Shown here in pieces: positions 1 to 64,000 of a stretch of DNA of 64,000 bases (the stretch's first letter is position 1; every line of letters starts with the position of its first letter). Source of the DNA: an uncultured Flavobacteriaceae bacterium (GTDB lineage: Bacteria > Bacteroidota > Bacteroidia > Flavobacteriales > Flavobacteriaceae). The position numbers and the translations under genes were made by a program. Below the pieces are notes generated by a model, which had not been told where the DNA came from, made no database searches, and was given only the letters and a program-made list of their open reading frames with translations. The DNA lies in NCBI GenBank assembly GCA_947494825.1, contig CANLWN010000007.1:124001-188000 (forward strand), read 5' to 3'.

Positions 1-535
1 TGTCAATATAGGGAACGGAGGTAATCTTACCCACCAACTCCAGCTCCAAACCGTTTTCCAGACGTGCTGCAATCAGCAACAGGGCCGAAATATATTGGCT
101 ACTGATGTTGGCGGGCAGGCTCACCTTTCGTTCCAGAAGTTGTTTTCCTTTGATCTGTATGGGAGGATACCCCTCATTTCTCACATAAGCAATCTCCGCT
201 CCCAAACTGCGAAGGGCATCTACGAGGACCTTTACCGGCCGCTCCGTCATGCGTTTGGAGCCGGTAAGCACCACGTCCCTGCCCTCTTGCGAGGCAAAAA
301 AGGCCGTTAAGAACCGCATGGCCGTTCCGGCATGGTGGATATCCACTTCTCCCCGATGGATCTGCAGTCCTTGCTGCATCACTTCCGAATCGTCCGAATT
401 GGAAAGGTTGTCAATGGTTATGTTAGGATATAGGGCTTGTAATAGCAACAGTCTATTAGACTCACTTTTGGAGCCTGTTATTTGTATGCGGGACCGTAAA
501 AGACTGTTTGGCGGAGCGGAAAGGTGTAATTTCAA
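1..535 (-). CDS. aroA: 3-phosphoshikimate 1-carboxyvinyltransferase (EPSP synthase), N-terminal part, cut by the window edge
   Basis: Sixth step of the shikimate pathway: joins PEP to shikimate-3-phosphate, in the cytoplasm. The minus-strand reading frame shows the family landmarks GSKSESNRLL (substrate-binding N-terminus), GTAMRFL and TGSKRMTERP, in the right order. No ATG lies between the upstream in-frame stop near 618 and these motifs. The best start is TTG at 535-533, giving MKLHLSAPP before the first conserved strand, the usual length of N-terminus in related proteins. About 178 codons are present; the C-terminal half lies beyond position 1. The 92-bp gap to the MazG-like gene upstream holds no other gene. 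It is separate from the Phe/Tyr operon at 7.8-11.9 kb, which uses its downstream product chorismate. The identity is firm; the start is inferred. Confidence 0.88.
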   Translation of the reverse strand, partial: MKLHLSAPPNSLLRSRIQITGSKSESNRLLLLQALYPNITIDNLSNSDDSEVMQQGLQIHRGEVDIHHAGTAMRFLTAFFASQEGRDVVLTGSKRMTERPVKVLVDALRSLGAEIAYVRNEGYPPIQIKGKQLLERKVSLPANISSQYISALLLIAARLENGLELELVGKITSVPYID

Positions 536-627
536 TTTCTGGGCTGTTTTTACAAAAGATCTTGGCCCATACGAGCCACTTTGTAACGCTACGGGACATC
601 CGCTGCGAACAAGCTACAAATATACTA

Positions 628-954
628 CTATTTCAGCTTTTCGTTGTTGCGGTGCCTATCGCTGTCGCGCTTCGTCTTCAGGTCCAATTTCCTGTCGAAG
701 GCCGATTGCAGATCTACTCCCGTCTGGTTGGCCAAACAGAGCACTACGAACAGGACATCTGCCAATTCCTCTCCCAGGTCCTTGTCCTTGTCGGAAGCTT
801 TTTCGCTCTGTTCCCCGTATCTCCGGGCAATAATCCGGGCAACCTCGCCCACCTCCTCGGTGAGCTGGGCCATATTGGTGAGTTCGTTAAAATAACGAAC
901 CCCATGTTCCTTTATCCAATCGTCAACGACTTGTTGGGCATTTTGTATGTTCAT
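628..954 (-). CDS. MazG-like nucleotide pyrophosphohydrolase
   Basis: A 108-residue all-alpha NTP pyrophosphohydrolase of the MazG/dUTPase superfamily, which hydrolyses NTPs or dNTPs to NMP and pyrophosphate (house-cleaning). The Mg2+-binding pattern is visible as LTEEVGEVAR (about residues 31-40) followed by LGEELADVLF (about 60-69), the paired ExxE...ExxD helices of the fold. The C-terminal tail is short and highly charged (KTKRDSDRHRNNEKLK). The length fits single-domain MazG-like proteins, about half of full MazG. It starts 4 bp after the stop of the upstream DUF3857 gene and is probably co-transcribed with it. The exact nucleotide substrate cannot be read from the sequence. Confidence 0.85.
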   Translation of the reverse strand: MNIQNAQQVVDDWIKEHGVRYFNELTNMAQLTEEVGEVARIIARRYGEQSEKASDKDKDLGEELADVLFVVLCLANQTGVDLQSAFDRKLDLKTKRDSDRHRNNEKLK

Positions 955-958
955 CCGC

Positions 959-2980
959 TTAAATTTTGGATAAAACTACCTTTTCTGTCTCTTTTTCAAC
1001 GATTTTTTTATACAATTCTTTGATGCTGCCATAAGCCTGGACCGGGATGACCGCTTGGTTGATCTTGAAATCGGCCATAATCTGAAGCGTATTGGTATCC
1101 GGATTCAAAATTCTAAAGATGAAACTTCCCATGTTGTTTTCCAACGCAAGACGTAAGTCCTCGGGTTTGGATGTCACTGTATAGCCTTCCGGAATGGTTA
1201 TGTTTAGAATATATTTTTTTTGGCGCGGATAAGTAAAATCTATAGGATAATTACGTTCCTCCAATTTAAAGGGGTTTTCCTTGGTCGTATTGAAAAGCAA
1301 GGGCGAAAAATAAATCTTATCACCGATAATGTCCAACTGGTTTTCTGAATAAAAATCAAAACTCTCCACAATGGGTTTGCCCAGCACTTTACTATTATCG
1401 ACCTTATAATTCGAAATTTCCATTCCGGCACCGGTGTTTTCCAACCTTTCCAGATAATCCTCTTCGCTGACGTCATTATAGGTATTCCTGAAAAGATACG
1501 CGTTATAGTACGTTAACGACTTTCGAATTTTCCCTGATATATCACCGTTCACGTCCAGGTTTACGCTCATCATTTCAGTTGTAACGGAACGTTTCCCTGG
1601 AACCACGGACACAATGGAAGAACTTCCATTTTCCTTTATGATCCGACCGGACCAGTTCAGGGCCGATGTAGGCAATAGATTGGGTTCCGTATACTTATTG
1701 CAGGCATCCAATAAAATGGTCTTGTCTGCGATTTGGGCGGACGCGATTACATAGTTGAAACCCTCGCGCGTCGGAAAAAGCGGCACTCCGTTGTCCCGCG
1801 TGCTAATCAACACCGGATTCGCCGTCAACCCTGCCTCCCTGAGCATCGAAACCAAAATAAGGTTAATGTCGGCCACGTTTCCTGTCCTTTCTTCATATGC
1901 ATCCTTCACTCCCTTTTCGGCATATTTCCCAAAATAGCCATTCCAGTTCATGTGCCGTTGTACATGGGAAAAAACTGCCACCATCTTTTCAACATCACTG
2001 GACGCTCCAGCAAGAACAGCATTGAGCTGGTTTTTGAAAAACCTGGAATAGGTTAACTGCTTACCAAAGCTGTCACTGTTGTAAATGGTCTTCACCACTT
2101 TTTCCCAGGTAGTGGTAAAACTTTCCATAGGAGAATTTGGATACTTTACATATTGGAGCTCGTAATTGATGCTTGACCGGTAGTTGTTCATATTGTTTAC
2201 ATGAGGTTCCTTTTGTAAGGCCGGTACATCCCTCATGGTAAAGTTGGTCGTTTTTATAGTATAGTCAACACTGCTTGAACTATAGTATGATTTTCCAGTA
2301 TAGTCATCTTGGTCCTTGCGCTTTGTCTGGAAGTTTATCTTCCCCGATTTCGAACCGTATTTTGGGTTAATTCCCAAATATCCTTTCATGCTCGGCTTAA
2401 AGGCAAAATATTCCGGAATCGAGATGTTAATATGCTGCTGCTGTATGGGGATATCGTATTGCAGCACAATTTCGTCAATGGAATAAGCAAAAGGCGATAC
2501 AATTTTATATTCGTATTCCACAACGCTTCCCTCCTTCACATTGGGCATCGTGAACTTCTCTTCATTGTGGTACTTCGAGAGCGATTTGGAAAACATCTCT
2601 GAGCTCTTCAGTTTAGTCTTTACCACCTCACCATTTTCCAAAGTATACGTGAAGGCTTTAAGGCCGCTGAGGGATTCCCTGTCGCTCTTGCTTTTGTAAA
2701 GTCGCTCTGTAACCGTGGCAAATTTAAAGCCGTTTTTATTGAACAGTTTGGTACGCTCATGAACCCGCGTTATTACCTGAAATCCAACAGATTGTGCATA
2801 GGAATAGGAAACATCAACATCCCTATACAGCACTACGGCTGGTGCCGATGAATCCTTTGCATAAACACTTTCCATGAGTTCTTCTTTGGACACTTTTCCG
2901 AATTTTACCTCTTGTGCGGTCGTAATCAATACCAGGAACAGGCATATCCCAGTCAATCTAAATTGTGGTTTCCTCATCAT
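959..2980 (-). CDS. DUF3857 / transglutaminase-like secreted protein, apparently catalytically dead
   Basis: A 673-residue secreted protein with a signal peptide (MMRKPQFRLTGICLFLVLIT), an N-terminal DUF3857 region (about residues 40-230), a transglutaminase-core region (about 270-400) and a C-terminal beta-rich domain. I chose the double ATG at 2980 because it directly precedes the signal peptide and lies 22 bp after the stop of the upstream paralogue; the longer frame runs back into that gene. In the core, the position that holds the catalytic Cys in relatives (GDC or GxCxD) reads GNVADIN, and the following HV motif reads FNYVIAS, so both Cys and His appear lost while the LLDACN segment remains. 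It is probably a non-catalytic partner of the intact paralogue upstream. The substrate is unknown. Confidence 0.82.
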   Translation of the reverse strand: MMRKPQFRLTGICLFLVLITTAQEVKFGKVSKEELMESVYAKDSSAPAVVLYRDVDVSYSYAQSVGFQVITRVHERTKLFNKNGFKFATVTERLYKSKSDRESLSGLKAFTYTLENGEVVKTKLKSSEMFSKSLSKYHNEEKFTMPNVKEGSVVEYEYKIVSPFAYSIDEIVLQYDIPIQQQHINISIPEYFAFKPSMKGYLGINPKYGSKSGKINFQTKRKDQDDYTGKSYYSSSSVDYTIKTTNFTMRDVPALQKEPHVNNMNNYRSSINYELQYVKYPNSPMESFTTTWEKVVKTIYNSDSFGKQLTYSRFFKNQLNAVLAGASSDVEKMVAVFSHVQRHMNWNGYFGKYAEKGVKDAYEERTGNVADINLILVSMLREAGLTANPVLISTRDNGVPLFPTREGFNYVIASAQIADKTILLDACNKYTEPNLLPTSALNWSGRIIKENGSSSIVSVVPGKRSVTTEMMSVNLDVNGDISGKIRKSLTYYNAYLFRNTYNDVSEEDYLERLENTGAGMEISNYKVDNSKVLGKPIVESFDFYSENQLDIIGDKIYFSPLLFNTTKENPFKLEERNYPIDFTYPRQKKYILNITIPEGYTVTSKPEDLRLALENNMGSFIFRILNPDTNTLQIMADFKINQAVIPVQAYGSIKELYKKIVEKETEKVVLSKI

Positions 2981-3002
2981 TTTGGTTGGGTTATTATCAA
3001 TT

Positions 3003-4919
3003 CTACGGATTGCTCTTAACAAGCACCATTTGCGCATTGTCGGCACGGGCCGTTGTTCTTCTAAAATCTCTATAGCTATCGTATTTTTCTTTGGGATAGG
3101 CCCCCTCCTTAACAAAGAGGCTGCGCTTATAGACCACTGCTTTCCCATCCTCGCTCAGGGAAGCCGACATGGAATATGCACCAAATTCGTTTTTGATGTT
3201 CTTTTCTTCTGGAAGGGCTTCTACCTGATATCCTTCCGGGAGCTGTAGGGTCAGTTCATCCTCATCCAAAAAGCCCCTTTGAATTTCCAAGGGCATCTTC
3301 CTATTCCTATATCTATTGGGTACATACCCATTGTTATTGAACACGTTGAGTGTAAACAAAATGCGATCACCACTTTTTGTAGCATAGTTGGTAGCGCTCA
3401 AAGAAACCGTTTCCGTAAAAACGATATGTTCCCTATCATTTTTGAACGTATGCTCCTTTACACTTAAATTGTTGATATTGGACCAGTAATTCTTGTAGTG
3501 TTTTATAACATCATCGTTGGTTTTGTCTTCCAGGTAAAAACGATTGTCGTATTGTATTCCTTCGGTATTGATAAGCACTTCTGCCTTAATGCCCCCATCG
3601 CTATTTAAAGAACAACTTGCCGAGGTCTTTTGGCGGTTTTCCTCATTCAAATAGGAAGCGGTCGTAGCAAGTTCACCCCCTTGAGGTGTAATGACCAAAA
3701 CTTTTCTTCCATCGGTGAAATCGCCGATGAATCCAAAGGGATGGATTTGGGAGGTACAATCGATCCAATAATACGTATCATTATACGGAATGGCGAGTAT
3801 AACATGATCACCCTGCCCCAGATCGGCAAAATCGTCCTCAAAATCCACTTTATCCCTACCCGATTCTACATGGGTATAGTAAGCCGGTACGTCCACTGCA
3901 TTGAGCAGGGCCTTTGTGTAATTTGACAGCCCCTTACAATCCCCGTATTTTACCCTATCCACATCTATGGCGCTAATAGGCTGTAACCCCCCTATGCCTA
4001 CCTGCACACTTATGTACCTGGTATTCTTCTGAACATATTCATAAATTAATTTTGCCTTCTCCAAATTGTCCGTGACCCCTTTAACCAAAGATCTGGCCTT
4101 TTCTTTCGTTGCTTCCGGAAGAACACCCCTGTCCTTTAAGAGATTGTCATGCATCCATAAGCCAACATCCTTCCAGTTCTGGACCGAGGCATCATAACCT
4201 TCGTGGTTAAAGTTTATGGCCCTGACCAAAAGTTTTGGTGCGATCTTACCGAAGGACGGACTTAAATTTTCCTTCCTTATCGCCTCAATATGTGAAGCTT
4301 TATAACTGATTTTATTTCCCACATCAGTTTTGGAAACATCGATTCCCGAGATATTTTTTTCCTTAATTATAGGTTTTAACCCTGGAGCATTATATACAAT
4401 AGTATATTTACTTTCCTCAGTACTCACCAAAAAACCATCGAGAAAATACCAAGATGGGATATTTCCCGTATTTTGCGTGCTTACCTCATAGGTGAATTCA
4501 ACGGTATAGGGATACTGCACCGGCGTGTATTCCATATACAATACCCTAGAGTCCGAATATAATGTACCTCCACTGACGGCACTAACATCCCGGAAGTCCT
4601 TTCTCTTTATTTTATCCATCTCATTGCCAAATGCATCATAAATCACAGCTTGTACATGTTTTACCTTAATGCTGTTGTTGTAACCTATGGACGTATGGGT
4701 ATGCTTGTTTCCCAATTTGTTAAGCACGGTAACTACTCTTGTAAGTTTTATGCTCATTTCCCTTTTGGAGAAAAGTTCCACGACCATATCATCCAAACGC
4801 ACCACGGCATTTGCGTTCTCAGTTAGTGCCTTGTCTAAGGAAAGTATTGTATATGTAGAGTCTTGGGCCGGCAAAAAATGGCACAGGAAAAGAAAGCAAA
4901 TAGGGAACAAGAAGCGCAT
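3003..4919 (-). CDS. DUF3857 and transglutaminase-core domain protein
   Basis: A 638-residue exported protein starting with a clear signal peptide (MRFLFPICFLFLCHFLPAQ). DUF3857 occupies about residues 50-220 and a transglutaminase/protease-like core about 260-400. Catalytic residues are intact: Cys in KYGDCKGLSNYTKALL, His in GDHVILAI and Asp in YYWIDCTS. The ATG at 4919 was preferred to one ten codons upstream because it opens the signal sequence. Such pairs are common in Bacteroidota and are thought to act in the periplasm on peptides or proteins, but no substrate is established. It is followed after 22 bp by the degenerate paralogue, implying an operon and a possible heteromer. Confidence 0.85.
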   Translation of the reverse strand: MRFLFPICFLFLCHFLPAQDSTYTILSLDKALTENANAVVRLDDMVVELFSKREMSIKLTRVVTVLNKLGNKHTHTSIGYNNSIKVKHVQAVIYDAFGNEMDKIKRKDFRDVSAVSGGTLYSDSRVLYMEYTPVQYPYTVEFTYEVSTQNTGNIPSWYFLDGFLVSTEESKYTIVYNAPGLKPIIKEKNISGIDVSKTDVGNKISYKASHIEAIRKENLSPSFGKIAPKLLVRAINFNHEGYDASVQNWKDVGLWMHDNLLKDRGVLPEATKEKARSLVKGVTDNLEKAKLIYEYVQKNTRYISVQVGIGGLQPISAIDVDRVKYGDCKGLSNYTKALLNAVDVPAYYTHVESGRDKVDFEDDFADLGQGDHVILAIPYNDTYYWIDCTSQIHPFGFIGDFTDGRKVLVITPQGGELATTASYLNEENRQKTSASCSLNSDGGIKAEVLINTEGIQYDNRFYLEDKTNDDVIKHYKNYWSNINNLSVKEHTFKNDREHIVFTETVSLSATNYATKSGDRILFTLNVFNNNGYVPNRYRNRKMPLEIQRGFLDEDELTLQLPEGYQVEALPEEKNIKNEFGAYSMSASLSEDGKAVVYKRSLFVKEGAYPKEKYDSYRDFRRTTARADNAQMVLVKSNP

Positions 4920-5002
4920 TTTGGTTTGGTTTGGTCTGATAACTTTCAATAGCTAAAATCGTAAATTTCTTACAATCACGATAAAAAAATCGATTAAAAG
5001 TG

Positions 5003-5455
5003 TTATTCCCTGTTTTTTGAATCTATAATAATGGTCACAGGACCGTCGTTCAAGAGGGCTACCTTCATATCCGCTCCAAAAACTCCTACCCCAATCTCTT
5101 TACCCAAGTCCTGTTCCAGTTGTCCGACGAACTGTTCATAGAGCGGAATCGCACTTTCCGGTTTCGCTGCTTTGATATAGGAAGGTCTGTTCCCTTTTTT
5201 TGTTGCCGCATGCAAGGTAAACTGACTCACCACAATGGCGCCGCCGTTCACCGCCATTAGCGATTGGTTCATCACCCCCTGGTCATCGTTGAAAATTCTT
5301 AGGTTCACAATCTTTCGGGACAACCATTGGATATCCTCGAGACCATCGGCCTCCTCGATGCCCAATAGAATCAGTAACCCCTCACCTATTTCGGAGATCA
5401 CCTTCTGGTCCACGGTGACGCTAGCCCGGGAAACTCTTTGCACTACGACCCTCAT
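5003..5455 (-). CDS. dtd: D-aminoacyl-tRNA deacylase
   Basis: A 150-residue homodimeric hydrolase that removes D-amino acids (and glycine from tRNA-Ala) mischarged on tRNA. Signature motifs are present: the N-terminal MRVVVQRVSRASV strand, the SQFTL motif (VVSQFTLHA, about residue 77) and the C-terminal Gly-cisPro loop NDGPVTIIIDS. The length matches the family. The ATG directly abuts the TAA stop of rsgA (5458-5456), so the two are translationally coupled. The gap to the transglutaminase genes downstream holds no clear hairpin. Confidence 0.96.
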   Translation of the reverse strand: MRVVVQRVSRASVTVDQKVISEIGEGLLILLGIEEADGLEDIQWLSRKIVNLRIFNDDQGVMNQSLMAVNGGAIVVSQFTLHAATKKGNRPSYIKAAKPESAIPLYEQFVGQLEQDLGKEIGVGVFGADMKVALLNDGPVTIIIDSKNRE

Positions 5456-6406
5456 TTATTTTTCACTGTGTATATCTACCCTGTAATTCTCCTCTTCGCC
5501 CGTAATCATCTGTACATAGCTCCGATACCGGCTCCAGGCTACCTCATCCCCTTCCAGTGCTTCCTTTACAGCGCATTGGGGTTCATCCAAATGAAGGCAA
5601 TTGTTGAATTTACAAGCACTCTTTAATTTAAAAAATTCAGGAAAATAATCCCCGATCTCCTCGGCATCCATATCTACGATGCCAAAGCCTTTAATGCCTG
5701 GCGTATCTATGATTCGCGCTCCAAAGTCCAGATCGTACATTTCTGCAAAGGTGGTCGTGTGCTGTCCCTGAAGATGCTGTTGGGATATTTCCGAGGTCTT
5801 TATGTTCAATTCCGGTGCTATATAATTGATCAGGGTAGACTTCCCCACACCAGAATGTCCCGAAAACATACTGGTCTTGTCCTTCATCAACGCCTGTACC
5901 TGATCCACATTTTTCCCTGTCTTCGCGGAAATCCCAATACAGGTATAACCAATGTTACGGTACAGCGCCGCCAGGTACTTTATTTCGGCCAGTTCCTCCC
6001 GTCCATAGGTGTCCACTTTGTTAAACAGCAAAATAGCAGGAATTTCATAGGCCTCGGAAGTGACCAAAAAGCGGTCGATAAAACGGGTAAAGGTAACCGG
6101 ATTGTTCAGGGTCACCATTAAAAAAACCTGATCCAGATTGGCGGCAATAATATGGGTCTGTTTGGAAAGTTTCACCGATTTCCTAATGATATAGTTCCTT
6201 CGGTCCTCGATTTTCGTAATGACCCCAACGGTTTCATCGCCTGTGGTTTCCAACACAAACTGGACCACATCGCCCACGGCCACCGGATTCGTACTTTTAA
6301 TGCCCTTTATGCGGAACTTTCCTTTGATCCTGCACTCATAAAAACTACCCTCCGCGACTTTTACGGTATACCAGCTTCCGGTAGATTTATAAACAGTTCC
6401 TCGCAT
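5456..6406 (-). CDS. rsgA: Ribosome small-subunit-dependent GTPase A
   Basis: A 316-residue circularly permuted GTPase that assists late 30S subunit maturation. Domains in order are an N-terminal OB fold (about 1-75), a permuted G domain with G4 NKVDT first, then G1 GHSGVGKSTLIN and G3 DTPGIKGFG, and a C-terminal zinc finger with ligands in CKFNNCLHLDEPQC. All landmarks are intact and the length is normal. It shares an operon with dtd. The ATG at 6406 lies about 100 bp from the divergent start at 6509, so the short intergenic region must carry promoters for both directions. Confidence 0.97.
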   Translation of the reverse strand: MRGTVYKSTGSWYTVKVAEGSFYECRIKGKFRIKGIKSTNPVAVGDVVQFVLETTGDETVGVITKIEDRRNYIIRKSVKLSKQTHIIAANLDQVFLMVTLNNPVTFTRFIDRFLVTSEAYEIPAILLFNKVDTYGREELAEIKYLAALYRNIGYTCIGISAKTGKNVDQVQALMKDKTSMFSGHSGVGKSTLINYIAPELNIKTSEISQQHLQGQHTTTFAEMYDLDFGARIIDTPGIKGFGIVDMDAEEIGDYFPEFFKLKSACKFNNCLHLDEPQCAVKEALEGDEVAWSRYRSYVQMITGEEENYRVDIHSEK

Positions 6407-6457
6407 GCATTTTTAAATTTCTTTACAAAGAAACAACAATCCTTTTATACTATCCTT

Positions 6458-6465
6458 TATATTTG
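6458..6465 (+). promoter_or_regulatory. Candidate -7 element (TATATTTG)
   Basis: TATATTTG fits the Bacteroidota sigma-factor -7 consensus TAnnTTTG and lies 43 bp before the ATG at 6509. No convincing TTG -33 box is seen at the usual distance, so this is a partial match only. Confidence 0.35.
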
Positions 6466-6508
6466 GGCGTTGAAAGCATTATTAACGAACCAATTTATAC
6501 TTTACATC

Positions 6509-6949
6509 ATGAAGAAAATATTTTTTATCGCTTTTTTGGCCCTTGCGGCAACCATAGATGCCCAGGCCCAACAATTTAAGGTCATTACCAGCGTAGAATC
6601 CATCGTTCCTGCTGGAATTGGAAGATCTAGGTTAATCAGTGCCCTGGAAGAAAAGGATTACAAGGAGTTTTCCAGTATTCAGACCGAGGATGACAATACC
6701 AGAAACAAGTCAAAAAGGGGCGAAATCCGTGTAAAGAACTTTGAAGAGACCAAATTATTGAACTTCTATAACCTTGGGGGCATCCGTTTTCAAAACATTG
6801 CCGCCAATGACGCTTTGATCACTTCAAAAATAAATACCATGGTAGCCGAAGGATGGGAACTTGCCTTTGTTACCAGTGCTGTGGAAAGTGAAGGGGGAAA
6901 AGGCGATGGAAACGGAATCTTTATTACCCGATATATCTTTAAGAAGTAG
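6509..6949 (+). CDS. Small secreted protein with a DUF4177-like C-terminus
   Basis: A 146-residue protein with an N-terminal signal peptide (MKKIFFIAFLALAATIDAQA). I do not recognise a family with certainty. The C-terminus, INTMVAEGWELAFVTSAVE...GIFITRYIFKK, has the pattern of the small DUF4177 beta-alpha fold (LNxxGxEGWELV...FKR). The middle is charged and rich in N, K and E. The start at 6509 is chosen because the signal peptide begins there; the longer frame upstream is antisense to rsgA. It stands alone, divergent from rsgA and closed by a strong hairpin terminator. Periplasmic location is inferred. Confidence 0.75.
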   Translation: MKKIFFIAFLALAATIDAQAQQFKVITSVESIVPAGIGRSRLISALEEKDYKEFSSIQTEDDNTRNKSKRGEIRVKNFEETKLLNFYNLGGIRFQNIAANDALITSKINTMVAEGWELAFVTSAVESEGGKGDGNGIFITRYIFKK

Positions 6950-6973
6950 TCCCTACACAGAAATCACAAGATA

Positions 6974-7003
6974 AAAGGCCCTGTCCAATCGGACAGGGCC
7001 TTT
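6974..7003. terminator. Bidirectional intrinsic terminator between convergent genes
   Basis: A perfect 13-bp stem (AAAGGCCCTGTCC / GGACAGGGCCTTT) with a 4-nt loop lies between the convergent gene ends at 6949 (+) and 7023 (-). The AAA/TTT flanks serve both strands. Confidence 0.9.
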
Positions 7004-7022
7004 GTTATTTCCAGGTCTTAAT

Positions 7023-7697
7023 CTAATCCTGTATAAATATTCTTCCGCCAGCAAAGGTATTTTTGTTGATTTCATTCGGATTGCCATAGACATACACATC
7101 GCCGCCTGCCCTGACATTAATGTCCACCTGGTCCGAAGCGAATAATTCGGCCTCGCCCCCCGCAGAGATCTTCACGCTGGAGAACTCTGTCTTTAGGGCC
7201 CTCCCCTCAAAAATACCTCCGGTATTAAGGACGATATACTGGCTTTTGGCTAGACCCGAAGTTTCCACAATCCCTCCGGTCACGGCACGTATGTCCGCGT
7301 AATCTACCTGCATACCAATTCTAATCCGGGCACCTTCCTGTGCCCGCAACTCGATCCTATCCTGTTCTACGAGTTCATTGCACACTATTTTTGCGCCTTC
7401 ATTACCATCAATAACATCCAGATCGGTATAGTATACTTCGATCAGGGTATCCTCGCCCAGGAATTTTTTCTCCAGGTGCATTTTCAGTTTCAGCACACCA
7501 TTTCTATTGGTCCATTTAATATCGTGCACGTTATGGCCCTTGATCAAAATCCGGTTTTCATCAGATTTTATCAGGTTCACCTCAATAAGATCAAAAACCT
7601 TGATCTCTTTAAAGTCGCCTACTTCCGTATCAATGATTCTTTGTGCAAAGGTACTGGTGGCAAGTAGCACCAGACAGAGTGTTACTAATCTTTTCAT
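7023..7697 (-). CDS. DUF2807 (GIN-domain) secreted protein
   Basis: A 224-residue protein with signal peptide MKRLVTLCLVLLATSTFAQ followed by a DUF2807 'head GIN' beta-helix-like domain (about residues 25-220), recognised by the opening FKEIKVFDLIEVNLI and repeated short strands ending in GG or GN turns (TGGIVETSG, AGGEAELFAS, AGGDVYVYGNP). The family is usually anchored to or secreted across the outer membrane of Bacteroidota with unknown function, possibly adhesive. The ATG at 7697 was chosen to start at the signal peptide. A second DUF2807 protein lies at 17660-18412. Confidence 0.85.
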   Translation of the reverse strand: MKRLVTLCLVLLATSTFAQRIIDTEVGDFKEIKVFDLIEVNLIKSDENRILIKGHNVHDIKWTNRNGVLKLKMHLEKKFLGEDTLIEVYYTDLDVIDGNEGAKIVCNELVEQDRIELRAQEGARIRIGMQVDYADIRAVTGGIVETSGLAKSQYIVLNTGGIFEGRALKTEFSSVKISAGGEAELFASDQVDINVRAGGDVYVYGNPNEINKNTFAGGRIFIQD

Positions 7698-7762
7698 CGT
7701 GTTCCTATTTAGCGTTTGCATAAAGATAAAGGCAATTCGGATCTGTTACAGTGTACATCAAA

Positions 7763-7788
7763 AAAAATCCCGATGTCTCGGGATTTTT
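7763..7788 (-). terminator. Intrinsic terminator of the Phe/Tyr operon
   Basis: The stem AAAAATCCCGA / TCGGGATTTTT with a 4-nt loop lies just after the aroF/CM stop (7795). On the minus strand it runs into eight Ts. Confidence 0.9.
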
Positions 7789-7794
7789 CAATAG

Positions 7795-8877
7795 CTAAGC
7801 CTTTATAATTTTCTCCTGATGATTTATGGACTCCTGGTGGATGGCCTTGAACATGCGCAATACGAATTCTTCACTGAGCCCATTGGACTCGCCTTCCAAG
7901 ATCATTTTGCCCAAAATAGCGTTCCAGCGGTTCGTCTGCAGCACAGCGACATTCCTTTGCTTTTTAAGCTCCCCGATACTGTCCGATATCTTCATGCGCT
8001 TGCCCAAAGTGTCGATCAATTGGTTGTCTATGATGTCTATCTGGGCCCTGAGATTGCTCAGCCTGCTATTGTATTCGGCTTCCTCATCCGTTTCCTTACG
8101 TATTCTAAGATCTTCCATGATTTGAACCAGTTTTTTAGGGGTTACCTGCTGTGCGGCATCACTCCATGCGTTGTCCGGATCCCAATGCGTTTCAATCATT
8201 AGGCCATCAAAATTTAAGTCCAATGCGGTCTGGGAAACATCGAAGATCATATTCCTTTTCCCGGTAATATGCGAGGGATCATTGATCAAGGGCAGGTCTG
8301 GGAACTTGGTCTGCAGTTCAATGGCCAGTTGCCACTCCGGAATATTTCGGTATTTGGTCTTCTCGTAAGTAGAGAACCCTCTGTGGATTACCCCCAGCTT
8401 TTTGATGTTTGCCGTATGGAGCCTTTCTATGGCCCCAAGCCACAAGGGAAGATCGGGATTTACCGGATTTTTTACCAGCACCACTTTATCCGTACCTTCC
8501 AGGGCATCAGCGATTTCTTGAACAATAAAGGGACTTACGGTAGAACGAGCACCGATCCAAAGCAGGTCTACATCGTGTTCCAATGCCAGATCCACATGGG
8601 CCCTATTGGCCACTTCGGTCGCGGTTTTTAAGCCCGTTTCTTCCTTTACCTTTTGCAGCCACTTCAACCCAATGGCGCCAACACCCTCAAAATTGCCTGG
8701 ACGGGTCCTGGGCTTCCATATTCCGGCCCGGTAGTAATTTACATCGGTGTCCTTAAGTTCTTGCGCAATGCCCAACACCTGTTCTTCCGTCTCTGCACTA
8801 CATGGCCCTGCGATTACCAATGGGTGGCTCAATGCCATATCGTCTAACCATGTCCTCAATTGTTTTGAATTTTTCAC
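7795..8877 (-). CDS. aroF: Bifunctional DAHP synthase (type I-beta) / chorismate mutase
   Basis: Condenses PEP and erythrose-4-phosphate to DAHP (first shikimate step), and its C-terminal AroQ domain converts chorismate to prephenate. Of 360 residues, about 1-255 form the DAHP synthase barrel (VIAGPCSAET, IWKPRTRPGNFEG, KNPVNPDLP, NDPSHITGKR) and about 265-360 the chorismate mutase (IDIIDNQLIDTLGKRMKISDSIGELK). The start is GTG at 8877, not ATG; relatives begin with the same ELRxWLDDM segment. It is last in pheA-aminotransferase-tyrA-aroF, 21 bp after tyrA. The fused mutase domain may also confer feedback inhibition by prephenate, as known in type I-beta enzymes. Confidence 0.95.
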   Translation of the reverse strand: MKNSKQLRTWLDDMALSHPLVIAGPCSAETEEQVLGIAQELKDTDVNYYRAGIWKPRTRPGNFEGVGAIGLKWLQKVKEETGLKTATEVANRAHVDLALEHDVDLLWIGARSTVSPFIVQEIADALEGTDKVVLVKNPVNPDLPLWLGAIERLHTANIKKLGVIHRGFSTYEKTKYRNIPEWQLAIELQTKFPDLPLINDPSHITGKRNMIFDVSQTALDLNFDGLMIETHWDPDNAWSDAAQQVTPKKLVQIMEDLRIRKETDEEAEYNSRLSNLRAQIDIIDNQLIDTLGKRMKISDSIGELKKQRNVAVLQTNRWNAILGKMILEGESNGLSEEFVLRMFKAIHQESINHQEKIIKA

Positions 8878-8898
8878 TGCTTTAAATTTTATAAGTAT

Positions 8899-9762
8899 TT
8901 ATCTATTTTGATTTAACGGTATTCCCTTTAATATTTCCCTTATCTTATTGGTATTGTCCATTTCCTTATGAATGCCCTCAAAATTTTCGTCCAACAGCAT
9001 TTGCTTGAACTGCTGCAAATTTCTAATATATTCCTCCAGGGTCTCTACCACATTCTGTTTGTTTTGCTCAAAAATGGGCGTCCACATGTCCGGGGAGCTC
9101 TTGGCCAAGCGCACGGTACTTTCAAATCCGCTCCCGGCCATGTCAAAAATATCACGTTCGTTCTTTTCTTTCTCAATAACCGTCTTTCCCAACATAAAGG
9201 AGCTTATATGTGATAAATGCGACACGTAGGCTATGTGTTTATCGTGGGCCTCAGGATTCATGTACCGAATGCGCATCCCCAGTTGCTGAAACAGATGCAA
9301 GGCTTTTTCCTGTAATTTAAAGGCGGTTTTTTCTACTTCACAAATAATATTGGTCTTGCCTTCGTACAAGCCCTGTATAGCCGCCGAGGGGCCCGAAAAT
9401 TCCGTGCCGGAGATGGGATGGCACGCCAAAAAATTCCTGCGTTTGGGGTGGTCTTCCACGGCCTTGCAGACCTGGGATTTTGTGGAACCGGCATCGAATA
9501 CCACAGCACCGTGGTTAATCCCATCCAATATCCGGGGCAATTCGCTCACGAGGACATCAACCGGAATACTGACTACGACCACATCGGCCAAAGGCAAATC
9601 GGCGTAGCTAGATTTTAGGTCGATAAGGTTCAAGGCCATGGCTTGCTCCAGATGATCCTTATTGGTATCCACACCATAGATTTTGGCATTGGGGTACAAT
9701 TGCTTGATATCCTTTGCCAAAGAGCCCCCTATAAGTCCGATTCCTATTATAAATACGTTCAT
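8899..9762 (-). CDS. tyrA: Prephenate dehydrogenase
   Basis: A 287-residue NAD(P)-dependent enzyme that oxidatively decarboxylates prephenate to 4-hydroxyphenylpyruvate (tyrosine branch). It has the Rossmann motif MNVFIIGIGLIGGSLAKDI at the N-terminus, then CHPISGTEFSGP and the catalytic-His region DKHIAYVSHLSH, followed by a helical dimerisation domain. No C-terminal ACT domain is seen. ATG at 9762 lies 4 bp after the aminotransferase stop; a TTG at 9780 would overlap it and is less likely. Confidence 0.94.
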   Translation of the reverse strand: MNVFIIGIGLIGGSLAKDIKQLYPNAKIYGVDTNKDHLEQAMALNLIDLKSSYADLPLADVVVVSIPVDVLVSELPRILDGINHGAVVFDAGSTKSQVCKAVEDHPKRRNFLACHPISGTEFSGPSAAIQGLYEGKTNIICEVEKTAFKLQEKALHLFQQLGMRIRYMNPEAHDKHIAYVSHLSHISSFMLGKTVIEKEKNERDIFDMAGSGFESTVRLAKSSPDMWTPIFEQNKQNVVETLEEYIRNLQQFKQMLLDENFEGIHKEMDNTNKIREILKGIPLNQNR

Positions 9763-9766
9763 TTTT

Positions 9767-10912
9767 CTAAATTCTGTCAATGGCTTCCCTGATCTTATCC
9801 GTTGTTACACAAAGTGAAAACCGTACATATCCTTCCCCGTTGCTCCCGAAAATGGTTCCCGGCGCTATAAAAATGTCTTTTTGGTGCAGCAGTTCGTCAA
9901 TATATCGTTCGGCCGAAGGGAATCCTGCAGGCAGTTTGGCCCAAACGAACATCCCTACCGCATTTTTGTCATAAACACAGCCCAACTTATCTACCAGCGT
10001 AAACATGAGGTTCCTTCTAGCGCTATAAATGCTATCCAATTCATCAAACCAAGCCTTGCCACTTTGTAGCGCTGTAATGGCTCCCTTTTGGATTCCGTAG
10101 AACATGCCAGAGTCCATATTGCTCTTTACTTTTAGCACCGCCTGGATGTGCTCCGGACTTCCCAAAACCATGCCCACTCGCCAGCCGGCCATATTAAAGG
10201 TCTTGCTCAGGGAATTAAGTTCCAGGCATACGGCTTTGGCACCCGCTATTCCCAACAGACTCAGGGGGTTATCGGTCAACACAAAACTATAGGGATTGTC
10301 ATTGACCAACAGAATATCATGATGTCTGGCAAATTGGACCAAAGCACCAAGCTGGTCCGCCGTTGCTGTTGCGCCTGTAGGCATATGCGGATAACTTACC
10401 CACATAAGCTTTACTCGGGACAGGTCACGTTTTTGCAACGCCCGCAGGTCGGGAAACCAGTTGTCTTCGGCAAGTAGGTCGTAAGAACGCGGAACGCCAC
10501 CGATCAGTTTGGTTACCGATGTATAGGTGGGATAACCCGGGTTGGGAATCAGCACTTCATCACCCTCATTCAAAAAGGCCATGCTGATATGCATAATACC
10601 CTCCTTGGAGCCCATCAAGGGCAATATTTCCGAAACGGGATCTAAGGAAACCCCGAATTTTGCGTTGTAAAAATCGGCGATGGTCTTCCGCAATTCCGGT
10701 AATCCCTGGTAGCTTTGGTATTGATGTGCACCCTTATGGCTGACCGCATTTTGGATGGCCTCTATGACCTTGCCCGATGGGGCGAGGTCAGGGCTTCCAA
10801 TGCCCATATTGATGATAGGCTTGCCAGCGGCCGCCAAGGCACGTACTTCTCTCAATTTTTTGGAGAAATAATATTCTTCTACCGTATGAAGACGATCTGC
10901 TGTGCGTATCAT
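9767..10912 (-). CDS. Class I/II PLP aminotransferase, probably aromatic
   Basis: A 381-residue fold-type I aminotransferase. The PLP lysine lies in ELNSLSKTFNMAGWRVGM, and the phosphate-binding Arg in the same GWR. The N-terminus IINMGIGSPDLAPS and the SYPHMPTGATA segment (NPTGA variant) are typical of the aspartate/diaminopimelate aminotransferase group. Its place between pheA and tyrA, with a 4-bp overlap with pheA, argues that it transaminates phenylpyruvate, 4-hydroxyphenylpyruvate or prephenate. The substrate is inferred from context only. Confidence 0.9.
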   Translation of the reverse strand: MIRTADRLHTVEEYYFSKKLREVRALAAAGKPIINMGIGSPDLAPSGKVIEAIQNAVSHKGAHQYQSYQGLPELRKTIADFYNAKFGVSLDPVSEILPLMGSKEGIMHISMAFLNEGDEVLIPNPGYPTYTSVTKLIGGVPRSYDLLAEDNWFPDLRALQKRDLSRVKLMWVSYPHMPTGATATADQLGALVQFARHHDILLVNDNPYSFVLTDNPLSLLGIAGAKAVCLELNSLSKTFNMAGWRVGMVLGSPEHIQAVLKVKSNMDSGMFYGIQKGAITALQSGKAWFDELDSIYSARRNLMFTLVDKLGCVYDKNAVGMFVWAKLPAGFPSAERYIDELLHQKDIFIAPGTIFGSNGEGYVRFSLCVTTDKIREAIDRI

Positions 10913-11736
10913 AATCGTGCGTTTTTATATTCCCCAAGGATCTTAAATTCTTCCGCCATGATTTCCAAAAGGGCTTTCGCCTTCCTAAAACGCTCATAGG
11001 TCTCAAAGGTCACATCCACAAAAAAAGAGTATTTCCAGGGTGTTTCAATTACCGGAAGGGACTGTATTTTGGTAAGGTTCAGGTTACAATCGCTCATCAC
11101 ATTGAGCACGGCGGCCAGACTCCCCCTTTTATGATCGGTAATGAAGCGGAGCGAGGCTTTATTGATTTCCTTTTCCGGTAAGGCCTTGTTCCTTGTCTTT
11201 ATGATGATGAATCGGGTGGCATTGTTCTTAATGGTTTGTATTTCGGGTGCAATGATCCTTAAATCGTACAAATCGGCCGCCATTTGGGGCGCAATGGCCG
11301 CAATGTCGTTTAGTCCCTGTTCCTGGATCCTTCGGGCCGTCTCGGCAGTATCCACATCCTCGACCAATTTAATATGTGGATAGTCCTTAAAAAAATCCTT
11401 GCATTGCAACAGCGCCATAGGATGGGAGTGCACTTCCTTTATGTCCTGTATTTGCTGTCCGTTGGACACCATTAAGTTGTGGTGGATCTGCAAATAGTGT
11501 TCCCCGATAATGTGCAGATTGTTCCGTGAAATAAGGGCGTAATTGGGAATGATCGATCCCGCGATAGAATTTTCAATGGCCATAATGCCCTTGTCCGCGA
11601 CCCCCTGGAGCAGTTGATCTACCATCGCATCAAAGGACAGACATTCTACCAGGTCTACACCCTTCCCGAAATATTCCTTGGCCACCTGATGGTGGTTAGA
11701 TCCCTTTATCCCCTGTATGGCTATTCTTAAACCCAT
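10909..11736 (-). CDS. pheA: Prephenate dehydratase
   Basis: A 275-residue enzyme that converts prephenate to phenylpyruvate (phenylalanine branch). The N-terminal PDT domain (about 1-180) carries GIKGSNHHQVA, EDVDTAETARR and the catalytic TRFIII motif; a C-terminal ACT domain (about 195-275) contains RGSLAAVLNVMSDCNLNLTKIQS, the usual phenylalanine-sensing region. The ESRP motif of the family reads QSLP here. There is no chorismate mutase domain; that activity is fused to aroF. It is the first gene of the operon and lies directly after the leader-peptide attenuator at 11764-11891. Confidence 0.94.
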   Translation of the reverse strand: MGLRIAIQGIKGSNHHQVAKEYFGKGVDLVECLSFDAMVDQLLQGVADKGIMAIENSIAGSIIPNYALISRNNLHIIGEHYLQIHHNLMVSNGQQIQDIKEVHSHPMALLQCKDFFKDYPHIKLVEDVDTAETARRIQEQGLNDIAAIAPQMAADLYDLRIIAPEIQTIKNNATRFIIIKTRNKALPEKEINKASLRFITDHKRGSLAAVLNVMSDCNLNLTKIQSLPVIETPWKYSFFVDVTFETYERFRKAKALLEIMAEEFKILGEYKNARL

Positions 11737-11763
11737 TCTCTTTTCAAATGCAAAATCTTACAC

Positions 11764-11793
11764 AAAAAAAAAGTTCCGATTTTCACGGAACTT
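11764..11793 (-). terminator. Attenuator terminator upstream of pheA
   Basis: On the minus strand, AAGTTCCG, a 7-nt loop and CGGAACTT lead straight into a T-run (11764-11770), 27 nt after the leader stop and 28 nt before the pheA ATG. This is an intrinsic terminator inside the leader of the Phe/Tyr operon. Its 5' arm can instead pair with 11835-11827. Confidence 0.9.
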
Positions 11794-11835
11794 CACTCTA
11801 TTTATACCTTTTGAATATGCTAGAACAGTCCCGTA
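11784..11835 (-). promoter_or_regulatory. Antiterminator pairing of the Phe/Tyr attenuator
   Basis: UACGGGACU (11835-11827) can pair over nine positions (two G-U) with AGUUCCGUG (11792-11784), which includes the 5' arm of the terminator. The upstream arm lies inside the last codons of the leader ORF. A ribosome at the leader stop would cover it and let the terminator form; a ribosome stalled in the Phe/Tyr run would leave it free. The pairing was worked out by hand. Confidence 0.7.
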
Positions 11836-11891
11836 CCTCTCTTAAAAAAGAAGTAAAAATAAAAACCGTTCCAGAAATATTGCTTTATCAT
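11820..11891 (-). CDS. Phe/Tyr-rich leader peptide of the pheA operon
   Basis: A 23-codon ORF (ATG 11891, TAG 11820) just upstream of the attenuator terminator and pheA. It encodes seven Phe, three Tyr and one Trp; codons 10-16 read FYFYFFF. The composition matches the end products of the operon it precedes, the hallmark of ribosome-mediated attenuation. Starved ribosomes would stall in the run; ribosomes reaching the stop would mask the antiterminator arm. The start is preceded by an A-rich stretch, usual for this phylum. The peptide itself probably has no function beyond being translated. It is too short for ordinary ORF calling. Confidence 0.88.
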   Translation of the reverse strand: MIKQYFWNGFYFYFFFKRGTGLF

Positions 11892-11910
11892 TTTTTCACT
11901 TAAACTTAGG

Positions 11911-11940
11911 CTAAGGTAATTATTAAATTTAAAAATCAAA
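11911..11940 (-). promoter_or_regulatory. Candidate promoter of the pheA leader
   Basis: On the minus strand, TTTG (11940-11937), an 18-bp spacer and TACCTTAG (11918-11911) resemble the TTTG / TAnnTTTG promoter with one mismatch in the -7 box. The predicted start near 11904 leaves a short untranslated stretch before the leader ATG at 11891. Confidence 0.45.
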
Positions 11941-12035
11941 TTTTCTATACATCTTTTTTTGAATCTTTCGGATTAGGTATCATTCTTTGAGAATTCATTT
12001 TGAAAAATTGGGTTCTGTTAAGAATAATGAATTGG

Positions 12036-12065
12036 TTGCCAAGACTTCTTATTTGTTTACTTTTG
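12036..12065 (+). promoter_or_regulatory. gldA promoter (TTG-N19-TACTTTTG)
   Basis: TTG at 12036-12038 and TACTTTTG at 12058-12065 match the Bacteroidota -33/-7 consensus exactly with normal spacing. The expected transcription start near 12072 is about 11 bp before the chosen gldA ATG at 12083, which supports that start over a longer upstream frame. Confidence 0.6.
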
Positions 12066-12082
12066 ATGAAAATTTAGTATCC

Positions 12083-12976
12083 ATGTCCATAACGGTTCAA
12101 CACATCACTAAGGCATTTGGGGCACAAAAGGCGCTGGACGATATCTCCTTTACCATCAAAAAAGGGGAAATCGTGGGTTTTTTGGGACCTAACGGAGCGG
12201 GAAAATCCACGATGATGAAAATACTGACCACTTACAGTCGCGCAGATGAAGGTAGCGCAGCCGTAAATTCGTTCGATGTGGTCGGTGACAAAAGAAACGT
12301 TCAAAAAAGTGTGGGCTATCTGGCCGAACACAATCCATTATATCTGGACATGTATGTAAAGGAGTATTTGGGCTTTAATGCGGATGTCTATAAGTCCGAC
12401 AAGGGCCGCATCCAAAAAGTGATCGAACAGACCGGACTGGGCCCTGAAGCCCATAAAAAGATAGGGCAACTTTCCAAGGGGTACAGACAGCGTGTGGGCT
12501 TGGCAGCGGCCTTGTTACACGACCCCGAAGTACTGATATTGGATGAGCCCACCACAGGTTTGGATCCCAACCAACTATTGGAAATTCGAAAATTGATCAA
12601 GGAAATTGGCAAAGAAAAGACCATATTGCTCTCCACCCATATCATGAAGGAAGTGGAAGCGGTATGTGACCGCGTACTGATCATCAATAAGGGAAACCTC
12701 GTTGCGGACAAGAAACTTTCCGACCTCAGGGAGGAAGACGAACAGATTATCGAGGTGGAGTTCGATTATCGGGTGGAAGAGGTGTTGTTGCAGAAGCTGC
12801 CCCATGCCGAAAAAGTGAAAAATACGGGCGGTTTTGTCTATGAAATCACTTTCAATACACCAAAGGACATGCGGCCGGCGGTATTCGACTTTGCCCACGA
12901 TAACAAACTAAAGACCCTGGAGCTGAGTAGAAAAAACAAGAACCTGGAGAGTTTGTTTACCGAGTTGACCAATTAA
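12083..12976 (+). CDS. gldA: Gliding motility ABC transporter ATP-binding protein GldA
   Basis: A 297-residue ABC ATPase of the GldA type, which with membrane partners GldF and GldG is associated with flavobacterial gliding. Walker A GPNGAGKST (about residues 35-43), Q-loop region, signature LSKGYRQRVGLA, Walker B VLILDEPTTGLDP and H-loop LLSTHIMKEVE are all intact. A C-terminal domain of about 80 residues follows, as in GldA. The start ATG 12083 is placed next to the predicted promoter; the length equals that of known GldA. gldF and gldG are not adjacent. Distinguishing GldA from other DrrA/NatA-like ATPases rests on length and overall similarity to the flavobacterial protein. Confidence 0.9.
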   Translation: MSITVQHITKAFGAQKALDDISFTIKKGEIVGFLGPNGAGKSTMMKILTTYSRADEGSAAVNSFDVVGDKRNVQKSVGYLAEHNPLYLDMYVKEYLGFNADVYKSDKGRIQKVIEQTGLGPEAHKKIGQLSKGYRQRVGLAAALLHDPEVLILDEPTTGLDPNQLLEIRKLIKEIGKEKTILLSTHIMKEVEAVCDRVLIINKGNLVADKKLSDLREEDEQIIEVEFDYRVEEVLLQKLPHAEKVKNTGGFVYEITFNTPKDMRPAVFDFAHDNKLKTLELSRKNKNLESLFTELTN

Positions 12977-13027
12977 GGGGCCATAGCCAAAACGCATTCG
13001 ACCGTTCTCCAATGACCATCCAACCCA

Positions 13028-15349
13028 TCATTTGATCCTATCCAAATTTTGATCGATGTCCCTGTTCTTAAGATCGGGATCCTTGATTTTCCCCAGGGCA
13101 TACTTTACCGTAAGGGCAATTTCCTGTGCGTCCGTAAAGAAAATACCCTCGGAACGGATTCCGTTTATCACATAACTTTCTTCAAAACGCATAGCCCTGC
13201 CTATATCGTTAAAGCGCAACGAACACTGTAATTTTTTAAAGAATGTCTGTGAAATCCCGGCATTCATCACAAATAGGGCATTTCTTTTAAAAATTCCCTC
13301 CTCACGTTTGGTCAATCCCCATCCGTCCATGGATATAATGGTGTCTTTGGTTATGCGAAATTGATGGCTGCTGTAGTAATACAGAAAGGGCTTGGCCTTT
13401 GCCATTGCAGCTTCTGGATCCGTAATGTTATTGTTGGTCAGGACCATGGAGAAAGAAGCGGTCCACTTACGATAGCTAATAGGTACGTTCACATTTAGAT
13501 TCCAGCCGTTTTGTTCCCCTAAATTCACGGGGCCAAAAATGGCCCGATCGGCCTCTTCATCATAAAAAACACTGTAATAGATGGGGTTTTTCTGTTGGTA
13601 ATAGCTAAAACCCAGGCTGCTCTTTTTGTACTGAAAGTTCATGGAAACCTCATCTATCAATGTAGGTTTTAGGTTAATGTTTCTGGAAAACTCCAAAAAA
13701 GGATTGATAAAGGTGGTAATGGAACTGGCATTGGAAAAATTGGGTCGCTCTATACTCCTGGAATAGTTAAGTGCAATGGATTTGGTACTATCTATAGGCA
13801 CGCTTAGCCTCATTTTTGGAAAAAAATTGGTGTTTTTTCGATCGACCAGAAAATTGGGCGCGTCCGTAAATTTGCCCTGCACCAGGTTCGTTTCCATTCG
13901 CAACCCCGCGCTATAACCCACTTTTTTGCGCATTTTGCCAGAAAACTGTGCATAAACCCCAAAGATACCCTCCTCATAGCGATAATCCGTATCCAAATCC
14001 GCGTCACCGATAGCTTGAATCCGGGTGCGTGCCTTGGCCCTGGCCTCATTGATATTGAATCCAAGCTCCCACCGTGCTCCATGGGTAAAGGCGCTTTCCA
14101 AATCTAATCGGAATGCAAAGGCATCCAACTGGTACTTTTGTTGTCGGGATTGTGACGGTACAAATCCTGTACTATTAAAATCATTTGAAATATCGGTATC
14201 CAGTTTTTGCACAAAGGAAGAATACTGTCCGCCCAAAAACACATTCAAATTCTTACCGAGTTGCTTGTTGAAATTCAAGTTCCCACTAAAAAAATCCTTG
14301 GTATTGTCGTTCAGGGTTTGGGAAACGATAAAATCTGCTGAGGTACCCTGTGCCAAAAACGTATCCGTATCGATCGGAAATTTATCGGTCTGCAGTTTTA
14401 AAAGCGTACCAAGGGAAAAATAGTCCGTGTCGTTGAATTGATAGGACAGGCCTGCCCCCATATGGGTCTGCAACCTAGTATTGGCCCGCATAAGGGCCAA
14501 ATAATCGGTTTGGATATCCTGTGCGGGAATCTGGAATTCAAAACCATTGCTTTCCCAGGTTTGCAGATGATTTAAGGCGAGGTTTCCCCTGAGACTTAAC
14601 CCCTTCTTTCTATAGGTCCCGTTGGTATTCAAAAAATGATTGAAATTGCGCTTTGACGAGGCCGTCTCCGATACGTTCAACTTAATGCCCTCGGAAAGGT
14701 TGGGCTTTAGCGTAATCAAAAGCACAGCCCTCCCCGCTGCCTCGTATTTAGCCGATGGATTATTGATAATCTCAATACTACTGATGCCTTCCACAGGGAG
14801 GGCGGCAAATTCTTCCAAACTTATCTGTTGGTTTCGCAAATAGATCAAGGGGGTGCCTTTCCCAATAACCGTTAAGGATTCCCTATCCGGACTCAGCTGC
14901 AGGTTGGGCAATCGGGACAGGAGGTCCAGGGCATCCGGAATGGATGAAAAGATGGGGTTGTCCACATTTACCTTTAGGTTTCCATGCTCATTTGAAAATA
15001 CGTTTTTGGAGCCCCTGAGTTCAACAGCATCCAGTTCTGTAACATTTTCTGTCAATTGGATCTGCAATTCCATATTTTCGTCCACTTCCAGGACCCTTGA
15101 CTCATCGCTAAAGCCCAGGCAGGAAATTCGCAAGCGGTAGCCACCTTGCCCGATACCTTCAAAAAAAAAGATTCCATCAGTTATGGTGGTGTAATTGATC
15201 AGCGTCCCGTCTTTTATCGCAAATAAAAGGGCATCACCAAAGGCAACGGGAGCACCGTCACCATCTACCACGCTTCCCGAAAGGGTATGGGTCTGTCCAT
15301 AAGCGATGTAAGACAACAGAATTGCGATGGCCATGATTCCTCTATGCAT
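13028..15349 (-). CDS. Outer-membrane beta-barrel receptor with CarboxypepD_reg-like domain
   Basis: A 773-residue outer-membrane protein. After a signal peptide (MHRGIMAIAILLSYIAYGQ) comes a carboxypeptidase-regulatory-like beta-sandwich (about 20-105, LSGSVVDGDGAPVAFGDALLF), a plug-like segment with DALDLLSRLPNLQLS and SIEIINNPSAKYEAAG (about 125-200), and a long alternating beta-barrel region typical of the OMP_b-brl_3 family. This family resembles TonB-dependent receptors, but I see no SusD partner and no clear TonB box. The ATG at 15349 was preferred to a TTG at 15370. It lies downstream of, and may be controlled by, the LuxR-type regulator. The ligand is unknown. Confidence 0.85.
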   Translation of the reverse strand: MHRGIMAIAILLSYIAYGQTHTLSGSVVDGDGAPVAFGDALLFAIKDGTLINYTTITDGIFFFEGIGQGGYRLRISCLGFSDESRVLEVDENMELQIQLTENVTELDAVELRGSKNVFSNEHGNLKVNVDNPIFSSIPDALDLLSRLPNLQLSPDRESLTVIGKGTPLIYLRNQQISLEEFAALPVEGISSIEIINNPSAKYEAAGRAVLLITLKPNLSEGIKLNVSETASSKRNFNHFLNTNGTYRKKGLSLRGNLALNHLQTWESNGFEFQIPAQDIQTDYLALMRANTRLQTHMGAGLSYQFNDTDYFSLGTLLKLQTDKFPIDTDTFLAQGTSADFIVSQTLNDNTKDFFSGNLNFNKQLGKNLNVFLGGQYSSFVQKLDTDISNDFNSTGFVPSQSRQQKYQLDAFAFRLDLESAFTHGARWELGFNINEARAKARTRIQAIGDADLDTDYRYEEGIFGVYAQFSGKMRKKVGYSAGLRMETNLVQGKFTDAPNFLVDRKNTNFFPKMRLSVPIDSTKSIALNYSRSIERPNFSNASSITTFINPFLEFSRNINLKPTLIDEVSMNFQYKKSSLGFSYYQQKNPIYYSVFYDEEADRAIFGPVNLGEQNGWNLNVNVPISYRKWTASFSMVLTNNNITDPEAAMAKAKPFLYYYSSHQFRITKDTIISMDGWGLTKREEGIFKRNALFVMNAGISQTFFKKLQCSLRFNDIGRAMRFEESYVINGIRSEGIFFTDAQEIALTVKYALGKIKDPDLKNRDIDQNLDRIK

Positions 15350-15415
15350 CCCTTTGGTTTTTGGATGCAATTACGCCAGCAAAGCGCATTAATCATTTTT
15401 TTAAGGGTGGGATTT

Positions 15416-15429
15416 AGGTACTAGTACCT
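15416..15429. promoter_or_regulatory. 14-bp perfect palindrome between the LuxR-type gene and the receptor gene
   Basis: AGGTACTAGTACCT is a perfect palindrome just after the stop of the regulator gene and 67 bp upstream of the receptor start. It may be an operator, but palindromes of this length are expected a few times by chance in 64 kb. Confidence 0.3.
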
Positions 15430-15432
15430 GGA

Positions 15433-16419
15433 CTAATTTTTCGCTTTCTTGAACAATTCCCCTCTATTGGCTACGTTCAGCTTCCCATAAATATTGGTTA
15501 TGTGGGTCTTGACGGTGCTGATACTGATGAAAAGCTCGTTGGCAATTTCCTTATTGCTCTTTCCGGCCAGGATAAGTCGCTGTACCTTCTGTTCCTGCCT
15601 GCTTAAATCTACCCCATTGGCGAGATTTTGTTTTCTTCCCATAAGTAACAAAAACACCAATCCCCCCATGGCCACTACCAGAACCACATTGAGGATTCTA
15701 CTGGTCCTATATTTCCTTGCCACCACCTCGGTGGTAAGATAGGCCAGTTTCTTTTCGAGAAACAGGTATTGGGCCGGATCTAGATCGCTCGCCTTCAGCT
15801 CTTCCAGAAGGGCCACATAATGGTCAGGGTTCTTGGCGATGTCTTCATCCAGTAATTTTTTATTCTCCAACTCATGGATTCCGATAAGTTTTACCATGAG
15901 AATCCGAAGAGAATCCTTGGTATAGCCATTTAAGCGAGCGGCATATGCCATGGCGGTACTATCACCGTATTGCATTTCCCTGTTTCGAAGTGCAGCCTCG
16001 TATTTGCGTAGGCTCTGCCATTCCGTATCGGCCTTGTTGGTAGTATCATAAGGACCAAACAACCGCTTTCCTTTTCTAAATTGGACACTGTCTTTCCTGG
16101 ACAATATCAACAGCCTATCATTGGAAGGTACTTGGCCAAGGACCTCCTTGATGCGATCCATATGCAAGCGATAGACAGCATCTTTATCCGCAATCAGTTT
16201 TCGTTCAAAGGAAAAGTAACCGTCCTTGCCAACGGTTGTAGAGGCCACCAATCTGGTGTGCCTATAATCGGGCAGGTCTTTCATCTTTATCTCGGAGAGG
16301 TAAACCTTGGATCCCCAGGCCTCGGTATCTTCCCTATGCACATAGCCCGAGATGGCATTTTGGGCCCAAAGGGCGGTACCACTCAGCGTAAGTACTAAAA
16401 AGAAAAGCTTTCTAAACAT
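15433..16419 (-). CDS. Membrane-tethered LuxR-family transcriptional regulator
   Basis: A 328-residue protein with an unusual layout: signal peptide (MFRKLFFLVLTLSGTALWAQ), an extracytoplasmic region of about 220 residues with a beta-sandwich start and helical remainder, one transmembrane segment (about 245-262, ILNVVLVVAMGGLVFLLLM), then a cytoplasmic LuxR/GerE helix-turn-helix at the extreme C-terminus (LSRQEQKVQRLILAGKSNKEIA, then ISTVKTHITNIYGKL). This suggests a one-component sensor reading a periplasmic signal and binding DNA at the membrane. The receptor gene starts 84 bp downstream on the same strand and is a natural target. The signal is unknown. Confidence 0.85.
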   Translation of the reverse strand: MFRKLFFLVLTLSGTALWAQNAISGYVHREDTEAWGSKVYLSEIKMKDLPDYRHTRLVASTTVGKDGYFSFERKLIADKDAVYRLHMDRIKEVLGQVPSNDRLLILSRKDSVQFRKGKRLFGPYDTTNKADTEWQSLRKYEAALRNREMQYGDSTAMAYAARLNGYTKDSLRILMVKLIGIHELENKKLLDEDIAKNPDHYVALLEELKASDLDPAQYLFLEKKLAYLTTEVVARKYRTSRILNVVLVVAMGGLVFLLLMGRKQNLANGVDLSRQEQKVQRLILAGKSNKEIANELFISISTVKTHITNIYGKLNVANRGELFKKAKN

Positions 16420-16487
16420 GATTTACTATAAACGGAACAACTAAGTTAGGGGTTTCCTAAGATAAAATCAATACAGGAGATACCACC

Positions 16488-17558
16488 TTACACCGCCTCG
16501 AGAATCAAATCGATAATCTCGTCCAAAGGTTCCTGTACCTTAGGGTCGGTACAGTTGATCAGTATGGAAATTACCGTTCCATGTTCGGGATATACAAAAA
16601 AATTGGAATACCCGCCAACACCGTTCCCTACATGGCCGTAATACGTCCTGCCCTTTTTGTCCATACTTACTTCCCAGCCCAATCCGTAGTAGGTGGGCTC
16701 CCCGTTGATGGTAACCGAGCTGAGAAATTCTGATATTACGGAGGTATCTGCAATGGCCCTATCCAAATACGCCTGCCCCAACTTGGCGATATCTTCGGAA
16801 GTGGACAGATAACCCCCACCGGCAAGCTTATAAAAATTATCCACCGGCACCGCTTTGCGAAAGCCTCTTGAATTTTTGGAATAGAAAACAGTTCCCAAAG
16901 GTGTGGAATCGCCAGAAAGCTCGGGAAAGGTATGTGCCATGCCCAAGGGTTGCAAAACCCTATGCCCTACAACTGCTTCAAAGTGTTGCTGACAAGCTTC
17001 TTCTATGGCAAGGGAAATCAGGGCCCAATCGTAGCTGTTATAGTGGTAATCGGTCCCCGGCTCAAAGAGTAGTTCGTCATCCTTGAACACGCTAATCCCC
17101 TCCTTGATGGAATAGGCTTCGTTTAAGGCGTACTCCTTGCCCCGGTATGATCGGATTCCCGCAGTATGCCCGGCCAGTTGTCTAATGGTAAAGTCGTATC
17201 CCTTTGCAGGATAATAGGGTACATAGGTATAAAAGGATGCATCCAAATCAATGATTCCTTCGGCCACTAGCCTGGCCAAAGCTGTAGCGGCTATGGGCTT
17301 GGATACGCTTGCGATCCTAAAAATTGTCTTCCGTGGGTCTACCGGGCTTCCCCTGTCCAAATCGGTATGTCCATAACCTTGCTGAAACACAGTCTGCCCA
17401 TGTTTAAGGACAGTTATCGCCAAGCCTGGAACCTTCTTTTCGGAAATCAAAGATCTGAGCAATGTATCGGCCTGAAGCAAGCCTTGCAAGGGCCTATCTT
17501 CCCCTACGATCCGGCGGGAGGCGAAAAGATCTTTCAAGTATGTAAGCAGTGGCTTCAT
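16488..17558 (-). CDS. Serine hydrolase of the class C beta-lactamase/DD-peptidase family
   Basis: A 356-residue penicillin-binding-like hydrolase (beta-lactamase family, PF00144). The catalytic Ser-Lys pair is in SVSK (about residues 84-87), the Tyr motif in YNSY, and the third motif in GHVGNGVGG. The family covers esterases, D-aminopeptidases and beta-lactamases, so the substrate cannot be named. The ATG at 17558 gives no classical signal peptide, only a short amphipathic N-terminus; a longer frame from 17648 adds an atypical basic and aromatic extension and was not chosen. The next gene upstream ends at 17660. Confidence 0.82.
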   Translation of the reverse strand: MKPLLTYLKDLFASRRIVGEDRPLQGLLQADTLLRSLISEKKVPGLAITVLKHGQTVFQQGYGHTDLDRGSPVDPRKTIFRIASVSKPIAATALARLVAEGIIDLDASFYTYVPYYPAKGYDFTIRQLAGHTAGIRSYRGKEYALNEAYSIKEGISVFKDDELLFEPGTDYHYNSYDWALISLAIEEACQQHFEAVVGHRVLQPLGMAHTFPELSGDSTPLGTVFYSKNSRGFRKAVPVDNFYKLAGGGYLSTSEDIAKLGQAYLDRAIADTSVISEFLSSVTINGEPTYYGLGWEVSMDKKGRTYYGHVGNGVGGYSNFFVYPEHGTVISILINCTDPKVQEPLDEIIDLILEAV

Positions 17559-17659
17559 TCTAAATAATTGATCTTGGAGTAAATCCCCTACGCACTTAGG
17601 AATCCATGGCCAATGATGTTTAAGGTGCATCACCACGCTCGGAGTCACAAAAGGGCGGC

Positions 17660-18412
17660 CTAATCCCTAAAAATCAATCGCCCGTTAAACAGTTCCTCCA
17701 CATTGATCACCGGCGGCCTATTAAAACTTACCACATCTCCGGTACCCCGAATCACCCCGTTCAAAGTTTGTTCGGGAAAGATCAATATATCATTGGAACC
17801 CCTATGGTTCAAGGTAACGTTCTGGGCGATCAGGCGTTCCGCATCTATCCTGGAATCTCCCGCAGCGATAAACACATTGAGATTTTCTACTGTACCCCCA
17901 AGCTCAAAAAAGGCAATGCCATTGGTAGTGATACTTATATTTTCCGAGGCCACTTCCAATTCAAAAGAGCCATCGGTGGTCTCCTCCTCAGGGTTGGTAA
18001 AACTCTCGGAAAACAAGGTCAGGCTCGGGTAACCCAATACTCCATCACTTTCAATGGGAAAACCGGTATTGCTCCTAATTTCGGTGATGTCAGGTGCGGT
18101 CACGTACACCGTAGTGAGTCCAAATTCCCGCACAAAATTACAATTGTTTTCATCGCGTAGTAGGAGTCTGTCCCCTTCCACCACAGCAGATACTTCATCC
18201 CGTAAAAATTCCCCTGTCTCTATTTCCACCTTTTGTTCGGCACCATCCCTGAGGACCAAACGTACGTTCTCGAAAACTGTAATCGCGGTAAATGCGGGTA
18301 CGGTGACCTCGTCCCGGACGGTATCGCCAGCGTTCTGGAAGCAGTCAGAAAAACCATCCCCGTTACAGGAGACCAGTGTTAGCACAAGATATGTCAAAAA
18401 CCATTTTCTCAT
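17660..18412 (-). CDS. DUF2807 lipoprotein
   Basis: A 250-residue lipoprotein: signal peptide MRKWFLTYLVLTLVSC ends in a lipobox Cys at residue 16, and a DUF2807/GIN beta-helical domain follows (FTAITVFENVRLVLRDG start, then repeated short strands). The start overlaps the stop of the PagL-like gene (ATGA at 18412-18409), so the two are translationally coupled. This is the second DUF2807 protein in the window; the one at 7023-7697 lacks a lipobox. The role is unknown; surface lipoprotein is inferred from the lipobox. Confidence 0.85.
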   Translation of the reverse strand: MRKWFLTYLVLTLVSCNGDGFSDCFQNAGDTVRDEVTVPAFTAITVFENVRLVLRDGAEQKVEIETGEFLRDEVSAVVEGDRLLLRDENNCNFVREFGLTTVYVTAPDITEIRSNTGFPIESDGVLGYPSLTLFSESFTNPEEETTDGSFELEVASENISITTNGIAFFELGGTVENLNVFIAAGDSRIDAERLIAQNVTLNHRGSNDILIFPEQTLNGVIRGTGDVVSFNRPPVINVEELFNGRLIFRD

Positions 18413-19515
18413 AGACGTACCCCTATTCCAAATTCCACGGCTTCGGCCTTGGCCCCGTGCGATTTTAATGTAATCGCGCCGTACCACCGATCCCCAAAAT
18501 AGCGCTTTAAGCCAATCCTATTGTATACCCGCCCTTCAAAATCAAATGGATAATACACATAGTATCCCAATTGGGTAATGACGGACATGCTGTTGATAAA
18601 AAGTTCGTGTCCCAAAAACAGGCCGACCCTTTTGAAATCCGTGTCCTCCGCTACCGCCAGTTCAGGAAATGCGATGGCCTGAAAGCGTATCAATTCCTTT
18701 AAAAAATTGGAGAAAAACAGGTCGGTCCCTAGCTGTATGGCGCTTACCCTTCCCAAACGCTTATCGGCATAGGCCGAGAAAATATAGAATGGGAACCTCC
18801 CGGAATCAATGACATCACTTTCGTTGATTCCGCTCCTGAAGGCCAGGTTAAACCGCAAAGGTTCCCTGATTTTTTCGGTTTCCCTATCTGCCTTCGGAAG
18901 GTATTCAAATTCCTTTCCGCCATCCAGGTCGTACACCAATCCGGCGTTAAAAGCCAAGGTGTTCGTGGAAGTATTGGGCGCTTTAAAGTTGGCATTGGAA
19001 TAATGCACTACGGAGATGCCCGCCTTAAATCCGATGCCCTTGAAGAGGTTCTCCCGGTGATAATTGAACATCAGCAAGGTAGAACTCAACAAATGTGAGC
19101 CGTAGGCATTGTTCCTAAAATTGAGGTTTTTGTCATATGGATTGGTGTTGTATGCCAGCCCTTGTCCAATCCGGAATTGCAGTTTGCGCCTAAAAAAATA
19201 AAAATTATAATGGGCGTATACCCCGTAGTTTTTGCCCAGGGTCGTATTGTCCATGTCCTGGTATACAAAGGAAAAACCAAGATCGGGATAGTTGTACGTT
19301 TGTTCCCATTCCTGGGAACCATAGGTCTTTCTATTGAAGGCCAGAATGATCCCGCTGGGATGTTCCGTGATCAGATGGGAGATATCCGGGTTGTGCAAGA
19401 GAATGGAACCGTAGAACGGGTTGGCATCCACTGTAAATTTTTTGGGAAGGTTTTCTTCTTGTGAAAAGCACAGCAGAGAGGAAAAAAGTAGGCCAAAGAG
19501 AATTTTCACGTTCAT
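18409..19515 (-). CDS. Acyloxyacyl hydrolase / PagL-like lipid A deacylase
   Basis: A 368-residue outer-membrane barrel protein with signal peptide (MNVKILFGLLFSSLLCFSQ). The stretch VVHYSNANFKAPN matches the His-x-Ser active-site segment of the PagL/acyloxyacyl hydrolase family, which removes ester-linked acyl chains from lipid A. The protein is about twice the size of PagL; the extra C-terminal part continues as beta strands (YYVYYPFDFEGRVYNRIGL). It is coupled to the downstream DUF2807 lipoprotein. Deacylase activity is inferred from the motif only. Confidence 0.78.
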   Translation of the reverse strand: MNVKILFGLLFSSLLCFSQEENLPKKFTVDANPFYGSILLHNPDISHLITEHPSGIILAFNRKTYGSQEWEQTYNYPDLGFSFVYQDMDNTTLGKNYGVYAHYNFYFFRRKLQFRIGQGLAYNTNPYDKNLNFRNNAYGSHLLSSTLLMFNYHRENLFKGIGFKAGISVVHYSNANFKAPNTSTNTLAFNAGLVYDLDGGKEFEYLPKADRETEKIREPLRFNLAFRSGINESDVIDSGRFPFYIFSAYADKRLGRVSAIQLGTDLFFSNFLKELIRFQAIAFPELAVAEDTDFKRVGLFLGHELFINSMSVITQLGYYVYYPFDFEGRVYNRIGLKRYFGDRWYGAITLKSHGAKAEAVEFGIGVRL

Positions 19516-19602
19516 GGGGTGTAAAAATAAACAATCGGTCGAGAACTGGGCGCCCTTGCCCGTTTTATGTTTTTAAAACCGCTGAATTCGCTTAGCTGCC
19601 CC

Positions 19603-20556
19603 CTAGAAAACGGCCTTGGCAATGGCCTTGATATTGTCCGATTTTCCCATAGAGTAGTAATGCAGCACGGGAACACCAGCTGCCTTGAGCTCCTTGGATT
19701 GTTCAACCGCCCATTCTATGCCTACTTGACGCACTTCCTTGTTGTTATCACAGGCATCTACGGCATCTATCAGATCTTGGGGCAGGTCTATGCGGAAGAC
19801 CTGTGGCAACAATTGCAAATGCCGCTTAACGGCAATCGGTTTTATTCCGGGAATAATGGGCACTGTGATACCTATTTCCCTGGCAGCTTTCACAAAATCA
19901 AAATACTTCTGGTTGTCAAAGAACATCTGGGTCACCACGTATTCGGCGCCTGCATCCACCTTTTCCTTTAATCGTTTCAAGTCCGATTTTAAGGATGGAG
20001 CCTCCAGGTGTTTTTCCGGATAGCCGGCCACACCGATACAAAAGTCGGCACAATCGTCGGTCTCTATCACCTCGTGGAGATAGGTACCGCAATTTAAATC
20101 GTGGATCTGGCGCACCAGGTCTATGGCATAGGGGTGGCCTCCCTGTGTGGGTTCAAAGAACTTTTCCTCCCTCATGGCGTCCCCTCGCAAGGCCATTACA
20201 TTATCCAATCCCAAATAATGGCAGTCTACCAATAGGTATTCGGTCTCCTCCTTGGTAAAACCTCCGCACAGTACATGGGGAATGGTGTCTACGTTGTATT
20301 TGTGCTTTATAGAAGCGCAAATCCCTACGGTACCTGGGCGCATTCGAGTGAGCTTTTTGTCCAAAAGGCCATCCCGATCTAGGTATACATATTCCTCCCT
20401 GGAGGTAGTTACATCAATAAAGGGAGGTTTAAACTCCATCAAAGGATCTATGTTGTTGTACAGTTCTTGGATGCTTCTCCCCTTTACCGGGGGGATGATC
20501 TCAAATGAAAAAAGTGTTTTTCCCTTGGCTTGTTTTATATGTTCCGTTACTTTCAT
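19603..20556 (-). CDS. metF: Methylenetetrahydrofolate reductase
   Basis: A 317-residue FAD-dependent TIM-barrel enzyme that reduces 5,10-methylene-THF to 5-methyl-THF, the methyl donor for MetH. Family motifs are FSFEIIPPVKG near the N-terminus, VTTSREEY, NVMALRGD, AGAEYVVTQMFFDN and IPIIPGIKPI. It ends the metH-N, metH-C, metF unit, 128 bp after metH-C, and is thus probably under the same SAM-I riboswitch. Confidence 0.97.
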   Translation of the reverse strand: MKVTEHIKQAKGKTLFSFEIIPPVKGRSIQELYNNIDPLMEFKPPFIDVTTSREEYVYLDRDGLLDKKLTRMRPGTVGICASIKHKYNVDTIPHVLCGGFTKEETEYLLVDCHYLGLDNVMALRGDAMREEKFFEPTQGGHPYAIDLVRQIHDLNCGTYLHEVIETDDCADFCIGVAGYPEKHLEAPSLKSDLKRLKEKVDAGAEYVVTQMFFDNQKYFDFVKAAREIGITVPIIPGIKPIAVKRHLQLLPQVFRIDLPQDLIDAVDACDNNKEVRQVGIEWAVEQSKELKAAGVPVLHYYSMGKSDNIKAIAKAVF

Positions 20557-20684
20557 CGATATGCTACTTGTTTCAGTATCCTTTTTCTTTTCTTGTGCGT
20601 TCGGGCGGGCTTTCGGTAGTCGCTTCCCCCTTCGCCTTCGGCTACGGAGGAGAGCTCCAACAGTACCTCAATCCCTAACGCAAA

Positions 20685-23360
20685 TCAGTCTTCCGCTATG
20701 TTTGGGGCCAACCATTGTTTGGCCTTTTCCATAGGTATTTCCTTTCTTTCGGCAAAGTCCGCAACCTGGTCTTCCTTGATCTTGCCTAGGCCAAAATACT
20801 TGGCCTCGGGATTTGCAAAATAATAGCCGCTCACACTGGCTGCAGGCCACATGGCCAGACTTTCCGTGAGGGTTACCCCAATTTTTTGCTCCACCTCCAA
20901 TACCTCCCAGATGGTCAATTTTTCCAGATGGTCCGGGCAGGCCGGATAACCTGGTGCCGGACGTATACCTTTGTAGGCTTCCGCTATCAGCTCCTGATTG
21001 CTCAATTCCTCGCTGGAAGCGTAACCCCAATACATGGTGCGGACTTCCTTATGTAAATACTCCGCGAAGGCCTCCGCTAACCGATCGGCCAGGGCCTTGA
21101 TCATAATGGCGCTGTAATCGTCCAATTCCTTTTCAAATTTCTCCGCCAATGCCGCCGTTCCAAATCCGGCTGTGACACAGAAACAGCCCAGGTAGTCCTG
21201 TATACCAGTTTCTTTTGGCGCTATAAAATCGGCCAGGGCCAAATTGGGGACACCTTCCCTTTTTTTGAGCTGCTGGCGCAAGGTTCTAAAAACATGTTTT
21301 GTTCCATTCGCGCTTACTTCAATATCATCAACGTCCATGGTGTTGGCAGGGAACAGCCCAAATACTGCTTTGGCCGTTAGTTGCTTCTCTTCAATGACTT
21401 TTTTCAACATTTCCCGGGCATCCGAAAAAAGTTCCCTGGCCTGCTTGCCCACTACCTTGTCTTCAAGAATATCCGGATATTTGCCGTGCAGGTCCCAACT
21501 TCTAAAAAAGGGGGTCCAATCAATAAAATCTTCCAATTTTCCCAACTCTTGGTCCTCAATGACGTGTATGCCCGGTTTTTTTGGCGGCACAATTGAGGTA
21601 CGGTCCCAAGCTATTGCCAACCTATTGTCACGTGCTTCCGCAAGTGTGAGGTATTCTTTTGCCCTTGTGCGCTTCAGAAACTTGTCCCTAAAGGTTTCAT
21701 AGTCCAGTTTAAGGGATTCCTTGTAGGCGTTGGAGGACTCTTTTTGCAACAGATCCCCCACCACGGTTACCGCTCGTGAGGCATCGTTTACGTGTACCAC
21801 GGCCGAACTGTACTGCGGGTCTATTTTTACCGCTGTATGCGCCTTGCTCGTGGTGGCACCTCCAATTAACAGGGGTACCTTAAAATTTTGCCGTTCCATT
21901 TCCTTGGCCAAAAAGACCATTTCATCCAGGGAAGGGGTAATCAATCCGCTTAGACCAATGATATCTACCTTTTCCTCCTTGGCCGCATTGATAATTTTTT
22001 CAGGAGGTACCATAACGCCCAAATCCACAATCTCATAATTGTTACAGGCCAGGACCACGCTGACAATATTTTTTCCAATATCGTGCACATCCCCTTTAAC
22101 CGTGGCCATTAAGATCTTACCTGCAGCTTGGGAAATCCCATCCTTCCCAGCTTCGATATAAGGAAGCAGATAGGCCACGGCCTTCTTCATCACACGGGCC
22201 GATTTCACCACCTGTGGCAGAAACATTTTTCCGCTTCCGAACAGATCACCCACCACGTTCATACCCGTCATCAAATGTCCTTCTATCACTTCTATAGGCC
22301 TGGTAACGCTTTGCCGTGCCGCCTCCACATCCTCAACAATATATTGGTCTATCCCCTTTACCAAAGCCCGTGTGATACGATTTTGCAAGGGTTCCTCGCG
22401 CCAAGACAAGTCTACCTTGCCTTCCTTTGCCGTGCCTACTACAGTTTCGGCAAAATCCAGAAGGCGTTCGGTGGCATCGTCTCTACGGTTGAGAATGACA
22501 TCCTCTACACGTTCCAAGAGATTTTTCGGAATATCATCATAGACCTCCAACAGGTTTGGGTTAACAATCCCTATGTTCATTCCCGCTTTTATGGCATGAT
22601 ATAGAAATACCGAGTGCATGGCCTCCCGAACCGGATTGTTCCCCCGGAAAGAAAAGGAAACGTTGCTTACCCCGCCACTTACACTGCAGTGGGGCAGGTT
22701 TTCGCGCACCCATTTGGTGGCTTCGATGAAGTCTACCGCGTTGCGTTTGTGTTCCTCCATTCCAGTGGCCACCGGAAAGATATTGAGGTCAAAAATGATG
22801 TCCTCGGGAGGGAAATTCACGCGGTTTACCAGTATATCGTAGGAACGTTGGGAAATTTCTATCCGTCTTTGGTAATTGTCTGCCTGCCCCACCTCATCAA
22901 ATGCCATGACGATTACGGCCGCTCCATAGCGTTTAATACGTTGGGCATGTGCTATAAATTCGGCCTCTCCCTCTTTTAAGCTGATGGAGTTTACCACACA
23001 TTTCCCCTGTACCACCTGTAGTCCTGCCTCGATTATCTCCCATTTGGAGCTGTCTATCATAATGGGCACTCGGGCAATATCGGGCTCCGCAACAATAAGG
23101 TTCAGGAATTTTACCATGGCCTCCTTGCCATCGATAAGGCCGTCATCCATATTGATATCTATAATCTGGGCTCCCCCTTCCACCTGGTTACGGGCAATAT
23201 CCAGCGCCTCCTCAAATTTGCGCTCTTTGATCAGGCGCAGAAATTTCTTGGATCCGGCCACATTGGTGCGCTCCCCCACGTTTATGAAATTGCTTTCTGG
23301 GGTAATGACCAGGGGTTCCAGGCCTGAAAGCTTTAGATATTTTTCTTGGATCTCGTTCAT
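20685..23360 (-). CDS. metH: Cobalamin-dependent methionine synthase, folate/B12/activation part
   Basis: An 891-residue second half of a split MetH. In order: pterin-binding (methyl-THF) domain ([25 protein letters not shown]), B12-binding cap, cobalamin-binding Rossmann domain with DVHDIGKNI (the His that replaces dimethylbenzimidazole) near the middle, and a C-terminal SAM-dependent reactivation domain with [12 protein letters not shown]. All are intact. The homocysteine domain is a separate upstream ORF, with 7 bp between its stop and this ATG (23360). An alternative start at 23381 would overlap it. Split MetH is common in Flavobacteriia. Confidence 0.95.
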
Positions 23361-23367
23361 TGTCACA

Positions 23368-24387
23368 CTATTGTACGGCATTTCCCTGTACCGGAATCTT
23401 CATCCGCCTAGGTTCGTATTCCTTCACCAAATCTGCAATGGCCTTAATGTGCTCCGGTGTCGTGCCACAACACCCCCCCACAATGTTGACCAAACTTTTT
23501 TCTACATATTCCCGTATTTGATCTGCCATTTGCTCGGGTGTCTCGTCATAGGCTCCAAAGGCATTCGGCAATCCTGCATTGGGATGGGCAGAGACGGCAT
23601 TTCCCGTCTTCGCCGATAACACTTCCAAATGCGGTACGAGCTGACTTGCCCCTAGGGCACAATTAAACCCTACCGATAACATGGGGATATGGGAAATGGA
23701 AATTAAGAAGGCCTCAGCGGTCTGTCCGGACAGGGTTCTCCCTGAGGCATCCGTGATGGTACCACTGATCATCACGGGTACTTGAATGGCTCGTGCTTCC
23801 TTGACTTCTTCTATAGCAAATAGTGCCGCCTTGGCGTTTAGGGTGTCAAAAATGGTCTCTACCAACAAAATGTGGGCGCCGCCATCGAGCAAGGCCTCCA
23901 CCTGCTGTTTGTAGGCCGTTTTTAATTCCTCAAAGGAAATGGCCCTGAAACCAGGATCGTTCACATCGGGGGACATGCTGGCCGTCTTGTTGGTAGGGCC
24001 AATACTTCCGGCAACAAAGCGTGGTTTATGAGGTTCCCGGGCAGTAAAATCGTCGGCAACTTCCCGAGCTATCCTGGCCGACTCATAATTGAGCTCGTAT
24101 ACCAACTCCTCCATACCATAATCGGCCATGGCTATTGTAGTGCCCGAAAAGGTATTGGTCTCCACAATGTCCGCGCCCACCTCAAAATATTTCCGATGTA
24201 CGGCGGCAATCGCATGGGGTTGTGTCAGGGACAACAGGTCGTTATTGCCCTGTAAGGGGTGCGGCCAATCCGCAAAGCGTTCACCGCGAAAATCGTCCTC
24301 AGTGAATTTATAGCGCTGCAGCATGGTGCCCATAGCGCCGTCCAAGACTAAAATTCGGTTTTCCAATATGCTTTGTATCGTATCCAT
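23368..24387 (-). CDS. metH: Cobalamin-dependent methionine synthase, homocysteine-binding part
   Basis: A 339-residue homocysteine S-methyltransferase domain, the N-terminal module of MetH as a free protein. It starts with [15 protein letters not shown] and carries the zinc ligands: Cys in GFNCALGAS and the Cys pair in [11 protein letters not shown]. It must act with the downstream-encoded folate/B12 part. I chose ATG 24387 because only nine residues then precede the conserved core, as in E. coli MetH. Longer frames from 24420 or 24498 read a non-conserved extension within the leader. The SAM-I riboswitch lies about 160 bp upstream. Confidence 0.93.
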
Positions 24388-24545
24388 GCTGTTTTTTGTA
24401 TTAGCGATAATCCCATGCATGCTCCATTCCCTCATTTTGCAAGGGAAAACATCATAAAAATGCCCCCTCCGCAAGCAATGTGGTGAACTGGTATTCATAG
24501 GGTATCAAGTAAGGGAAAGGTCAAGACCGGAACGTCTTGCTTTTT

Positions 24546-24662
24546 GTTATCTATTCCCAAATCGGTCGGGATAGAATGTAGCACCTTCTTTATCCAAATG
24601 GGTTTGTGAAAAAGGGTTGCTAAGGCTTCAACGGGTCTATTCCCTCCACCTTTCTTGATAAC
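24546..24662 (-). ncRNA. SAM-I (S-box) riboswitch upstream of metH-metF
   Basis: The minus strand reads as a canonical S-box: P1 strands GTTATC (24662-24657) and GATAAC (24551-24546), followed by AAGAAAGGTGGAGGGAATAG, the GAAGCCTTAGCAACC core, GGTGCTA and the ATTCTATCCCGAC segment. About 117 nt. It binds SAM and should shut off the metH-metH-metF unit when SAM is abundant. Downstream, CAAGAC/GTCTTG (24522-24539) forms a small hairpin without a good T-run, so control may be translational or use another fold. The same core recurs at 39816-39934. Confidence 0.95.
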
Positions 24663-24689
24663 GTTTTCAATTTTGAAATGAACTGAGTG

Positions 24690-24720
24690 CAAAGAAACAG
24701 CACAGTTCCTTTAAAAACAA
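24690..24720 (-). promoter_or_regulatory. Candidate promoter of the metH riboswitch transcript
   Basis: Minus strand TTG (24720-24718), a 20-bp spacer and TTTCTTTG (24697-24690), one mismatch from TAnnTTTG. The predicted start near 24683 is about 20 nt before riboswitch P1. Confidence 0.4.
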
Positions 24721-24752
24721 GGAAAGTCCAATTTTTTTGGATCTCCTATTCC

Positions 24753-24790
24753 AAAAAAAGAACCCTTCTGCCGTTTAGGGAAGAAGGGTC
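24753..24790 (-). terminator. Intrinsic terminator after the sulfite-reduction operon
   Basis: On the minus strand ACCCTTCT, a 12-nt loop and AGAAGGGT run into seven Ts (24759-24753). It lies 29 bp beyond the end of the FNR-like gene and separates the sulfur operon from the metH leader. Confidence 0.88.
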
Positions 24791-24818
24791 CATAGCTAAT
24801 CTACATAATGTGGTACTC

Positions 24819-25883
24819 TTACACCAAAATACTTTGCACCACTTCTTTTTTTGCTTCTTTCTTGGAGCCATCAAATCCTTCTACCCCTCCAACGGTGGTA
24901 TATTTCATAACATACCGCTTGCCCGGATGGATCCGTTGATAAGCGCTCTGGCACATAACCGCCGCCTCGTGGAAACCGGATAGGATCAATTTTAGTTTTC
25001 CAGGATAGGTATTTACATCCCCAATGGCATAGACCCCGGGGATATTGGTCTGATAGTCATAGGCGTTGTTTACTTTAATGGCGTTTTTTTCTATTTCAAA
25101 ACCCCAGTCCCCTATGGGTCCCAATTTTGGGGAAAGACCAAACAAGGGGATAAAATTATCCACTTCCAGATAGGTCTGTCCTTTTTTGACATCATTGTGC
25201 TTAACAACAACCGCCTCCAAATGGTCCTTACCGTGCAGTTCAGTTACCTCGGCCTCCGTAAACAATTGGATTTTTCCAAGTTTGGCCAGTTCCGATGCTT
25301 TTTCCACGGAATCCAGGGCCCCACGAAACTCGTTTCGCCTGTGCACCAGGGAAACCTCGGCAGCTACATCGGCAAGGAAAATGGCCCAGTCCAATGCTGA
25401 ATCCCCACCCCCGGCGATAACTACTTTTTTATTTCTATAGACCTCCGGATCTTTAACGATATAGGCCACGCCTTTGTCCTCAAAGTCCTTGATATTTGAA
25501 ATGGGCGGTTTTCTGGGTTCAAAGGAACCCAAGCCCCCAGCAACCACTACAACGGGCGCGTGGTGCCTTGTACCTTTGTTCGTAGTAACGATAAAGGAGC
25601 CGTCTTCCAACTTGTCCAAGGTTTCGGCCCGTTCGCCCAAGGTAAATCCAGGTTCAAAGGGCTTTATTTGTTCCATCAGATTGTTCACCAGATCGCCCGC
25701 CAATATTTCGGGAAAGGCCGGAATATCATATATGGGTTTCTTGGGATAGATTTCGGAACACTGCCCGCCTGGTTGTGGCAAAGCGTCTATTAGATGTGTT
25801 TTTAATTTTAGCAATCCCGCCTCAAACACCGTGAAGAGCCCTGTAGGACCCGCACCTATTATCAAAATATCCGTTTTTATCAT
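24819..25883 (-). CDS. FAD/NAD(P)-dependent ferredoxin reductase-like flavoprotein
   Basis: A 354-residue two-dinucleotide-fold flavoprotein resembling thioredoxin reductase. FAD motif ILIIGAGPTGLFTVFEAG at the N-terminus, NAD(P) motif VVIAGGGDSALDWAIFLADVA in the middle, and the C-terminal FAD motif YAIGDVNTYPGK. The redox CxxC of thioredoxin reductase is absent (GGGDSALDW instead), which places it with the bacterial-type ferredoxin-NADP reductases. It is last in the operon sulfite reductase, SUMT, this gene, so a role in supplying electrons to sulfite reductase is a reasonable inference. Confidence 0.88.
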   Translation of the reverse strand: MIKTDILIIGAGPTGLFTVFEAGLLKLKTHLIDALPQPGGQCSEIYPKKPIYDIPAFPEILAGDLVNNLMEQIKPFEPGFTLGERAETLDKLEDGSFIVTTNKGTRHHAPVVVVAGGLGSFEPRKPPISNIKDFEDKGVAYIVKDPEVYRNKKVVIAGGGDSALDWAIFLADVAAEVSLVHRRNEFRGALDSVEKASELAKLGKIQLFTEAEVTELHGKDHLEAVVVKHNDVKKGQTYLEVDNFIPLFGLSPKLGPIGDWGFEIEKNAIKVNNAYDYQTNIPGVYAIGDVNTYPGKLKLILSGFHEAAVMCQSAYQRIHPGKRYVMKYTTVGGVEGFDGSKKEAKKEVVQSILV

Positions 25884-25915
25884 CTCTAATCGATTTACTT
25901 TATCTTATTTGTCGC

Positions 25916-26719
25916 CTATCCCAATACGGTTTTATGGGCGCTGTTTTTACTTTCCGCACGTATTTGTTTTGCCTTATATCCGTAGGCAATATCTTTTAGG
26001 GCAGCCCTATGCCTAACAACCTCGCCAATAACAATGATGGCCGGATTGCTGAGCTGTTGTTTTGCCACTTCGGCCTCTATGGTCCCTACGGTTGCCACAC
26101 CCACTTTTTCATTTTCCTGGGTGCCATTTTGGATAATGGCAATGGGCATTTCCGATTTCCCTTCCTGCCTGAAGAGTTCCACAATTTTGGATAATTTACC
26201 CATGCCCATTAAAATAACCACAGTGGCGTTGGATTTGGCGGCCAAGGCCACATCCTGTGACAATTTGTGATTCTTCGTAGTTCCGGTAATGACCCAAAAA
26301 CTTTCTGTTGCACCTCTTTTGGTCACCGGAATATCTTGCAAGGCAGGAACAGACACGGCGGAAGACAGCCCCGGAACCATTGCCACGGAGATTCCATGTT
26401 TTGCGGCATATTCCATTTCTTCAGCGCCCCTTCCAAAAACAAAGGGGTCTCCTCCCTTTAAACGTACCACATGTCCGTGGGTCTTGGCCCGACTCACGAT
26501 CAGTTCATTGATCTGCTCCTGCTGATAGGCATAACACCCTTTTCGCTTGCCCACAAAAATATGTTCGGCCAAAGGAGCATACTGCAGGAGGGTGGGATCT
26601 ACCAAGGCATCATAAAGGACCACATCGGCATTACCCAAGGTCTTTACAGCCTTAAGCGTGATCAGTTCCACATCTCCTGGACCTGCACCTACAACGGTAA
26701 GTTTTTGTTCGTTACGCAT
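25916..26719 (-). CDS. cobA: Uroporphyrinogen-III C-methyltransferase (SUMT)
   Basis: A 267-residue SAM-dependent methyltransferase that makes precorrin-2 from uroporphyrinogen III, the first committed step of siroheme synthesis. Motifs: VVGAGPGDVELITLKA at the N-terminus, VRLKGGDPFVFGRGAEE, and VPGLSSAVSVPAL. The ATG 26719 overlaps the end of the sulfite reductase gene (stop 26712), implying coupling. It supplies siroheme to that enzyme. No CysG-N-type dehydrogenase/ferrochelatase follows; the next gene is the FNR-like flavoprotein. Confidence 0.95.
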   Translation of the reverse strand: MRNEQKLTVVGAGPGDVELITLKAVKTLGNADVVLYDALVDPTLLQYAPLAEHIFVGKRKGCYAYQQEQINELIVSRAKTHGHVVRLKGGDPFVFGRGAEEMEYAAKHGISVAMVPGLSSAVSVPALQDIPVTKRGATESFWVITGTTKNHKLSQDVALAAKSNATVVILMGMGKLSKIVELFRQEGKSEMPIAIIQNGTQENEKVGVATVGTIEAEVAKQQLSNPAIIVIGEVVRHRAALKDIAYGYKAKQIRAESKNSAHKTVLG

Positions 26720-28802
26720 GTTCCAATTCCAATTTTCTATAGGCTTCCACTTTCTCCAAAAAGCGTTTTGCATCCAATAGATAGTTTTTTGCAAAAGCTT
26801 CGGTGGGCCTGTTTTTATTCAATTGAAGCGCCAGGGTCTCAAAAGAACCCCTAAGGTCTATATTTCCAGGGGCCACAAACACTTCATCGAAACTCTTGAT
26901 AATGCCCACATGGGTATTTGTCTTTTTATTTTCTGCGGTCAACAGCGCCTTGGCAGAATTTACCATGGAAGCGTAGGAATGGTAGATGCTGGCAGCCCAT
27001 TTTCCCTCTTCAAATGCGGACTGGGCATTTTGGATCTTTTCTTCGCTCTCGAACAGCAGCGTCGCGATCAAATCAATGACCACTCCGGCACATTCCCCTA
27101 TTCCTATGGCCTTTTCATATCTCTTGGTATTTCCCCAATCGATAAAATCTTCTTGGGTCAAACGTTCTATATTCGATAGCGGTTTAAGAAAGTCGTAGAA
27201 ATAATGCTCTCCCTTTTCCGCATAATAGTCCACAAATTTTGCTCCCTTGCCGTGCGCTTCAAAATCGTTCAGTATAAGACGAAGGGCCTCTGGTCCCCTT
27301 TTACTGGGCACCTTAATGACTTTATCCGCAAAGCGTCCCTCTCCGTTCCCAAAATTGCCACCACCCAAAAGCACCTGAAGTGCCGGGGCGACCAATTTGT
27401 CCTTTGTTCGTATGGACATCCCCTGAAAGCCAATGTTGGCCATATTGTGCTGCCCACAGGCGTTCATACAACCGCTGATCTTGATGACCACATCCTCATT
27501 GGCAATGTATTGCGGGTATTCCGTTTTTATGACCCTTTCCAACTCCTCGGCAATCCCCGTACTGCTTGCTATACCCAAATTACAGGTATCCGTTCCAGGA
27601 CAGGCGGTTATATCCAAGGCTTTATTATATCCCTTTTCAACAAAACCCAACTTTTCCAGTTCCGTGTAGAAAAAAGGCACTAGGTCCTCCTTCACATAGG
27701 GAATCAATATATTTTGCCTGAGCGATAATCGAAACTCGCTCGCGGCGTACTTGGCTACCAGGTCGGCTAAAAGTCGTGCCTTATCCGTGTAGAAATCACC
27801 CAGCAACACCTTGATGCCGATGGCCACGTATCCCTCTTGCTTCTGAGGAACCAAATTGGTGGACTTCCATGCCTCAAAGGCTTCCTTGTCCTGAATGTTC
27901 ACCTTAGGCACGGCACTTTCGGCCACTATCGCCTTAGGGTAGGCATCTGCATCTATGGGATAGGAAGTATAGGGTACTGCGGGCCGTACCTCTTCCAGTA
28001 AGTTTTTGAAGCCCTCCAGGCCCACGTCCCGCACCAAAAATTTCATACGGGCCTTGGCCCTGCTCTTGCGTTCCCCATAGCTATCGAACACGCGTACAAC
28101 ACCATCCATCAACGGAATGATTTTGTCCGAAGGTAAAAAATCGTAAAGTACATCGGCGTGCCTTGGTTGCGATCCCAAACCACCGGCAAGCATGACCTTA
28201 AATCCACGAACACCATTTTTTATTTTGGCAATAAAACCCAAATCGTGCATATAGGACAATCCGGTATCGGCCTCACTGGCGGAAAAGGAAACCTTAAATT
28301 TCCTTCCCATTTCCTGACTGATGGGATTCCGTAAAAAATACTGGAACAGCGCATGGGCATAGGGTGACACATCAAAGGGTTCATCCACATCTATCCCTGC
28401 CGTTTCACTAGCGGTGACATTACGGACCGTGTTTCCACAGGCCTCGCGTAGGGTAATATCGTCCTGTTCCAATTGTGCCCAAAGTTCGGGGGTCCTTTCC
28501 AAATCCACATAATGGATCTGTATATCCTGACGGGTGGTGATGTGCAAGCGCCCGGTGGAATATTCATCGGACACATCGCAGATACGCCTTAACTGATCGG
28601 AGGTCACCTTTCCATAGGGTAATTTGATTCGGATCATTTGCACCCCCTCTTGACGCTGACCGTAAACACCTCTGGCCAAACGCAGGCTTCGGAATTTTTC
28701 CTCGTCTAGTTTGCCCTCCTTGAACTGACGGATCTTGGCCTCCAATTCAATGATATCTTTTTCTACTGTCGGGTTTTCCAATTCTGTTCTAAAACTTTGC
28801 AT
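26712..28802 (-). CDS. Siroheme/4Fe-4S sulfite reductase with C-terminal HEPN-like domain
   Basis: A 696-residue assimilatory sulfite reductase of the ferredoxin type (six-electron reduction of sulfite to sulfide). Two ferredoxin-like half domains and siroheme/4Fe-4S domains are seen: CGNTVRNVTASETAG (about 120), and cluster/siroheme ligands in TACPGTDTCNLG (about 400) and SGCMNACGQH (about 447). After the enzyme, about residues 590-696 form an all-helical extension (GKWAASIYHSYASMVNSAKALL) of HEPN type. The R-x4-6-H RNase motif of toxic HEPNs is not apparent. A sulfur-operator repeat lies at 28825-28841 just upstream. Confidence 0.92.
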   Translation of the reverse strand: MQSFRTELENPTVEKDIIELEAKIRQFKEGKLDEEKFRSLRLARGVYGQRQEGVQMIRIKLPYGKVTSDQLRRICDVSDEYSTGRLHITTRQDIQIHYVDLERTPELWAQLEQDDITLREACGNTVRNVTASETAGIDVDEPFDVSPYAHALFQYFLRNPISQEMGRKFKVSFSASEADTGLSYMHDLGFIAKIKNGVRGFKVMLAGGLGSQPRHADVLYDFLPSDKIIPLMDGVVRVFDSYGERKSRAKARMKFLVRDVGLEGFKNLLEEVRPAVPYTSYPIDADAYPKAIVAESAVPKVNIQDKEAFEAWKSTNLVPQKQEGYVAIGIKVLLGDFYTDKARLLADLVAKYAASEFRLSLRQNILIPYVKEDLVPFFYTELEKLGFVEKGYNKALDITACPGTDTCNLGIASSTGIAEELERVIKTEYPQYIANEDVVIKISGCMNACGQHNMANIGFQGMSIRTKDKLVAPALQVLLGGGNFGNGEGRFADKVIKVPSKRGPEALRLILNDFEAHGKGAKFVDYYAEKGEHYFYDFLKPLSNIERLTQEDFIDWGNTKRYEKAIGIGECAGVVIDLIATLLFESEEKIQNAQSAFEEGKWAASIYHSYASMVNSAKALLTAENKKTNTHVGIIKSFDEVFVAPGNIDLRGSFETLALQLNKNRPTEAFAKNYLLDAKRFLEKVEAYRKLELEHA

Positions 28803-28824
28803 TTGTCCTATTTTATTTATTTCT

Positions 28825-28841
28825 CCTATGGATTTAGTAGG
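28825..28841. promoter_or_regulatory. Sulfur-operon inverted repeat (CCTAT-N7-GTAGG)
   Basis: CCTAT ggattta GTAGG lies 23 bp upstream of the sulfite reductase ATG. It shares both half-sites and most of the spacer with repeats at 32118-32134 and 32197-32213 in front of the sulfate-activation genes. Probable operator of the adjacent Rrf2 regulator or another sulfur regulator. Confidence 0.6.
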
Positions 28842-28885
28842 ATATTAACTTAAACACCTCCACCATTATGCGGATGATCCTCCCT

Positions 28886-30133
28886 TTAATTGATAAAACC
28901 TACCGCTGCTGTTGCGTTGGTATGGGCATCCAATAAAATAAAGGCACCATTATACTTGTTGTCCTTATAGGCATCGTAGTAAATGGGCTTGCTCAATTTT
29001 ATCCGTACTTCACCGATTTCGTTGAGCGCCAATTTACCATTGGCTTCTATTTGTCCGGAAAAATCCGTGGTCATTACACTTTCTATGGTATCAATTTTGG
29101 ACAATACCTTGTTGGTGCTATGTTGTACAATATATTTTGTTCCCGGCTGCAATTGTTTGTTGTCCATCCAACACACGGTTGCCCGGATTTCTTTCTCAAT
29201 TTTGGGAAGTTCGTCGGTCTTTACCAACATATCCCCCCTTGCGATATTGATATCGTCCTCCAGGGTAATATTGACGGAGCTTCCTGCCACCGCCTCCTGG
29301 TAGGTCTGATCAAAAAAGTAGATTTCCTTTATCCTGGATTGGGTAAGGGACGGGAGCACGGTAACGGAATCGCCTACCTGTAGACTTCCTCCGTAGACCT
29401 TACCGGCATATCCCCGAAAATCGTGATATTCCTCTGTTTTGGGCCGTATTACGGTCTGTATAGGGAACCGAACCTGCCCCCCTTCATACACGTCGGCCGC
29501 TTCCAAATGCTCCAAATGTTCCAAAAGGGTATCTCCGTTGTACCATGGCATGGCATCGGTCTTTGCTGCCACGTTGTCCCCATTTAAAGCACTGACCGGA
29601 ATATAACTCACGCGCTGTTCTGCATAGGTGCTTTTAAGGTTCAATGCCTCAAAATCGCGCTTAATGGCTTCAAAGGCCGCTTCTGAATAGTCTACCAGGT
29701 CCATTTTGTTCACGGCCACGATCACGTTTTTGATCCGCAATAGATTGTTGATGAAAAAGTGCCGGTAGGTTTGTTCTATGACCCCTTTCCGGGCATCGAT
29801 CAAGATGATGGCCGCCTGGGAAGTGGAAGCTCCGGTAACCATATTCCTGGTATATTCAACATGTCCCGGGGTATCGGCAATAATATAGCTTTTGTTGGGG
29901 GTAGAAAAATAAATATGGGCCACGTCTATCGTAATACCCTGTTCCCTTTCTGCCACAAGGCCATCGGTAGCCAAGGAGAAATCGAGGTAATCATAGCCCC
30001 GTTGCTCACTGCTTTTCTTGATGGCCTCCAACTTATCGTCGGTAAGTGACTTGGTATCGTAGAGCAACCTCCCTATTAAGGTACTCTTACCATCGTCCAC
30101 ACTCCCTGCCGTCGCTATCTTTAGTACTTCCAT
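28886..30133 (-). CDS. cysN: Sulfate adenylyltransferase subunit 1 (GTPase)
   Basis: A 415-residue EF-Tu-like GTPase that drives APS synthesis by CysD. G1 GSVDDGKSTLIGRLLYD, G3 DTPGHVEYTRNM and G4 NKMDL are intact, followed by two beta-barrel domains. There is no APS kinase (CysC) extension at the C-terminus, unlike CysNC fusions. It is downstream of cysD with a 79-bp gap that includes a short GC-rich hairpin. Confidence 0.96.
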   Translation of the reverse strand: MEVLKIATAGSVDDGKSTLIGRLLYDTKSLTDDKLEAIKKSSEQRGYDYLDFSLATDGLVAEREQGITIDVAHIYFSTPNKSYIIADTPGHVEYTRNMVTGASTSQAAIILIDARKGVIEQTYRHFFINNLLRIKNVIVAVNKMDLVDYSEAAFEAIKRDFEALNLKSTYAEQRVSYIPVSALNGDNVAAKTDAMPWYNGDTLLEHLEHLEAADVYEGGQVRFPIQTVIRPKTEEYHDFRGYAGKVYGGSLQVGDSVTVLPSLTQSRIKEIYFFDQTYQEAVAGSSVNITLEDDINIARGDMLVKTDELPKIEKEIRATVCWMDNKQLQPGTKYIVQHSTNKVLSKIDTIESVMTTDFSGQIEANGKLALNEIGEVRIKLSKPIYYDAYKDNKYNGAFILLDAHTNATAAVGFIN

Positions 30134-30212
30134 TTTTCTTCTTATTTGCTGCTGGCCGCCCTCCTGACGGAAATTGGCCCGCCAGCTTCAACCTTAGTTA
30201 CTTTATCCTGTT

Positions 30213-31166
30213 TTAGAAATATCCTTGCTGTTTGCGTTTTTCCATGGCGGCTTCGGATCTTTTGTCATCGATCCGCGCTCCCCGTTCGGAGATTTTGGAT
30301 GCCCTAATTTCGGCCACCACCTTATCTATGGTATCGGCATACGATAGCACAGCAGCGGTACACGACATATCCCCTACGGTTCTGAAACGGACCATTCGCT
30401 CCTCTACGGGTTCATCCTCGGCCCTAAAGACAACGGCATCGGCCGCTGACCAAATAAGACCATCGCGAACAAAGATGTTACGCGGGTGTGCAAAGTATAT
30501 GGATGGAATCTCTATCCTTTCTTTTTGAATATAACTCCAAACATCCAATTCCGTCCAATTGCTTATGGGGAAAACACGGACGTTTTGTCCAATTTCAATG
30601 TTCCCGTTGAGCATATCGAACAGTTCTGGTCGTTGGTTTTTTTCGTCCCACTGCCCAAAATCGTCCCGAACCGAAAAAATACGTTCCTTGGCCCTTGCTT
30701 TTTCCTCATCCCTACGGGCCCCTCCAATACAGGCATCGAACTTGAATTCCTCTATGGCGTCCAAAAGCGTAGTGGTTTGTAAGCTGTTGCGACTGGCATA
30801 TTTTCCAGTTTCTTCCACTACCTTGCCTTGGTCTATGGAATCCTGCACTTTACGCACGATCAGTTCCACACCCAATTCTTCTACCAGTTTGTCACGGAAG
30901 GCCATTGTTTCGGGAAAATTATGACCCGTATCTATATGCATTAGGGGAAAAGGAATCTTAGCGGGATAAAATGCCTTTTGCGCCAAGCGGACCAGGGTAA
31001 TGGAATCCTTGCCGCCCGAGAACAACAGCACAGGTTTTTCAAACTGCGAAGCTACCTCCCTCATTATATATATGGCCTCATTTTCCAAGGCATTTGTCCT
31101 TAGTATCGGTAAGGCATCCTGCCTTGTTTCCGTTTCCCATTCGGGTGTTAATGTATTTACACTCAT
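30213..31166 (-). CDS. cysD: Sulfate adenylyltransferase subunit 2
   Basis: A 317-residue PP-loop ATP pyrophosphatase-type enzyme that forms APS from ATP and sulfate with CysN. The PP-loop is LLFSGGKDSITLV (about 45-57); HIDTGHNFPET and GARRDEEKARAKER are typical of CysD. The ATG 31166, 4 bp after the cysH stop, was chosen; a longer frame upstream runs into cysH. Order cysH-cysD-cysN on the minus strand, apparently one operon. Confidence 0.96.
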   Translation of the reverse strand: MSVNTLTPEWETETRQDALPILRTNALENEAIYIMREVASQFEKPVLLFSGGKDSITLVRLAQKAFYPAKIPFPLMHIDTGHNFPETMAFRDKLVEELGVELIVRKVQDSIDQGKVVEETGKYASRNSLQTTTLLDAIEEFKFDACIGGARRDEEKARAKERIFSVRDDFGQWDEKNQRPELFDMLNGNIEIGQNVRVFPISNWTELDVWSYIQKERIEIPSIYFAHPRNIFVRDGLIWSAADAVVFRAEDEPVEERMVRFRTVGDMSCTAAVLSYADTIDKVVAEIRASKISERGARIDDKRSEAAMEKRKQQGYF

Positions 31167-31170
31167 TTTT

Positions 31171-31794
31171 TTAGGTATGTAATCCACATTCCCTGTTTTC
31201 GAGAACTTTGGTGGGGTCAAAATATTTATGTTCATTGGGCAAATTCCGTTCCTCCAGATATACATCCAATTGTACATCGTTCCAATGGTAGAAAGGGCTC
31301 ACTTTAAGTACCCCGTCCTTGCTCAAACTCAAAATATCCAGGGTATTCCTTAACGCGGTCTGTCCCTTCCTTAAATTGGTAAACCATACATCGGGTTGGT
31401 GTTCGGCCATGGCCCTTTTAAAAGGTTCCAGTTTTACCTGTTCCGTGAATTTTGCATGATTTGGGTCATCTATACCTGGAATGCCCATTACGATGTCGCG
31501 ATGGGCGGCAGTCTGTTGGGGTACATATAGTTTAACATTAAGCGCCAATCTTGAAATGAGTTCCTCAGCATGCCGGTAGGTATTCGGTGTATTGTAGCCC
31601 GTATCCGCCCAAATAACGGGAATATCCGGTTGTACCGCGGTGACAGCATGGAGTATGGCAACCTCATAAGGTCTAAAATTGGTAGTTACCAGTGGAGATT
31701 GTCCATTTTCAATTGCCCAAGAGATAATCTCTTCGGGCGTAAAGCCGGTAAACTGTACGTTTAGTTCCTTGATTTGTTTTTCAGTAAAACCCAT
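31171..31794 (-). CDS. cysH: Phosphoadenylyl-sulfate reductase (thioredoxin type)
   Basis: A 207-residue reductase giving sulfite from (P)APS. PP-loop-like SPLVTTNFRPYEVAILH, the IPVIWADTGYNTPNTYRHAEEL segment and the catalytic C-terminal ECGLH are present. The Cys-Cys...Cys-x2-Cys ligands for the 4Fe-4S cluster of APS reductases are absent, so by family rules this should prefer PAPS. No APS kinase is encoded in the window. ATG 31794 was chosen; the frame open to 31857 overlaps the DUF2061 gene. Confidence 0.92.
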   Translation of the reverse strand: MGFTEKQIKELNVQFTGFTPEEIISWAIENGQSPLVTTNFRPYEVAILHAVTAVQPDIPVIWADTGYNTPNTYRHAEELISRLALNVKLYVPQQTAAHRDIVMGIPGIDDPNHAKFTEQVKLEPFKRAMAEHQPDVWFTNLRKGQTALRNTLDILSLSKDGVLKVSPFYHWNDVQLDVYLEERNLPNEHKYFDPTKVLENRECGLHT

Positions 31795-31829
31795 TTCTTT
31801 GTTTCCTAAGAAGGTTAAATATTTTGCTC

Positions 31830-32093
31830 CTATCTGCCCCAGCTGATGGTATTCCAAATCCGTTCGTGAAAAAAGTACAGGGCCATCTTTGTAAAAAGCT
31901 CAACAATCCCAATGGAAAAGGCAACGGCCAGAGTGCCGGTGACAATCCAGGAAATCACAATGGTATCCAATGTTCCTATGATTCTCCAGCTAATGGATTT
32001 TGCTATACTCCTCTTGGGTTTATCCGATTTTCTGTCAACGCTATAGCTGCTTTTTTCGGTTCTTCTGTTTAAAACAAATTGGTCTGCAATCAT
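31830..32093 (-). CDS. DUF2061 small membrane protein
   Basis: An 87-residue membrane protein with a basic N-terminus followed by the DUF2061 core: KSISWRIIGTLDTIVISWIVTG (first transmembrane helix) and IGIVELFTKMALYFFHERIW (second). DUF2061 proteins occur repeatedly next to sulfate-activation genes, so a role in sulfate uptake or assimilation is suspected but unproven. It is the first gene of the DUF2061-cysH-cysD-cysN unit, 35 bp ahead of cysH. Confidence 0.88.
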   Translation of the reverse strand: MIADQFVLNRRTEKSSYSVDRKSDKPKRSIAKSISWRIIGTLDTIVISWIVTGTLAVAFSIGIVELFTKMALYFFHERIWNTISWGR

Positions 32094-32117
32094 GAAAATA
32101 AACTTATATTTTTTTAT

Positions 32118-32134
32118 CCTATAGATTTAATAGG
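32118..32134. promoter_or_regulatory. Sulfur-operon inverted repeat (CCTAT-N7-ATAGG), proximal
   Basis: CCTAT agattta ATAGG, perfect half-sites, 25 bp upstream of DUF2061. On the minus strand the -7-like box TATTTTTG (32147-32140) lies just before it, so a bound protein would cover the transcription start. Confidence 0.65.
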
Positions 32135-32139
32135 GTAAA

Positions 32140-32147
32140 CAAAAATA
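32140..32147 (-). promoter_or_regulatory. Candidate -7 element of the cysHDN operon
   Basis: Minus-strand TATTTTTG fits TAnnTTTG, with the expected start near 32133, inside the proximal inverted repeat. No clear TTG -33 box, which would fit a regulated promoter. Confidence 0.45.
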
Positions 32148-32196
32148 GCATTATTATTCTTAGTAGACGTTAAAAAAGCATTAATATTACGTTTGT

Positions 32197-32213
32197 CCTA
32201 TCGTTTTAATAGA
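32197..32213. promoter_or_regulatory. Sulfur-operon inverted repeat (CCTAT-N7-ATAGA), distal
   Basis: CCTAT cgtttta ATAGA, one mismatch in the right half-site, about 80 bp upstream of the proximal copy. A related palindrome in the opposite order, ATAGGA-N5-TCCTAT, lies at 32224-32240. Together they fill most of the 188-bp gap between DUF2061 and the Rrf2 gene. Confidence 0.5.
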
Positions 32214-32281
32214 TTAATGGCTTATAGGATCAATTCCTATTAAAAATGGAGTAATCCTAGCTGTTTTTTGGGAATTTCGAA

Positions 32282-32692
32282 TTAGACAATAATATCGGCC
32301 AGGGTATTATTCCGGTATACCTCTAGCACACTGTCCCTGACTTGTAACATTAGCTTGTGCACCGAGCAGCTGTCCTCATCCGGACAATCGTCGCACTTTT
32401 CGTAAAAATTAAGGCTTACACAGGGCACCATGGCAATGGGGCCCTCCAGCACCCGTATTACCGCGGTCATAAGTATTTCCGACGGCTCTTTGATCAAATA
32501 ATAGCCACCGCCCTTCCCTTTTTTTGACCCGAGAAATCCCGTTCTTCTGAGGGTGAGCAAAATACTTTCAAGAAACTTTTGGGAAATATTTTCGTGCCTC
32601 GCAATTTCGGCAATTTGCACGGGTTCCTTATTTTTCTGATTCGCTAAAAAAGTCAGTGCCTTAAGTCCGTATTTTGTCTTTTTGGAGAGCAT
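32282..32692 (-). CDS. Rrf2-family transcriptional regulator
   Basis: A 136-residue winged-helix regulator of the Rrf2 family (relatives: IscR, NsrR, CymR). The N-terminal HTH is MLSKKTKYGLKALTFLA ... VQIAEIARHENISQKFLESIL, with wing GKGGGYYL. Four cysteines cluster in PCVSLNFYEKCDDCPDEDSC, so an Fe-S cluster is possible. Placed immediately upstream of the sulfate-assimilation operon and next to its repeated inverted repeats, it is the obvious candidate regulator. ATG 32692 was taken because the family starts with M(L)S-K-x-YGL; the longer frame upstream has no conserved sequence. Confidence 0.92.
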   Translation of the reverse strand: MLSKKTKYGLKALTFLANQKNKEPVQIAEIARHENISQKFLESILLTLRRTGFLGSKKGKGGGYYLIKEPSEILMTAVIRVLEGPIAMVPCVSLNFYEKCDDCPDEDSCSVHKLMLQVRDSVLEVYRNNTLADIIV

Positions 32693-32766
32693 GCTACGAA
32701 TATAGACAAAATCGGATAAAAGGCAGAGCAGAGAGCCCGGGTAAAGCCGCAAGATCCACCTATTTG

Positions 32767-33231
32767 TTACAAAATGAGTTCCATTTTGATGTTGCTCCTT
32801 TCATAGGGCGGATTTTCTTCCGACACAATTTCCCTGAAACCATACTTTCTGTAAATGTAGATAGCATTCTCCAGAAAGGTATTGGAGTAGAGAATGAGTT
32901 TTTCCCATTGTTGCTCTCGAGAGAAATCAATGCAGAACTGCATAAGGCCCTGACCTATCTTATGGCCCTGAAATTTAGGTGACACCGCCATTTTTCCCAA
33001 TTCATAGATGTTTTCCCCTGCCCTGATCAGGGAAAAAGTCCCTGCAATTTCCTGGCCCACCCTTGCAAAGAAAATATGCCCTCCCGGGGCTATAATATTC
33101 TCTTCACAGGCTTCCAGGAGTTCTGCATCATGGGGTTCCACTTCAAAGTACTTTTCCAACCATTCCACATTAAGGCGGGCAAAGTCTTTGGCATATCGCG
33201 ATTCAAAAGGTACAATTTCCACGTTTTTCAT
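32767..33231 (-). CDS. GNAT-family N-acetyltransferase
   Basis: A 154-residue acetyltransferase with the GNAT fold. The acetyl-CoA loop is in VSPKFQGHKIGQGLMQFCID (Q-x-x-G-x-G form), preceded by the strand YELGKMAV, and the C-terminal YIYRKYGFREI motif is typical. It lies 11 bp after the MarR-type gene in a two-gene unit. The acceptor substrate is not predictable. Confidence 0.92.
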   Translation of the reverse strand: MKNVEIVPFESRYAKDFARLNVEWLEKYFEVEPHDAELLEACEENIIAPGGHIFFARVGQEIAGTFSLIRAGENIYELGKMAVSPKFQGHKIGQGLMQFCIDFSREQQWEKLILYSNTFLENAIYIYRKYGFREIVSEENPPYERSNIKMELIL

Positions 33232-33242
33232 CTCGGTACAAT

Positions 33243-33725
33243 TTATTCCTTAATATTTTCAAGTATCCTTTTACTAAGTTCCCTTTCCGCCAAGCTGGCT
33301 TCCAATTGGGATATGTGATCCAATAGACTACTGGAGGGAAAATGGGTAAGTTCCTTTACCTGGGTGTCCATAGCTTTCCATAGGGGAAGCATCTTTTGGT
33401 GTACTTCCTCTCCCCTCTCAGTGAGGTAGTACAACTTTTTGCGTTTGTCCGTGCGATCGGACTTAAAGGCAACCAAATCTTTTTGCATTAACTTCTGCAA
33501 TGCCTGGGTAATTGCCGGTTGTGAATACCGTAATCCTCCTTGTATATGCGATGTAGTGACCATTTCCGAATCGATTATGATCTTGAAAATGGGGAAAAGG
33601 TAGGGGTCAAAATCGATGCCCTTGGCCGCGTATACCAATTGTATTTCCTTCATGAGCTGTCCGCTTAGTCTATTTAGACGGGAGCCCAAGCCCAGTTCGG
33701 CCAAGGTTTTCAGAGTATCATTCAT
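33243..33725 (-). CDS. MarR-like winged-helix regulator
   Basis: A 160-residue winged-helix protein of MarR type: recognition region HIQGGLRYSQPAITQALQKLMQKDLV and wing SDRTDKRKKLYYLTERGEE, flanked by dimerising helices. It is the first gene of a unit with the GNAT acetyltransferase. A 10-bp palindrome CTTATATAAG (33731-33740) sits 5 bp upstream of its start and just after the predicted transcription start, suggesting autoregulation. Confidence 0.87.
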   Translation of the reverse strand: MNDTLKTLAELGLGSRLNRLSGQLMKEIQLVYAAKGIDFDPYLFPIFKIIIDSEMVTTSHIQGGLRYSQPAITQALQKLMQKDLVAFKSDRTDKRKKLYYLTERGEEVHQKMLPLWKAMDTQVKELTHFPSSSLLDHISQLEASLAERELSKRILENIKE

Positions 33726-33748
33726 AACTACTTATATAAGCACTTATG

Positions 33749-33780
33749 TAAATATATTACGTTTTACTGAATTATACAAA
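33749..33780 (-). promoter_or_regulatory. Candidate promoter of the MarR-GNAT unit
   Basis: Minus strand TTTG (33780-33777), 20-bp spacer and TATATTTA (33756-33749), one mismatch from the consensus -7. The predicted start falls near 33742, next to the palindrome CTTATATAAG. Confidence 0.42.
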
Positions 33781-33785
33781 TTCCC

Positions 33786-34955
33786 CTATTCCAGGGCTTG
33801 CGCGATATCCGCAATGATATCATTAACATGCTCCAGTCCCACGGACACCCGGATCATTCCATCCGATATGCCCACAAGAGCCCTTTCTTCTGACGATAAT
33901 TTGCTATGGGTAGTAGACGCAGGGTGGGTGACGATGCTCCTGGAATCGCCTAGATTGGCCGAAAGTGACATCATTTTTACGGAATCAAAAAACCGCTGGC
34001 CGGCCCCCAACCCGCCCTTTACCTCAAAGGCCACAACACATCCACCCGCCTTCATTTGTTTTTTTGCCAGCTCGTATTGGGGGTGCGATGGTAAAAAAGG
34101 GTATTTCACCCAGTCTATCCTGGGATGTTGTTCCAGGAACTCTGCCACTTTAAGGGCATTCTCACAATGTCGATCCACTCGAACACCAAGGGTCTCCAGG
34201 CTTTTGGACAAAACCCAAGCGTTGAAGGGGGACAAAGACGGTCCCGTTATTCTTGAAAAGCGGTAGATCTTGTCTACGAGTTCCCCGTTCCCCACGGTGA
34301 TTCCTGCCAGCACCCTACCTTGACCGTCCATGAGCTTTGTGCCGGAATGTATCACCAGGTCGGCCCCGAAGGCGATGGGCTGTTGCAAATAAGGCGATGC
34401 AAAGCAGTTGTCTATGATGAAAATCAAATTGTGTTTCTTGGCAATAGCGCCCAAGGCTTCCAGATCCAAGATGTCGACTCCCGGATTGGTAGGTGATTCG
34501 GCATAGATAAGCTTGGTATTGGGCGTGATCAGGTTTTCTATTTCATCTAGCTCATCGAGTTTAAAATAGCTGGTACCTATGTTCCATTTGGGAAAAAATT
34601 GGGTAAACAAAGTGTGGGTAGACCCAAAAATACTGCGCGCTGAGAGGATATGGTCCCCATGCTCCAACAAAGCGGCAAAGGTCGAAAAAACGGCCGCCAT
34701 TCCGGAAGCAAATGCAAATCCGTCCTCCGCACCTTCCATTTTACAGACCTTATCAATAAATTCGGAAGAATTGGGGTTGGAATATCGGGAATAAATATTT
34801 CGATCCTTTTCTTCGGCAAAAGAGGCCCTCATATCCTCGGCATCCTCAAAAACAAAACTCGATGTGAGATACATTGGACTTGAATGTTCCAAATATTGGG
34901 AACGCCCTAACTGTGTTCTTACCGCCTCTGTTTCAAATTCACGTCTCTTTTTCAT
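33786..34955 (-). CDS. metZ: O-succinyl/O-acetylhomoserine sulfhydrylase-type Cys/Met PLP enzyme
   Basis: A 389-residue Cys/Met-metabolism PLP enzyme. The PLP lysine lies in IHSGTKLMDGQGRVLAG; the DGQGRVLAG continuation is characteristic of MetZ (O-succinylhomoserine sulfhydrylase) rather than of MetB. Other landmarks are YSRYSNPN, FASGMAAVFSTFAALL and ESPTNPG. It starts 2 bp after the metX-thrA stop, third gene behind the SAM-I riboswitch. With an acetylating MetX upstream, its true substrate may be O-acetylhomoserine. Why the operon has both this and MetY is unclear; one may act with cysteine or in transsulfuration. Confidence 0.85.
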   Translation of the reverse strand: MKKRREFETEAVRTQLGRSQYLEHSSPMYLTSSFVFEDAEDMRASFAEEKDRNIYSRYSNPNSSEFIDKVCKMEGAEDGFAFASGMAAVFSTFAALLEHGDHILSARSIFGSTHTLFTQFFPKWNIGTSYFKLDELDEIENLITPNTKLIYAESPTNPGVDILDLEALGAIAKKHNLIFIIDNCFASPYLQQPIAFGADLVIHSGTKLMDGQGRVLAGITVGNGELVDKIYRFSRITGPSLSPFNAWVLSKSLETLGVRVDRHCENALKVAEFLEQHPRIDWVKYPFLPSHPQYELAKKQMKAGGCVVAFEVKGGLGAGQRFFDSVKMMSLSANLGDSRSIVTHPASTTHSKLSSEERALVGISDGMIRVSVGLEHVNDIIADIAQALE

Positions 34956-34957
34956 AC

Positions 34958-37900
34958 TTAACTTTTTTCCGCAATCCGTAAGATATCCCCAAAAACGCCT
35001 CGCGCCGTTACGGCGGCACCCGCTCCGGCCCCTTGTATCACCAAAGGGTGCTCGCCATAGGACTCTGTATAGATTTCAATGATAGAATCCGATCCCTTTA
35101 CCTGTCCCAGAGCACTTTGGCTGGGCACAGAGATCAATTTAACCTCCAAAATCCCTTTTTCCTGCTGCAGGTCCCCATGTAGATCTCCCACATAACGCAG
35201 CACATGTTTTGGTTTCTGCAGGCGTTTAATTTCATTGAAGGTATCATCCAAAACATTTAAATTGCCAAGGAAATCGGTCACCTCGCCTTTACGCAATATT
35301 TCGGGAATCAGATTTTGTACCTCGATATCCGAAAATTCGTTTTTCAAATCCAACTCCCTGGCCAAGATCAGCAGTTTTCTACCTACGTCATTGCCCGAGA
35401 GGTCCTCTCTGGGATCTGGTTCGGTGAAACCCTTTTTCATGGCCTCCTTAAGGACAAGGGAAAAGGGGACATCCATCTCGGAAAAGGTATTGAATATGTA
35501 GCTCAAAGATCCTGAGAACACCCCCTTGATTCGGGTGATGTTCTCGCCGGACAAATGCAATAGTTTTATGGTATCAATCAACGGTAGTCCCGCCCCCACA
35601 TTGGTTTCGTATAGATATTGTTTTTGACTTTTGGACAATTCTTCCCTGAGCAATCGGTAGTAGTCGTACCGTAGGGTATTGGCAATTTTATTGGAAGACA
35701 CCAGGTCAAAACCGTTTTCCGCGAAATCAAAATAGCGGGCAACAAAATCCTCGCTAGCCGTATTATCAACGGCTATCAAATTTTCCAAATGATGTGTCCT
35801 GGCATAAGCAAAAACATCCTCAACGGTGTATGGAACACCCTCTTTCTGCACCTTCGTTTTCCAATTGGTGCCTATCCCATCTTTGTTCAAAAGCACCTTT
35901 TTGGAGTTTGCAAGGGCAAAAACGTTCAGATGAATACCCTTACGCCTGTCTATGGTATCAGAAGATTTCAGAATTTGATCCAGTAGGGTCCCCCCCACGT
36001 TTCCGTGCCCAAAAATGGCAAGGTTCACTTTTTTTGTAATGCCAAAGATCTGTCCATGCATTACGTTCAACGCTTTGTGCAAATCGGCCTTCCTTACGAC
36101 CAGGCTCACGTTCTTCCCCGAAACCGTATTGTTGAACAGCAAGGGTACGACATGATTTTTTATCAAGGTATTGTAGGGCTTGTGGAAAGTACTCAAATCC
36201 TGGCCCACGATGGAAATGACCGAAACATCCTCTACCACGGTAATGTTATTGATGTCCTTGGTGCGGAAGTCATTTTCGAATTCCGACTCCAGCTCCGCCC
36301 TCCCCTTTTCGGCCTTGTCTGCATCGACCACCAAACCTATTCCCCTTTCGGAGGATCCCTGGGAAATAATGCCCACATTAATATTGTTTCTGCCCAACAC
36401 CTTAAAGATGCGTGCATCTACCCCAACCTTTCCCAAAAGGCCCCTACCCTCCAAGTTGATGAGGGCCATATGGTCTATGACCGACAAGGATTTGATGCCT
36501 TCCTTGTTTGATTTGGCACTGATCAAGGTACCCTCATTATCATCATTAAAGGTATTGAGGATACGGAGCGGGATATTTTTTTCGATCAAGGGAATAATCG
36601 TTTTTGCATGCAAAATGTTAGCCCCAAAGGTGGCCAGTTCATTGGCCTCGCTATAGGACAGTTCCGAAATACGTCGAGCCTCGGACACCAACTCGGGATT
36701 GGCCGTAAAAATACCATCTACATGCGTGTAATTCTGTAGTTCTTCCGCATCCAAAAAATTAGCGACCAGGGCCGCCGTATAATTGCTTCCATTCCTACCC
36801 AGTGTGGTGGTCTCATTATTTCTGTTGGAGGCGATGAAGCCCGTAACAATAGGTACGCAGTCTGTATCCAGTTTGGAAAAAGCGGTCACTATATTTTCCT
36901 TGGAGAGCGCTTCCAAAACTTGGGCGTCCCCAAAGGTGGTATCTGTTTTTAGTAGGTTCCTCGCGTCTATGGACTGGGCCTTTATCCCCTTTCCTATCAA
37001 TAATTTGGTTATCAGCTTGGCCGAGATTAATTCGCCATACGCCAGTACCTGATCCTTAATTTTGGAACTGTAATCCCCTAAAAGGGCCACCCCTTCAAGT
37101 AGCTTGGCCAATGCAGCAAACTCTTTGGAAAGGTTCACATTTTTAAAGGAGTGTTTCTGGTACTTTTCAAAGACCTCAAAATCTGCTCGATAGTTGGCTC
37201 CCTGTGCTGCTTGTTCCAATATGGATTCCAATTGGTCCGTTGCATTTTCCCTGGCCGACAGGACCACCACAATTTTTTCTCCCTTTCCTACCTTATCCGA
37301 GATTATTTTTAATACCCGCTCTATTCCCTCGCCGTTGGAGAGTGACTTTCCTCCAAATTTCAAGACTTTGACGCGCTGGGTCTTCCCATTTTGATCAAAA
37401 ATGCCTTTGAGGAGGTTCTGCATCTGTTCAAACTCGATCAAAAAAGCGTCGTGACCATGTAAGGATTGGATCTCCCCATAAGTAACATTGCTATTGGCCT
37501 GTGCCAATCGCTTAAAGGTTTCTTTGTTCTCTTTGGCTGTAAAAAAAAGGTCCGAATCCACGCCTACAATGTGAATATTGGTATTGCTCTGTTGCAATTG
37601 GTTGAACGCTTGTTCTCCCTGTCTGCTAACATCAATGGTCTTTAGCAGCTGGTTCATTAGCTTATAGGCAGATAACTGAAAGCGCTCCTGCAGCTTTTCT
37701 CCGTGGTGCAAAAGCCAACTTTCTACATTGAAAACCTGAAGTTCCTCGTTTGTGGTACGCTGAAAACGTTCCTTGAACGATTCTGGTGTCCTATAGCAAA
37801 GCATAGCGTGCATACGGGCGTCATGCACGGGCTGCTTGGAGTTTGTCAAAAACTGTTCCTGGATCTGACAGTTGGCAATCAGCCAATCCGTGGATTTCCA

Positions 37901-38344
37901 GTCTGAGGCCACAGGAATCAAATGTTGGATCAAATTAGGGTTCAGGGCAGCCATCTCCCAGGCAATTCCTCCCCCAAGAGATCCCCCGATTACGGCGAAC
38001 AGCCTTTCGATCTCCAGTTCCTTTAAGCCCTGTAAAAAGATTTTGGCAATATCTTGGGCCACAAAATCCTTGTAGTTTTCTATGACGAAACTATCATAGC
38101 CATTCCCAGGTATATTAAAAGCCAAAACCGTGTATTTTTTGGTATCGATACACTTCCCGTCGCCCACTAGGGAAGACCACCAACCGGTTTTTCCGGTAAC
38201 ATCGGAGTTTCCGGTAAGCGCATGGTTCACCAAAACAATAGGGGCAGAGTGAAGTGGCTTCCCAAATAGTTGGTAGGACAACGAAATTTCTTGTGAGACC
38301 CCGCTTACCGTGGTATAGTTTTCTATATGTATATGATGTAGCAT
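34958..38344 (-). CDS. thrA: Trifunctional fusion: homoserine O-acetyltransferase (MetX) - aspartokinase - homoserine dehydrogenase
   Basis: A 1128-residue fusion. Residues about 1-320 are a MetX-type alpha/beta hydrolase (NHALTGNSDV, FNIPGNGYDSF, nucleophile in GGSLGGGIA, catalytic His in HGHDAFLIEF). About 326-620 are aspartokinase (KVLKFGGKSL, GRNGSNYTAALVA), then two ACT-like regulatory segments to about 765, and about 770-1128 homoserine dehydrogenase (LAIFGHGNVGG, GVFSGSLSYIFN, DLSGNDVGRK). It thus joins steps 1 and 3 of the aspartate pathway to the acylation of homoserine, committing flux to methionine; aspartate semialdehyde dehydrogenase is not included. Second gene behind the SAM-I riboswitch, 57 bp after metY. 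Confidence 0.93.
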   Translation of the reverse strand: MLHHIHIENYTTVSGVSQEISLSYQLFGKPLHSAPIVLVNHALTGNSDVTGKTGWWSSLVGDGKCIDTKKYTVLAFNIPGNGYDSFVIENYKDFVAQDIAKIFLQGLKELEIERLFAVIGGSLGGGIAWEMAALNPNLIQHLIPVASDWKSTDWLIANCQIQEQFLTNSKQPVHDARMHAMLCYRTPESFKERFQRTTNEELQVFNVESWLLHHGEKLQERFQLSAYKLMNQLLKTIDVSRQGEQAFNQLQQSNTNIHIVGVDSDLFFTAKENKETFKRLAQANSNVTYGEIQSLHGHDAFLIEFEQMQNLLKGIFDQNGKTQRVKVLKFGGKSLSNGEGIERVLKIISDKVGKGEKIVVVLSARENATDQLESILEQAAQGANYRADFEVFEKYQKHSFKNVNLSKEFAALAKLLEGVALLGDYSSKIKDQVLAYGELISAKLITKLLIGKGIKAQSIDARNLLKTDTTFGDAQVLEALSKENIVTAFSKLDTDCVPIVTGFIASNRNNETTTLGRNGSNYTAALVANFLDAEELQNYTHVDGIFTANPELVSEARRISELSYSEANELATFGANILHAKTIIPLIEKNIPLRILNTFNDDNEGTLISAKSNKEGIKSLSVIDHMALINLEGRGLLGKVGVDARIFKVLGRNNINVGIISQGSSERGIGLVVDADKAEKGRAELESEFENDFRTKDINNITVVEDVSVISIVGQDLSTFHKPYNTLIKNHVVPLLFNNTVSGKNVSLVVRKADLHKALNVMHGQIFGITKKVNLAIFGHGNVGGTLLDQILKSSDTIDRRKGIHLNVFALANSKKVLLNKDGIGTNWKTKVQKEGVPYTVEDVFAYARTHHLENLIAVDNTASEDFVARYFDFAENGFDLVSSNKIANTLRYDYYRLLREELSKSQKQYLYETNVGAGLPLIDTIKLLHLSGENITRIKGVFSGSLSYIFNTFSEMDVPFSLVLKEAMKKGFTEPDPREDLSGNDVGRKLLILARELDLKNEFSDIEVQNLIPEILRKGEVTDFLGNLNVLDDTFNEIKRLQKPKHVLRYVGDLHGDLQQEKGILEVKLISVPSQSALGQVKGSDSIIEIYTESYGEHPLVIQGAGAGAAVTARGVFGDILRIAEKS

Positions 38345-38401
38345 AGATTCCTCAAAACGGTCATAAAAATTCCGTACCTCACGTACGGGTGTGGCACTGG
38401 C

Positions 38402-39694
38402 TTAGGCCAGTACGGATTTATCAATTAAGGCAAAAGCCTGTTCCAGATCGGCCTTTAAATCATCCAAGTTCTCCAGCCCTACGGACAAACGTATCAGATC
38501 CTGTGTAACTCCGGTAGACTCTTGAGCCGCCTCATCCAGTTGCTGGTGGGTGGTGCTGGCCGGATGGATAATCAAGGATTTGGTATCGCCTATATTGGCC
38601 AGGAGCGAGAATATCTTGGTTTCATCCGCGATTTTTTTGGCCGATTCAAAACCGCCTTTCACTCCAAAGGTCACCAGGCTGCTTTGCCCATGGGGCAGAT
38701 ACTTCTTGGCCAGGGCATTATATTTACTGGATTCCAGTCCCGGGTAATTTACCCAGGTCACTTCCTCCTTGGTCTGTAACCATTTTGCCAGTTCCAGGGC
38801 GTTCTCGCTGTGCCTTTTCATCCGTACCTCCAAAGTTTCCAGACCTTGTATAATTTGGAAGGTATTGAACGGACTAAGACATGCACCATAGTCCCGTAGA
38901 CCTTCTATCCGTACCTTGGCAATAAAGGCCGCAGGGCCCAGGGCTTCGTGGTACACTAGCCCATGATACCCAGGGGAGGGTTCCGTAAACTCCGGGAACT
39001 TTCCATTGGCCCAATTAAAGGTGCCTGCATCAATGACCGCTCCACCTAGGGCCGTTCCGTTCCCATTGATGTACTTGGTAAGCGAATGTATCACAATATT
39101 GGCGCCATGGGCTATAGGGTTCAAAAGTGCCGGGCTGGCCACCGTATTGTCCACTATAAAGGGAACTTCTGCTATTACGGCTTCCGTGGAAATTGCCTTG
39201 AGGTCCAGCACATCCAGTTTCGGATTTCCCAACGCTTCCACAAAAAAGGCCCTGGTGTTGTCCTGAACGGCCTTGCTAAAATTTGAGGGGTCGGAAGGAT
39301 CTACAAAGGTGGTGGTAATTCCCAAACGGGGCAGGGTAACGCTCAACAGATTGTAGGTTCCGCCGTACAAGCTATTGGAAGCCACAATATGATCCCCCGC
39401 CTTCAACAACACCAAAAGTGCTGTAGCGGTCGCCGCCGTACCCGAGGAAGTGACCACAGAGGCAATACCGCCTTCCAGAGCAGCTAAGCGTTGTTCCAAT
39501 ATATCATTGGTGGGGTTGTTGATCCTGGTATATATATTTCCGGTTTCCGCCAAGGAAAATAAATTGGCGGCATGATCCGCACTGTCGAACACATAGGCCG
39601 TACTTTGGTATATGGGCACTGCCCGTGTTCCACCATTTAAGGTAGTATCGTGGCCTGCATGCAACGCATTGGTAGAAAATTTCTGATCACTCAT
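38402..39694 (-). CDS. metY: O-acetylhomoserine sulfhydrylase
   Basis: A 430-residue PLP enzyme that makes homocysteine from O-acetylhomoserine and sulfide. The PLP lysine is in IHSLTKYINGNGTALGG, typical of MetY; the YTRINNPTNDILEQRLAALEGG segment and the insertion around FPEFTEPSPGYHG are further MetY features and explain its greater length than MetZ. It is the first gene behind the SAM-I riboswitch, followed by the MetX-AK-HSD fusion that makes its substrate. Confidence 0.95.
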   Translation of the reverse strand: MSDQKFSTNALHAGHDTTLNGGTRAVPIYQSTAYVFDSADHAANLFSLAETGNIYTRINNPTNDILEQRLAALEGGIASVVTSSGTAATATALLVLLKAGDHIVASNSLYGGTYNLLSVTLPRLGITTTFVDPSDPSNFSKAVQDNTRAFFVEALGNPKLDVLDLKAISTEAVIAEVPFIVDNTVASPALLNPIAHGANIVIHSLTKYINGNGTALGGAVIDAGTFNWANGKFPEFTEPSPGYHGLVYHEALGPAAFIAKVRIEGLRDYGACLSPFNTFQIIQGLETLEVRMKRHSENALELAKWLQTKEEVTWVNYPGLESSKYNALAKKYLPHGQSSLVTFGVKGGFESAKKIADETKIFSLLANIGDTKSLIIHPASTTHQQLDEAAQESTGVTQDLIRLSVGLENLDDLKADLEQAFALIDKSVLA

Positions 39695-39786
39695 GACTTT
39701 TGTTTTTTAATTTCACAATTCCTTAAATACAAAGTCAAACCCTCAATGCAACGGCTGCAACAGGTAAAATCAAAAAGTTAAAAAGA

Positions 39787-39809
39787 AAGAAAAATTACGG
39801 AGGTAATTC
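39787..39809 (-). terminator. Putative expression-platform terminator of the metY riboswitch
   Basis: After the aptamer, minus-strand AATTAC-CTCC-GTAATT is followed by TTTCTTTCTTTTT. The stem is short and A/T-rich. The P1 3' strand can also join a competing AGATA/TATCT hairpin. Likely a transcriptional switch. Confidence 0.5.
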
Positions 39810-39815
39810 AGATAT

Positions 39816-39934
39816 GTTATCTATTCCCATATACCGGGATAGAATTTAGCACCTTCTCCGTTCCCGAAAGCTATCGGTAAACAAAGGGTTGCTAAGGCTT
39901 CATAGGGTCTATTCCCTCCACCTTTCTTGATAAC
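39816..39934 (-). ncRNA. SAM-I (S-box) riboswitch upstream of metY-metX/thrA-metZ
   Basis: The minus strand carries the S-box core: P1 strands GTTATC (39934-39929) and GATAAC (39821-39816), AAGAAAGGTGGAGGGAATAG, a GAAGCCTTAGCAACC core and GGTGCTA, followed by ATTCTATCCCGG. The P3 arm differs from the metH copy (GATAGCTTTCGGG region), as expected for independent copies of one aptamer class. It places the whole homocysteine-forming operon under SAM control. Confidence 0.95.
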
Positions 39935-39964
39935 CATTCAATATGTGTTTGAACTTTAACGCTA

Positions 39965-39972
39965 CAAATATA
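39965..39972 (-). promoter_or_regulatory. Candidate -7 element of the metY riboswitch transcript
   Basis: Minus-strand TATATTTG matches TAnnTTTG; the predicted start near 39958 is about 24 nt before riboswitch P1. No clear -33 TTG. Confidence 0.42.
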
Positions 39973-40012
39973 GCTACGGAAAATTTTAATTTCCTAATCT
40001 TTTTGGGAAAAA

Positions 40013-41269
40013 TTACAAATTGAAAGCCGATTTCACCTGGTCCACGGCATCGAGCTTCTCCCAGGTAAACAATTCTACCTCTTTTTCAATCCTTCCGTTA
40101 TAGGGCGATTCAAAAACCTTATTGACCGTTTGGGGCTGCTTCCCCATGTGTCCATAGGCCGCAGATTCCAAATAAATAGGGTTTCGAAGTTTTAAGCGCT
40201 CCTCAATCGCAAAAGGTCGCATATCGAACAACTGCGCCACTTTTTTTGCAATCTCCCCATCGCTGAGTTCCACGTTTGCCGTTCCATAGGTATCCACAAA
40301 TATAGAGGTGGGTTCTACCATGCCAATGGCATAGCTTACCTGGACCAAAATTTCGTCGGCCACCCCTGCAGCCACCAGATTCTTTGCGGCATGGCGTGTG
40401 GCATAGGCAGCACTTCGATCTACCTTGCTCGGATCCTTTCCGCTAAAGGCTCCTCCGCCATGGGCGCCTTTTCCACCATAGGTATCCACGATGATTTTTC
40501 TTCCTGTTAAGCCAGTATCTCCATGGGGACCGCCAATGACAAACTTGCCGGTAGGGTTAATATGGTATTTGATGTTGCCATTAAAAAGTTGCTGAACATA
40601 GTCGGGAAATTGGGCAATTACTTTTGGCATCAGAATACTCACGATATCTTCCTTGATTTTCAGGAGCATTTTAGCATCATCAGTATCAAAATCGTCATGC
40701 TGCGTAGAGACCACAATGGTATCTATGCGTTGGGGTACATTATCATCGGAATATTCAATGGTTACCTGGGCCTTGGCATCTGGTCTTAAATAATCGATTT
40801 GATCCTGCGCCCTTCGCAAGTCGGCCAGCCCTTGCAATATTTTATGGGAAATATCAAGGGCCAAGGGCATATAGTTCTCTGTTTCCTTGGTGGCATACCC
40901 GAACATCATACCCTGGTCTCCCGCTCCCTGATCTTCCTTGGCACCTCTGTCCACACCCTGGTTGATATCTTGTGACTGCTCATGGATCAAGGAAATTATG
41001 CCACAGGAATCCCCGCTAAACTGATATTCGCCTTTGGTGTACCCAATATTGTTGATTACTTCCCTGGTAATCTGCTGAACATCCAAATAGGTGGCACTCT
41101 TAACTTCACCGGCCAACACCACCTGGCCTGTGGTGACCAAGGTTTCACAAGCTACCTTGCTTTCCGGATCAAATGCCAGAAAATTATCCAATAAGGCATC
41201 GCTTATCTGGTCCGCAATTTTATCGGGATGTCCTTCGCTCACAGACTCCGAAGTAAATAAATATGCCAT
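40013..41269 (-). CDS. metK: S-adenosylmethionine synthetase
   Basis: A 418-residue enzyme that makes SAM from methionine and ATP. Signatures: SEGHPDKIADQISDALLD at the N-terminus, the GAGDQGMMFGYA motif, and GGGAFSGKDPSKVDRSAAY. It is somewhat longer than the usual 380-400 residues, owing to an insertion after IIVVS/QHDD and at the C-terminus. It is transcribed alone toward the metY operon, with a leader of about 160 nt that contains a SAM-II-like aptamer, so the enzyme appears to be repressed by its own product. Confidence 0.97.
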   Translation of the reverse strand: MAYLFTSESVSEGHPDKIADQISDALLDNFLAFDPESKVACETLVTTGQVVLAGEVKSATYLDVQQITREVINNIGYTKGEYQFSGDSCGIISLIHEQSQDINQGVDRGAKEDQGAGDQGMMFGYATKETENYMPLALDISHKILQGLADLRRAQDQIDYLRPDAKAQVTIEYSDDNVPQRIDTIVVSTQHDDFDTDDAKMLLKIKEDIVSILMPKVIAQFPDYVQQLFNGNIKYHINPTGKFVIGGPHGDTGLTGRKIIVDTYGGKGAHGGGAFSGKDPSKVDRSAAYATRHAAKNLVAAGVADEILVQVSYAIGMVEPTSIFVDTYGTANVELSDGEIAKKVAQLFDMRPFAIEERLKLRNPIYLESAAYGHMGKQPQTVNKVFESPYNGRIEKEVELFTWEKLDAVDQVKSAFNL

Positions 41270-41345
41270 ATACCACTGTTCTTTAGTGTTGAGGGATTTG
41301 ACGAAAAAATTTAAAGAAGTTTACTAGTATGGATATATTCTGTAG

Positions 41346-41420
41346 TAACTGCTTTAGCATTTTTTGGTTCCCTGTTCATGCCCGGGCCAAAGAGGTTGCA
41401 ATCAGTCAAATCCATCCTCT
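41346..41420 (-). ncRNA. Candidate SAM-II riboswitch in the metK leader
   Basis: On the minus strand: P1 AGAGG (41420-41416) with CCTCT (41395-41391) encloses a loop GGATTTGACTGATTGCAA, matching the SAM-II loop pattern GATTT...TTGCA. After an inserted hairpin (TTTGGCCC ... GGGAACCAAA) comes AATGCTAAAG, the conserved 3' core, then CAGTTA (41351-41346), which pairs with loop TGACTG (41408-41403) as the H-type pseudoknot should. SAM-II is known mainly from Alphaproteobacteria and some Bacteroidota. The aptamer ends 77 nt before the metK ATG, farther than in classical cases. Confidence 0.75.
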
Positions 41421-41434
41421 ACACAATTGGTGCA

Positions 41435-41463
41435 CAAAAGTACATATTTATCAAAGAAATCAA
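41435..41463 (-). promoter_or_regulatory. metK promoter (TTG-N18-TACTTTTG)
   Basis: Minus strand TTG (41463-41461), 18-bp spacer and TACTTTTG (41442-41435) fit the consensus exactly. Expected start near 41428, about eight nucleotides before P1 of the SAM-II-like aptamer, which supports a structured leader. Confidence 0.6.
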
Positions 41464-41582
41464 AATCAAAAAAAAGAATTTGTTCGTGGTATTTCAACAA
41501 CTATTTTTTTCTCTTACACCAGATACTTGTATATTGTACGCCCAACCAAAATTTGATACCGACCAACAATTAATAGTACCAT

Positions 41583-42197
41583 ATGCATATTGCCGTTGCT
41601 GGAAATATAGGAGCCGGAAAAACCACTTTGACCAAATTGCTTGCCAAACACTACAAATGGGAGGCCCATTTTGAGGATGTTGTTGACAATCCCTATTTGG
41701 ATGATTTTTATAACCAAATGGAACGCTGGAGTTTTAATCTCCAAATTTACTTCCTTAACAGTAGGTACCGGCAAATCCTGCAGATACGCGAAAGTGGCAA
41801 GAATATTATCCAGGACAGGACCATTTATGAGGACGCCCATATCTTTGCGCCCAACTTACATGCCATGGGACTTATGACCAATCGGGATTTTAACAACTAT
41901 TCCAGTCTTTTTGACCTGATGGAGAGTTTGGTACAACCTCCCGATCTGCTCATCTACCTCAGAAGTTCCATTCCCAATCTGGTAAGCCAGATCCACAAAC
42001 GTGGTAGGGAGTATGAAAATACGATTTCCATAGATTATTTGAGCAGGCTGAACGAACGTTACGAAGCCTGGGTACACGGTTATGAAAAAGGCAATCTGTT
42101 GGTCATTGATGTGGACCGCCTGGATTTTGTGGACAATCCCGAACACCTAGGGGAAGTCATCAACAAGATCGACGCCGAAATCAACGGCCTTTTTTAA
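41583..42197 (+). CDS. Deoxynucleoside kinase
   Basis: A 204-residue P-loop kinase of the dNK/dGK family that phosphorylates deoxyribonucleosides for salvage. P-loop GNIGAGKTTLTKLLA (about residues 7-21), ERWSFNLQIYFL substrate helix, DRTIYEDAHIFA (the DRS/ERS-like motif), and lid region SQIHKRGREYE. It is monocistronic, divergent from metK and convergent with hppA. The base specificity cannot be read directly. Confidence 0.92.
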   Translation: MHIAVAGNIGAGKTTLTKLLAKHYKWEAHFEDVVDNPYLDDFYNQMERWSFNLQIYFLNSRYRQILQIRESGKNIIQDRTIYEDAHIFAPNLHAMGLMTNRDFNNYSSLFDLMESLVQPPDLLIYLRSSIPNLVSQIHKRGREYENTISIDYLSRLNERYEAWVHGYEKGNLLVIDVDRLDFVDNPEHLGEVINKIDAEINGLF

Positions 42198-42293
42198 TTC
42201 CCCTCTTGGCTTAAACGGTGGGTTTTCCGTAATTTTTTCTTTTTATTCCATTAGGCATTGGTCCCTACTATGTCCTAATTTTTATACATAGAA

Positions 42294-42324
42294 AAAGGGA
42301 GCCAATGTTGCCATAGCTCCCTTT
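42294..42324. terminator. Bidirectional terminator between the dNK gene and hppA
   Basis: AAAGGGAGC and GCTCCCTTT form a perfect 9-bp stem with a 13-nt loop between the convergent gene ends; T-rich on both exits. Confidence 0.85.
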
Positions 42325-42344
42325 CCAAAAAGTTTGTTGTTTCC

Positions 42345-44618
42345 TTATTTCCTTTCCTCCATCGCGGCAGCATAGCTGATGGTAGTATCTTCCGTTTCGG
42401 AATGCTGTATTTTGGTTTCTAGTTGGATTTTCTCAGTGGCATTTTCGGCCGTTCCTGTTTCGTCCTCGGTATGTCCTCCCAAAATTGGGGCGATGACCAG
42501 ACCTACCAAACAAGTAAGTTTGATCAGAATGTTCATAGAGGGTCCTGAAGTATCCTTAAATGGATCGCCAACGGTATCACCTGTTACTGCAGCTTTATGG
42601 GCATCAGAGCCTTTATAGGTCATTTCACCATTGATTTCGACACCGGCCTCAAAGGATTTTTTGGCATTGTCCCAGGCACCCCCTGCATTGTTCTGGAAAA
42701 TGGCCCACATGACACCGGATACGCATACCCCTGCCATATAACCTCCCAAAGGTTCTGCCCCAAAGACCAAGCCAATGATAATTGGGGTAATAATGGTAAT
42801 CAGTCCTGGCAATATCATTTCCCTTAAGGCTGCTTTTGTGGAAATATCAACACATTTTGCATATTCTGGTGTTCCGGTACCTTCCATAATTCCCGGTATT
42901 TCCTTGAACTGTCTGCGCACCTCTTGCACCATTTCCATGGCGGCCTTGCCCACGGACTGCATGGCCAATGCCGAAAAGACCACTGGGATCATCCCACCTA
43001 CAAATAGCATGGCCAGTACGTCTGCCTTAAATATGTTTATGCCATCGATTCCTGTAAAGGTCACATAGGCGGCAAACAGGGCCAGGGCGGTCAAGGCAGC
43101 TGAGGCAATGGCGAAACCTTTGCCAACCGCAGCCGTTGTATTGCCTACGGAGTCCAAAATATCAGTACGTTCACGTACCTCAGGGTCCAATTCACTCATT
43201 TCTGCAACTCCGCCTGCGTTATCGGCAATTGGGCCAAAGGCATCTATGGCCAATTGCATGGCCGTGGTGGCCATCATGGCCGACGCCGCAAGGGCCACAC
43301 CGTAAAATCCGGCCAAGGCGTAAGATCCATAGATTGCGGCGGCAAAGAGTATTACCGATGCAAAGGTAGATTTCATCCCAACGGCGAGACCAGCGATGAT
43401 GTTCGTAGCCGCTCCAGTTGAGCTGTTTTTTACGATATCCAATACGGGTTTTTTTCCTAAACTGGTGTAATATGAAGTTACCACAGATATTAAGGCGCCT
43501 ACGGCCAATCCGATACAGGCCGCTCCAAAAACATTGGTAGCGGCAATATCCCGATACCCTTCACCAAAAAACTTCATGCTCATGGTTTCCGGCAACATCC
43601 AATCGATCAAAAACCAGCTGGCCACTAGGGTCAATAGGATGGATGCCCAGTTTCCGGTATCCAATGCCCTTTGTACTTGGGCTTCTTTAGCGCTGTTACT
43701 GGATATTTTTACCAAAAAGGTACCGAGTATGGAGGCCAATATACCCACACCGGCAATAACAATGGGCAAGAGCACAGGGCCCATATTGTTAAAAGCATCC
43801 GTGAATTGTGTGGTGGCCGACATATCCTTTATCAGATAGTTCCCCAACACCATGGAAGCCAGGACGGTGGCGACATAAGAGCCAAAAAGGTCGGCACCCA
43901 TTCCTGCTACATCCCCTACATTATCGCCCACGTTGTCAGCAATGGTGGCCGGGTTACGGGGATCGTCCTCAGGAATACCGGCTTCTACTTTCCCAACAAG
44001 GTCGGCCCCTACATCGGCCGCTTTGGTATAGATTCCTCCACCTACACGGGCGAATAGGGCTATGGATTCCGCTCCCAATGAAAATCCGGCCAGTGCTTCT
44101 AGTGCAATGGTCATTTCAACATAAAAGGAAGCGTCTCCCGTAATGAACATTTTAATGAAAATAAAGAACAATAGGCTTAGTCCCAATACTGCCAAACTTG
44201 CTACACCCAATCCCATAACGGTTCCCCCTCCAAAAGACACTTTTAGCGCCTGAGGAAGACTTGTTTTGGCCGCTTCGGCAGTTCTGGCATTGGCTTCTGT
44301 GGCGATGCGCATGCCTATATTACCGGCAAGGGCAGAAAAAATGGCCCCCAGAATAAAGGCCACGATGATAATCCAATGGGTAGTGGGCACAAAATAGGAG
44401 ATAGCGCCCAAGGCTACGGAAGCAATCACTACAAAGACGGCAAGTAGGCGGTATTCCGCACTTAGAAAGGCCAATGCACCTTCTTTGATCGCCTTGGAGA
44501 TACCTTGCATTTTTTCACTGCCAGCAGGCTGCTTTTTTACCCAGGCCATTTTTACGATCATAAAAAGAAGGCCTAAAACTGCCAATCCTATTGGCACAAA
44601 AATAATATTGGATTCCAT
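42345..44618 (-). CDS. hppA: Membrane-bound ion-translocating pyrophosphatase
   Basis: A 757-residue integral membrane pyrophosphatase with about 16 transmembrane helices that couples PPi hydrolysis to H+ and/or Na+ export. The substrate-binding motif is [21 protein letters not shown] with the [19 protein letters not shown] repeat; a second is near [10 protein letters not shown]. The position that separates K+-dependent (Ala) from K+-independent (Lys) enzymes reads GNTTAA, implying K+ dependence. Proton versus sodium specificity is not decided here. A charged C-terminal tail of about 35 residues extends beyond the last helix. Confidence 0.95.
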
Positions 44619-44671
44619 ATGTTCTTCTGTTAATTATTTAGCTGGGCAAAAGTAGTGAAATCATACAGAAT

Positions 44672-44708
44672 AAAAAAAGCAATATCACATGCGGATATTG
44701 CTTTTTTT
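44672..44708 (-). terminator. Intrinsic terminator after ppa
   Basis: A 15-bp perfect stem (AAAAAAAGCAATATC / GATATTGCTTTTTTT) with a 7-nt loop, between the ppa stop and the hppA start on the minus strand. It makes the two pyrophosphatase genes separate transcripts. Confidence 0.92.
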
Positions 44709-44729
44709 ACCAGCCTTGAAATGCCACAT

Positions 44730-45257
44730 TTACTTGATGCTCACTTCTTTCTTGGGAACGTCGCTTTTCGAAAACCGATTGATGCATTTGGCCACAATCT
44801 CTTTGGCTTCGGCCACATTTCCCCACCCACCAACGGCTACTTTTTTCTTTTCAAGGTCCTTGTAGACCTTAAAAAAGTGCTCTATTTCCTTTATGAGGTG
44901 CGGGTTCAGTTCGTTTAGATCGCTCACCCTATTGGATATAGGATCGGAAATGGGTACACAGATCACCTTTTCATCTGGGCCTTTTTCATCGGCCATATGG
45001 AAAACCCCAATGGGTTTAACCTCCATAACACAGCCCGGAAAGGTAGGCTCTGTGACCAGCACCAAAACATCCAGTGGGTCGCCGTCCAAGGCTAGGGTCT
45101 CTGGAACAAAACCGTAATCTGCCGGATACATCATGGAAGAAAATATCATCCGATCGTACCGTATCTTTTTCAGTTCAAAATCGTATTCGTATTTATTTCT
45201 ACTGCCCTTGGGAATTTCAATCAAAACATCAAAGGAGGTGATTTCTTGTGCCGTCAT
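44730..45257 (-). CDS. ppa: Soluble inorganic pyrophosphatase (family I)
   Basis: A 175-residue cytosolic Mg2+-dependent PPase. The signature DGDPLDVLVL (about 58-67) carries the three catalytic aspartates; upstream EIPKGSRNKYEYD and MIFSSMMYPADYGFVPET, and downstream DEKVICVPISDP and KKVAVGGWG, are all typical. It lies next to hppA, so both PPi-consuming systems are side by side, though separated by a terminator. Confidence 0.97.
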   Translation of the reverse strand: MTAQEITSFDVLIEIPKGSRNKYEYDFELKKIRYDRMIFSSMMYPADYGFVPETLALDGDPLDVLVLVTEPTFPGCVMEVKPIGVFHMADEKGPDEKVICVPISDPISNRVSDLNELNPHLIKEIEHFFKVYKDLEKKKVAVGGWGNVAEAKEIVAKCINRFSKSDVPKKEVSIK

Positions 45258-45317
45258 AATTCGTCTTATTAGGTGGGCAAAGATACTTGAAATTGGGCTG
45301 ATGCCATAACTAAGGCA

Positions 45318-47813
45318 TCAAAAACTAAACCCGAAGGAACCGGTTACGCTAAAAGGCCTGGCATTGGGATTGTCCAAATAATTGCCCCGAAAGTTAAAAT
45401 CTATCCTCAAAATCTTAAAGATATTGCCCACCCCAAAGGAATACTCCCAGTATATCTGGTTTTCCGGAGCGATTAGCGGAATGTTGGTAGGACTGTTCAA
45501 AGCAATGTTTTCATCCGAGAGTTGGCCCCAAGCGCCCCTAAGACCAACGATTTCCCTGAGATTAAGTTTTCGCAGGAAGGGAATTCGGGAGAAAAGCCTG
45601 CCGTTGAAATTATGTTCCAGGTGCGCGGAAGCATAAGTATCCGTAACGAATTCATAAAAATCGAGGTTCGGGAAGGTATTGTAGAGTGAGAATAGGGTCT
45701 GATTGCCAGGGATTACATTTAAAAGGCTTAGCGGGACCTCACCAAAGGTCTTGCCTACCTCAACCGTGCTCAGTAGTCTTCCAAAGCCTCCAATCTGCCA
45801 GGGTTGCGTATAGGAAAACTGTACTCTTTCGTAATCAAAATCACTGCCCAGAAAACCCTCTATACCCTTGGTATAGTTTAACAAGAGGGTGCTAAAATTG
45901 TCGTTGATGTTTATGCGCTCCACACCGTAGCCAATGGTTCGCTTCCCAGGTGTGTAGACCAAGATGGTGTTGATATCGAACTGCTCCACTTCCGAAGAAA
46001 TGCCGGTGGGGGATGTGGGATCCACATAATCCAGGTTAAAGGCATCGGGCAGCGCCGAGCTTAGGGTGCGGAACGAACTGCCAATACGTATCCTAAAATT
46101 GGTAAGGGGTTCCACTTCTACATTAAAGGTGCTGAGATTGATGTTGGTAAGCCGGTCATTGGCCCCTACGGTAAGTACGGAAGAAGAAGCTATACTACGA
46201 CCTAAAACGTCGTTTGTAGCGGTTAGGCTCAACCCTAACTGTTCTATATCCCTCCTATTCCCGCCAGAAAGAATCAAGCGGGTTTTCCGGTCCAAAAGAA
46301 ACTTGGCGGAAAAACCGTGCTTAAATTTTCGGTCATCAAAGCCGTAGGCCATATACCCTTCCAAGCGCCAGGGGTCGTTTTGCCCGAAATAGGTCCTAGC
46401 ACCGCCCCGTACGCGAATGCCCTCGGCATCATTGAATCCAAACACGCTGTAGATATCCCCAAGATCCAGATTCCATTTATCAATTTCCACATAGCCCGAA
46501 TTCAGGATACTCACAATATTGTAATAGGTTTTGAATTTGGGTACGGTCTTAAGGGTGTCCAAAAGCTTATAAATGCCCTTTTCATCCTTGTTCAGTGTTT
46601 CCAGTCTACTGCTTTTCCAGAACAAACTATCCCTGTTGAATACCCTGGGGTCAAAGGGATTGGCTTCATTTTTATAGAATTCCAGGGGCCTGGGAACATT
46701 GAAGGTATAGTTGTCATAGACCGTGGTTCTCTTGCCGTAGATGCCCCTGGACTTTTCCTTTTTCCGCAGGCTGAAATCGCTTAGCATATAATCCCTTTTC
46801 AAGAGAAAAACCGAGTCGTTCACCACATCAAAATCCTGTTCTATATAAATCTCCTTTACCCAATTGATATTGGCACTTTTGGTGACCTCTAGATTGATCT
46901 TCTTTATGGCATAGGTAGAATCGTTCACCCAAAAATCGCCTTTAAAGGTGAGTTCGTTTTTTCTTCGGGGGTAGTAAATAATGTTATAGCACCATTTATT
47001 ATCGATATAGGCACTATCCGATAGCACATAATTATAGGTATCTATACCTGTTTTGGACAGCGGGCTGGTAAAGCTTTTGTCAAAAAACTTGAGGTAGTTT
47101 TCGTAGATATCGTAATCCGAGTACAAGTCTTGGATAAATGCTGTAATGGCCTGGTTATTGCTGAAACCGGAATTTTTATTGCCCAATACGTCTTCCTTTT
47201 CCTCTCCCATTGCATTGTCGCCATACACCTTGGAAGCCACTTCGTTCAAAAAAATGGGCAAATAGGTCTTGCCCGTAATCCTGGAAGTATCCAAATCCTG
47301 GAACATAAATTCCAGGCCTTTGAACAACTTACTTTTCATTAGCGCGCTGTCTATGGTGTTTAAATCAAACTCTACCTTCTCGTACTTATCGTATTTGTAC
47401 TGCTCAAACATGCGCAGGCCGTTTATCCTTTTTTTTGCCCATATTTTGCGTAGAATATCAATGGCCGGATTGTTCTTTTTGGATTGCCGGCCCACGTAGA
47501 CCACGACCTCGTCCAATTGCTCGCTCTCCTCTACCAGGGGTACTTCCATATTGTAATTTACCTTGGCCGGCAAGGAAATTTCTATGGCCTGGTACCCGAT
47601 AAAGGAAACGACCAAGGTGGAATAGGTAGTGTCCGATTCCAAATAAAACCGGCCGTTGTCATTGGTAATGGTACCTTCGGTGGAATTTTTGAACAGCACA
47701 TTGGCAAATGCGACCGGGGAACCGGATTCGTCCACCACGATACCGCTAACCTTGGTTTGGGATAATGCAAAAAATGTAGAGAGGAGAAAAAAGGTAAAAA
47801 GCAGTTTCTTCAT
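45318..47813 (-). CDS. DUF5686 / CarboxypepD_reg-like outer-membrane protein
   Basis: An 831-residue outer-membrane protein: signal peptide (MKKLLFTFFLLSTFFALSQ), CarboxypepD_reg-like domain (about 20-105; VSGIVVDESGSPVAFANVLF, GYQAIEISLP), then a long DUF5686 region with NPAIDILRKIWAKKRINGL and repeated beta strands, ending in ...VTGSFGFSF, a C-terminal aromatic residue usual for barrels. DUF5686 proteins are widespread in Bacteroidota, function unknown. Monocistronic, 60 bp upstream of ppa. Confidence 0.88.
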   Translation of the reverse strand: MKKLLFTFFLLSTFFALSQTKVSGIVVDESGSPVAFANVLFKNSTEGTITNDNGRFYLESDTTYSTLVVSFIGYQAIEISLPAKVNYNMEVPLVEESEQLDEVVVYVGRQSKKNNPAIDILRKIWAKKRINGLRMFEQYKYDKYEKVEFDLNTIDSALMKSKLFKGLEFMFQDLDTSRITGKTYLPIFLNEVASKVYGDNAMGEEKEDVLGNKNSGFSNNQAITAFIQDLYSDYDIYENYLKFFDKSFTSPLSKTGIDTYNYVLSDSAYIDNKWCYNIIYYPRRKNELTFKGDFWVNDSTYAIKKINLEVTKSANINWVKEIYIEQDFDVVNDSVFLLKRDYMLSDFSLRKKEKSRGIYGKRTTVYDNYTFNVPRPLEFYKNEANPFDPRVFNRDSLFWKSSRLETLNKDEKGIYKLLDTLKTVPKFKTYYNIVSILNSGYVEIDKWNLDLGDIYSVFGFNDAEGIRVRGGARTYFGQNDPWRLEGYMAYGFDDRKFKHGFSAKFLLDRKTRLILSGGNRRDIEQLGLSLTATNDVLGRSIASSSVLTVGANDRLTNINLSTFNVEVEPLTNFRIRIGSSFRTLSSALPDAFNLDYVDPTSPTGISSEVEQFDINTILVYTPGKRTIGYGVERININDNFSTLLLNYTKGIEGFLGSDFDYERVQFSYTQPWQIGGFGRLLSTVEVGKTFGEVPLSLLNVIPGNQTLFSLYNTFPNLDFYEFVTDTYASAHLEHNFNGRLFSRIPFLRKLNLREIVGLRGAWGQLSDENIALNSPTNIPLIAPENQIYWEYSFGVGNIFKILRIDFNFRGNYLDNPNARPFSVTGSFGFSF

Positions 47814-47922
47814 CTATTGGATAAATTCACCAGCATGCATTCCACTGATTCCAGGGACCATGCGTACATGTTTGATTAATTGATCTAGCGTAATGTTCCT
47901 ATCAAATAATGTACCCTTTTAG

Positions 47923-47953
47923 AAAAAAATTCGCCAACTGTTCAGTTGGCGAA
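47923..47953 (-). terminator. Intrinsic terminator after pdhB
   Basis: Minus strand TTCGCCAACTG, a 2-nt loop and CAGTTGGCGAA, followed by a run of Ts; 30 bp beyond the pdhB stop. Confidence 0.9.
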
Positions 47954-47982
47954 GCTAATATAACCCGACAAAACGGTTTTGA

Positions 47983-48960
47983 TCATTTATATAACACTTT
48001 CTTAACAGCTTTGATGACATCTGTATGATTGGGAAGCCATTCTGCCAATAGGACAGGGGAATAAGGTGCCGGTGTATCTGCTGTATTTATTTTCACGATC
48101 GGGGCGTCCAAATAATCGAAGGCGTTGGACTGTATATGGTAGGTAATCTCCGTGGCAACATTTCCAAAAGGCCAGGCCTCCTCCAGCACCACCAATCTAT
48201 TTGTTTTCTTTACCGAATTCACAATGGCCTCATAATCCAGAGGTTTAACGGTGCGCAGGTCTATGATTTCGCAACTAATACCTTCTTTATGGAGTTCATC
48301 GGCGGCCAAATAGGCTTCCTTTATGATTTTTCCGAAGGAAACTATGGTGACATCGCTTCCTTCCCTTTTGATATCGGCTACGCCCAAGGGTATGGTATAT
48401 TCCCCTTCCGGAACTTCCCCCTTGTCTCCGTACATTTGCTCGGACTCCATAAAAATTACAGGGTCGTCATCTCGAATGGCCGATTTTAATAGGCCTTTGG
48501 CGTCATTGGGATTGGATGGCACCACCACTTTTAGACCAGGACAATTGGCGAACCAGCTTTCAAAAGCCTGGGAATGTGTGGCGCCCAGTTGGCCCGCAGA
48601 TGCTGTTGGCCCTCTAAAAACTATCGGACAATTAAACTGTCCGCCCGACATCTGACGGATCTTGGCGGCATTGTTGATGATTTGATCGATACCGACCAAA
48701 GCAAAATTAAAGGTCATAAACTCCACGATGGGCCTGTTGCCGTTCATGGCAGAACCTATAGCTATTCCGGAAAAACCCAATTCGGAAATAGGGGTATCCA
48801 AGACACGGTCTGGTCCAAATTCGTCCAACATTCCTTTGGACGCCTTGTATGCCCCGTTGTACTCGGCAACTTCCTCGCCCATGAGATATATGGATTCGTC
48901 CCTTCTCATCTCTTCGGACATGGCCTCGGCTATGGCCTGCCTAAATTGTAAAGTTTTCAT
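47983..48960 (-). CDS. pdhB: Pyruvate dehydrogenase E1 component, beta subunit
   Basis: A 325-residue thiamin-diphosphate-dependent E1 beta subunit: LRFQ-like start MKTLQFRQAIAEAMSEEMRRD, then ISELGFSGIAIGSAMNG, MTFNFALVGIDQIINNAAK, GPTASAGQLGATHSQ and the C-terminal YSPVLLAEWLPNHTD. It partners an E1 alpha and E2 encoded elsewhere. It stands alone, divergent from etfBA across a 181-bp region with two strong palindromes. A branched-chain E1 beta is less likely, given the E(V)AEYNGAYKASKGM segment. Confidence 0.92.
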   Translation of the reverse strand: MKTLQFRQAIAEAMSEEMRRDESIYLMGEEVAEYNGAYKASKGMLDEFGPDRVLDTPISELGFSGIAIGSAMNGNRPIVEFMTFNFALVGIDQIINNAAKIRQMSGGQFNCPIVFRGPTASAGQLGATHSQAFESWFANCPGLKVVVPSNPNDAKGLLKSAIRDDDPVIFMESEQMYGDKGEVPEGEYTIPLGVADIKREGSDVTIVSFGKIIKEAYLAADELHKEGISCEIIDLRTVKPLDYEAIVNSVKKTNRLVVLEEAWPFGNVATEITYHIQSNAFDYLDAPIVKINTADTPAPYSPVLLAEWLPNHTDVIKAVKKVLYK

Positions 48961-49005
48961 AATATTTTTGGCCTAATGATTAATCCCTATCGCTTAAAAT
49001 GCAAG

Positions 49006-49013
49006 CAAAAATA
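49006..49013 (-). promoter_or_regulatory. Candidate -7 element of pdhB
   Basis: Minus-strand TATTTTTG fits TAnnTTTG; the start would be near 48999, leaving a 38-nt leader. The inverted repeat at 49024-49039 then covers the spacer and -33 region. Confidence 0.42.
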
Positions 49014-49023
49014 GGAAAATATA

Positions 49024-49039
49024 TGTCAATTCATTGACA
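49024..49039. promoter_or_regulatory. Inverted repeat TGTCAAT-TC-ATTGACA
   Basis: Seven-base half-sites flank a 2-bp centre, 63 bp upstream of pdhB and overlapping its probable promoter. Different in sequence from the 24-bp palindrome 25 bp away, so two regulators may act here. Confidence 0.5.
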
Positions 49040-49063
49040 GCCATGAATAAAAAAAATAGCAAA

Positions 49064-49087
49064 ATTTACTATGCATGCATAGTAAAT
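49064..49087. promoter_or_regulatory. Perfect 24-bp palindrome in the pdhB-etfB intergenic region
   Basis: The half-site ATTTACTATGCA is followed at once by its exact reverse complement. A 24-bp perfect palindrome is not expected by chance in a window this size. It lies 55 bp upstream of etfB and just ahead of a -7-like box TATCTTAG (49103-49110). It is not followed by a T-run and is between divergent starts, so it is an operator candidate rather than a terminator. Confidence 0.75.
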
Positions 49088-49141
49088 CTTAAAATTAATA
49101 GTTATCTTAGCGGCGTTTTAAAAAGACTAAAAACAGCAATA

Positions 49142-49888
49142 ATGAAGATATTAGTTTGCATAAGCAATGTACCGGATACCACGTCCAAAATAAACTTTGC
49201 GGAAAACGACACCAAATTTGATACCAACGGGGTGCAATTCGTAATCAACCCGAACGATGAATTTGGGCTTACCCGCGCCATGTGGTTTAAGGAAAAACAA
49301 GGCGCTACCGTGCATGTGGCCACCGTTGGCGGTACCACCACGGAGCCTACCATCAGGAAGGCCCTGGCCATTGGGGCAGATGAGGCCATTCGTGTAAATG
49401 CAGAGCCTACCGACGGTTTTTTTGTGGCTGAACAATTGACCGATGTGGCCAAGAACGGCGACTACGACCTTATTATCGCGGGTAGGGAATCCATTGATTA
49501 CAATGGCGGCATGGTGCCGGGCATCATGGCTACCTTGCTCAACATGAATTTCGTAAACACCTGTATCGGTCTAGAAGTGGAGGGCAACAATGCCACCGCC
49601 ATGCGTGAAATTGATGGCGGAAAGGAAAAAATTGCCACCACCCTGCCACTGGTTATTGGTGGACAGAAGGGGCTGGTAGAAGAGAGTGATCTACGGATCC
49701 CCAACATGAGGGGCATCATGATGGCGCGACAGAAAAAACTTAGTGTAGTGGAGCCCATAGCCTCCAGCAACGCTACCGAAGATATTAAATTTGAAAAGCC
49801 CGCCCCCAAGGGTGCCGTTAAGCTGGTCGATGCCGACGATATGGACGAATTGGTCCGTCTTTTGCACAACGAGGCCAAGGTAATCTAA
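49142..49888 (+). CDS. etfB: Electron transfer flavoprotein, beta subunit
   Basis: A 248-residue subunit of the ETF heterodimer, which takes electrons from acyl-CoA and other dehydrogenases. It starts MKILVCISNVPDT; AMP/FAD-contact segments include FVINPNDEFGL, ALAIGADEAIRV and the GRESIDYNGGMVPGIMATLL signature. ATG 49142 is chosen; the frame open to 49034 would include the palindrome region. etfA follows after 60 bp. Confidence 0.95.
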   Translation: MKILVCISNVPDTTSKINFAENDTKFDTNGVQFVINPNDEFGLTRAMWFKEKQGATVHVATVGGTTTEPTIRKALAIGADEAIRVNAEPTDGFFVAEQLTDVAKNGDYDLIIAGRESIDYNGGMVPGIMATLLNMNFVNTCIGLEVEGNNATAMREIDGGKEKIATTLPLVIGGQKGLVEESDLRIPNMRGIMMARQKKLSVVEPIASSNATEDIKFEKPAPKGAVKLVDADDMDELVRLLHNEAKVI

Positions 49889-49948
49889 TTAAAAACACAA
49901 ACTCCAGGCGCAAAAAGCAGTTTGGAAGTTGCAAATCAACTATACAAT

Positions 49949-50917
49949 ATGTCAGTCTTAGTATATACAGAATCGGAAAACGGAAAATTTAAAAAGAACG
50001 CTTTTGAAGTAGCTTCCTATGCCCATGCGGTCGCCCAACAGTTGGGCACTGCGGTCACGGCGGTCGCATTCAATGCCAGCGAGGGCGAAAGTTTGGGTGC
50101 CTATGGCGTTTCCAAGGTGTTGAACATCGCTGATGATTCCCTTAAAACCTTCAATGCAAAGGCATTTGCCAATGCCATAGCACAAGCTGCTGAGCAAGAG
50201 GAGGCCAACACTGTGATATTGAGTTCCAGTGCGGATACCAAATTCCTAGCCTCCATTCTAACGGCCCAATTAAAAGCGGGTTACGTACCCAATGTAGTAG
50301 GGGCACCTTTAAGTACAGCTCCTTTCGTAGTAAAAAGAACAGCCTTTAGCAACAAGGGGTTTGCGCATACACAGATCAATGCCGAATTAAAGGTGTTGGG
50401 GGTTTCAAACAATGCTTTTGGCGCTCGGGAGAACAAGCTGGATGCGACAGTGGAAAATTTTGCCCCTACCCTATCGGAAACGGATTTTTCCACAAAATCC
50501 GTAGAAATAGATAAGGTTGTAGGCAAGGCTACCATCGCCGATGCCGATATCGTGGTTTCGGGGGGAAGAGGATTAAAAGGCCCTGAGAACTGGGGTATGT
50601 TGGAAGAATTGGCAGAGGTACTGGGTGCCGCTACGGCCTGTTCCAAGCCGGTTTCGGATTTAGGCTGGCGGTCGCATGGGGAACATGTTGGGCAAACGGG
50701 GAAACCCGTGGCCAGCAATCTGTATATCGCTATCGGTATTTCCGGTGCCATACAACATTTGGCGGGGGTAAGTGCCTCTAAGGTCAAAGTGGTCATCAAT
50801 ACAGATCCAGAGGCTCCATTCTTCAAAGCGGCCGACTATGGCGTTGTTGGGGATGCTTTTGAAGTAGTTCCCAAACTAACCGAAAAATTAAAGGAATTTA
50901 AAGCCCAAAACGCTTAA
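49949..50917 (+). CDS. etfA: Electron transfer flavoprotein, alpha subunit
   Basis: A 322-residue ETF alpha subunit. The C-terminal FAD domain shows VVSGGRGLKGPENW, then SDLGWRSHGEHVGQTGKPVASNLYIAIGISGAIQHLAG and VVINTDPEAPFFKAADYGVVGD, all family signatures. The N-terminal domain begins MSVLVYTESENGKFKK. ATG 49949 follows the conserved start. Together with etfB it forms a two-gene unit. Confidence 0.96.
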   Translation: MSVLVYTESENGKFKKNAFEVASYAHAVAQQLGTAVTAVAFNASEGESLGAYGVSKVLNIADDSLKTFNAKAFANAIAQAAEQEEANTVILSSSADTKFLASILTAQLKAGYVPNVVGAPLSTAPFVVKRTAFSNKGFAHTQINAELKVLGVSNNAFGARENKLDATVENFAPTLSETDFSTKSVEIDKVVGKATIADADIVVSGGRGLKGPENWGMLEELAEVLGAATACSKPVSDLGWRSHGEHVGQTGKPVASNLYIAIGISGAIQHLAGVSASKVKVVINTDPEAPFFKAADYGVVGDAFEVVPKLTEKLKEFKAQNA

Positions 50918-50942
50918 TTTTTGTTAATTTGTGCCCCTGAAG

Positions 50943-50982
50943 GGCTGTTTAAATAACGGGCAATCCTTTTATTTAAACGGCC
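50943..50982 (+). terminator. Probable terminator after etfA
   Basis: GGCTGTTTAAAT and ATTTAAACGGCC form a 12-bp stem (one G-U) with a 16-nt loop, followed by TTTT. The long loop makes this a moderate call. Confidence 0.5.
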
Positions 50983-50999
50983 TTTTATAGTTTATAGAT

Positions 51000-51629
51000 A
51001 TGAGTTTAGTTCGATTAAAAATAAAGGGGATATCCTATAGCCAGACCCAAAATGGTGCATACGCCCTGATATTGAATGAAGTTGAGGGAGACCGTAAGCT
51101 ACCCATTGTCATAGGGGCATTTGAGGCGCAATCCATTGCCATCGCCCTAGAAAAGGAAATAAAACCCCCAAGACCGCTGACACACGATCTTTTTAAGAAT
51201 TTTGCGGATCGTTTTGATATCGTGGTCAAACAGGTAATTATACACAAGCTGGTAGATGGCGTCTTCTATTCCAGTATTATCTGCGAACGCGACAAAATTG
51301 AAGAGATTATCGATGCCAGGACCAGTGATGCCATTGCTTTGGCACTTCGGTTCGGGGCTCCTATTTTTACCTATAAGACCATTCTGGACAAGGCGGGGAT
51401 CTTTTTAAAATTTTCTTCCAAGGACAAGGACAAGGAAGAAGGGGACGACAGTATTGTGGTCGATGAAATTTTACAGGAGGGTGAGACCGTGGAGATTGAG
51501 ACCGGGGCCTCAGATGCCTATAAGGAATTGACCCTGGAGGAACTGCACCAGGAGTTGGAAAAAGCCGTGGCCAACGAGGATTACGAAAAAGCGGTAAAAC
51601 TCAGGGATGAAATATCCAAACGCAAGTAA
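51000..51629 (+). CDS. Bifunctional nuclease (DUF151) with C-terminal UvrB/C-type motif
   Basis: A 209-residue protein. Residues about 1-130 match the BFN/DUF151 fold (LPIVIGAFEAQSIAIALE, RPLTHDLF, ARTSDAIALALRFGAPIFT). An acidic linker leads to a short helical UvrB/UvrC-type interaction motif at about 175-205 (LEELHQELEKAVANEDYEKAVKLRDEI). DUF151 members in plants have nuclease activity; the bacterial role is unproven. It precedes the nucleoside transporter gene by 18 bp, so the two are probably co-transcribed. Confidence 0.9.
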   Translation: MSLVRLKIKGISYSQTQNGAYALILNEVEGDRKLPIVIGAFEAQSIAIALEKEIKPPRPLTHDLFKNFADRFDIVVKQVIIHKLVDGVFYSSIICERDKIEEIIDARTSDAIALALRFGAPIFTYKTILDKAGIFLKFSSKDKDKEEGDDSIVVDEILQEGETVEIETGASDAYKELTLEELHQELEKAVANEDYEKAVKLRDEISKRK

Positions 51630-51647
51630 CTAACCAACAACCACTTT

Positions 51648-53108
51648 ATGAAATACGGACTTTGGATTCTTCTCTTTGTATGCTGTATTTCTTTTCCCTC
51701 ATTTGCCCAAGAGACATCGCTTCCCGATAGTTTGCAGACCATCGCGGAAACCACCACCATTAATGAGGTAGTACCCCAGAAAATTCCGGAAATCATTCCC
51801 AACGAGGGCTTTTCCATCAACAGTCTATGGCGGGGCATGTTGGGCATGGGTGTCTTGGTGCTTATTTCCTTTCTATTCAGCGCTAATAGAAGGGCCATCA
51901 ACTGGAAGACCGTGGGTATTGGCCTAAGCATCCAATTGCTTATCGCCATTGGGGTCCTGAAAGTACCCTTTATTAAGGTGGCATTTGAGAGTATAGGAAG
52001 GGTCTTCGTAAAAATCTTGGATTTCACTCGAGCGGGCAGTAAGTTCCTTTTTGAAGGATTGGTGGTGGATATGGATACTTTTGGGTTCATTTTTGCCTTT
52101 CAGGTACTCCCTACGATCATCTTCTTTTCGGCCTTGACATCTGTTTTATTCTACTTGGGAATCATCCAAAAAGTGGTCCGTGGCCTGGCCTGGCTGTTGA
52201 CCCGATCTCTGGGTATTTCCGGGGCCGAAAGCCTTAGTATTGCGGGGAATATCTTTCTAGGTCAGACCGAAGCTCCATTGCTCATCAAGGCTTATTTGGA
52301 AAAAATGAACAAATCCGAGATCCTACTGGTAATGATCGGTGGGATGGCCACCGTGGCCGGCGCTGTTTTGGCCGCGTATATAGGGTTTTTAGGAGGTGAT
52401 GATCCGGAGCTCCGATTGTATTTTGCCAAACACCTTTTGGCCGCTTCCGTCATGGCGGCTCCCGGAGCCATTGTAATTTCCAAAATGCTCTACCCGCAAA
52501 CCGAATCGGTCAATACGGAAGTACAGGTCTCCACCGAAAAAATCGGGGCCAACATTTTGGATGCCATTGCCAATGGCACCACGGAAGGCCTAAAATTAGC
52601 GGTAAACGTAGGTGCTATGTTGCTGGTCTTCGTTGCCTTTATTGCCATGCTCAATGGCATTTTTGGATGGATCGGTGATTTCACCACCCTGAACGAATTA
52701 ATCGCCAAAAACACTGCCTACGACAAGTTTTCATTGGAAGCCATTCTCGGTACCGTCTTTGCCCCGCTCATGTGGCTTATAGGCGTTGCCAAGGAAGACA
52801 TTATGCTTATGGGGCAATTGTTAGGGATTAAACTGGCAGCCAGTGAATTTATAGGATATATACAACTGGCCGAACTAAAAAATATGGCCAACACCACACA
52901 TTTTACCTATAACAAGTCCGTCATCATGGCTACCTATATGCTCTGCGGCTTTGCTAATTTTGCCTCTATCGGTATTCAGATCGGAGGCATCGGTTCCTTA
53001 GCGCCCGGACAGCGAAAAACCCTTTCGGAGTTTGGGATGCGGGCCGTGCTTGGCGGCTCTCTAGCCTCGTTGCTCTCTGCCACCATAGCGGGAATGATCC
53101 TAGGATAA
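51648..53108 (+). CDS. nupC: Concentrative nucleoside transporter (NupC/CNT)
   Basis: A 486-residue nucleoside:cation symporter. Core signatures are GNIFLGQTEAPLLIKAYL and the later CGFANFASIGIQIGGIGSLAPGQR, with about 10 further hydrophobic segments. Before the transporter core (from about residue 60) there is an extra N-terminus that reads as a signal peptide (LWILLFVCCISFPSFAQ) plus a 40-residue polar stretch, not present in E. coli NupC. It follows the BFN gene and precedes thyA, consistent with nucleoside salvage. Confidence 0.93.
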   Translation: MKYGLWILLFVCCISFPSFAQETSLPDSLQTIAETTTINEVVPQKIPEIIPNEGFSINSLWRGMLGMGVLVLISFLFSANRRAINWKTVGIGLSIQLLIAIGVLKVPFIKVAFESIGRVFVKILDFTRAGSKFLFEGLVVDMDTFGFIFAFQVLPTIIFFSALTSVLFYLGIIQKVVRGLAWLLTRSLGISGAESLSIAGNIFLGQTEAPLLIKAYLEKMNKSEILLVMIGGMATVAGAVLAAYIGFLGGDDPELRLYFAKHLLAASVMAAPGAIVISKMLYPQTESVNTEVQVSTEKIGANILDAIANGTTEGLKLAVNVGAMLLVFVAFIAMLNGIFGWIGDFTTLNELIAKNTAYDKFSLEAILGTVFAPLMWLIGVAKEDIMLMGQLLGIKLAASEFIGYIQLAELKNMANTTHFTYNKSVIMATYMLCGFANFASIGIQIGGIGSLAPGQRKTLSEFGMRAVLGGSLASLLSATIAGMILG

Positions 53109-53276
53109 CCCCAAGTTTTACGTTTTTGGTTGATAAAATTTTCATAACTATTTAGGTGCTTACCTTCGGGAATAGCGGTCTATATTTTATTTTAGCCAGA
53201 CGATGGGCGTCATGGTCCGTCGGTCTAACCCACAACACCCTAGTTGATACCTTAAAAAATAGTTGGAAAAGTACCT

Positions 53277-54101
53277 ATGAAACAATACCACGACTTACTG
53301 AAACATGTGCTCCAAAACGGAAACCAAAAGGGGGATAGAACGGGAACGGGAACTCTGAGCGTCTTTGGGCACCAAATGCGCTTTGACCTTAGCGAGGGCT
53401 TTCCGATGATCACCACAAAAAAGCTGCACCTAAAGTCCATCATCCATGAGTTGCTCTGGTTTCTCAAGGGAGATACCAATGTAGGGTACTTGCAAGAAAA
53501 CGGGGTCCGCATTTGGAACGAATGGGCCGATGAAAAGGGCGACCTGGGTCCGGTATACGGACATCAATGGCGCAATTGGAACGGGGAGGATATAGACCAA
53601 ATCCGGGAAATTGTGCACACCCTACGGAACAACCCCAACAGCAGACGTATGCTGGTCTCTGCCTGGAACCCAAGCGTATTGCCAGACACCTCGGTTTCCT
53701 TTGCCGAGAATGTGGCCCAGGGCAAGGCCGCCCTACCACCCTGCCATGCTTTTTTCCAGTTTTATGTGGCCGATGGCAAACTGTCTTGCCAGTTGTACCA
53801 GCGCAGTGCCGATATTTTTCTAGGCGTCCCTTTTAACATTGCCTCCTATGCCCTATTCACCCTTATGATGGCCCAGGTCTGTGGCTACGCCCCGGGAGCG
53901 TTCATCCATACCTTTGGGGATGCCCACATCTATACCAACCATATGGACCAGGTAAGCTTACAATTGAGCCGGGAACCCCGGGAACTTCCTAAAATGATCT
54001 TAAATCCCGAGGTAACGGATATCTTCGATTTCACATTTGAGGATTTTACCCTGGTAGATTATAATCCCCACCCCCACATCAAGGGAGCCGTGGCTGTTTA
54101 A
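53277..54101 (+). CDS. thyA: Thymidylate synthase
   Basis: A 274-residue ThyA: methylates dUMP using methylene-THF. Catalytic Cys in [12 protein letters not shown] (about 156), phosphate-binding Arg in [11 protein letters not shown] and [11 protein letters not shown], and the [18 protein letters not shown] motif; C-terminal HIKGAVAV. Length and motifs are normal. The 168-bp gap before it holds no other gene. Its product dihydrofolate is recycled by the DHFR at 59809. Confidence 0.97.
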
Positions 54102-54111
54102 CACCATTTGC

Positions 54112-55302
54112 ATGAAACTATTTTCCTTGTTTTTTCTCGTATGCCTCCATTCTGGCTTTTCGCAGGAGGGGAAAATATATACCTCAAATGAAGTTGAAAG
54201 CCATCCATCCTTTGAAGGGTTTGAATGCGTTGACATGAGTGGGCTCAATTGTTTTGAAAATCAACTGAACGCCCACATAAAATCAACTATCCAATATCCG
54301 GAGGAAGCAATGAATAAAAACCTATCAGGGAAAGTCTATTTGCAGTTCATTATACAGAAAACAGGAAAAATTACGGACATTAAGGCAAGGGGTACCCATG
54401 GGTCCTTTGAACGGGAGGGCCTACGGATAATTCAGCAAATAACCAAATTAACTCCGGCCAAGGTAAACGGAAGTCCGGTTTCATTAATTTTTAATCACCC
54501 TATAAACTTCAGTTTTGACAAAGAGAAAGTCGGGGAAACTTCAATCTATTTTCCAAGGGAACAGCTTGTTCATCCAAAATGCGAGGCTGCCGGTGACCCG
54601 ACTGCTTGTTTAAACCAGATTATCCAGGAAAAAGTAGCAACCGTTTTATATGAGGAGCGGAAAAATGTGAAAAACGGCAAGGATTCCTTGGCCATCCGTA
54701 TTTCCTTTGGCATCCTGGACAACGGTACTTTGCCGGACGAACCTTTAGATATAAGTATCTCTGGTATTGAGCTGCGCAAAAAGTCCCGAAAAACCTTAGC
54801 GCAGAAAATTCGGCAAATGCCCTCCCTTAAAGTCCTGAACAGAAAATCATATTTTTATAGGACACGTCACGTTTTCAATTTTACCTTTCGCCACGGTGCT
54901 GACGGAAAATTGGAATCCATACCCCATAAAAAGAGATACGAGGGAGGAACTATTGAGGAAATACCCATTTTCCCAGGCTGTGAAGGCCTTAGCTATACTA
55001 AAGCAACCACGTGTTTCAATTCCAAAATGCAGCAACACATTAGAAGGCATTTCCAATATCCAAAGGAAGCAATACGAAAGAACATTTCGGGAAAAGTGGA
55101 GGTCACAATGAACATTGGTAAAAGTGGAGAAGTTGAAAGTATAAGGGCGAAAGGTCCCCACTCCCTCTTAGAACAGGAAGCTATTAGAATTATAAAACTT
55201 CTCCCAAAGTTTAAGCCCGCACTTGGCAATGGTTTACCGGTTACCATCCCGTATTCCGTCCCTATTACTTTTGGCCTAAAGTCCACCAGGGTTTCAAATT
55301 AA
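54112..55302 (+). CDS. Secreted protein with two TonB C-terminal-like domains
   Basis: A 396-residue exported protein (signal peptide MKLFSLFFLVCLHSGFSQ). It contains two copies of a TonB_C-like domain, at about residues 40-140 and 290-392, each with YPxEAxxKNxSGKV...G...I.RxxxxxSxxxEExxxRIIxxxxKxxPAxxNGxPVxxxxxxPIxF and with paired Cys near its start. Unlike energy-transducing TonB it has no retained membrane anchor and no Pro-rich spacer. The middle (about 150-285) is a charged region of unknown fold. It lies 10 bp after thyA, with which it has no obvious functional link. Function unknown. Confidence 0.8.
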   Translation: MKLFSLFFLVCLHSGFSQEGKIYTSNEVESHPSFEGFECVDMSGLNCFENQLNAHIKSTIQYPEEAMNKNLSGKVYLQFIIQKTGKITDIKARGTHGSFEREGLRIIQQITKLTPAKVNGSPVSLIFNHPINFSFDKEKVGETSIYFPREQLVHPKCEAAGDPTACLNQIIQEKVATVLYEERKNVKNGKDSLAIRISFGILDNGTLPDEPLDISISGIELRKKSRKTLAQKIRQMPSLKVLNRKSYFYRTRHVFNFTFRHGADGKLESIPHKKRYEGGTIEEIPIFPGCEGLSYTKATTCFNSKMQQHIRRHFQYPKEAIRKNISGKVEVTMNIGKSGEVESIRAKGPHSLLEQEAIRIIKLLPKFKPALGNGLPVTIPYSVPITFGLKSTRVSN

Positions 55303-55369
55303 CATCTTCTTAACCGGGTAGGGATCTCAAAAACCATAATTTCAGTATCTTTAAGGTATAATTTATCTC

Positions 55370-56530
55370 ATGATACTTACGGAAAACCTGCTCGACTTCT
55401 TTCGGGATACCCGAAAGCATACGGAGGCCATCTGCTCTCCCTTGGAAATTGAGGATTATGTAGTGCAGCCCATCGTGGATGTGTCCCCGCCTAAATGGCA
55501 TTTGGGCCATACCACTTGGTTCTTTGAGGAATTTATACTAAAGCCATACGGCGAAGGCTACCACCTTTTTGATGAGGATTTCTCCTTTGTCTTCAACAGC
55601 TACTATGAAACTGTTGGCAAGCGGGTAGTGCGATCGGACCGTGGCAATCTCTCCAGACCATCGGTGCAACAGGTCTACGCCTATAGAACCTATGTTACCA
55701 AGGCCATGGTATCCCTGCTCGAAAAAAACCAAAGTCAGGAACTGCTCGACCTCTTGGAAATTGGCATACACCATGAAAAACAACATCAGGAACTGTTACT
55801 TACCGATATCAAGTATATTTTGGGCAATAATCCACTACTCCCCGCCTATTCCGACACCTTTGAGGAGTATGTGCCGGAAGATCATGGAAGGGAATGGATT
55901 TCCATGGACGAGGGCCTGTATGAAATTGGGCATAATTCCCCGGATTTTTGCTATGACAATGAACTGGGTCGGCACAAGGTTTTCCTACCTTCCTATGAAA
56001 TCTCCAATAAATTGGTGACCAATGGGGAATTTATGGCCTTCATCCAAGCTGGGGGATACCAACAATTTGATCTCTGGCATGCCGAAGCCTGGGATTGGGT
56101 AAACCAAGAACAGGTAACCGCTCCTTTATATTGGCACAATATTGAGGGAGAATGGCACCATTATTCCCTTAAGGGCCTGCGTAAAATTGAGCCGGATCAG
56201 CCGCTGGCCCATATCTCCTATTTTGAGGCCTTTGCGTATGCGCAATGGAAACAATGCAGACTGCCCACGGAATTTGAGTGGGAAGCTGCCCAAGAATTTT
56301 TTCCTTGGGGCAAGCGATGGGAATGGACGGAAAGCGCGTACATGCCCTACCCTTCCTATAAGAAGGCCGAAGGTGCCCTGGGCGAGTACAATGGGAAGTT
56401 CATGGTTAACCAAAAAGTGCTTCGGGGCGGCTCCGTAGCTACGCCCCAAAAACATACCAGGCCCACCTATCGCAATTTTTTCCACCCCAATTTAAGATGG
56501 CAGTTTACCGGATTAAGGTTGGCCAAATAA
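55370..56530 (+). CDS. egtB: Ergothioneine biosynthesis protein EgtB (sulfoxide synthase)
   Basis: A 386-residue non-heme iron enzyme that joins a thiol (gamma-Glu-Cys or Cys) to hercynine with oxygen. The N-terminal DinB-like domain has iron-ligand His residues in PKWHLGHTTWFFEEF (about 44-47) and HHEKQHQELL (about 139-143); a formylglycine-generating-type domain follows (LPTEFEWEAAQ, VLRGGSVATP, YRNFF, WQFTGLRLAK). It sits 16 bp ahead of egtD. No EgtA or EgtC is nearby, so the thiol donor may be cysteine itself; this is inference. Confidence 0.94.
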   Translation: MILTENLLDFFRDTRKHTEAICSPLEIEDYVVQPIVDVSPPKWHLGHTTWFFEEFILKPYGEGYHLFDEDFSFVFNSYYETVGKRVVRSDRGNLSRPSVQQVYAYRTYVTKAMVSLLEKNQSQELLDLLEIGIHHEKQHQELLLTDIKYILGNNPLLPAYSDTFEEYVPEDHGREWISMDEGLYEIGHNSPDFCYDNELGRHKVFLPSYEISNKLVTNGEFMAFIQAGGYQQFDLWHAEAWDWVNQEQVTAPLYWHNIEGEWHHYSLKGLRKIEPDQPLAHISYFEAFAYAQWKQCRLPTEFEWEAAQEFFPWGKRWEWTESAYMPYPSYKKAEGALGEYNGKFMVNQKVLRGGSVATPQKHTRPTYRNFFHPNLRWQFTGLRLAK

Positions 56531-56546
56531 TTTCGACTTAAGCAGC

Positions 56547-57518
56547 ATGCAGCAAAAAACAAGCACCATTTTCAAATCGCAATTTGAAGAAGAGGTATTT
56601 CAGGGCCTCTCCGAGTACCCCAAACACCTATCCTCCAAGTACTTTTACGATGAACGGGGAGACAAACTCTTTCAGGATATTATGGATATGCCCGAGTACT
56701 ATCTCACGGATTGCGAGTTTGAGATCCTTTCTACATACAAAGAGGAGATTGCACGCCTTTTCAGCGCTGGTACCGAGGAATTTAACCTGGTGGAATTGGG
56801 AGCAGGCGACGGAAAAAAAACAAAAATCCTTTTGCGCTATTTTTCAGAACAGCGTATCAATTTCACCTATTTGCCCATAGATATCAGTCAGAATGCCTTG
56901 GACCAACTGGAAAAATCGGTGGGTGAGGAACTACCAAAGGTGCCAGTTCAAACACAGCAGGGCACCTATTTTGAAACACTGGAGAGCATTAACCGTTTGG
57001 ACCATACCAAGAAGGTCATTCTATTTTTGGGATCCAATATCGGGAATCTTTTGCACCCCCAGGCTATAGAATTTTTAAAACACATTCAGGAATTGATGCA
57101 AGCCGGAGATTTACTTTTCATAGGTTTTGACCAGAAAAAACATCCACAGACCATTCTGGATGCCTACAACGATGCGGCCGGTATCACAGAAGCATTCAAT
57201 AAAAATGTGTTGGCCCGCATCAACAAGGAACTGGACGGTAATTTTGATTTGGACAAATTCCTACACTGGGAAGTTTATGACCCGGAAACAGGGACGGCCA
57301 AAAGTTATCTGGTAGCCAAGGAATCCCAGACCGTTCGCATTGAAAAACTCCAGCTCACGGTAACTTTTAAACCCTGGGAGACCATACATACAGAAATCTC
57401 CCAAAAATATGATAATGAGACCGTGTGCTGGCTTGCGGAAAAGGCTGGCTTGCAAGTAGAAACAGAGTTCGGCGACCCCCAAAATCAATATAAGAATTAC
57501 ATTTTCAAGAAAAAATAA
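56547..57518 (+). CDS. egtD: L-histidine N-alpha-methyltransferase EgtD
   Basis: A 323-residue SAM-dependent enzyme that trimethylates histidine to hercynine, the first step of ergothioneine synthesis. SSKYFYDERGDKLFQDIMDMPEYYLT and the SAM-binding VELGAGDGKKTKILL (about 72-86) are typical of the EgtD family (formerly DUF2260), as is LFLGSNIGNLL. Directly after egtB and 5 bp before DUF427, in one operon. Confidence 0.95.
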   Translation: MQQKTSTIFKSQFEEEVFQGLSEYPKHLSSKYFYDERGDKLFQDIMDMPEYYLTDCEFEILSTYKEEIARLFSAGTEEFNLVELGAGDGKKTKILLRYFSEQRINFTYLPIDISQNALDQLEKSVGEELPKVPVQTQQGTYFETLESINRLDHTKKVILFLGSNIGNLLHPQAIEFLKHIQELMQAGDLLFIGFDQKKHPQTILDAYNDAAGITEAFNKNVLARINKELDGNFDLDKFLHWEVYDPETGTAKSYLVAKESQTVRIEKLQLTVTFKPWETIHTEISQKYDNETVCWLAEKAGLQVETEFGDPQNQYKNYIFKKK

Positions 57519-57523
57519 GAGGT

Positions 57524-57805
57524 ATGAAAGCTATTTGGAACAATACAGTAGTTGCGGAAAGTGATGAAACGGTAGTGGTAGAAAACAATCATTACTTCCC
57601 TGCAGAGAGCATCAAAAAGGAATATTTTAAACCCAGTAACACCCACACCACATGTCCATGGAAGGGCCTTGCATCGTACTATACCCTATCTGTGGATGGC
57701 GAAGAGAACCCCGATGCAGCCTGGTACTATCCGGAAGTGAGCGAACTGGCCAGGTCCATAAAGGGACGGGTGGCCTTCTGGAAGGGCGTTACCATTGAGG
57801 AATAG
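57524..57805 (+). CDS. DUF427 protein
   Basis: A 93-residue DUF427 protein: MKAIWNNTVVAESDETVVVENNHYFPAESI, TTCPWKGLASYYTL and AAWYYPEVSELARSIKGRVAFWKG are the family pattern. Function unknown. The 5-bp spacing to egtD suggests co-expression with ergothioneine genes, but DUF427 is found in many contexts. Confidence 0.9.
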   Translation: MKAIWNNTVVAESDETVVVENNHYFPAESIKKEYFKPSNTHTTCPWKGLASYYTLSVDGEENPDAAWYYPEVSELARSIKGRVAFWKGVTIEE

Positions 57806-57830
57806 TCCCCAATGGCAACCCTTTGATCCA

Positions 57831-58127
57831 TTAAACTTCCAAAACCGCGTTTTCCGAGCCCGCGAAATCGTTCCACTGGTAGCGATCGGCTTCAGCTTCG
57901 TTGACGTAATTGCCGTCAATCAAGTACCTAAACTCATAAGAGCTTTCCTTGGGAAGGTCGAACGTTCCTTTAAATGTTCCGTTCTTTAATTTTTTAAGCG
58001 TGCTGCCCTTGGGGTTCCAATCGTTGAAATCTCCAACAACAGCCACTTTTTTAGCATCTTCTGCAGGTACTGTAAAGGTCACTTTACATACTGGTTTAGT
58101 CTTTAAATATTGTTTAGCAATAGACAT
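57831..58127 (-). CDS. CBM48 / isoamylase N-terminal-like domain protein
   Basis: A 98-residue single-domain protein of the glycogen-binding CBM48 (AMPK beta-like) family: VTFTVPAEDAKKVAVVGDFNDWNP, then FKGTFDLPKESSYEFRYLIDGNYVNEAEADRY. Conserved Trp and Lys positions for alpha-glucan contact are present. It has no attached catalytic domain or signal. Upstream is an FNR/CRP-like palindrome near position -39, so it may be an oxygen- or stress-controlled gene. Function unknown. Confidence 0.88.
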   Translation of the reverse strand: MSIAKQYLKTKPVCKVTFTVPAEDAKKVAVVGDFNDWNPKGSTLKKLKNGTFKGTFDLPKESSYEFRYLIDGNYVNEAEADRYQWNDFAGSENAVLEV

Positions 58128-58157
58128 AATGTTCTGATTTTAAATTACGCTGCAAAA

Positions 58158-58164
58158 CAAAGTA
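58158..58164 (-). promoter_or_regulatory. Weak -7-like box (TACTTTG) of the CBM48 gene
   Basis: Minus-strand TACTTTG is one base short of TAnnTTTG. It lies 31 bp before the ATG; an activator at the FNR-like site would compensate for it. Confidence 0.3.
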
Positions 58165-58182
58165 TTAAATCGCTCACCCGCA

Positions 58183-58196
58183 ATGATTAAAATCAT
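58183..58196. promoter_or_regulatory. FNR/CRP-like palindrome upstream of the CBM48 gene
   Basis: ATGATT-AA-AATCAT has the TGA-N6-TCA spacing of FNR boxes (TTGAT-N4-ATCAA, first and last base differ). It is centred about 39 bp before the predicted transcription start, the position used by class II activators. A second repeat TTTATC-N5-GATAAA follows at 58198-58214. Confidence 0.5.
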
Positions 58197-58277
58197 ATTT
58201 ATCGATTTGATAAAATTAGGCTGACAATATGTTCACTTTGACAAAAAACACGGCGTAATTTTTGAAGAGGCAAAATG

Positions 58278-59363
58278 CTACTTCCCTGTTTTTAAGATTT
58301 CTACAAGTCTATCAATGTCATTTTCGGTGTTATAAAAGTGAAAACTGAATCGAATCCCCGTACCGCGGAGCGAACAGATAACATCTTTCTGGGCAAGCTG
58401 TCCATATATTCGTTCATTACCCTTGATATTGAATATGGTACTATGCCCTTCTCGTTTCAGCACGGCTTCTTCCAAGAGTCCCAGCTCTGCAAAGGCTATT
58501 TTTGCCTTGACCGACAGTTGTTCATTTTGCCGTGCTACGGTTTGCATGCCCAAGCGTGTTAGATAATCCAAGGAGAATTTGAGACTGCCAAAACTCAAGG
58601 TGTCCAGATGCCCCGGTTCCAAGCGCTTGGCAAAACGGACTTTTCCATTTTTGGACACATCCCCGTTAGCGGCATTGAGGCCGATTGTTCTTAAGTGGAA
58701 CCTGTCTTTTATTTCTTCCTTGAAAAGCGCAAACCCGTTGCCATGGCCGGCCAGTAACCATTTATACCCGCTCGCCAATAAAACGTCCAATCCCGACTTT
58801 TCAAAATCGAAGTCCCTCGTACCACAGAATTGCGTGCCGTCCGCAAGGATGATCAAATCCGGATAGTTTTGTTTTAAGCGCTTCAAAAACTTAAGATCTA
58901 TCTGTATACCGTTCACCCATTGCACCAAACTAAGGGCAAGGACAGAAATACGGTCCTGTTCTATCTTCGCGAGGATGTTTTCTTCCAGGTTTTCATCAAT
59001 TGTTGCGTAGGAAATAATGAAGTCCCTATTTTCAAAGGGCCAATTTACCGAAGGGTAATCCCCTTCGAGCAATAATACCCGAGCATCCTGGTCCAGTCCC
59101 TCTAAAAGCATGTTGAGGCCAAGGGAAAAATTAGGGATCAGAGCCACACTCTCCCGGCTACAGTTAAAAAATGTACCGACCGTGGTCCTGGTTTCGGAGA
59201 TAAGGCCAACGCACACCTTCTTGGCAGGAATACCGTCGATCAGAAAGTCTAGATCGTGCTCCTGTCTCCATTGCAGTAAACCGTCATAGAGCAATCCGGA
59301 GGCAGCAGTGTTGGCGTAAAGATATTGATTAAGCAAGGGAAATTCCTCTGTGAGCTTTTGCAT
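58278..59363 (-). CDS. Class V PLP-dependent aminotransferase/lyase; candidate EgtE
   Basis: A 361-residue fold-type I PLP enzyme of the class V (NifS/selenocysteine lyase) group. YLYANTAASGL at the N-terminus, LILADGTQFCGTRDFD (PLP Asp) and the PLP lysine in LLASGYKWLLAGHGNGF (about 215). It lacks the NifS active-site Cys loop that I would expect. It is 0.5 kb from DUF427 and 0.8 kb from egtD but on the opposite strand. Because ergothioneine needs a PLP C-S lyase (EgtE) after EgtB and none is otherwise present, this is a good candidate; kynureninase-like or isopenicillin-epimerase-like roles remain possible. ATG 59363 chosen. Confidence 0.8.
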   Translation of the reverse strand: MQKLTEEFPLLNQYLYANTAASGLLYDGLLQWRQEHDLDFLIDGIPAKKVCVGLISETRTTVGTFFNCSRESVALIPNFSLGLNMLLEGLDQDARVLLLEGDYPSVNWPFENRDFIISYATIDENLEENILAKIEQDRISVLALSLVQWVNGIQIDLKFLKRLKQNYPDLIILADGTQFCGTRDFDFEKSGLDVLLASGYKWLLAGHGNGFALFKEEIKDRFHLRTIGLNAANGDVSKNGKVRFAKRLEPGHLDTLSFGSLKFSLDYLTRLGMQTVARQNEQLSVKAKIAFAELGLLEEAVLKREGHSTIFNIKGNERIYGQLAQKDVICSLRGTGIRFSFHFYNTENDIDRLVEILKTGK

Positions 59364-59373
59364 GCGGCACAAA

Positions 59374-59401
59374 TTGATAAATTGGATTTGTGGTATCTTT
59401 G
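59374..59401 (+). promoter_or_regulatory. Promoter of the 2TM-dfrA unit (TTG-N17-TATCTTTG)
   Basis: TTG (59374-59376), a 17-bp spacer and TATCTTTG (59394-59401) match the consensus. Expected start near 59408, 15 bp before the ATG at 59423. It lies in the short divergent gap to the class V enzyme. Confidence 0.58.
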
Positions 59402-59422
59402 CGAGTAAAGATAGGTATTAGC

Positions 59423-59809
59423 ATGCTTTCCAAAAATAAAAACGAGGCCGAAATAAATTTGGAACAACACGAATTGCTCGAAACTGCCCAAACCCGAATA
59501 AAGCAGAAAAAGCGATTGTTTACCCATTTTGTGGTTTTTCTTATAGGCAGTGTTTTCCTCATCTTGATCAACAAGATCCTAAAGTACGGTGAGGCCTACG
59601 ATTGGTTTATCTGGGCAATTACCCTATGGGCCTTCCTATTTGTGGTGCACGCGTTCAATGTCTTTGTTACACAGAAATTCATGGGCAAGGAATGGGAGCG
59701 AAAACAAAGGGAAAAGCTGGTCTTGAAACAGAAACAGAAAATTGCGGCCCTACAAAAGGAAATTGAGACAGATTTCCCCATTTCCAACATTAATAAAAAA
59801 AAAGAATAG
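59423..59809 (+). CDS. 2TM-domain membrane protein
   Basis: A 128-residue protein with a polar N-terminus, two transmembrane helices (LFTHFVVFLIGSVFLILI and WFIWAITLWAFLFVVHAFNV) and a charged coiled-coil-like C-terminus (KEWERKQREKLVLKQKQKIAALQKE). This is the '2TM' family of Bacteroidota (PF13239), role unknown. The ATG at 59423 follows a matching promoter. Its stop overlaps the dfrA GTG start by one base. Confidence 0.85.
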   Translation: MLSKNKNEAEINLEQHELLETAQTRIKQKKRLFTHFVVFLIGSVFLILINKILKYGEAYDWFIWAITLWAFLFVVHAFNVFVTQKFMGKEWERKQREKLVLKQKQKIAALQKEIETDFPISNINKKKE

Positions 59810-60303
59810 TGCAGGACATCATTCTTATTGCGGCGGCAGCTGAAAATGACGCCTTGGGTCAGGATAATGATTTGCTTTGGCACCTACCAGATGATTTTAA
59901 ACGCTTTAAACGGCTCACGCTGGGGTACAAGATTATCATGGGCCGCAAAACCTTTGAAAGTTTTCCAAAACCCCTTCCCAAAAGGATACATATCGTCATC
60001 ACTCGAGACCGGAACTACAGCCCAAAATTTCCTGACTGTATTGTTGTGCACTCTCTCAAAGAGGCCCTTAATCATGTAGATAAGGGAGAGACCACCTATA
60101 TTATCGGGGGTGGTGAAATCTACCAGCTTGCCTTGGAAATCGCCAACAAAATAGAACTTACCCGAATACACCATGAATTTGAAGCCGACACCTTTTTCCC
60201 AAGGATTGATGAAACCCAATGGAAGCTGGTGGCATCGGAATATCATGCAAAGGACGATAGACATGCCTATGATTTCACCTACCTGAGCTACGAGAAAAAA
60301 TAG
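59809..60303 (+). CDS. folA: Dihydrofolate reductase
   Basis: A 164-residue DHFR reducing dihydrofolate to tetrahydrofolate with NADPH. AAAAENDALGQDNDLLWHLPDDFKRFK (substrate Asp in PDD), IIMGRKTFESF, IVITRD and YIIGGGEIYQLAL are all typical. The start is GTG at 59809, sharing one base with the upstream TAG (TAGTG), so translation is coupled. It pairs functionally with thyA 5.7 kb away. Confidence 0.96.
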   Translation: MQDIILIAAAAENDALGQDNDLLWHLPDDFKRFKRLTLGYKIIMGRKTFESFPKPLPKRIHIVITRDRNYSPKFPDCIVVHSLKEALNHVDKGETTYIIGGGEIYQLALEIANKIELTRIHHEFEADTFFPRIDETQWKLVASEYHAKDDRHAYDFTYLSYEKK

Positions 60304-60306
60304 CGT

Positions 60307-61092
60307 TTAGAAATTGTGTTGTTCTACTGTGTAATTGGCCGTTACATCGGACAAAAAATCCTTCAATATTGCGGTGTCGGAATTGGAATAAAATAAATGG
60401 CTACTAGCCCTGGGATGCGAGTGCATCAAATTGTTTTGCTTTAAAACATGTAAGGTCTGCCGGGCTACGGCCTCCCCTGAATCCAAAATCTTCACATGGG
60501 GCGGGAGCATCCGCTTCAGTACAGGGATCAAATAGGGGTAATGGGTGCAGCCCAGAACAAGATAATCAATATCCTTTTCCAACATGGGCGCCAGGAACTT
60601 CCCGAGCAATTCCTTGGTCTCTTCCGTATTGATCTTGCCCTTTTCTATCAAGGATACCAGTCCCGCTCCCTCACGTTCAATAACAGTTATGCCGTTTGCG
60701 TGGTTTTTGGCCGTGCTATGGAATAGCTGGCTGGTGAGGGTTCCCTTCGTGGCCAGGACACCTACCGTTTTAGAGCGTGATTGCAGTGCAGCAGGCTTAA
60801 TGGCAGGCTCTATCCCGATGAACGGAACTTTATACTGTTTGCGTAGTTGGTCTATGGCATTCGTAGTAGCTGTGTTGCAAGCCACCACAATGAGCTTACA
60901 ACCCCTATTGAGCAAAAACTCCGTGTTCTTTATACTTAGCTCAAGTATTTCGGCATGGGGTCTTCCACCGTATGGGGCGTTCTTGCTATCTGCCAGATAC
61001 ACGGTGTCCTCATAGGGCAACAGCTTGTGGATTTCTTTCCAGATGGAAGTTCCGCCTATGCCAGAATCAAAAATACCAATGGGATCGTTCAT
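60307..61092 (-). CDS. murI: Glutamate racemase
   Basis: A 261-residue racemase supplying D-glutamate for peptidoglycan. The two catalytic cysteines are in VVACNTATTNAID (about 73) and VLGCTHYPYLIPVL (about 183); N-terminal IGIFDSGIGGTSIWKEI. It is convergent with dfrA (4 bp between stops). On the minus strand it follows the ompH genes, beyond a terminator, the usual flavobacterial order bamA-ompH-ompH-murI. ATG 61092 preferred to the TTG one codon upstream. Confidence 0.96.
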   Translation of the reverse strand: MNDPIGIFDSGIGGTSIWKEIHKLLPYEDTVYLADSKNAPYGGRPHAEILELSIKNTEFLLNRGCKLIVVACNTATTNAIDQLRKQYKVPFIGIEPAIKPAALQSRSKTVGVLATKGTLTSQLFHSTAKNHANGITVIEREGAGLVSLIEKGKINTEETKELLGKFLAPMLEKDIDYLVLGCTHYPYLIPVLKRMLPPHVKILDSGEAVARQTLHVLKQNNLMHSHPRASSHLFYSNSDTAILKDFLSDVTANYTVEQHNF

Positions 61093-61149
61093 CAATTAAG
61101 GCTTCCAAATTTAATGCAACTTACTAAAATAAAAGCTTGCCATGAAAAC

Positions 61150-61174
61150 AAAAAAACCACCTCAATGAGGTGGT
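61150..61174 (-). terminator. Intrinsic terminator between ompH and murI
   Basis: Minus strand ACCACCTCA/TGAGGTGGT stem ending in TTTTTTTG, 27 bp after the ompH stop. Confidence 0.85.
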
Positions 61175-61200
61175 CGGTTCGGCTTGTATGGCAACTTTCA

Positions 61201-61710
61201 TTAAAAGCCCAATTCCTTTTTTACTTCCGGCAGCAGATCTTTGCCCTTGGCCACGATCAGACCGAGTCCCTGGGTGGCATCCATGACATAGTCATAGCCT
61301 TGTGCAGCTGCCACCTTATCGATTGCGGCTTTTGCTTTTTCGGATATTGGAGCGAACAATTCTGCCTGTTTCTTCTGAATTTCCTGGTAGGCGGCCTGTT
61401 CGGCTTCTTTAATATTTTTTTCAAATCCCTGGAGTTCCGTGGCGCGCTTTTTATTTTCCTCTTCGGATTTGGAAGTGGCCTCGTTGGAATATTGCGTGTA
61501 CTTGTTTTTTAACTCCGTGTACGAACTTTCTATATCGGCACTGTAGGTTTCCTGTAATTTCTTCAGCTCACCCTGAGCTGCCTTCATCTCCGGCATTTCA
61601 GATAAAAGTTGCTGCACATTAATGTGGGCCACTTTGCTCTGTGCATTTACAAAACCAGTAGCTGCTATGACTAAAACAATGACTACTGCTACTTTCTTAA
61701 GTTGTTTCAT
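61201..61710 (-). CDS. OmpH/Skp-family periplasmic chaperone (short)
   Basis: A 169-residue Skp-like chaperone: signal peptide (MKQLKKVAVVIVLVIAATGFVNAQ), beta-strand start KVAHINVQQLLSEMPEMK, then two long coiled-coil helices rich in K and E, and a closing strand (YDYVMDATQGLGLIVAKG). Skp carries unfolded outer-membrane proteins across the periplasm to BamA. Third in the bamA-ompH-ompH unit; the preceding paralogue has a long extra tail. Confidence 0.93.
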   Translation of the reverse strand: MKQLKKVAVVIVLVIAATGFVNAQSKVAHINVQQLLSEMPEMKAAQGELKKLQETYSADIESSYTELKNKYTQYSNEATSKSEEENKKRATELQGFEKNIKEAEQAAYQEIQKKQAELFAPISEKAKAAIDKVAAAQGYDYVMDATQGLGLIVAKGKDLLPEVKKELGF

Positions 61711-61778
61711 GATTTCTAATTAATGTTTGAGTGTTAATTTTTGAGTTTTATTCTTGCTAGGACACAACCCCAGCTTTT

Positions 61779-62615
61779 TTAGTTAATGGTGTCTTTTTCC
61801 TGTTCTGTATTTTCCTTCGCTTTCTTGCGTTCTTCTAGCTTGGCCTTTCTTTTGGCCTCGCGCTCCTCCAATAATTTCTTTCTTCTGGCCTCATAAGCTT
61901 TCTTGCGTTCTTCGCGCAATCTAAGCTGCTCGTTTCTCTTTTCTTCGGCGGTCTTTGTCCGGGCCTCTTCGGCCTGCTTTGCCTTCTCCTGGCGCGCCTT
62001 TAGTTCCTCACTGATCTCCTTCTCCAATTCCTCCCCTTCAAATTGATCTAACCGACTTTCGGCGCTCTGTTTCTTTTTGGGTTTGCTTATTTTTCTGGTT
62101 CTGGCAATACCCCTAAGGACCAAGTCACTAATATCGTGTCTTTTTTGGGAGTACAACATTACGACATCCGCTGATTTATCGAAAATAAAATCGTACTTTT
62201 TATTTGCCCCTATTTTCTGGACCTCGTTAAAAACCTGGTCCTGGATGGGCTGAATCAGTAGCCGTTTTTGAACGACCAAATCGCCCTGGGGACCAAACCT
62301 ATCCTGTTGGTACTCCAACATTTCTTTCTCCAAAATCTGTATTTCCTCTTCCCTTTCCGTCACCAGTTCATCCGTCAACAATACCTTTTCCGCCATTAGG
62401 TCCTTTTTCATTTGATCAACGACACTTTGCTTTTGCTCTATCTCCACTTTCCATCTTTGGACCTTGGTCTCCAATTGATCGCTGGCATCCCTGTATTCCT
62501 CCACATTCTCCAGGATGTATTCCATATCCACATAACCAATCCGTACCCCGCGTTGCGCGTAACTAAGCGATGAAAATAATACAGCGGTTAAAATTAAAAG
62601 AACTTTCGTTTTCAT
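61779..62615 (-). CDS. OmpH/Skp-family periplasmic chaperone with long charged tail
   Basis: A 278-residue paralogue. Signal peptide (MKTKVLLILTAVLFSSLSYAQ), Skp core to about residue 170 (IGYVDMEYILENV, coiled coil, YDFIFDKSADVVMLYSQK), then about 100 residues consisting almost wholly of K, E, R, Q and A, predicted as a continuous helix (EERKKAYEARRKKLLEERE). The tail roughly doubles the size of a normal Skp. It may extend the tentacles or be an assembly arm; this is inference. It lies between bamA and the short ompH. Confidence 0.93.
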   Translation of the reverse strand: MKTKVLLILTAVLFSSLSYAQRGVRIGYVDMEYILENVEEYRDASDQLETKVQRWKVEIEQKQSVVDQMKKDLMAEKVLLTDELVTEREEEIQILEKEMLEYQQDRFGPQGDLVVQKRLLIQPIQDQVFNEVQKIGANKKYDFIFDKSADVVMLYSQKRHDISDLVLRGIARTRKISKPKKKQSAESRLDQFEGEELEKEISEELKARQEKAKQAEEARTKTAEEKRNEQLRLREERKKAYEARRKKLLEEREAKRKAKLEERKKAKENTEQEKDTIN

Positions 62616-62720
62616 TTTTATTGTCGGTTTTTACATAGAAAATATCGTGCCAAAGTAACTAAATATTTTAAAATGAACGATTTAACTTTGTTGAAACTGC
62701 TAAGAAAGTTCTGGTCTATG

Positions 62721-64000
62721 TTAAAACTGTTGTCCTATGATAAAGTGCGTTTGCCAACCACTTGGACCTACCGATCCGGGTATGTTGTCCGAATCAAATC
62801 CATATCCAAAATCAATTCCCAACAGGCCAAATGCGGGCATGAAAATCCGCAATCCAACTCCGGCCGATCGTTTTATTTGAAACGGATTAAATTCCCGAAA
62901 ATTGTTGAAAGCGTTACCGCCTTCCAAAAATGCAAGTCCGTAAATGGATGCCGAGGGTTTTAAAGTAAGTGGATATCGCAATTCCAAAGAGAACTTATTG
63001 TAGATCACTCCGCCTTCCTGCTGGCCTGTCAAGGGATCCACAGGGGTTAGCGATTGGTTCTCATAGCCCCGTAATTGTACCACATCCCTACCGTCCAAGG
63101 TAAAATTGCCAAGGCCATCGCCCCCTACAAAAAACCGTTCAAAGGGAACATCGCCTATATCATTGTTGTAATTCCCCAAAAACCCAAGTTCGGCATTGGT
63201 ACGCAACACTAACTTTTCTACCAAACGGGTGTACCAATCCCCTTTGAATTTGATCTTGTAAAACTCCAAAAGATTAAAACGTTCCGCTTCCAATTCTTCC
63301 AGACGTTCGTTTATATCCGCTATTTCCGGATCGTTCGGCACCAACGCAGTACGTTGCTCCAAAAGGTCTTCGCTCTCTGAGCGCAATGCTTTGAAGTCCT
63401 TATTGCTGAAAAGTGAGTAGGGCGGGGTAAACTTGGCCGTAACCTCAAAAGTGGATCCGTATAAGGGATAGATACGCCCTGGCCCTGCTGAATTTCTTGA
63501 AATCCCAAAAGTATAGGTCAGGGAATTGGCAGTTCCATTTCCAAAATTAAACAAGCCCGAGGTAAAATCCTGGAATCTATATAACTGATATCCTAGCGCA
63601 TGGGATACCGTAAAAAAGTCGTCTGGCCATTGCACCCGCTTGGCAAGGCCAACGGATACCCCGGTAATCGAAAATTGTCTTGACTTATCTACCTGTATCC
63701 TTCCGTTGTTTCCAAAGGACGTTCCAAACTGCTGGGTCCTGGACAGGGACATGTTAAAACGGACAGGTTTTTTGCCCCCAAGCCAAGGTTCGGAAAAATT
63801 AAGGCTATACACCCTAAAGGTCCTACTGGCCTGTACCCTAAGCGCAAATGTTTGTCCGTCTCCCATGGGGACGGGTTTATACGCTTCCCCATTAAAGAGG
63901 TTCTTGATGGAGAAATTACTGAATGAAAGACCTAGGGTACCTATAAAACCACCACCGCCAAAGCCGCCCTGCAATTCTATCTGGCTAGATCCAGATTCCA
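62721..64000 (-). CDS. bamA: Outer-membrane assembly factor BamA, C-terminal part, cut by the window edge
   Basis: About 426 codons of the 16-strand barrel of BamA, which inserts beta-barrel proteins into the outer membrane. The frame runs unbroken to position 64000 (QIELQGGFGGGGFIGTLGLSFSNF is the first barrel strand region). The conserved L6 motif appears as LRGYENQSLTP, and the ending ...THFIIGQQF is a typical barrel terminus. The POTRA domains lie outside the window. A roughly 50-residue insertion between barrel strands (EDLLEQRTALVPNDPEIADINERLEELEAE region, helical) is larger than in E. coli. Followed by the two ompH genes. Confidence 0.94.
   Translation of the reverse strand, partial: ESGSSQIELQGGFGGGGFIGTLGLSFSNFSIKNLFNGEAYKPVPMGDGQTFALRVQASRTFRVYSLNFSEPWLGGKKPVRFNMSLSRTQQFGTSFGNNGRIQVDKSRQFSITGVSVGLAKRVQWPDDFFTVSHALGYQLYRFQDFTSGLFNFGNGTANSLTYTFGISRNSAGPGRIYPLYGSTFEVTAKFTPPYSLFSNKDFKALRSESEDLLEQRTALVPNDPEIADINERLEELEAERFNLLEFYKIKFKGDWYTRLVEKLVLRTNAELGFLGNYNNDIGDVPFERFFVGGDGLGNFTLDGRDVVQLRGYENQSLTPVDPLTGQQEGGVIYNKFSLELRYPLTLKPSASIYGLAFLEGGNAFNNFREFNPFQIKRSAGVGLRIFMPAFGLLGIDFGYGFDSDNIPGSVGPSGWQTHFIIGQQF

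Follow-up and report, generated by a model that had tools for sequence, protein, structure and literature searches.

A leader peptide with mixed phenylalanine and tyrosine codons very probably controls the pheA operon of Flavobacteriaceae by attenuation

The pheA operon of an uncultured Flavobacteriaceae bacterium is very likely controlled by a classical ribosome-mediated attenuator that responds to the charging of both tRNA-Phe and tRNA-Tyr and governs the whole Phe/Tyr operon. We analyzed a stretch of 64,000 nucleotides of this genome (hereafter the window) and compared its pheA locus with those of other Bacteroidota. The elements of the switch, their geometry, their conservation, and the covariation of both helices can be read directly from these DNAs. 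The same device recurs widely among the relatives, and in it the ribosome itself very probably switches the genes on when Phe or Tyr becomes short.

Results and discussion

Organization of the pheA locus

The minus strand of the interval 11940-11764 contains, in this order ahead of pheA, a Bacteroidota-type promoter, a leader ORF of 23 codons, and an intrinsic terminator (Table 1). The initial annotation had proposed such a leader, with FYFYFFF at codons 10-16, and we recovered it at 11891-11820 (-). Its stop codon and the end of the terminator stem lie, respectively, 83 and 33 nt from the start of pheA (11736). The four-gene operon proposed downstream (pheA, aminotransferase, tyrA, DAHP synthase/chorismate mutase) is borne out by Pfam. 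As listed, the first three ORFs overlap one another by 4 and 14 nt, and 21 nt separate the third from the fourth, with a TTG start listed for tyrA and a GTG start for the DAHP synthase/chorismate mutase gene. The upstream neighbour, an ABC transporter ORF at 11987-12976 (+), is divergent and runs away from pheA. Hence, the terminator cannot serve an upstream gene, a possibility that we ruled out; it lies downstream of the operon's own promoter and ahead of pheA. The host had been called a flavobacterium, which agrees with the family and not with the genus Flavobacterium, as the nearest named PheA relatives (77-81% identity) are from Flagellimonas, Maribacter, Allomuricauda, and an uncultured Flavobacteriaceae genome. 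Elsewhere, the window contains two SAM (S-box) riboswitches and one SAM-II riboswitch, at 24544-24664 (-), 39814-39936 (-), and 41344-41425 (-).

Table 1. Features of the pheA locus, in coordinates of the window.
Feature	Coordinates	Strand	Basis
Promoter, Bacteroidota sigma-A type, TTTG-N18-TACCTTAG	11911-11940; -7 box 11918-11911	-	Sequence and consensus
Leader ORF, 23 codons, MIKQYFWNGFYFYFFFKRGTGLF, stop TAG	11820-11891	-	Sequence; F/Y leader in 89/90 family loci
Regulatory codons 10-16, FYFYFFF	11844-11864	-	Sequence
Segment 1, protector strand; ribosome-free, pairs with the 3' part of segment 2 and bases beyond	11861-11874	-	Minimum-energy folds
Segment 2, antiterminator strand UACGGGACU in the last leader codons	11827-11835	-	Duplex energy, covariation
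Segment 3, terminator 5' arm, common to terminator and antiterminator	11786-11794	-	Folds, covariation
Segment 4, terminator 3' arm	11770-11778	-	Folds, covariation
Terminator U-run, overlapping the 3' end of the stem	11764-11772	-	Sequence
pheA, prephenate dehydratase with ACT region	10909-11736	-	Pfam PF00800 (PDT) E 2e-57; PF01842 (ACT) below cut-off
Class I/II aminotransferase	9767-10912	-	Pfam PF00155 (Aminotran_1_2) E 2.7e-60
tyrA, prephenate dehydrogenase	8899-9780	-	NCBIfam NF006307 above cut-off; PF02153/PF20463 (PDH_N/PDH_C)
DAHP synthase fused to chorismate mutase	7795-8877	-	PF00793 (DAHP_synth_1) and PF01817 (CM_2)

The promoter had been described as plausible. Sites of the sigma-70 style occur at chance level (2 found versus 1.6 expected in shuffles), and we therefore used the Bacteroidota promoter consensus, whose -7 element is quoted as TAnnTTTG in the text of a transcriptome study of F. 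psychrophilum (PMC9723704). The element TTTG-N18-TACCTTAG at 11940-11911 fits this TTG/TAnnTTTG type, so that the promoter itself stands and the sigma-70 style does not. The 70 nt 5' of the leader ATG include the -7 box TANNTTNG in 86 of 89 loci of the family, versus 12.8 expected from shuffles, and in 57 of the 89 the box is accompanied by TTG at 17-22 nt, versus 1.1 expected.

The proposed switch

The intrinsic terminator with its T-run was confirmed, with a stem (11794-11786 / 11778-11770) of -10.8 kcal/mol. The strand at the end of the leader, UACGGGACU, had been said to form nine pairs with the 5' arm of the terminator, and it does so with AGUUCCGUG, i.e., the arm and two loop bases, two of the nine pairs being G-U wobbles. 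This duplex has an energy of -12.8 kcal/mol, which is equalled by 1 of 200 shuffles. The leader alone folds at -20.6 kcal/mol, and the fold of the whole leader has z = -2.58, with 2 of 200 shuffles equally good. The pairings of segments 1-2, 2-3, and 3-4 are those of a classical four-segment switch, in which terminator and antiterminator exclude each other, as initially claimed, because they have segment 3 in common; both helices show compensatory changes among relatives (see below).

Transcription would start a few bases 5' of the leader ORF, and the leader would be translated from its A-rich start, which lacks a Shine-Dalgarno sequence. If Phe or Tyr were short, the ribosome would stall in FYFYFFF and leave segment 2 free to pair with the emerging 5' arm of the terminator, and RNA polymerase would read into pheA. 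If both were plentiful, the ribosome would reach the stop codon and cover segment 2, and the terminator would form. It would also form if there were no translation, since segments 1 and 2 would then pair with each other. We infer that termination occurs in vivo, that the ribosome stalls, that the switch responds to the two amino acids, and that translation is coupled to transcription in these bacteria.

To represent the ribosome, we masked the RNA under it and folded the remainder, with the 3' edge placed 16 nt from the P site; the footprint is that of E. coli. With the A site at codons 9-15 the model favours the antiterminator, and from codon 16 to the stop it favours the terminator. At equilibrium, an A site at codons 5-8 (Y5, F6, and W7 included) or at the last F (codon 16) gives the terminator, so not every aromatic codon would act, although at codons 5-8 eight antiterminator pairs form before segment 4 exists. 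Across 89 loci of the family, a ribosome at the first or middle F/Y codon never masks more than 25% of segment 2, and one at the stop codon masks at least 75% of it in 88, in agreement with the early suggestion that a ribosome at the stop codon would hide the antiterminator arm.

Conservation in Flavobacteriaceae

A PheA was found in 178 of 199 genomes of the family, each from a different genus, and 90 of these 178 loci were analyzed (the 30 best and 60 picked down the list). Of these 90, 89 have a leader rich in Phe and Tyr with a T-tailed hairpin behind it that begins 20-53 nt past the leader stop; in one (L024), the leader lies around 390 nt upstream of pheA. The single locus of the 90 in which we found no F/Y leader is L070. 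By eye, copies of a near-identical unit of around 110 nt with a CCCGCC...GGCGGG hairpin replace the leader upstream of its pheA. Another locus (L029) is flanked by two Flavo-1 RNAs (RF01705) on opposite strands, at 2707-2784 (+) and 94-169 (-).

The second set comprised 80 named genomes (Flagellimonas, Maribacter, Arenibacter, Zobellia, Cellulophaga, Flavobacterium, and others), the best of 577 relatives found. All 80 have a leader, a terminator, and the aminotransferase and tyrA genes downstream. This count depends on the cut-off, as all 80 pass at 5 F/Y/W in 8 codons and only 46 at 6 in 8, when most of the genus Flavobacterium is missed. An antiterminator at p ≤ 0.05 relative to shuffles was identified in 82 of the 89 family loci (at ≤ 1% in 55 of them) and in 77 of the 80 named loci; seven and three loci, respectively, miss the 5% mark. 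The two sets partly overlap (e.g., L202 and G094), and their counts are thus not to be summed. The initial annotation had proposed that the idea would fail if neither the short ORF nor the alternative pairing were conserved in relatives. It clearly withstood this test: leader and terminator occur together in 89/90 and 80/80 loci, the alternative pairing at the frequencies above, and both helices covary.

The ORF is far from what chance provides. We considered ATG ORFs of 12-34 codons and counted Phe and Tyr per 7 codons. Among 5000 dinucleotide shuffles of the upstream region of the window, none has an ATG ORF with 7/7 F/Y and six have one with at least 6/7. In the family, 7/7 is reached at 38 of 90 loci, and at none of the 90 reverse strands, 90 stretches farther upstream, or 9000 dinucleotide shuffles. 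At 5/7, the values are 87/90 for the loci, 3/90 for the reverse strands, 0/90 farther upstream, and 197/9000 for the shuffles. Within the runs, 374 of 392 codons are Phe or Tyr, without TTA or TTG; the 56 loci used for this count were pre-picked for at least 6/7 F/Y, and we therefore do not count it as evidence. In the start context of the 89 family leaders, A occupies position -3 in 81% and position -6 in 63%. Such an A-rich context was reported for Flavobacterium johnsoniae, in a phylum without Shine-Dalgarno sequences, in the text of PMC6847099.

Covariation and spacing

The 3' end of the leader and the terminator 5' arm pair with a mean energy of -12.3 kcal/mol in the native loci, -9.9 kcal/mol when the arms are swapped between loci, and -6.0 kcal/mol when the leader part is shuffled. 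The native pairing is better in only 5684 of 7832 swaps, and part of the covariation is therefore shared ancestry; we attribute the other swaps to loci with the same stem. Position 5 of the stem illustrates how the three strands (leader/5' arm/3' arm) change jointly: in 44 loci a C faces G on both sides (GCG), in 42 a T faces a leader A, with A as its partner in the 3' arm in 22 (ATA) and G in 20 (ATG), and three loci have other combinations.

We aligned 32 sequences, namely the window and 31 hand-picked loci of the 56 distinct named ones; the 25 omitted are near-duplicates and rows of the genus Flavobacterium, which have a different stem and spacing. In the terminator, 100% of the cells are paired and six of eight pairs changed on both sides, as many as in none of 500 shuffles. 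In the antiterminator, 94.6% of the cells are paired and four of seven pairs changed on both sides (0/500 shuffles). Kinship among sequences may beat such shuffles without any structure, a caveat that is answered in part by slid controls, with zero to two pairs changed on both sides, and by the comparison beyond the family.

The distance from the F/Y run to the arm (51.0 nt, sd 3.4) is tighter than that from the stop codon to the arm (25.3 nt, sd 5.2). In six leaders that stop early (L029, L056, L083, L087, L088, L090), the antiterminator strand extends beyond the stop codon, where a ribosome that terminates would still mask it, given the coverage of at least 75% in 88 of the 89 loci overall. 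We also considered that the ORF encodes a functional small protein and rejected it, because the C-terminus tracks the RNA pairing, the stop moves between clades, and the spacing between the F/Y run and the stem is constant. For genome annotation, the leader is most likely a regulatory ORF rather than a small protein gene.

Distribution beyond the family

Outside the family, we searched 55 PheA loci: 15 belong to the same order but to other families, 25 to further families of the class, and 15 to the phylum's other classes. Leaders with at least 5 F/Y/W in 8 codons are found in 29 of them (9/15, 16/25, and 4/15, respectively), and many of the stems are unrelated in sequence: AAGCCTCG, ATCCCGCT, ACCGCTTTCAG, GACCGCTC, GTCCCGGC. 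A significant antiterminator (p ≤ 0.05 relative to shuffles) is present in 26 of these 29 leaders, counting the better one at the locus with two leaders (L345); those above 0.05 are L098 (0.062), L128 (0.064), and L126. In the swap test, 19 of 25 rows were used, omitting L126, whose terminator is 198 nt from the chosen ORF, and the family members L106-L110. In these 19 loci the native pairing averages -15.6, versus -9.6 with swapped arms. Two loci from two other families of the class (L345 and L126) have two F/Y-rich leader ORFs in series before pheA, with antiterminator p values of 0.002 and 0.184 for the first and second leader of L345, and 0.374 and 0.228 for those of L126.

No leader was identified in 26 of the 55 loci (L096, L101-L105, L111-L113, L120, L123, L124, L127, L129, L333-L344). 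At 11 of these (L104, L105, L111, L112, L335, L336, L338-L340, L343, L344), a same-strand open frame of at least around 140 codons either overlaps pheA or stops no more than 45 nt from it. These pheA genes are probably internal to an operon, where a leader is not to be expected. At the other 15, we found no such explanation for the missing leader. Taken together, the comparison of these sequences strongly favours an attenuation mechanism.

Alternative explanations

The leader of E. coli pheL, as far as is known, senses phenylalanine only, and the one described here could do the same, its Tyr codons being tolerated as look-alikes of Phe codons. This would fit the excess of Phe over Tyr codons (means of 5.7 and 3.5 per leader) and the single base that separates the two kinds of codon. 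We nevertheless consider it unlikely, since Tyr accompanies Phe in all 89 family leaders, with at least two Tyr in 88, and since it occurs at least twice in every leader of a second set of 25, five of them from family members. Moreover, the operon makes both amino acids, and tyrA lies two genes past pheA in all 80 named loci. The presence of Phe and Tyr in all family leaders thus fits the products of the operon and supports dual sensing, short of proof.

Two further explanations leave ribosome stalling aside, and both seem to us far less probable. In the text of PMC9723704, the 5' element of pheA appears among the structured regulatory RNAs, without a named signal. Such an element, or a plain terminator, might bind a protein or ligand, and the short ORF would then be incidental. 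Scans at gathering and low thresholds gave no Rfam family at its cut-off on the leader. T-boxes and riboswitches, searched upstream of pheA, had no gathering-level match, and the interval 11600-12100 has only matches below the cut-off (e.g., SAM-II with 16.2 bits versus 44). An incidental ORF is also hard to reconcile with an F/Y content far beyond chance, a translation start context, and a spacing locked to the F/Y run, which makes this explanation highly improbable. Slightly more remote still is the idea that the leader mainly boosts pheA translation by reinitiation, or acts via Rho, without control of intrinsic termination. Reinitiation at leader genes is proposed in the text of PMC4833913, with a peak at 11-14 bp in Bacteroidetes. 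The distance from leader stop to pheA (83 nt here, 57-177 nt in the 80 named loci, 60 to around 390 nt in the family set) is far from this range, and an intrinsic-type terminator intervenes in all 89 leader-bearing loci of the family.

Other amino acid leaders in Bacteroidota

The genome of the window also has a His leader, MRNNTTHHHFYSCAQAR, before hisG and a Trp leader, MKRRTVNTWWWKNLRQTS, before trpE. All 18 hisG loci examined have a leader with 3 or more His in a stretch of 7 codons, and an arm-pairing like that of pheA was significant (p ≤ 0.05) in 13 of the 16 with a terminator, the test omitting two of the 18 rows in which the wrong ORF had been picked (L220 and L228). For trpE, we used 19 of 30 loci, taking the rest, which are weak matches, as related enzymes. 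All 19 have a leader with at least 2 Trp in 7 codons, including one with a TTG start and one of only 8 codons. The pheA arm-pairing test does not fit them (1/19 at p ≤ 0.05). In several of these trp leaders (L240, from the genome of the window, and L229-L247), the candidate antiterminator strand reads GTGA or GCGA and is matched by the terminator loop, TCAC or TCGC, and not by the 5' arm. By eye, strand and loop appear to change together, which would be a switch geometry unlike that of pheA and his.

Short ORFs rich in Thr and Ile are found before thrA in the genome of the window (L309) and at L311, L312, L317, L319, and L322, most ending in TPLG, TPWG, or similar. Nine ORFs were picked among 15 thr loci, some of these ORFs being doubtful, and no T-tailed hairpin was found behind any of the nine. 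Upstream of ilvD, short ORFs of the VVV or IVVV type hint at branched-chain leaders (L263, L265, L267, L271, L273). By eye, a Val/Ile leader is convincing at 5 of the 15 ilvD loci examined, from 20 fetched, and L327 is a possible further case; we found no ATG-started Val/Ile leader before ilvD in the window's own genome.

Considering these observations, we lean, with some reserve, towards leader-peptide attenuation being ancient and phylum-wide in Bacteroidota. Genomes would carry His, Trp, and Phe+Tyr leaders without Shine-Dalgarno sequences, perhaps with Thr and Ile/Val ones, the Phe/Tyr switch would predate the diversification of the class, and its long upkeep would mean that translation trails transcription closely enough to decide termination. 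The switch would provide a testable rule for the control of aromatic amino acids in a large phylum without Shine-Dalgarno sequences in its mRNAs. Since it needs a ribosome close behind RNA polymerase, it also makes transcription-translation coupling in Bacteroidota directly testable.

Comparison with known systems

Leader-peptide attenuation of pheA in enterobacteria is textbook knowledge, and the enterobacterial Phe leader has, to our knowledge, Phe and no Tyr. The pheL attenuator of these bacteria (Rfam RF01859, Phe_leader) resembles the element described here in having a short Phe-rich ORF, a protector, an antiterminator, and a terminator before pheA, with the same logic. In contrast to it, the leader of the window has a mixed Phe/Tyr run, a start without a Shine-Dalgarno sequence, a promoter of the TAnnTTTG type, and a four-gene operon that includes tyrA and the DAHP synthase/chorismate mutase gene. 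RF01859 scores 25 bits at this leader (E 0.06), versus a gathering score of 55, and has no gathering-level match in the 13 pheA loci of relatives scanned.

Ribosome attenuation had been described as much better documented in Proteobacteria. This needs some revision, as the closest prior work is not confined to that phylum and lies in Bacteroidetes itself (RF01692 and the text of PMC9723704). The Bacteroidete tryptophan peptide leader RNA (Bacteroid-trp, RF01692), listed by Weinberg 2010 (PMC2864571), is a leader-peptide element of the same phylum. The trpE leader in the genome of the window scores 62.6 bits with it (cut-off 49), and two of the three other trp loci scanned match as well. RF01692 differs from the pheA leader in its Trp codons (WWW) and in a terminator 5' arm without the pheA-style pairing to the leader end (1/19 loci), and it has no match at the pheA leader at gathering or low threshold.

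In the text of PMC7366714, short ORFs reminiscent of leader peptides are described in 5' UTRs of Bacteroides. The F. psychrophilum transcriptome (PMC9723704, 2021) provided, according to its text, strong clues for leader-peptide attenuation before amino acid operons, and structured pheA and hisG 5' elements, present in other Flavobacteriaceae and without Rfam matches. Its pheA element is very probably the same as the one described here. That text gives no anatomy, Phe/Tyr leader, antiterminator, or spread beyond the family; its Table S7 or Appendix D9 may. We found no description of a Phe/Tyr leader in Bacteroidetes in the literature searched, outside which lie most subscription journals (Lopatovskaya 2010 may list attenuators of Bacteroidetes). 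The kind of switch is itself known; as far as our searches show, what is new is a leader that mixes Phe with Tyr codons, together with its anatomy and its occurrence outside the family.
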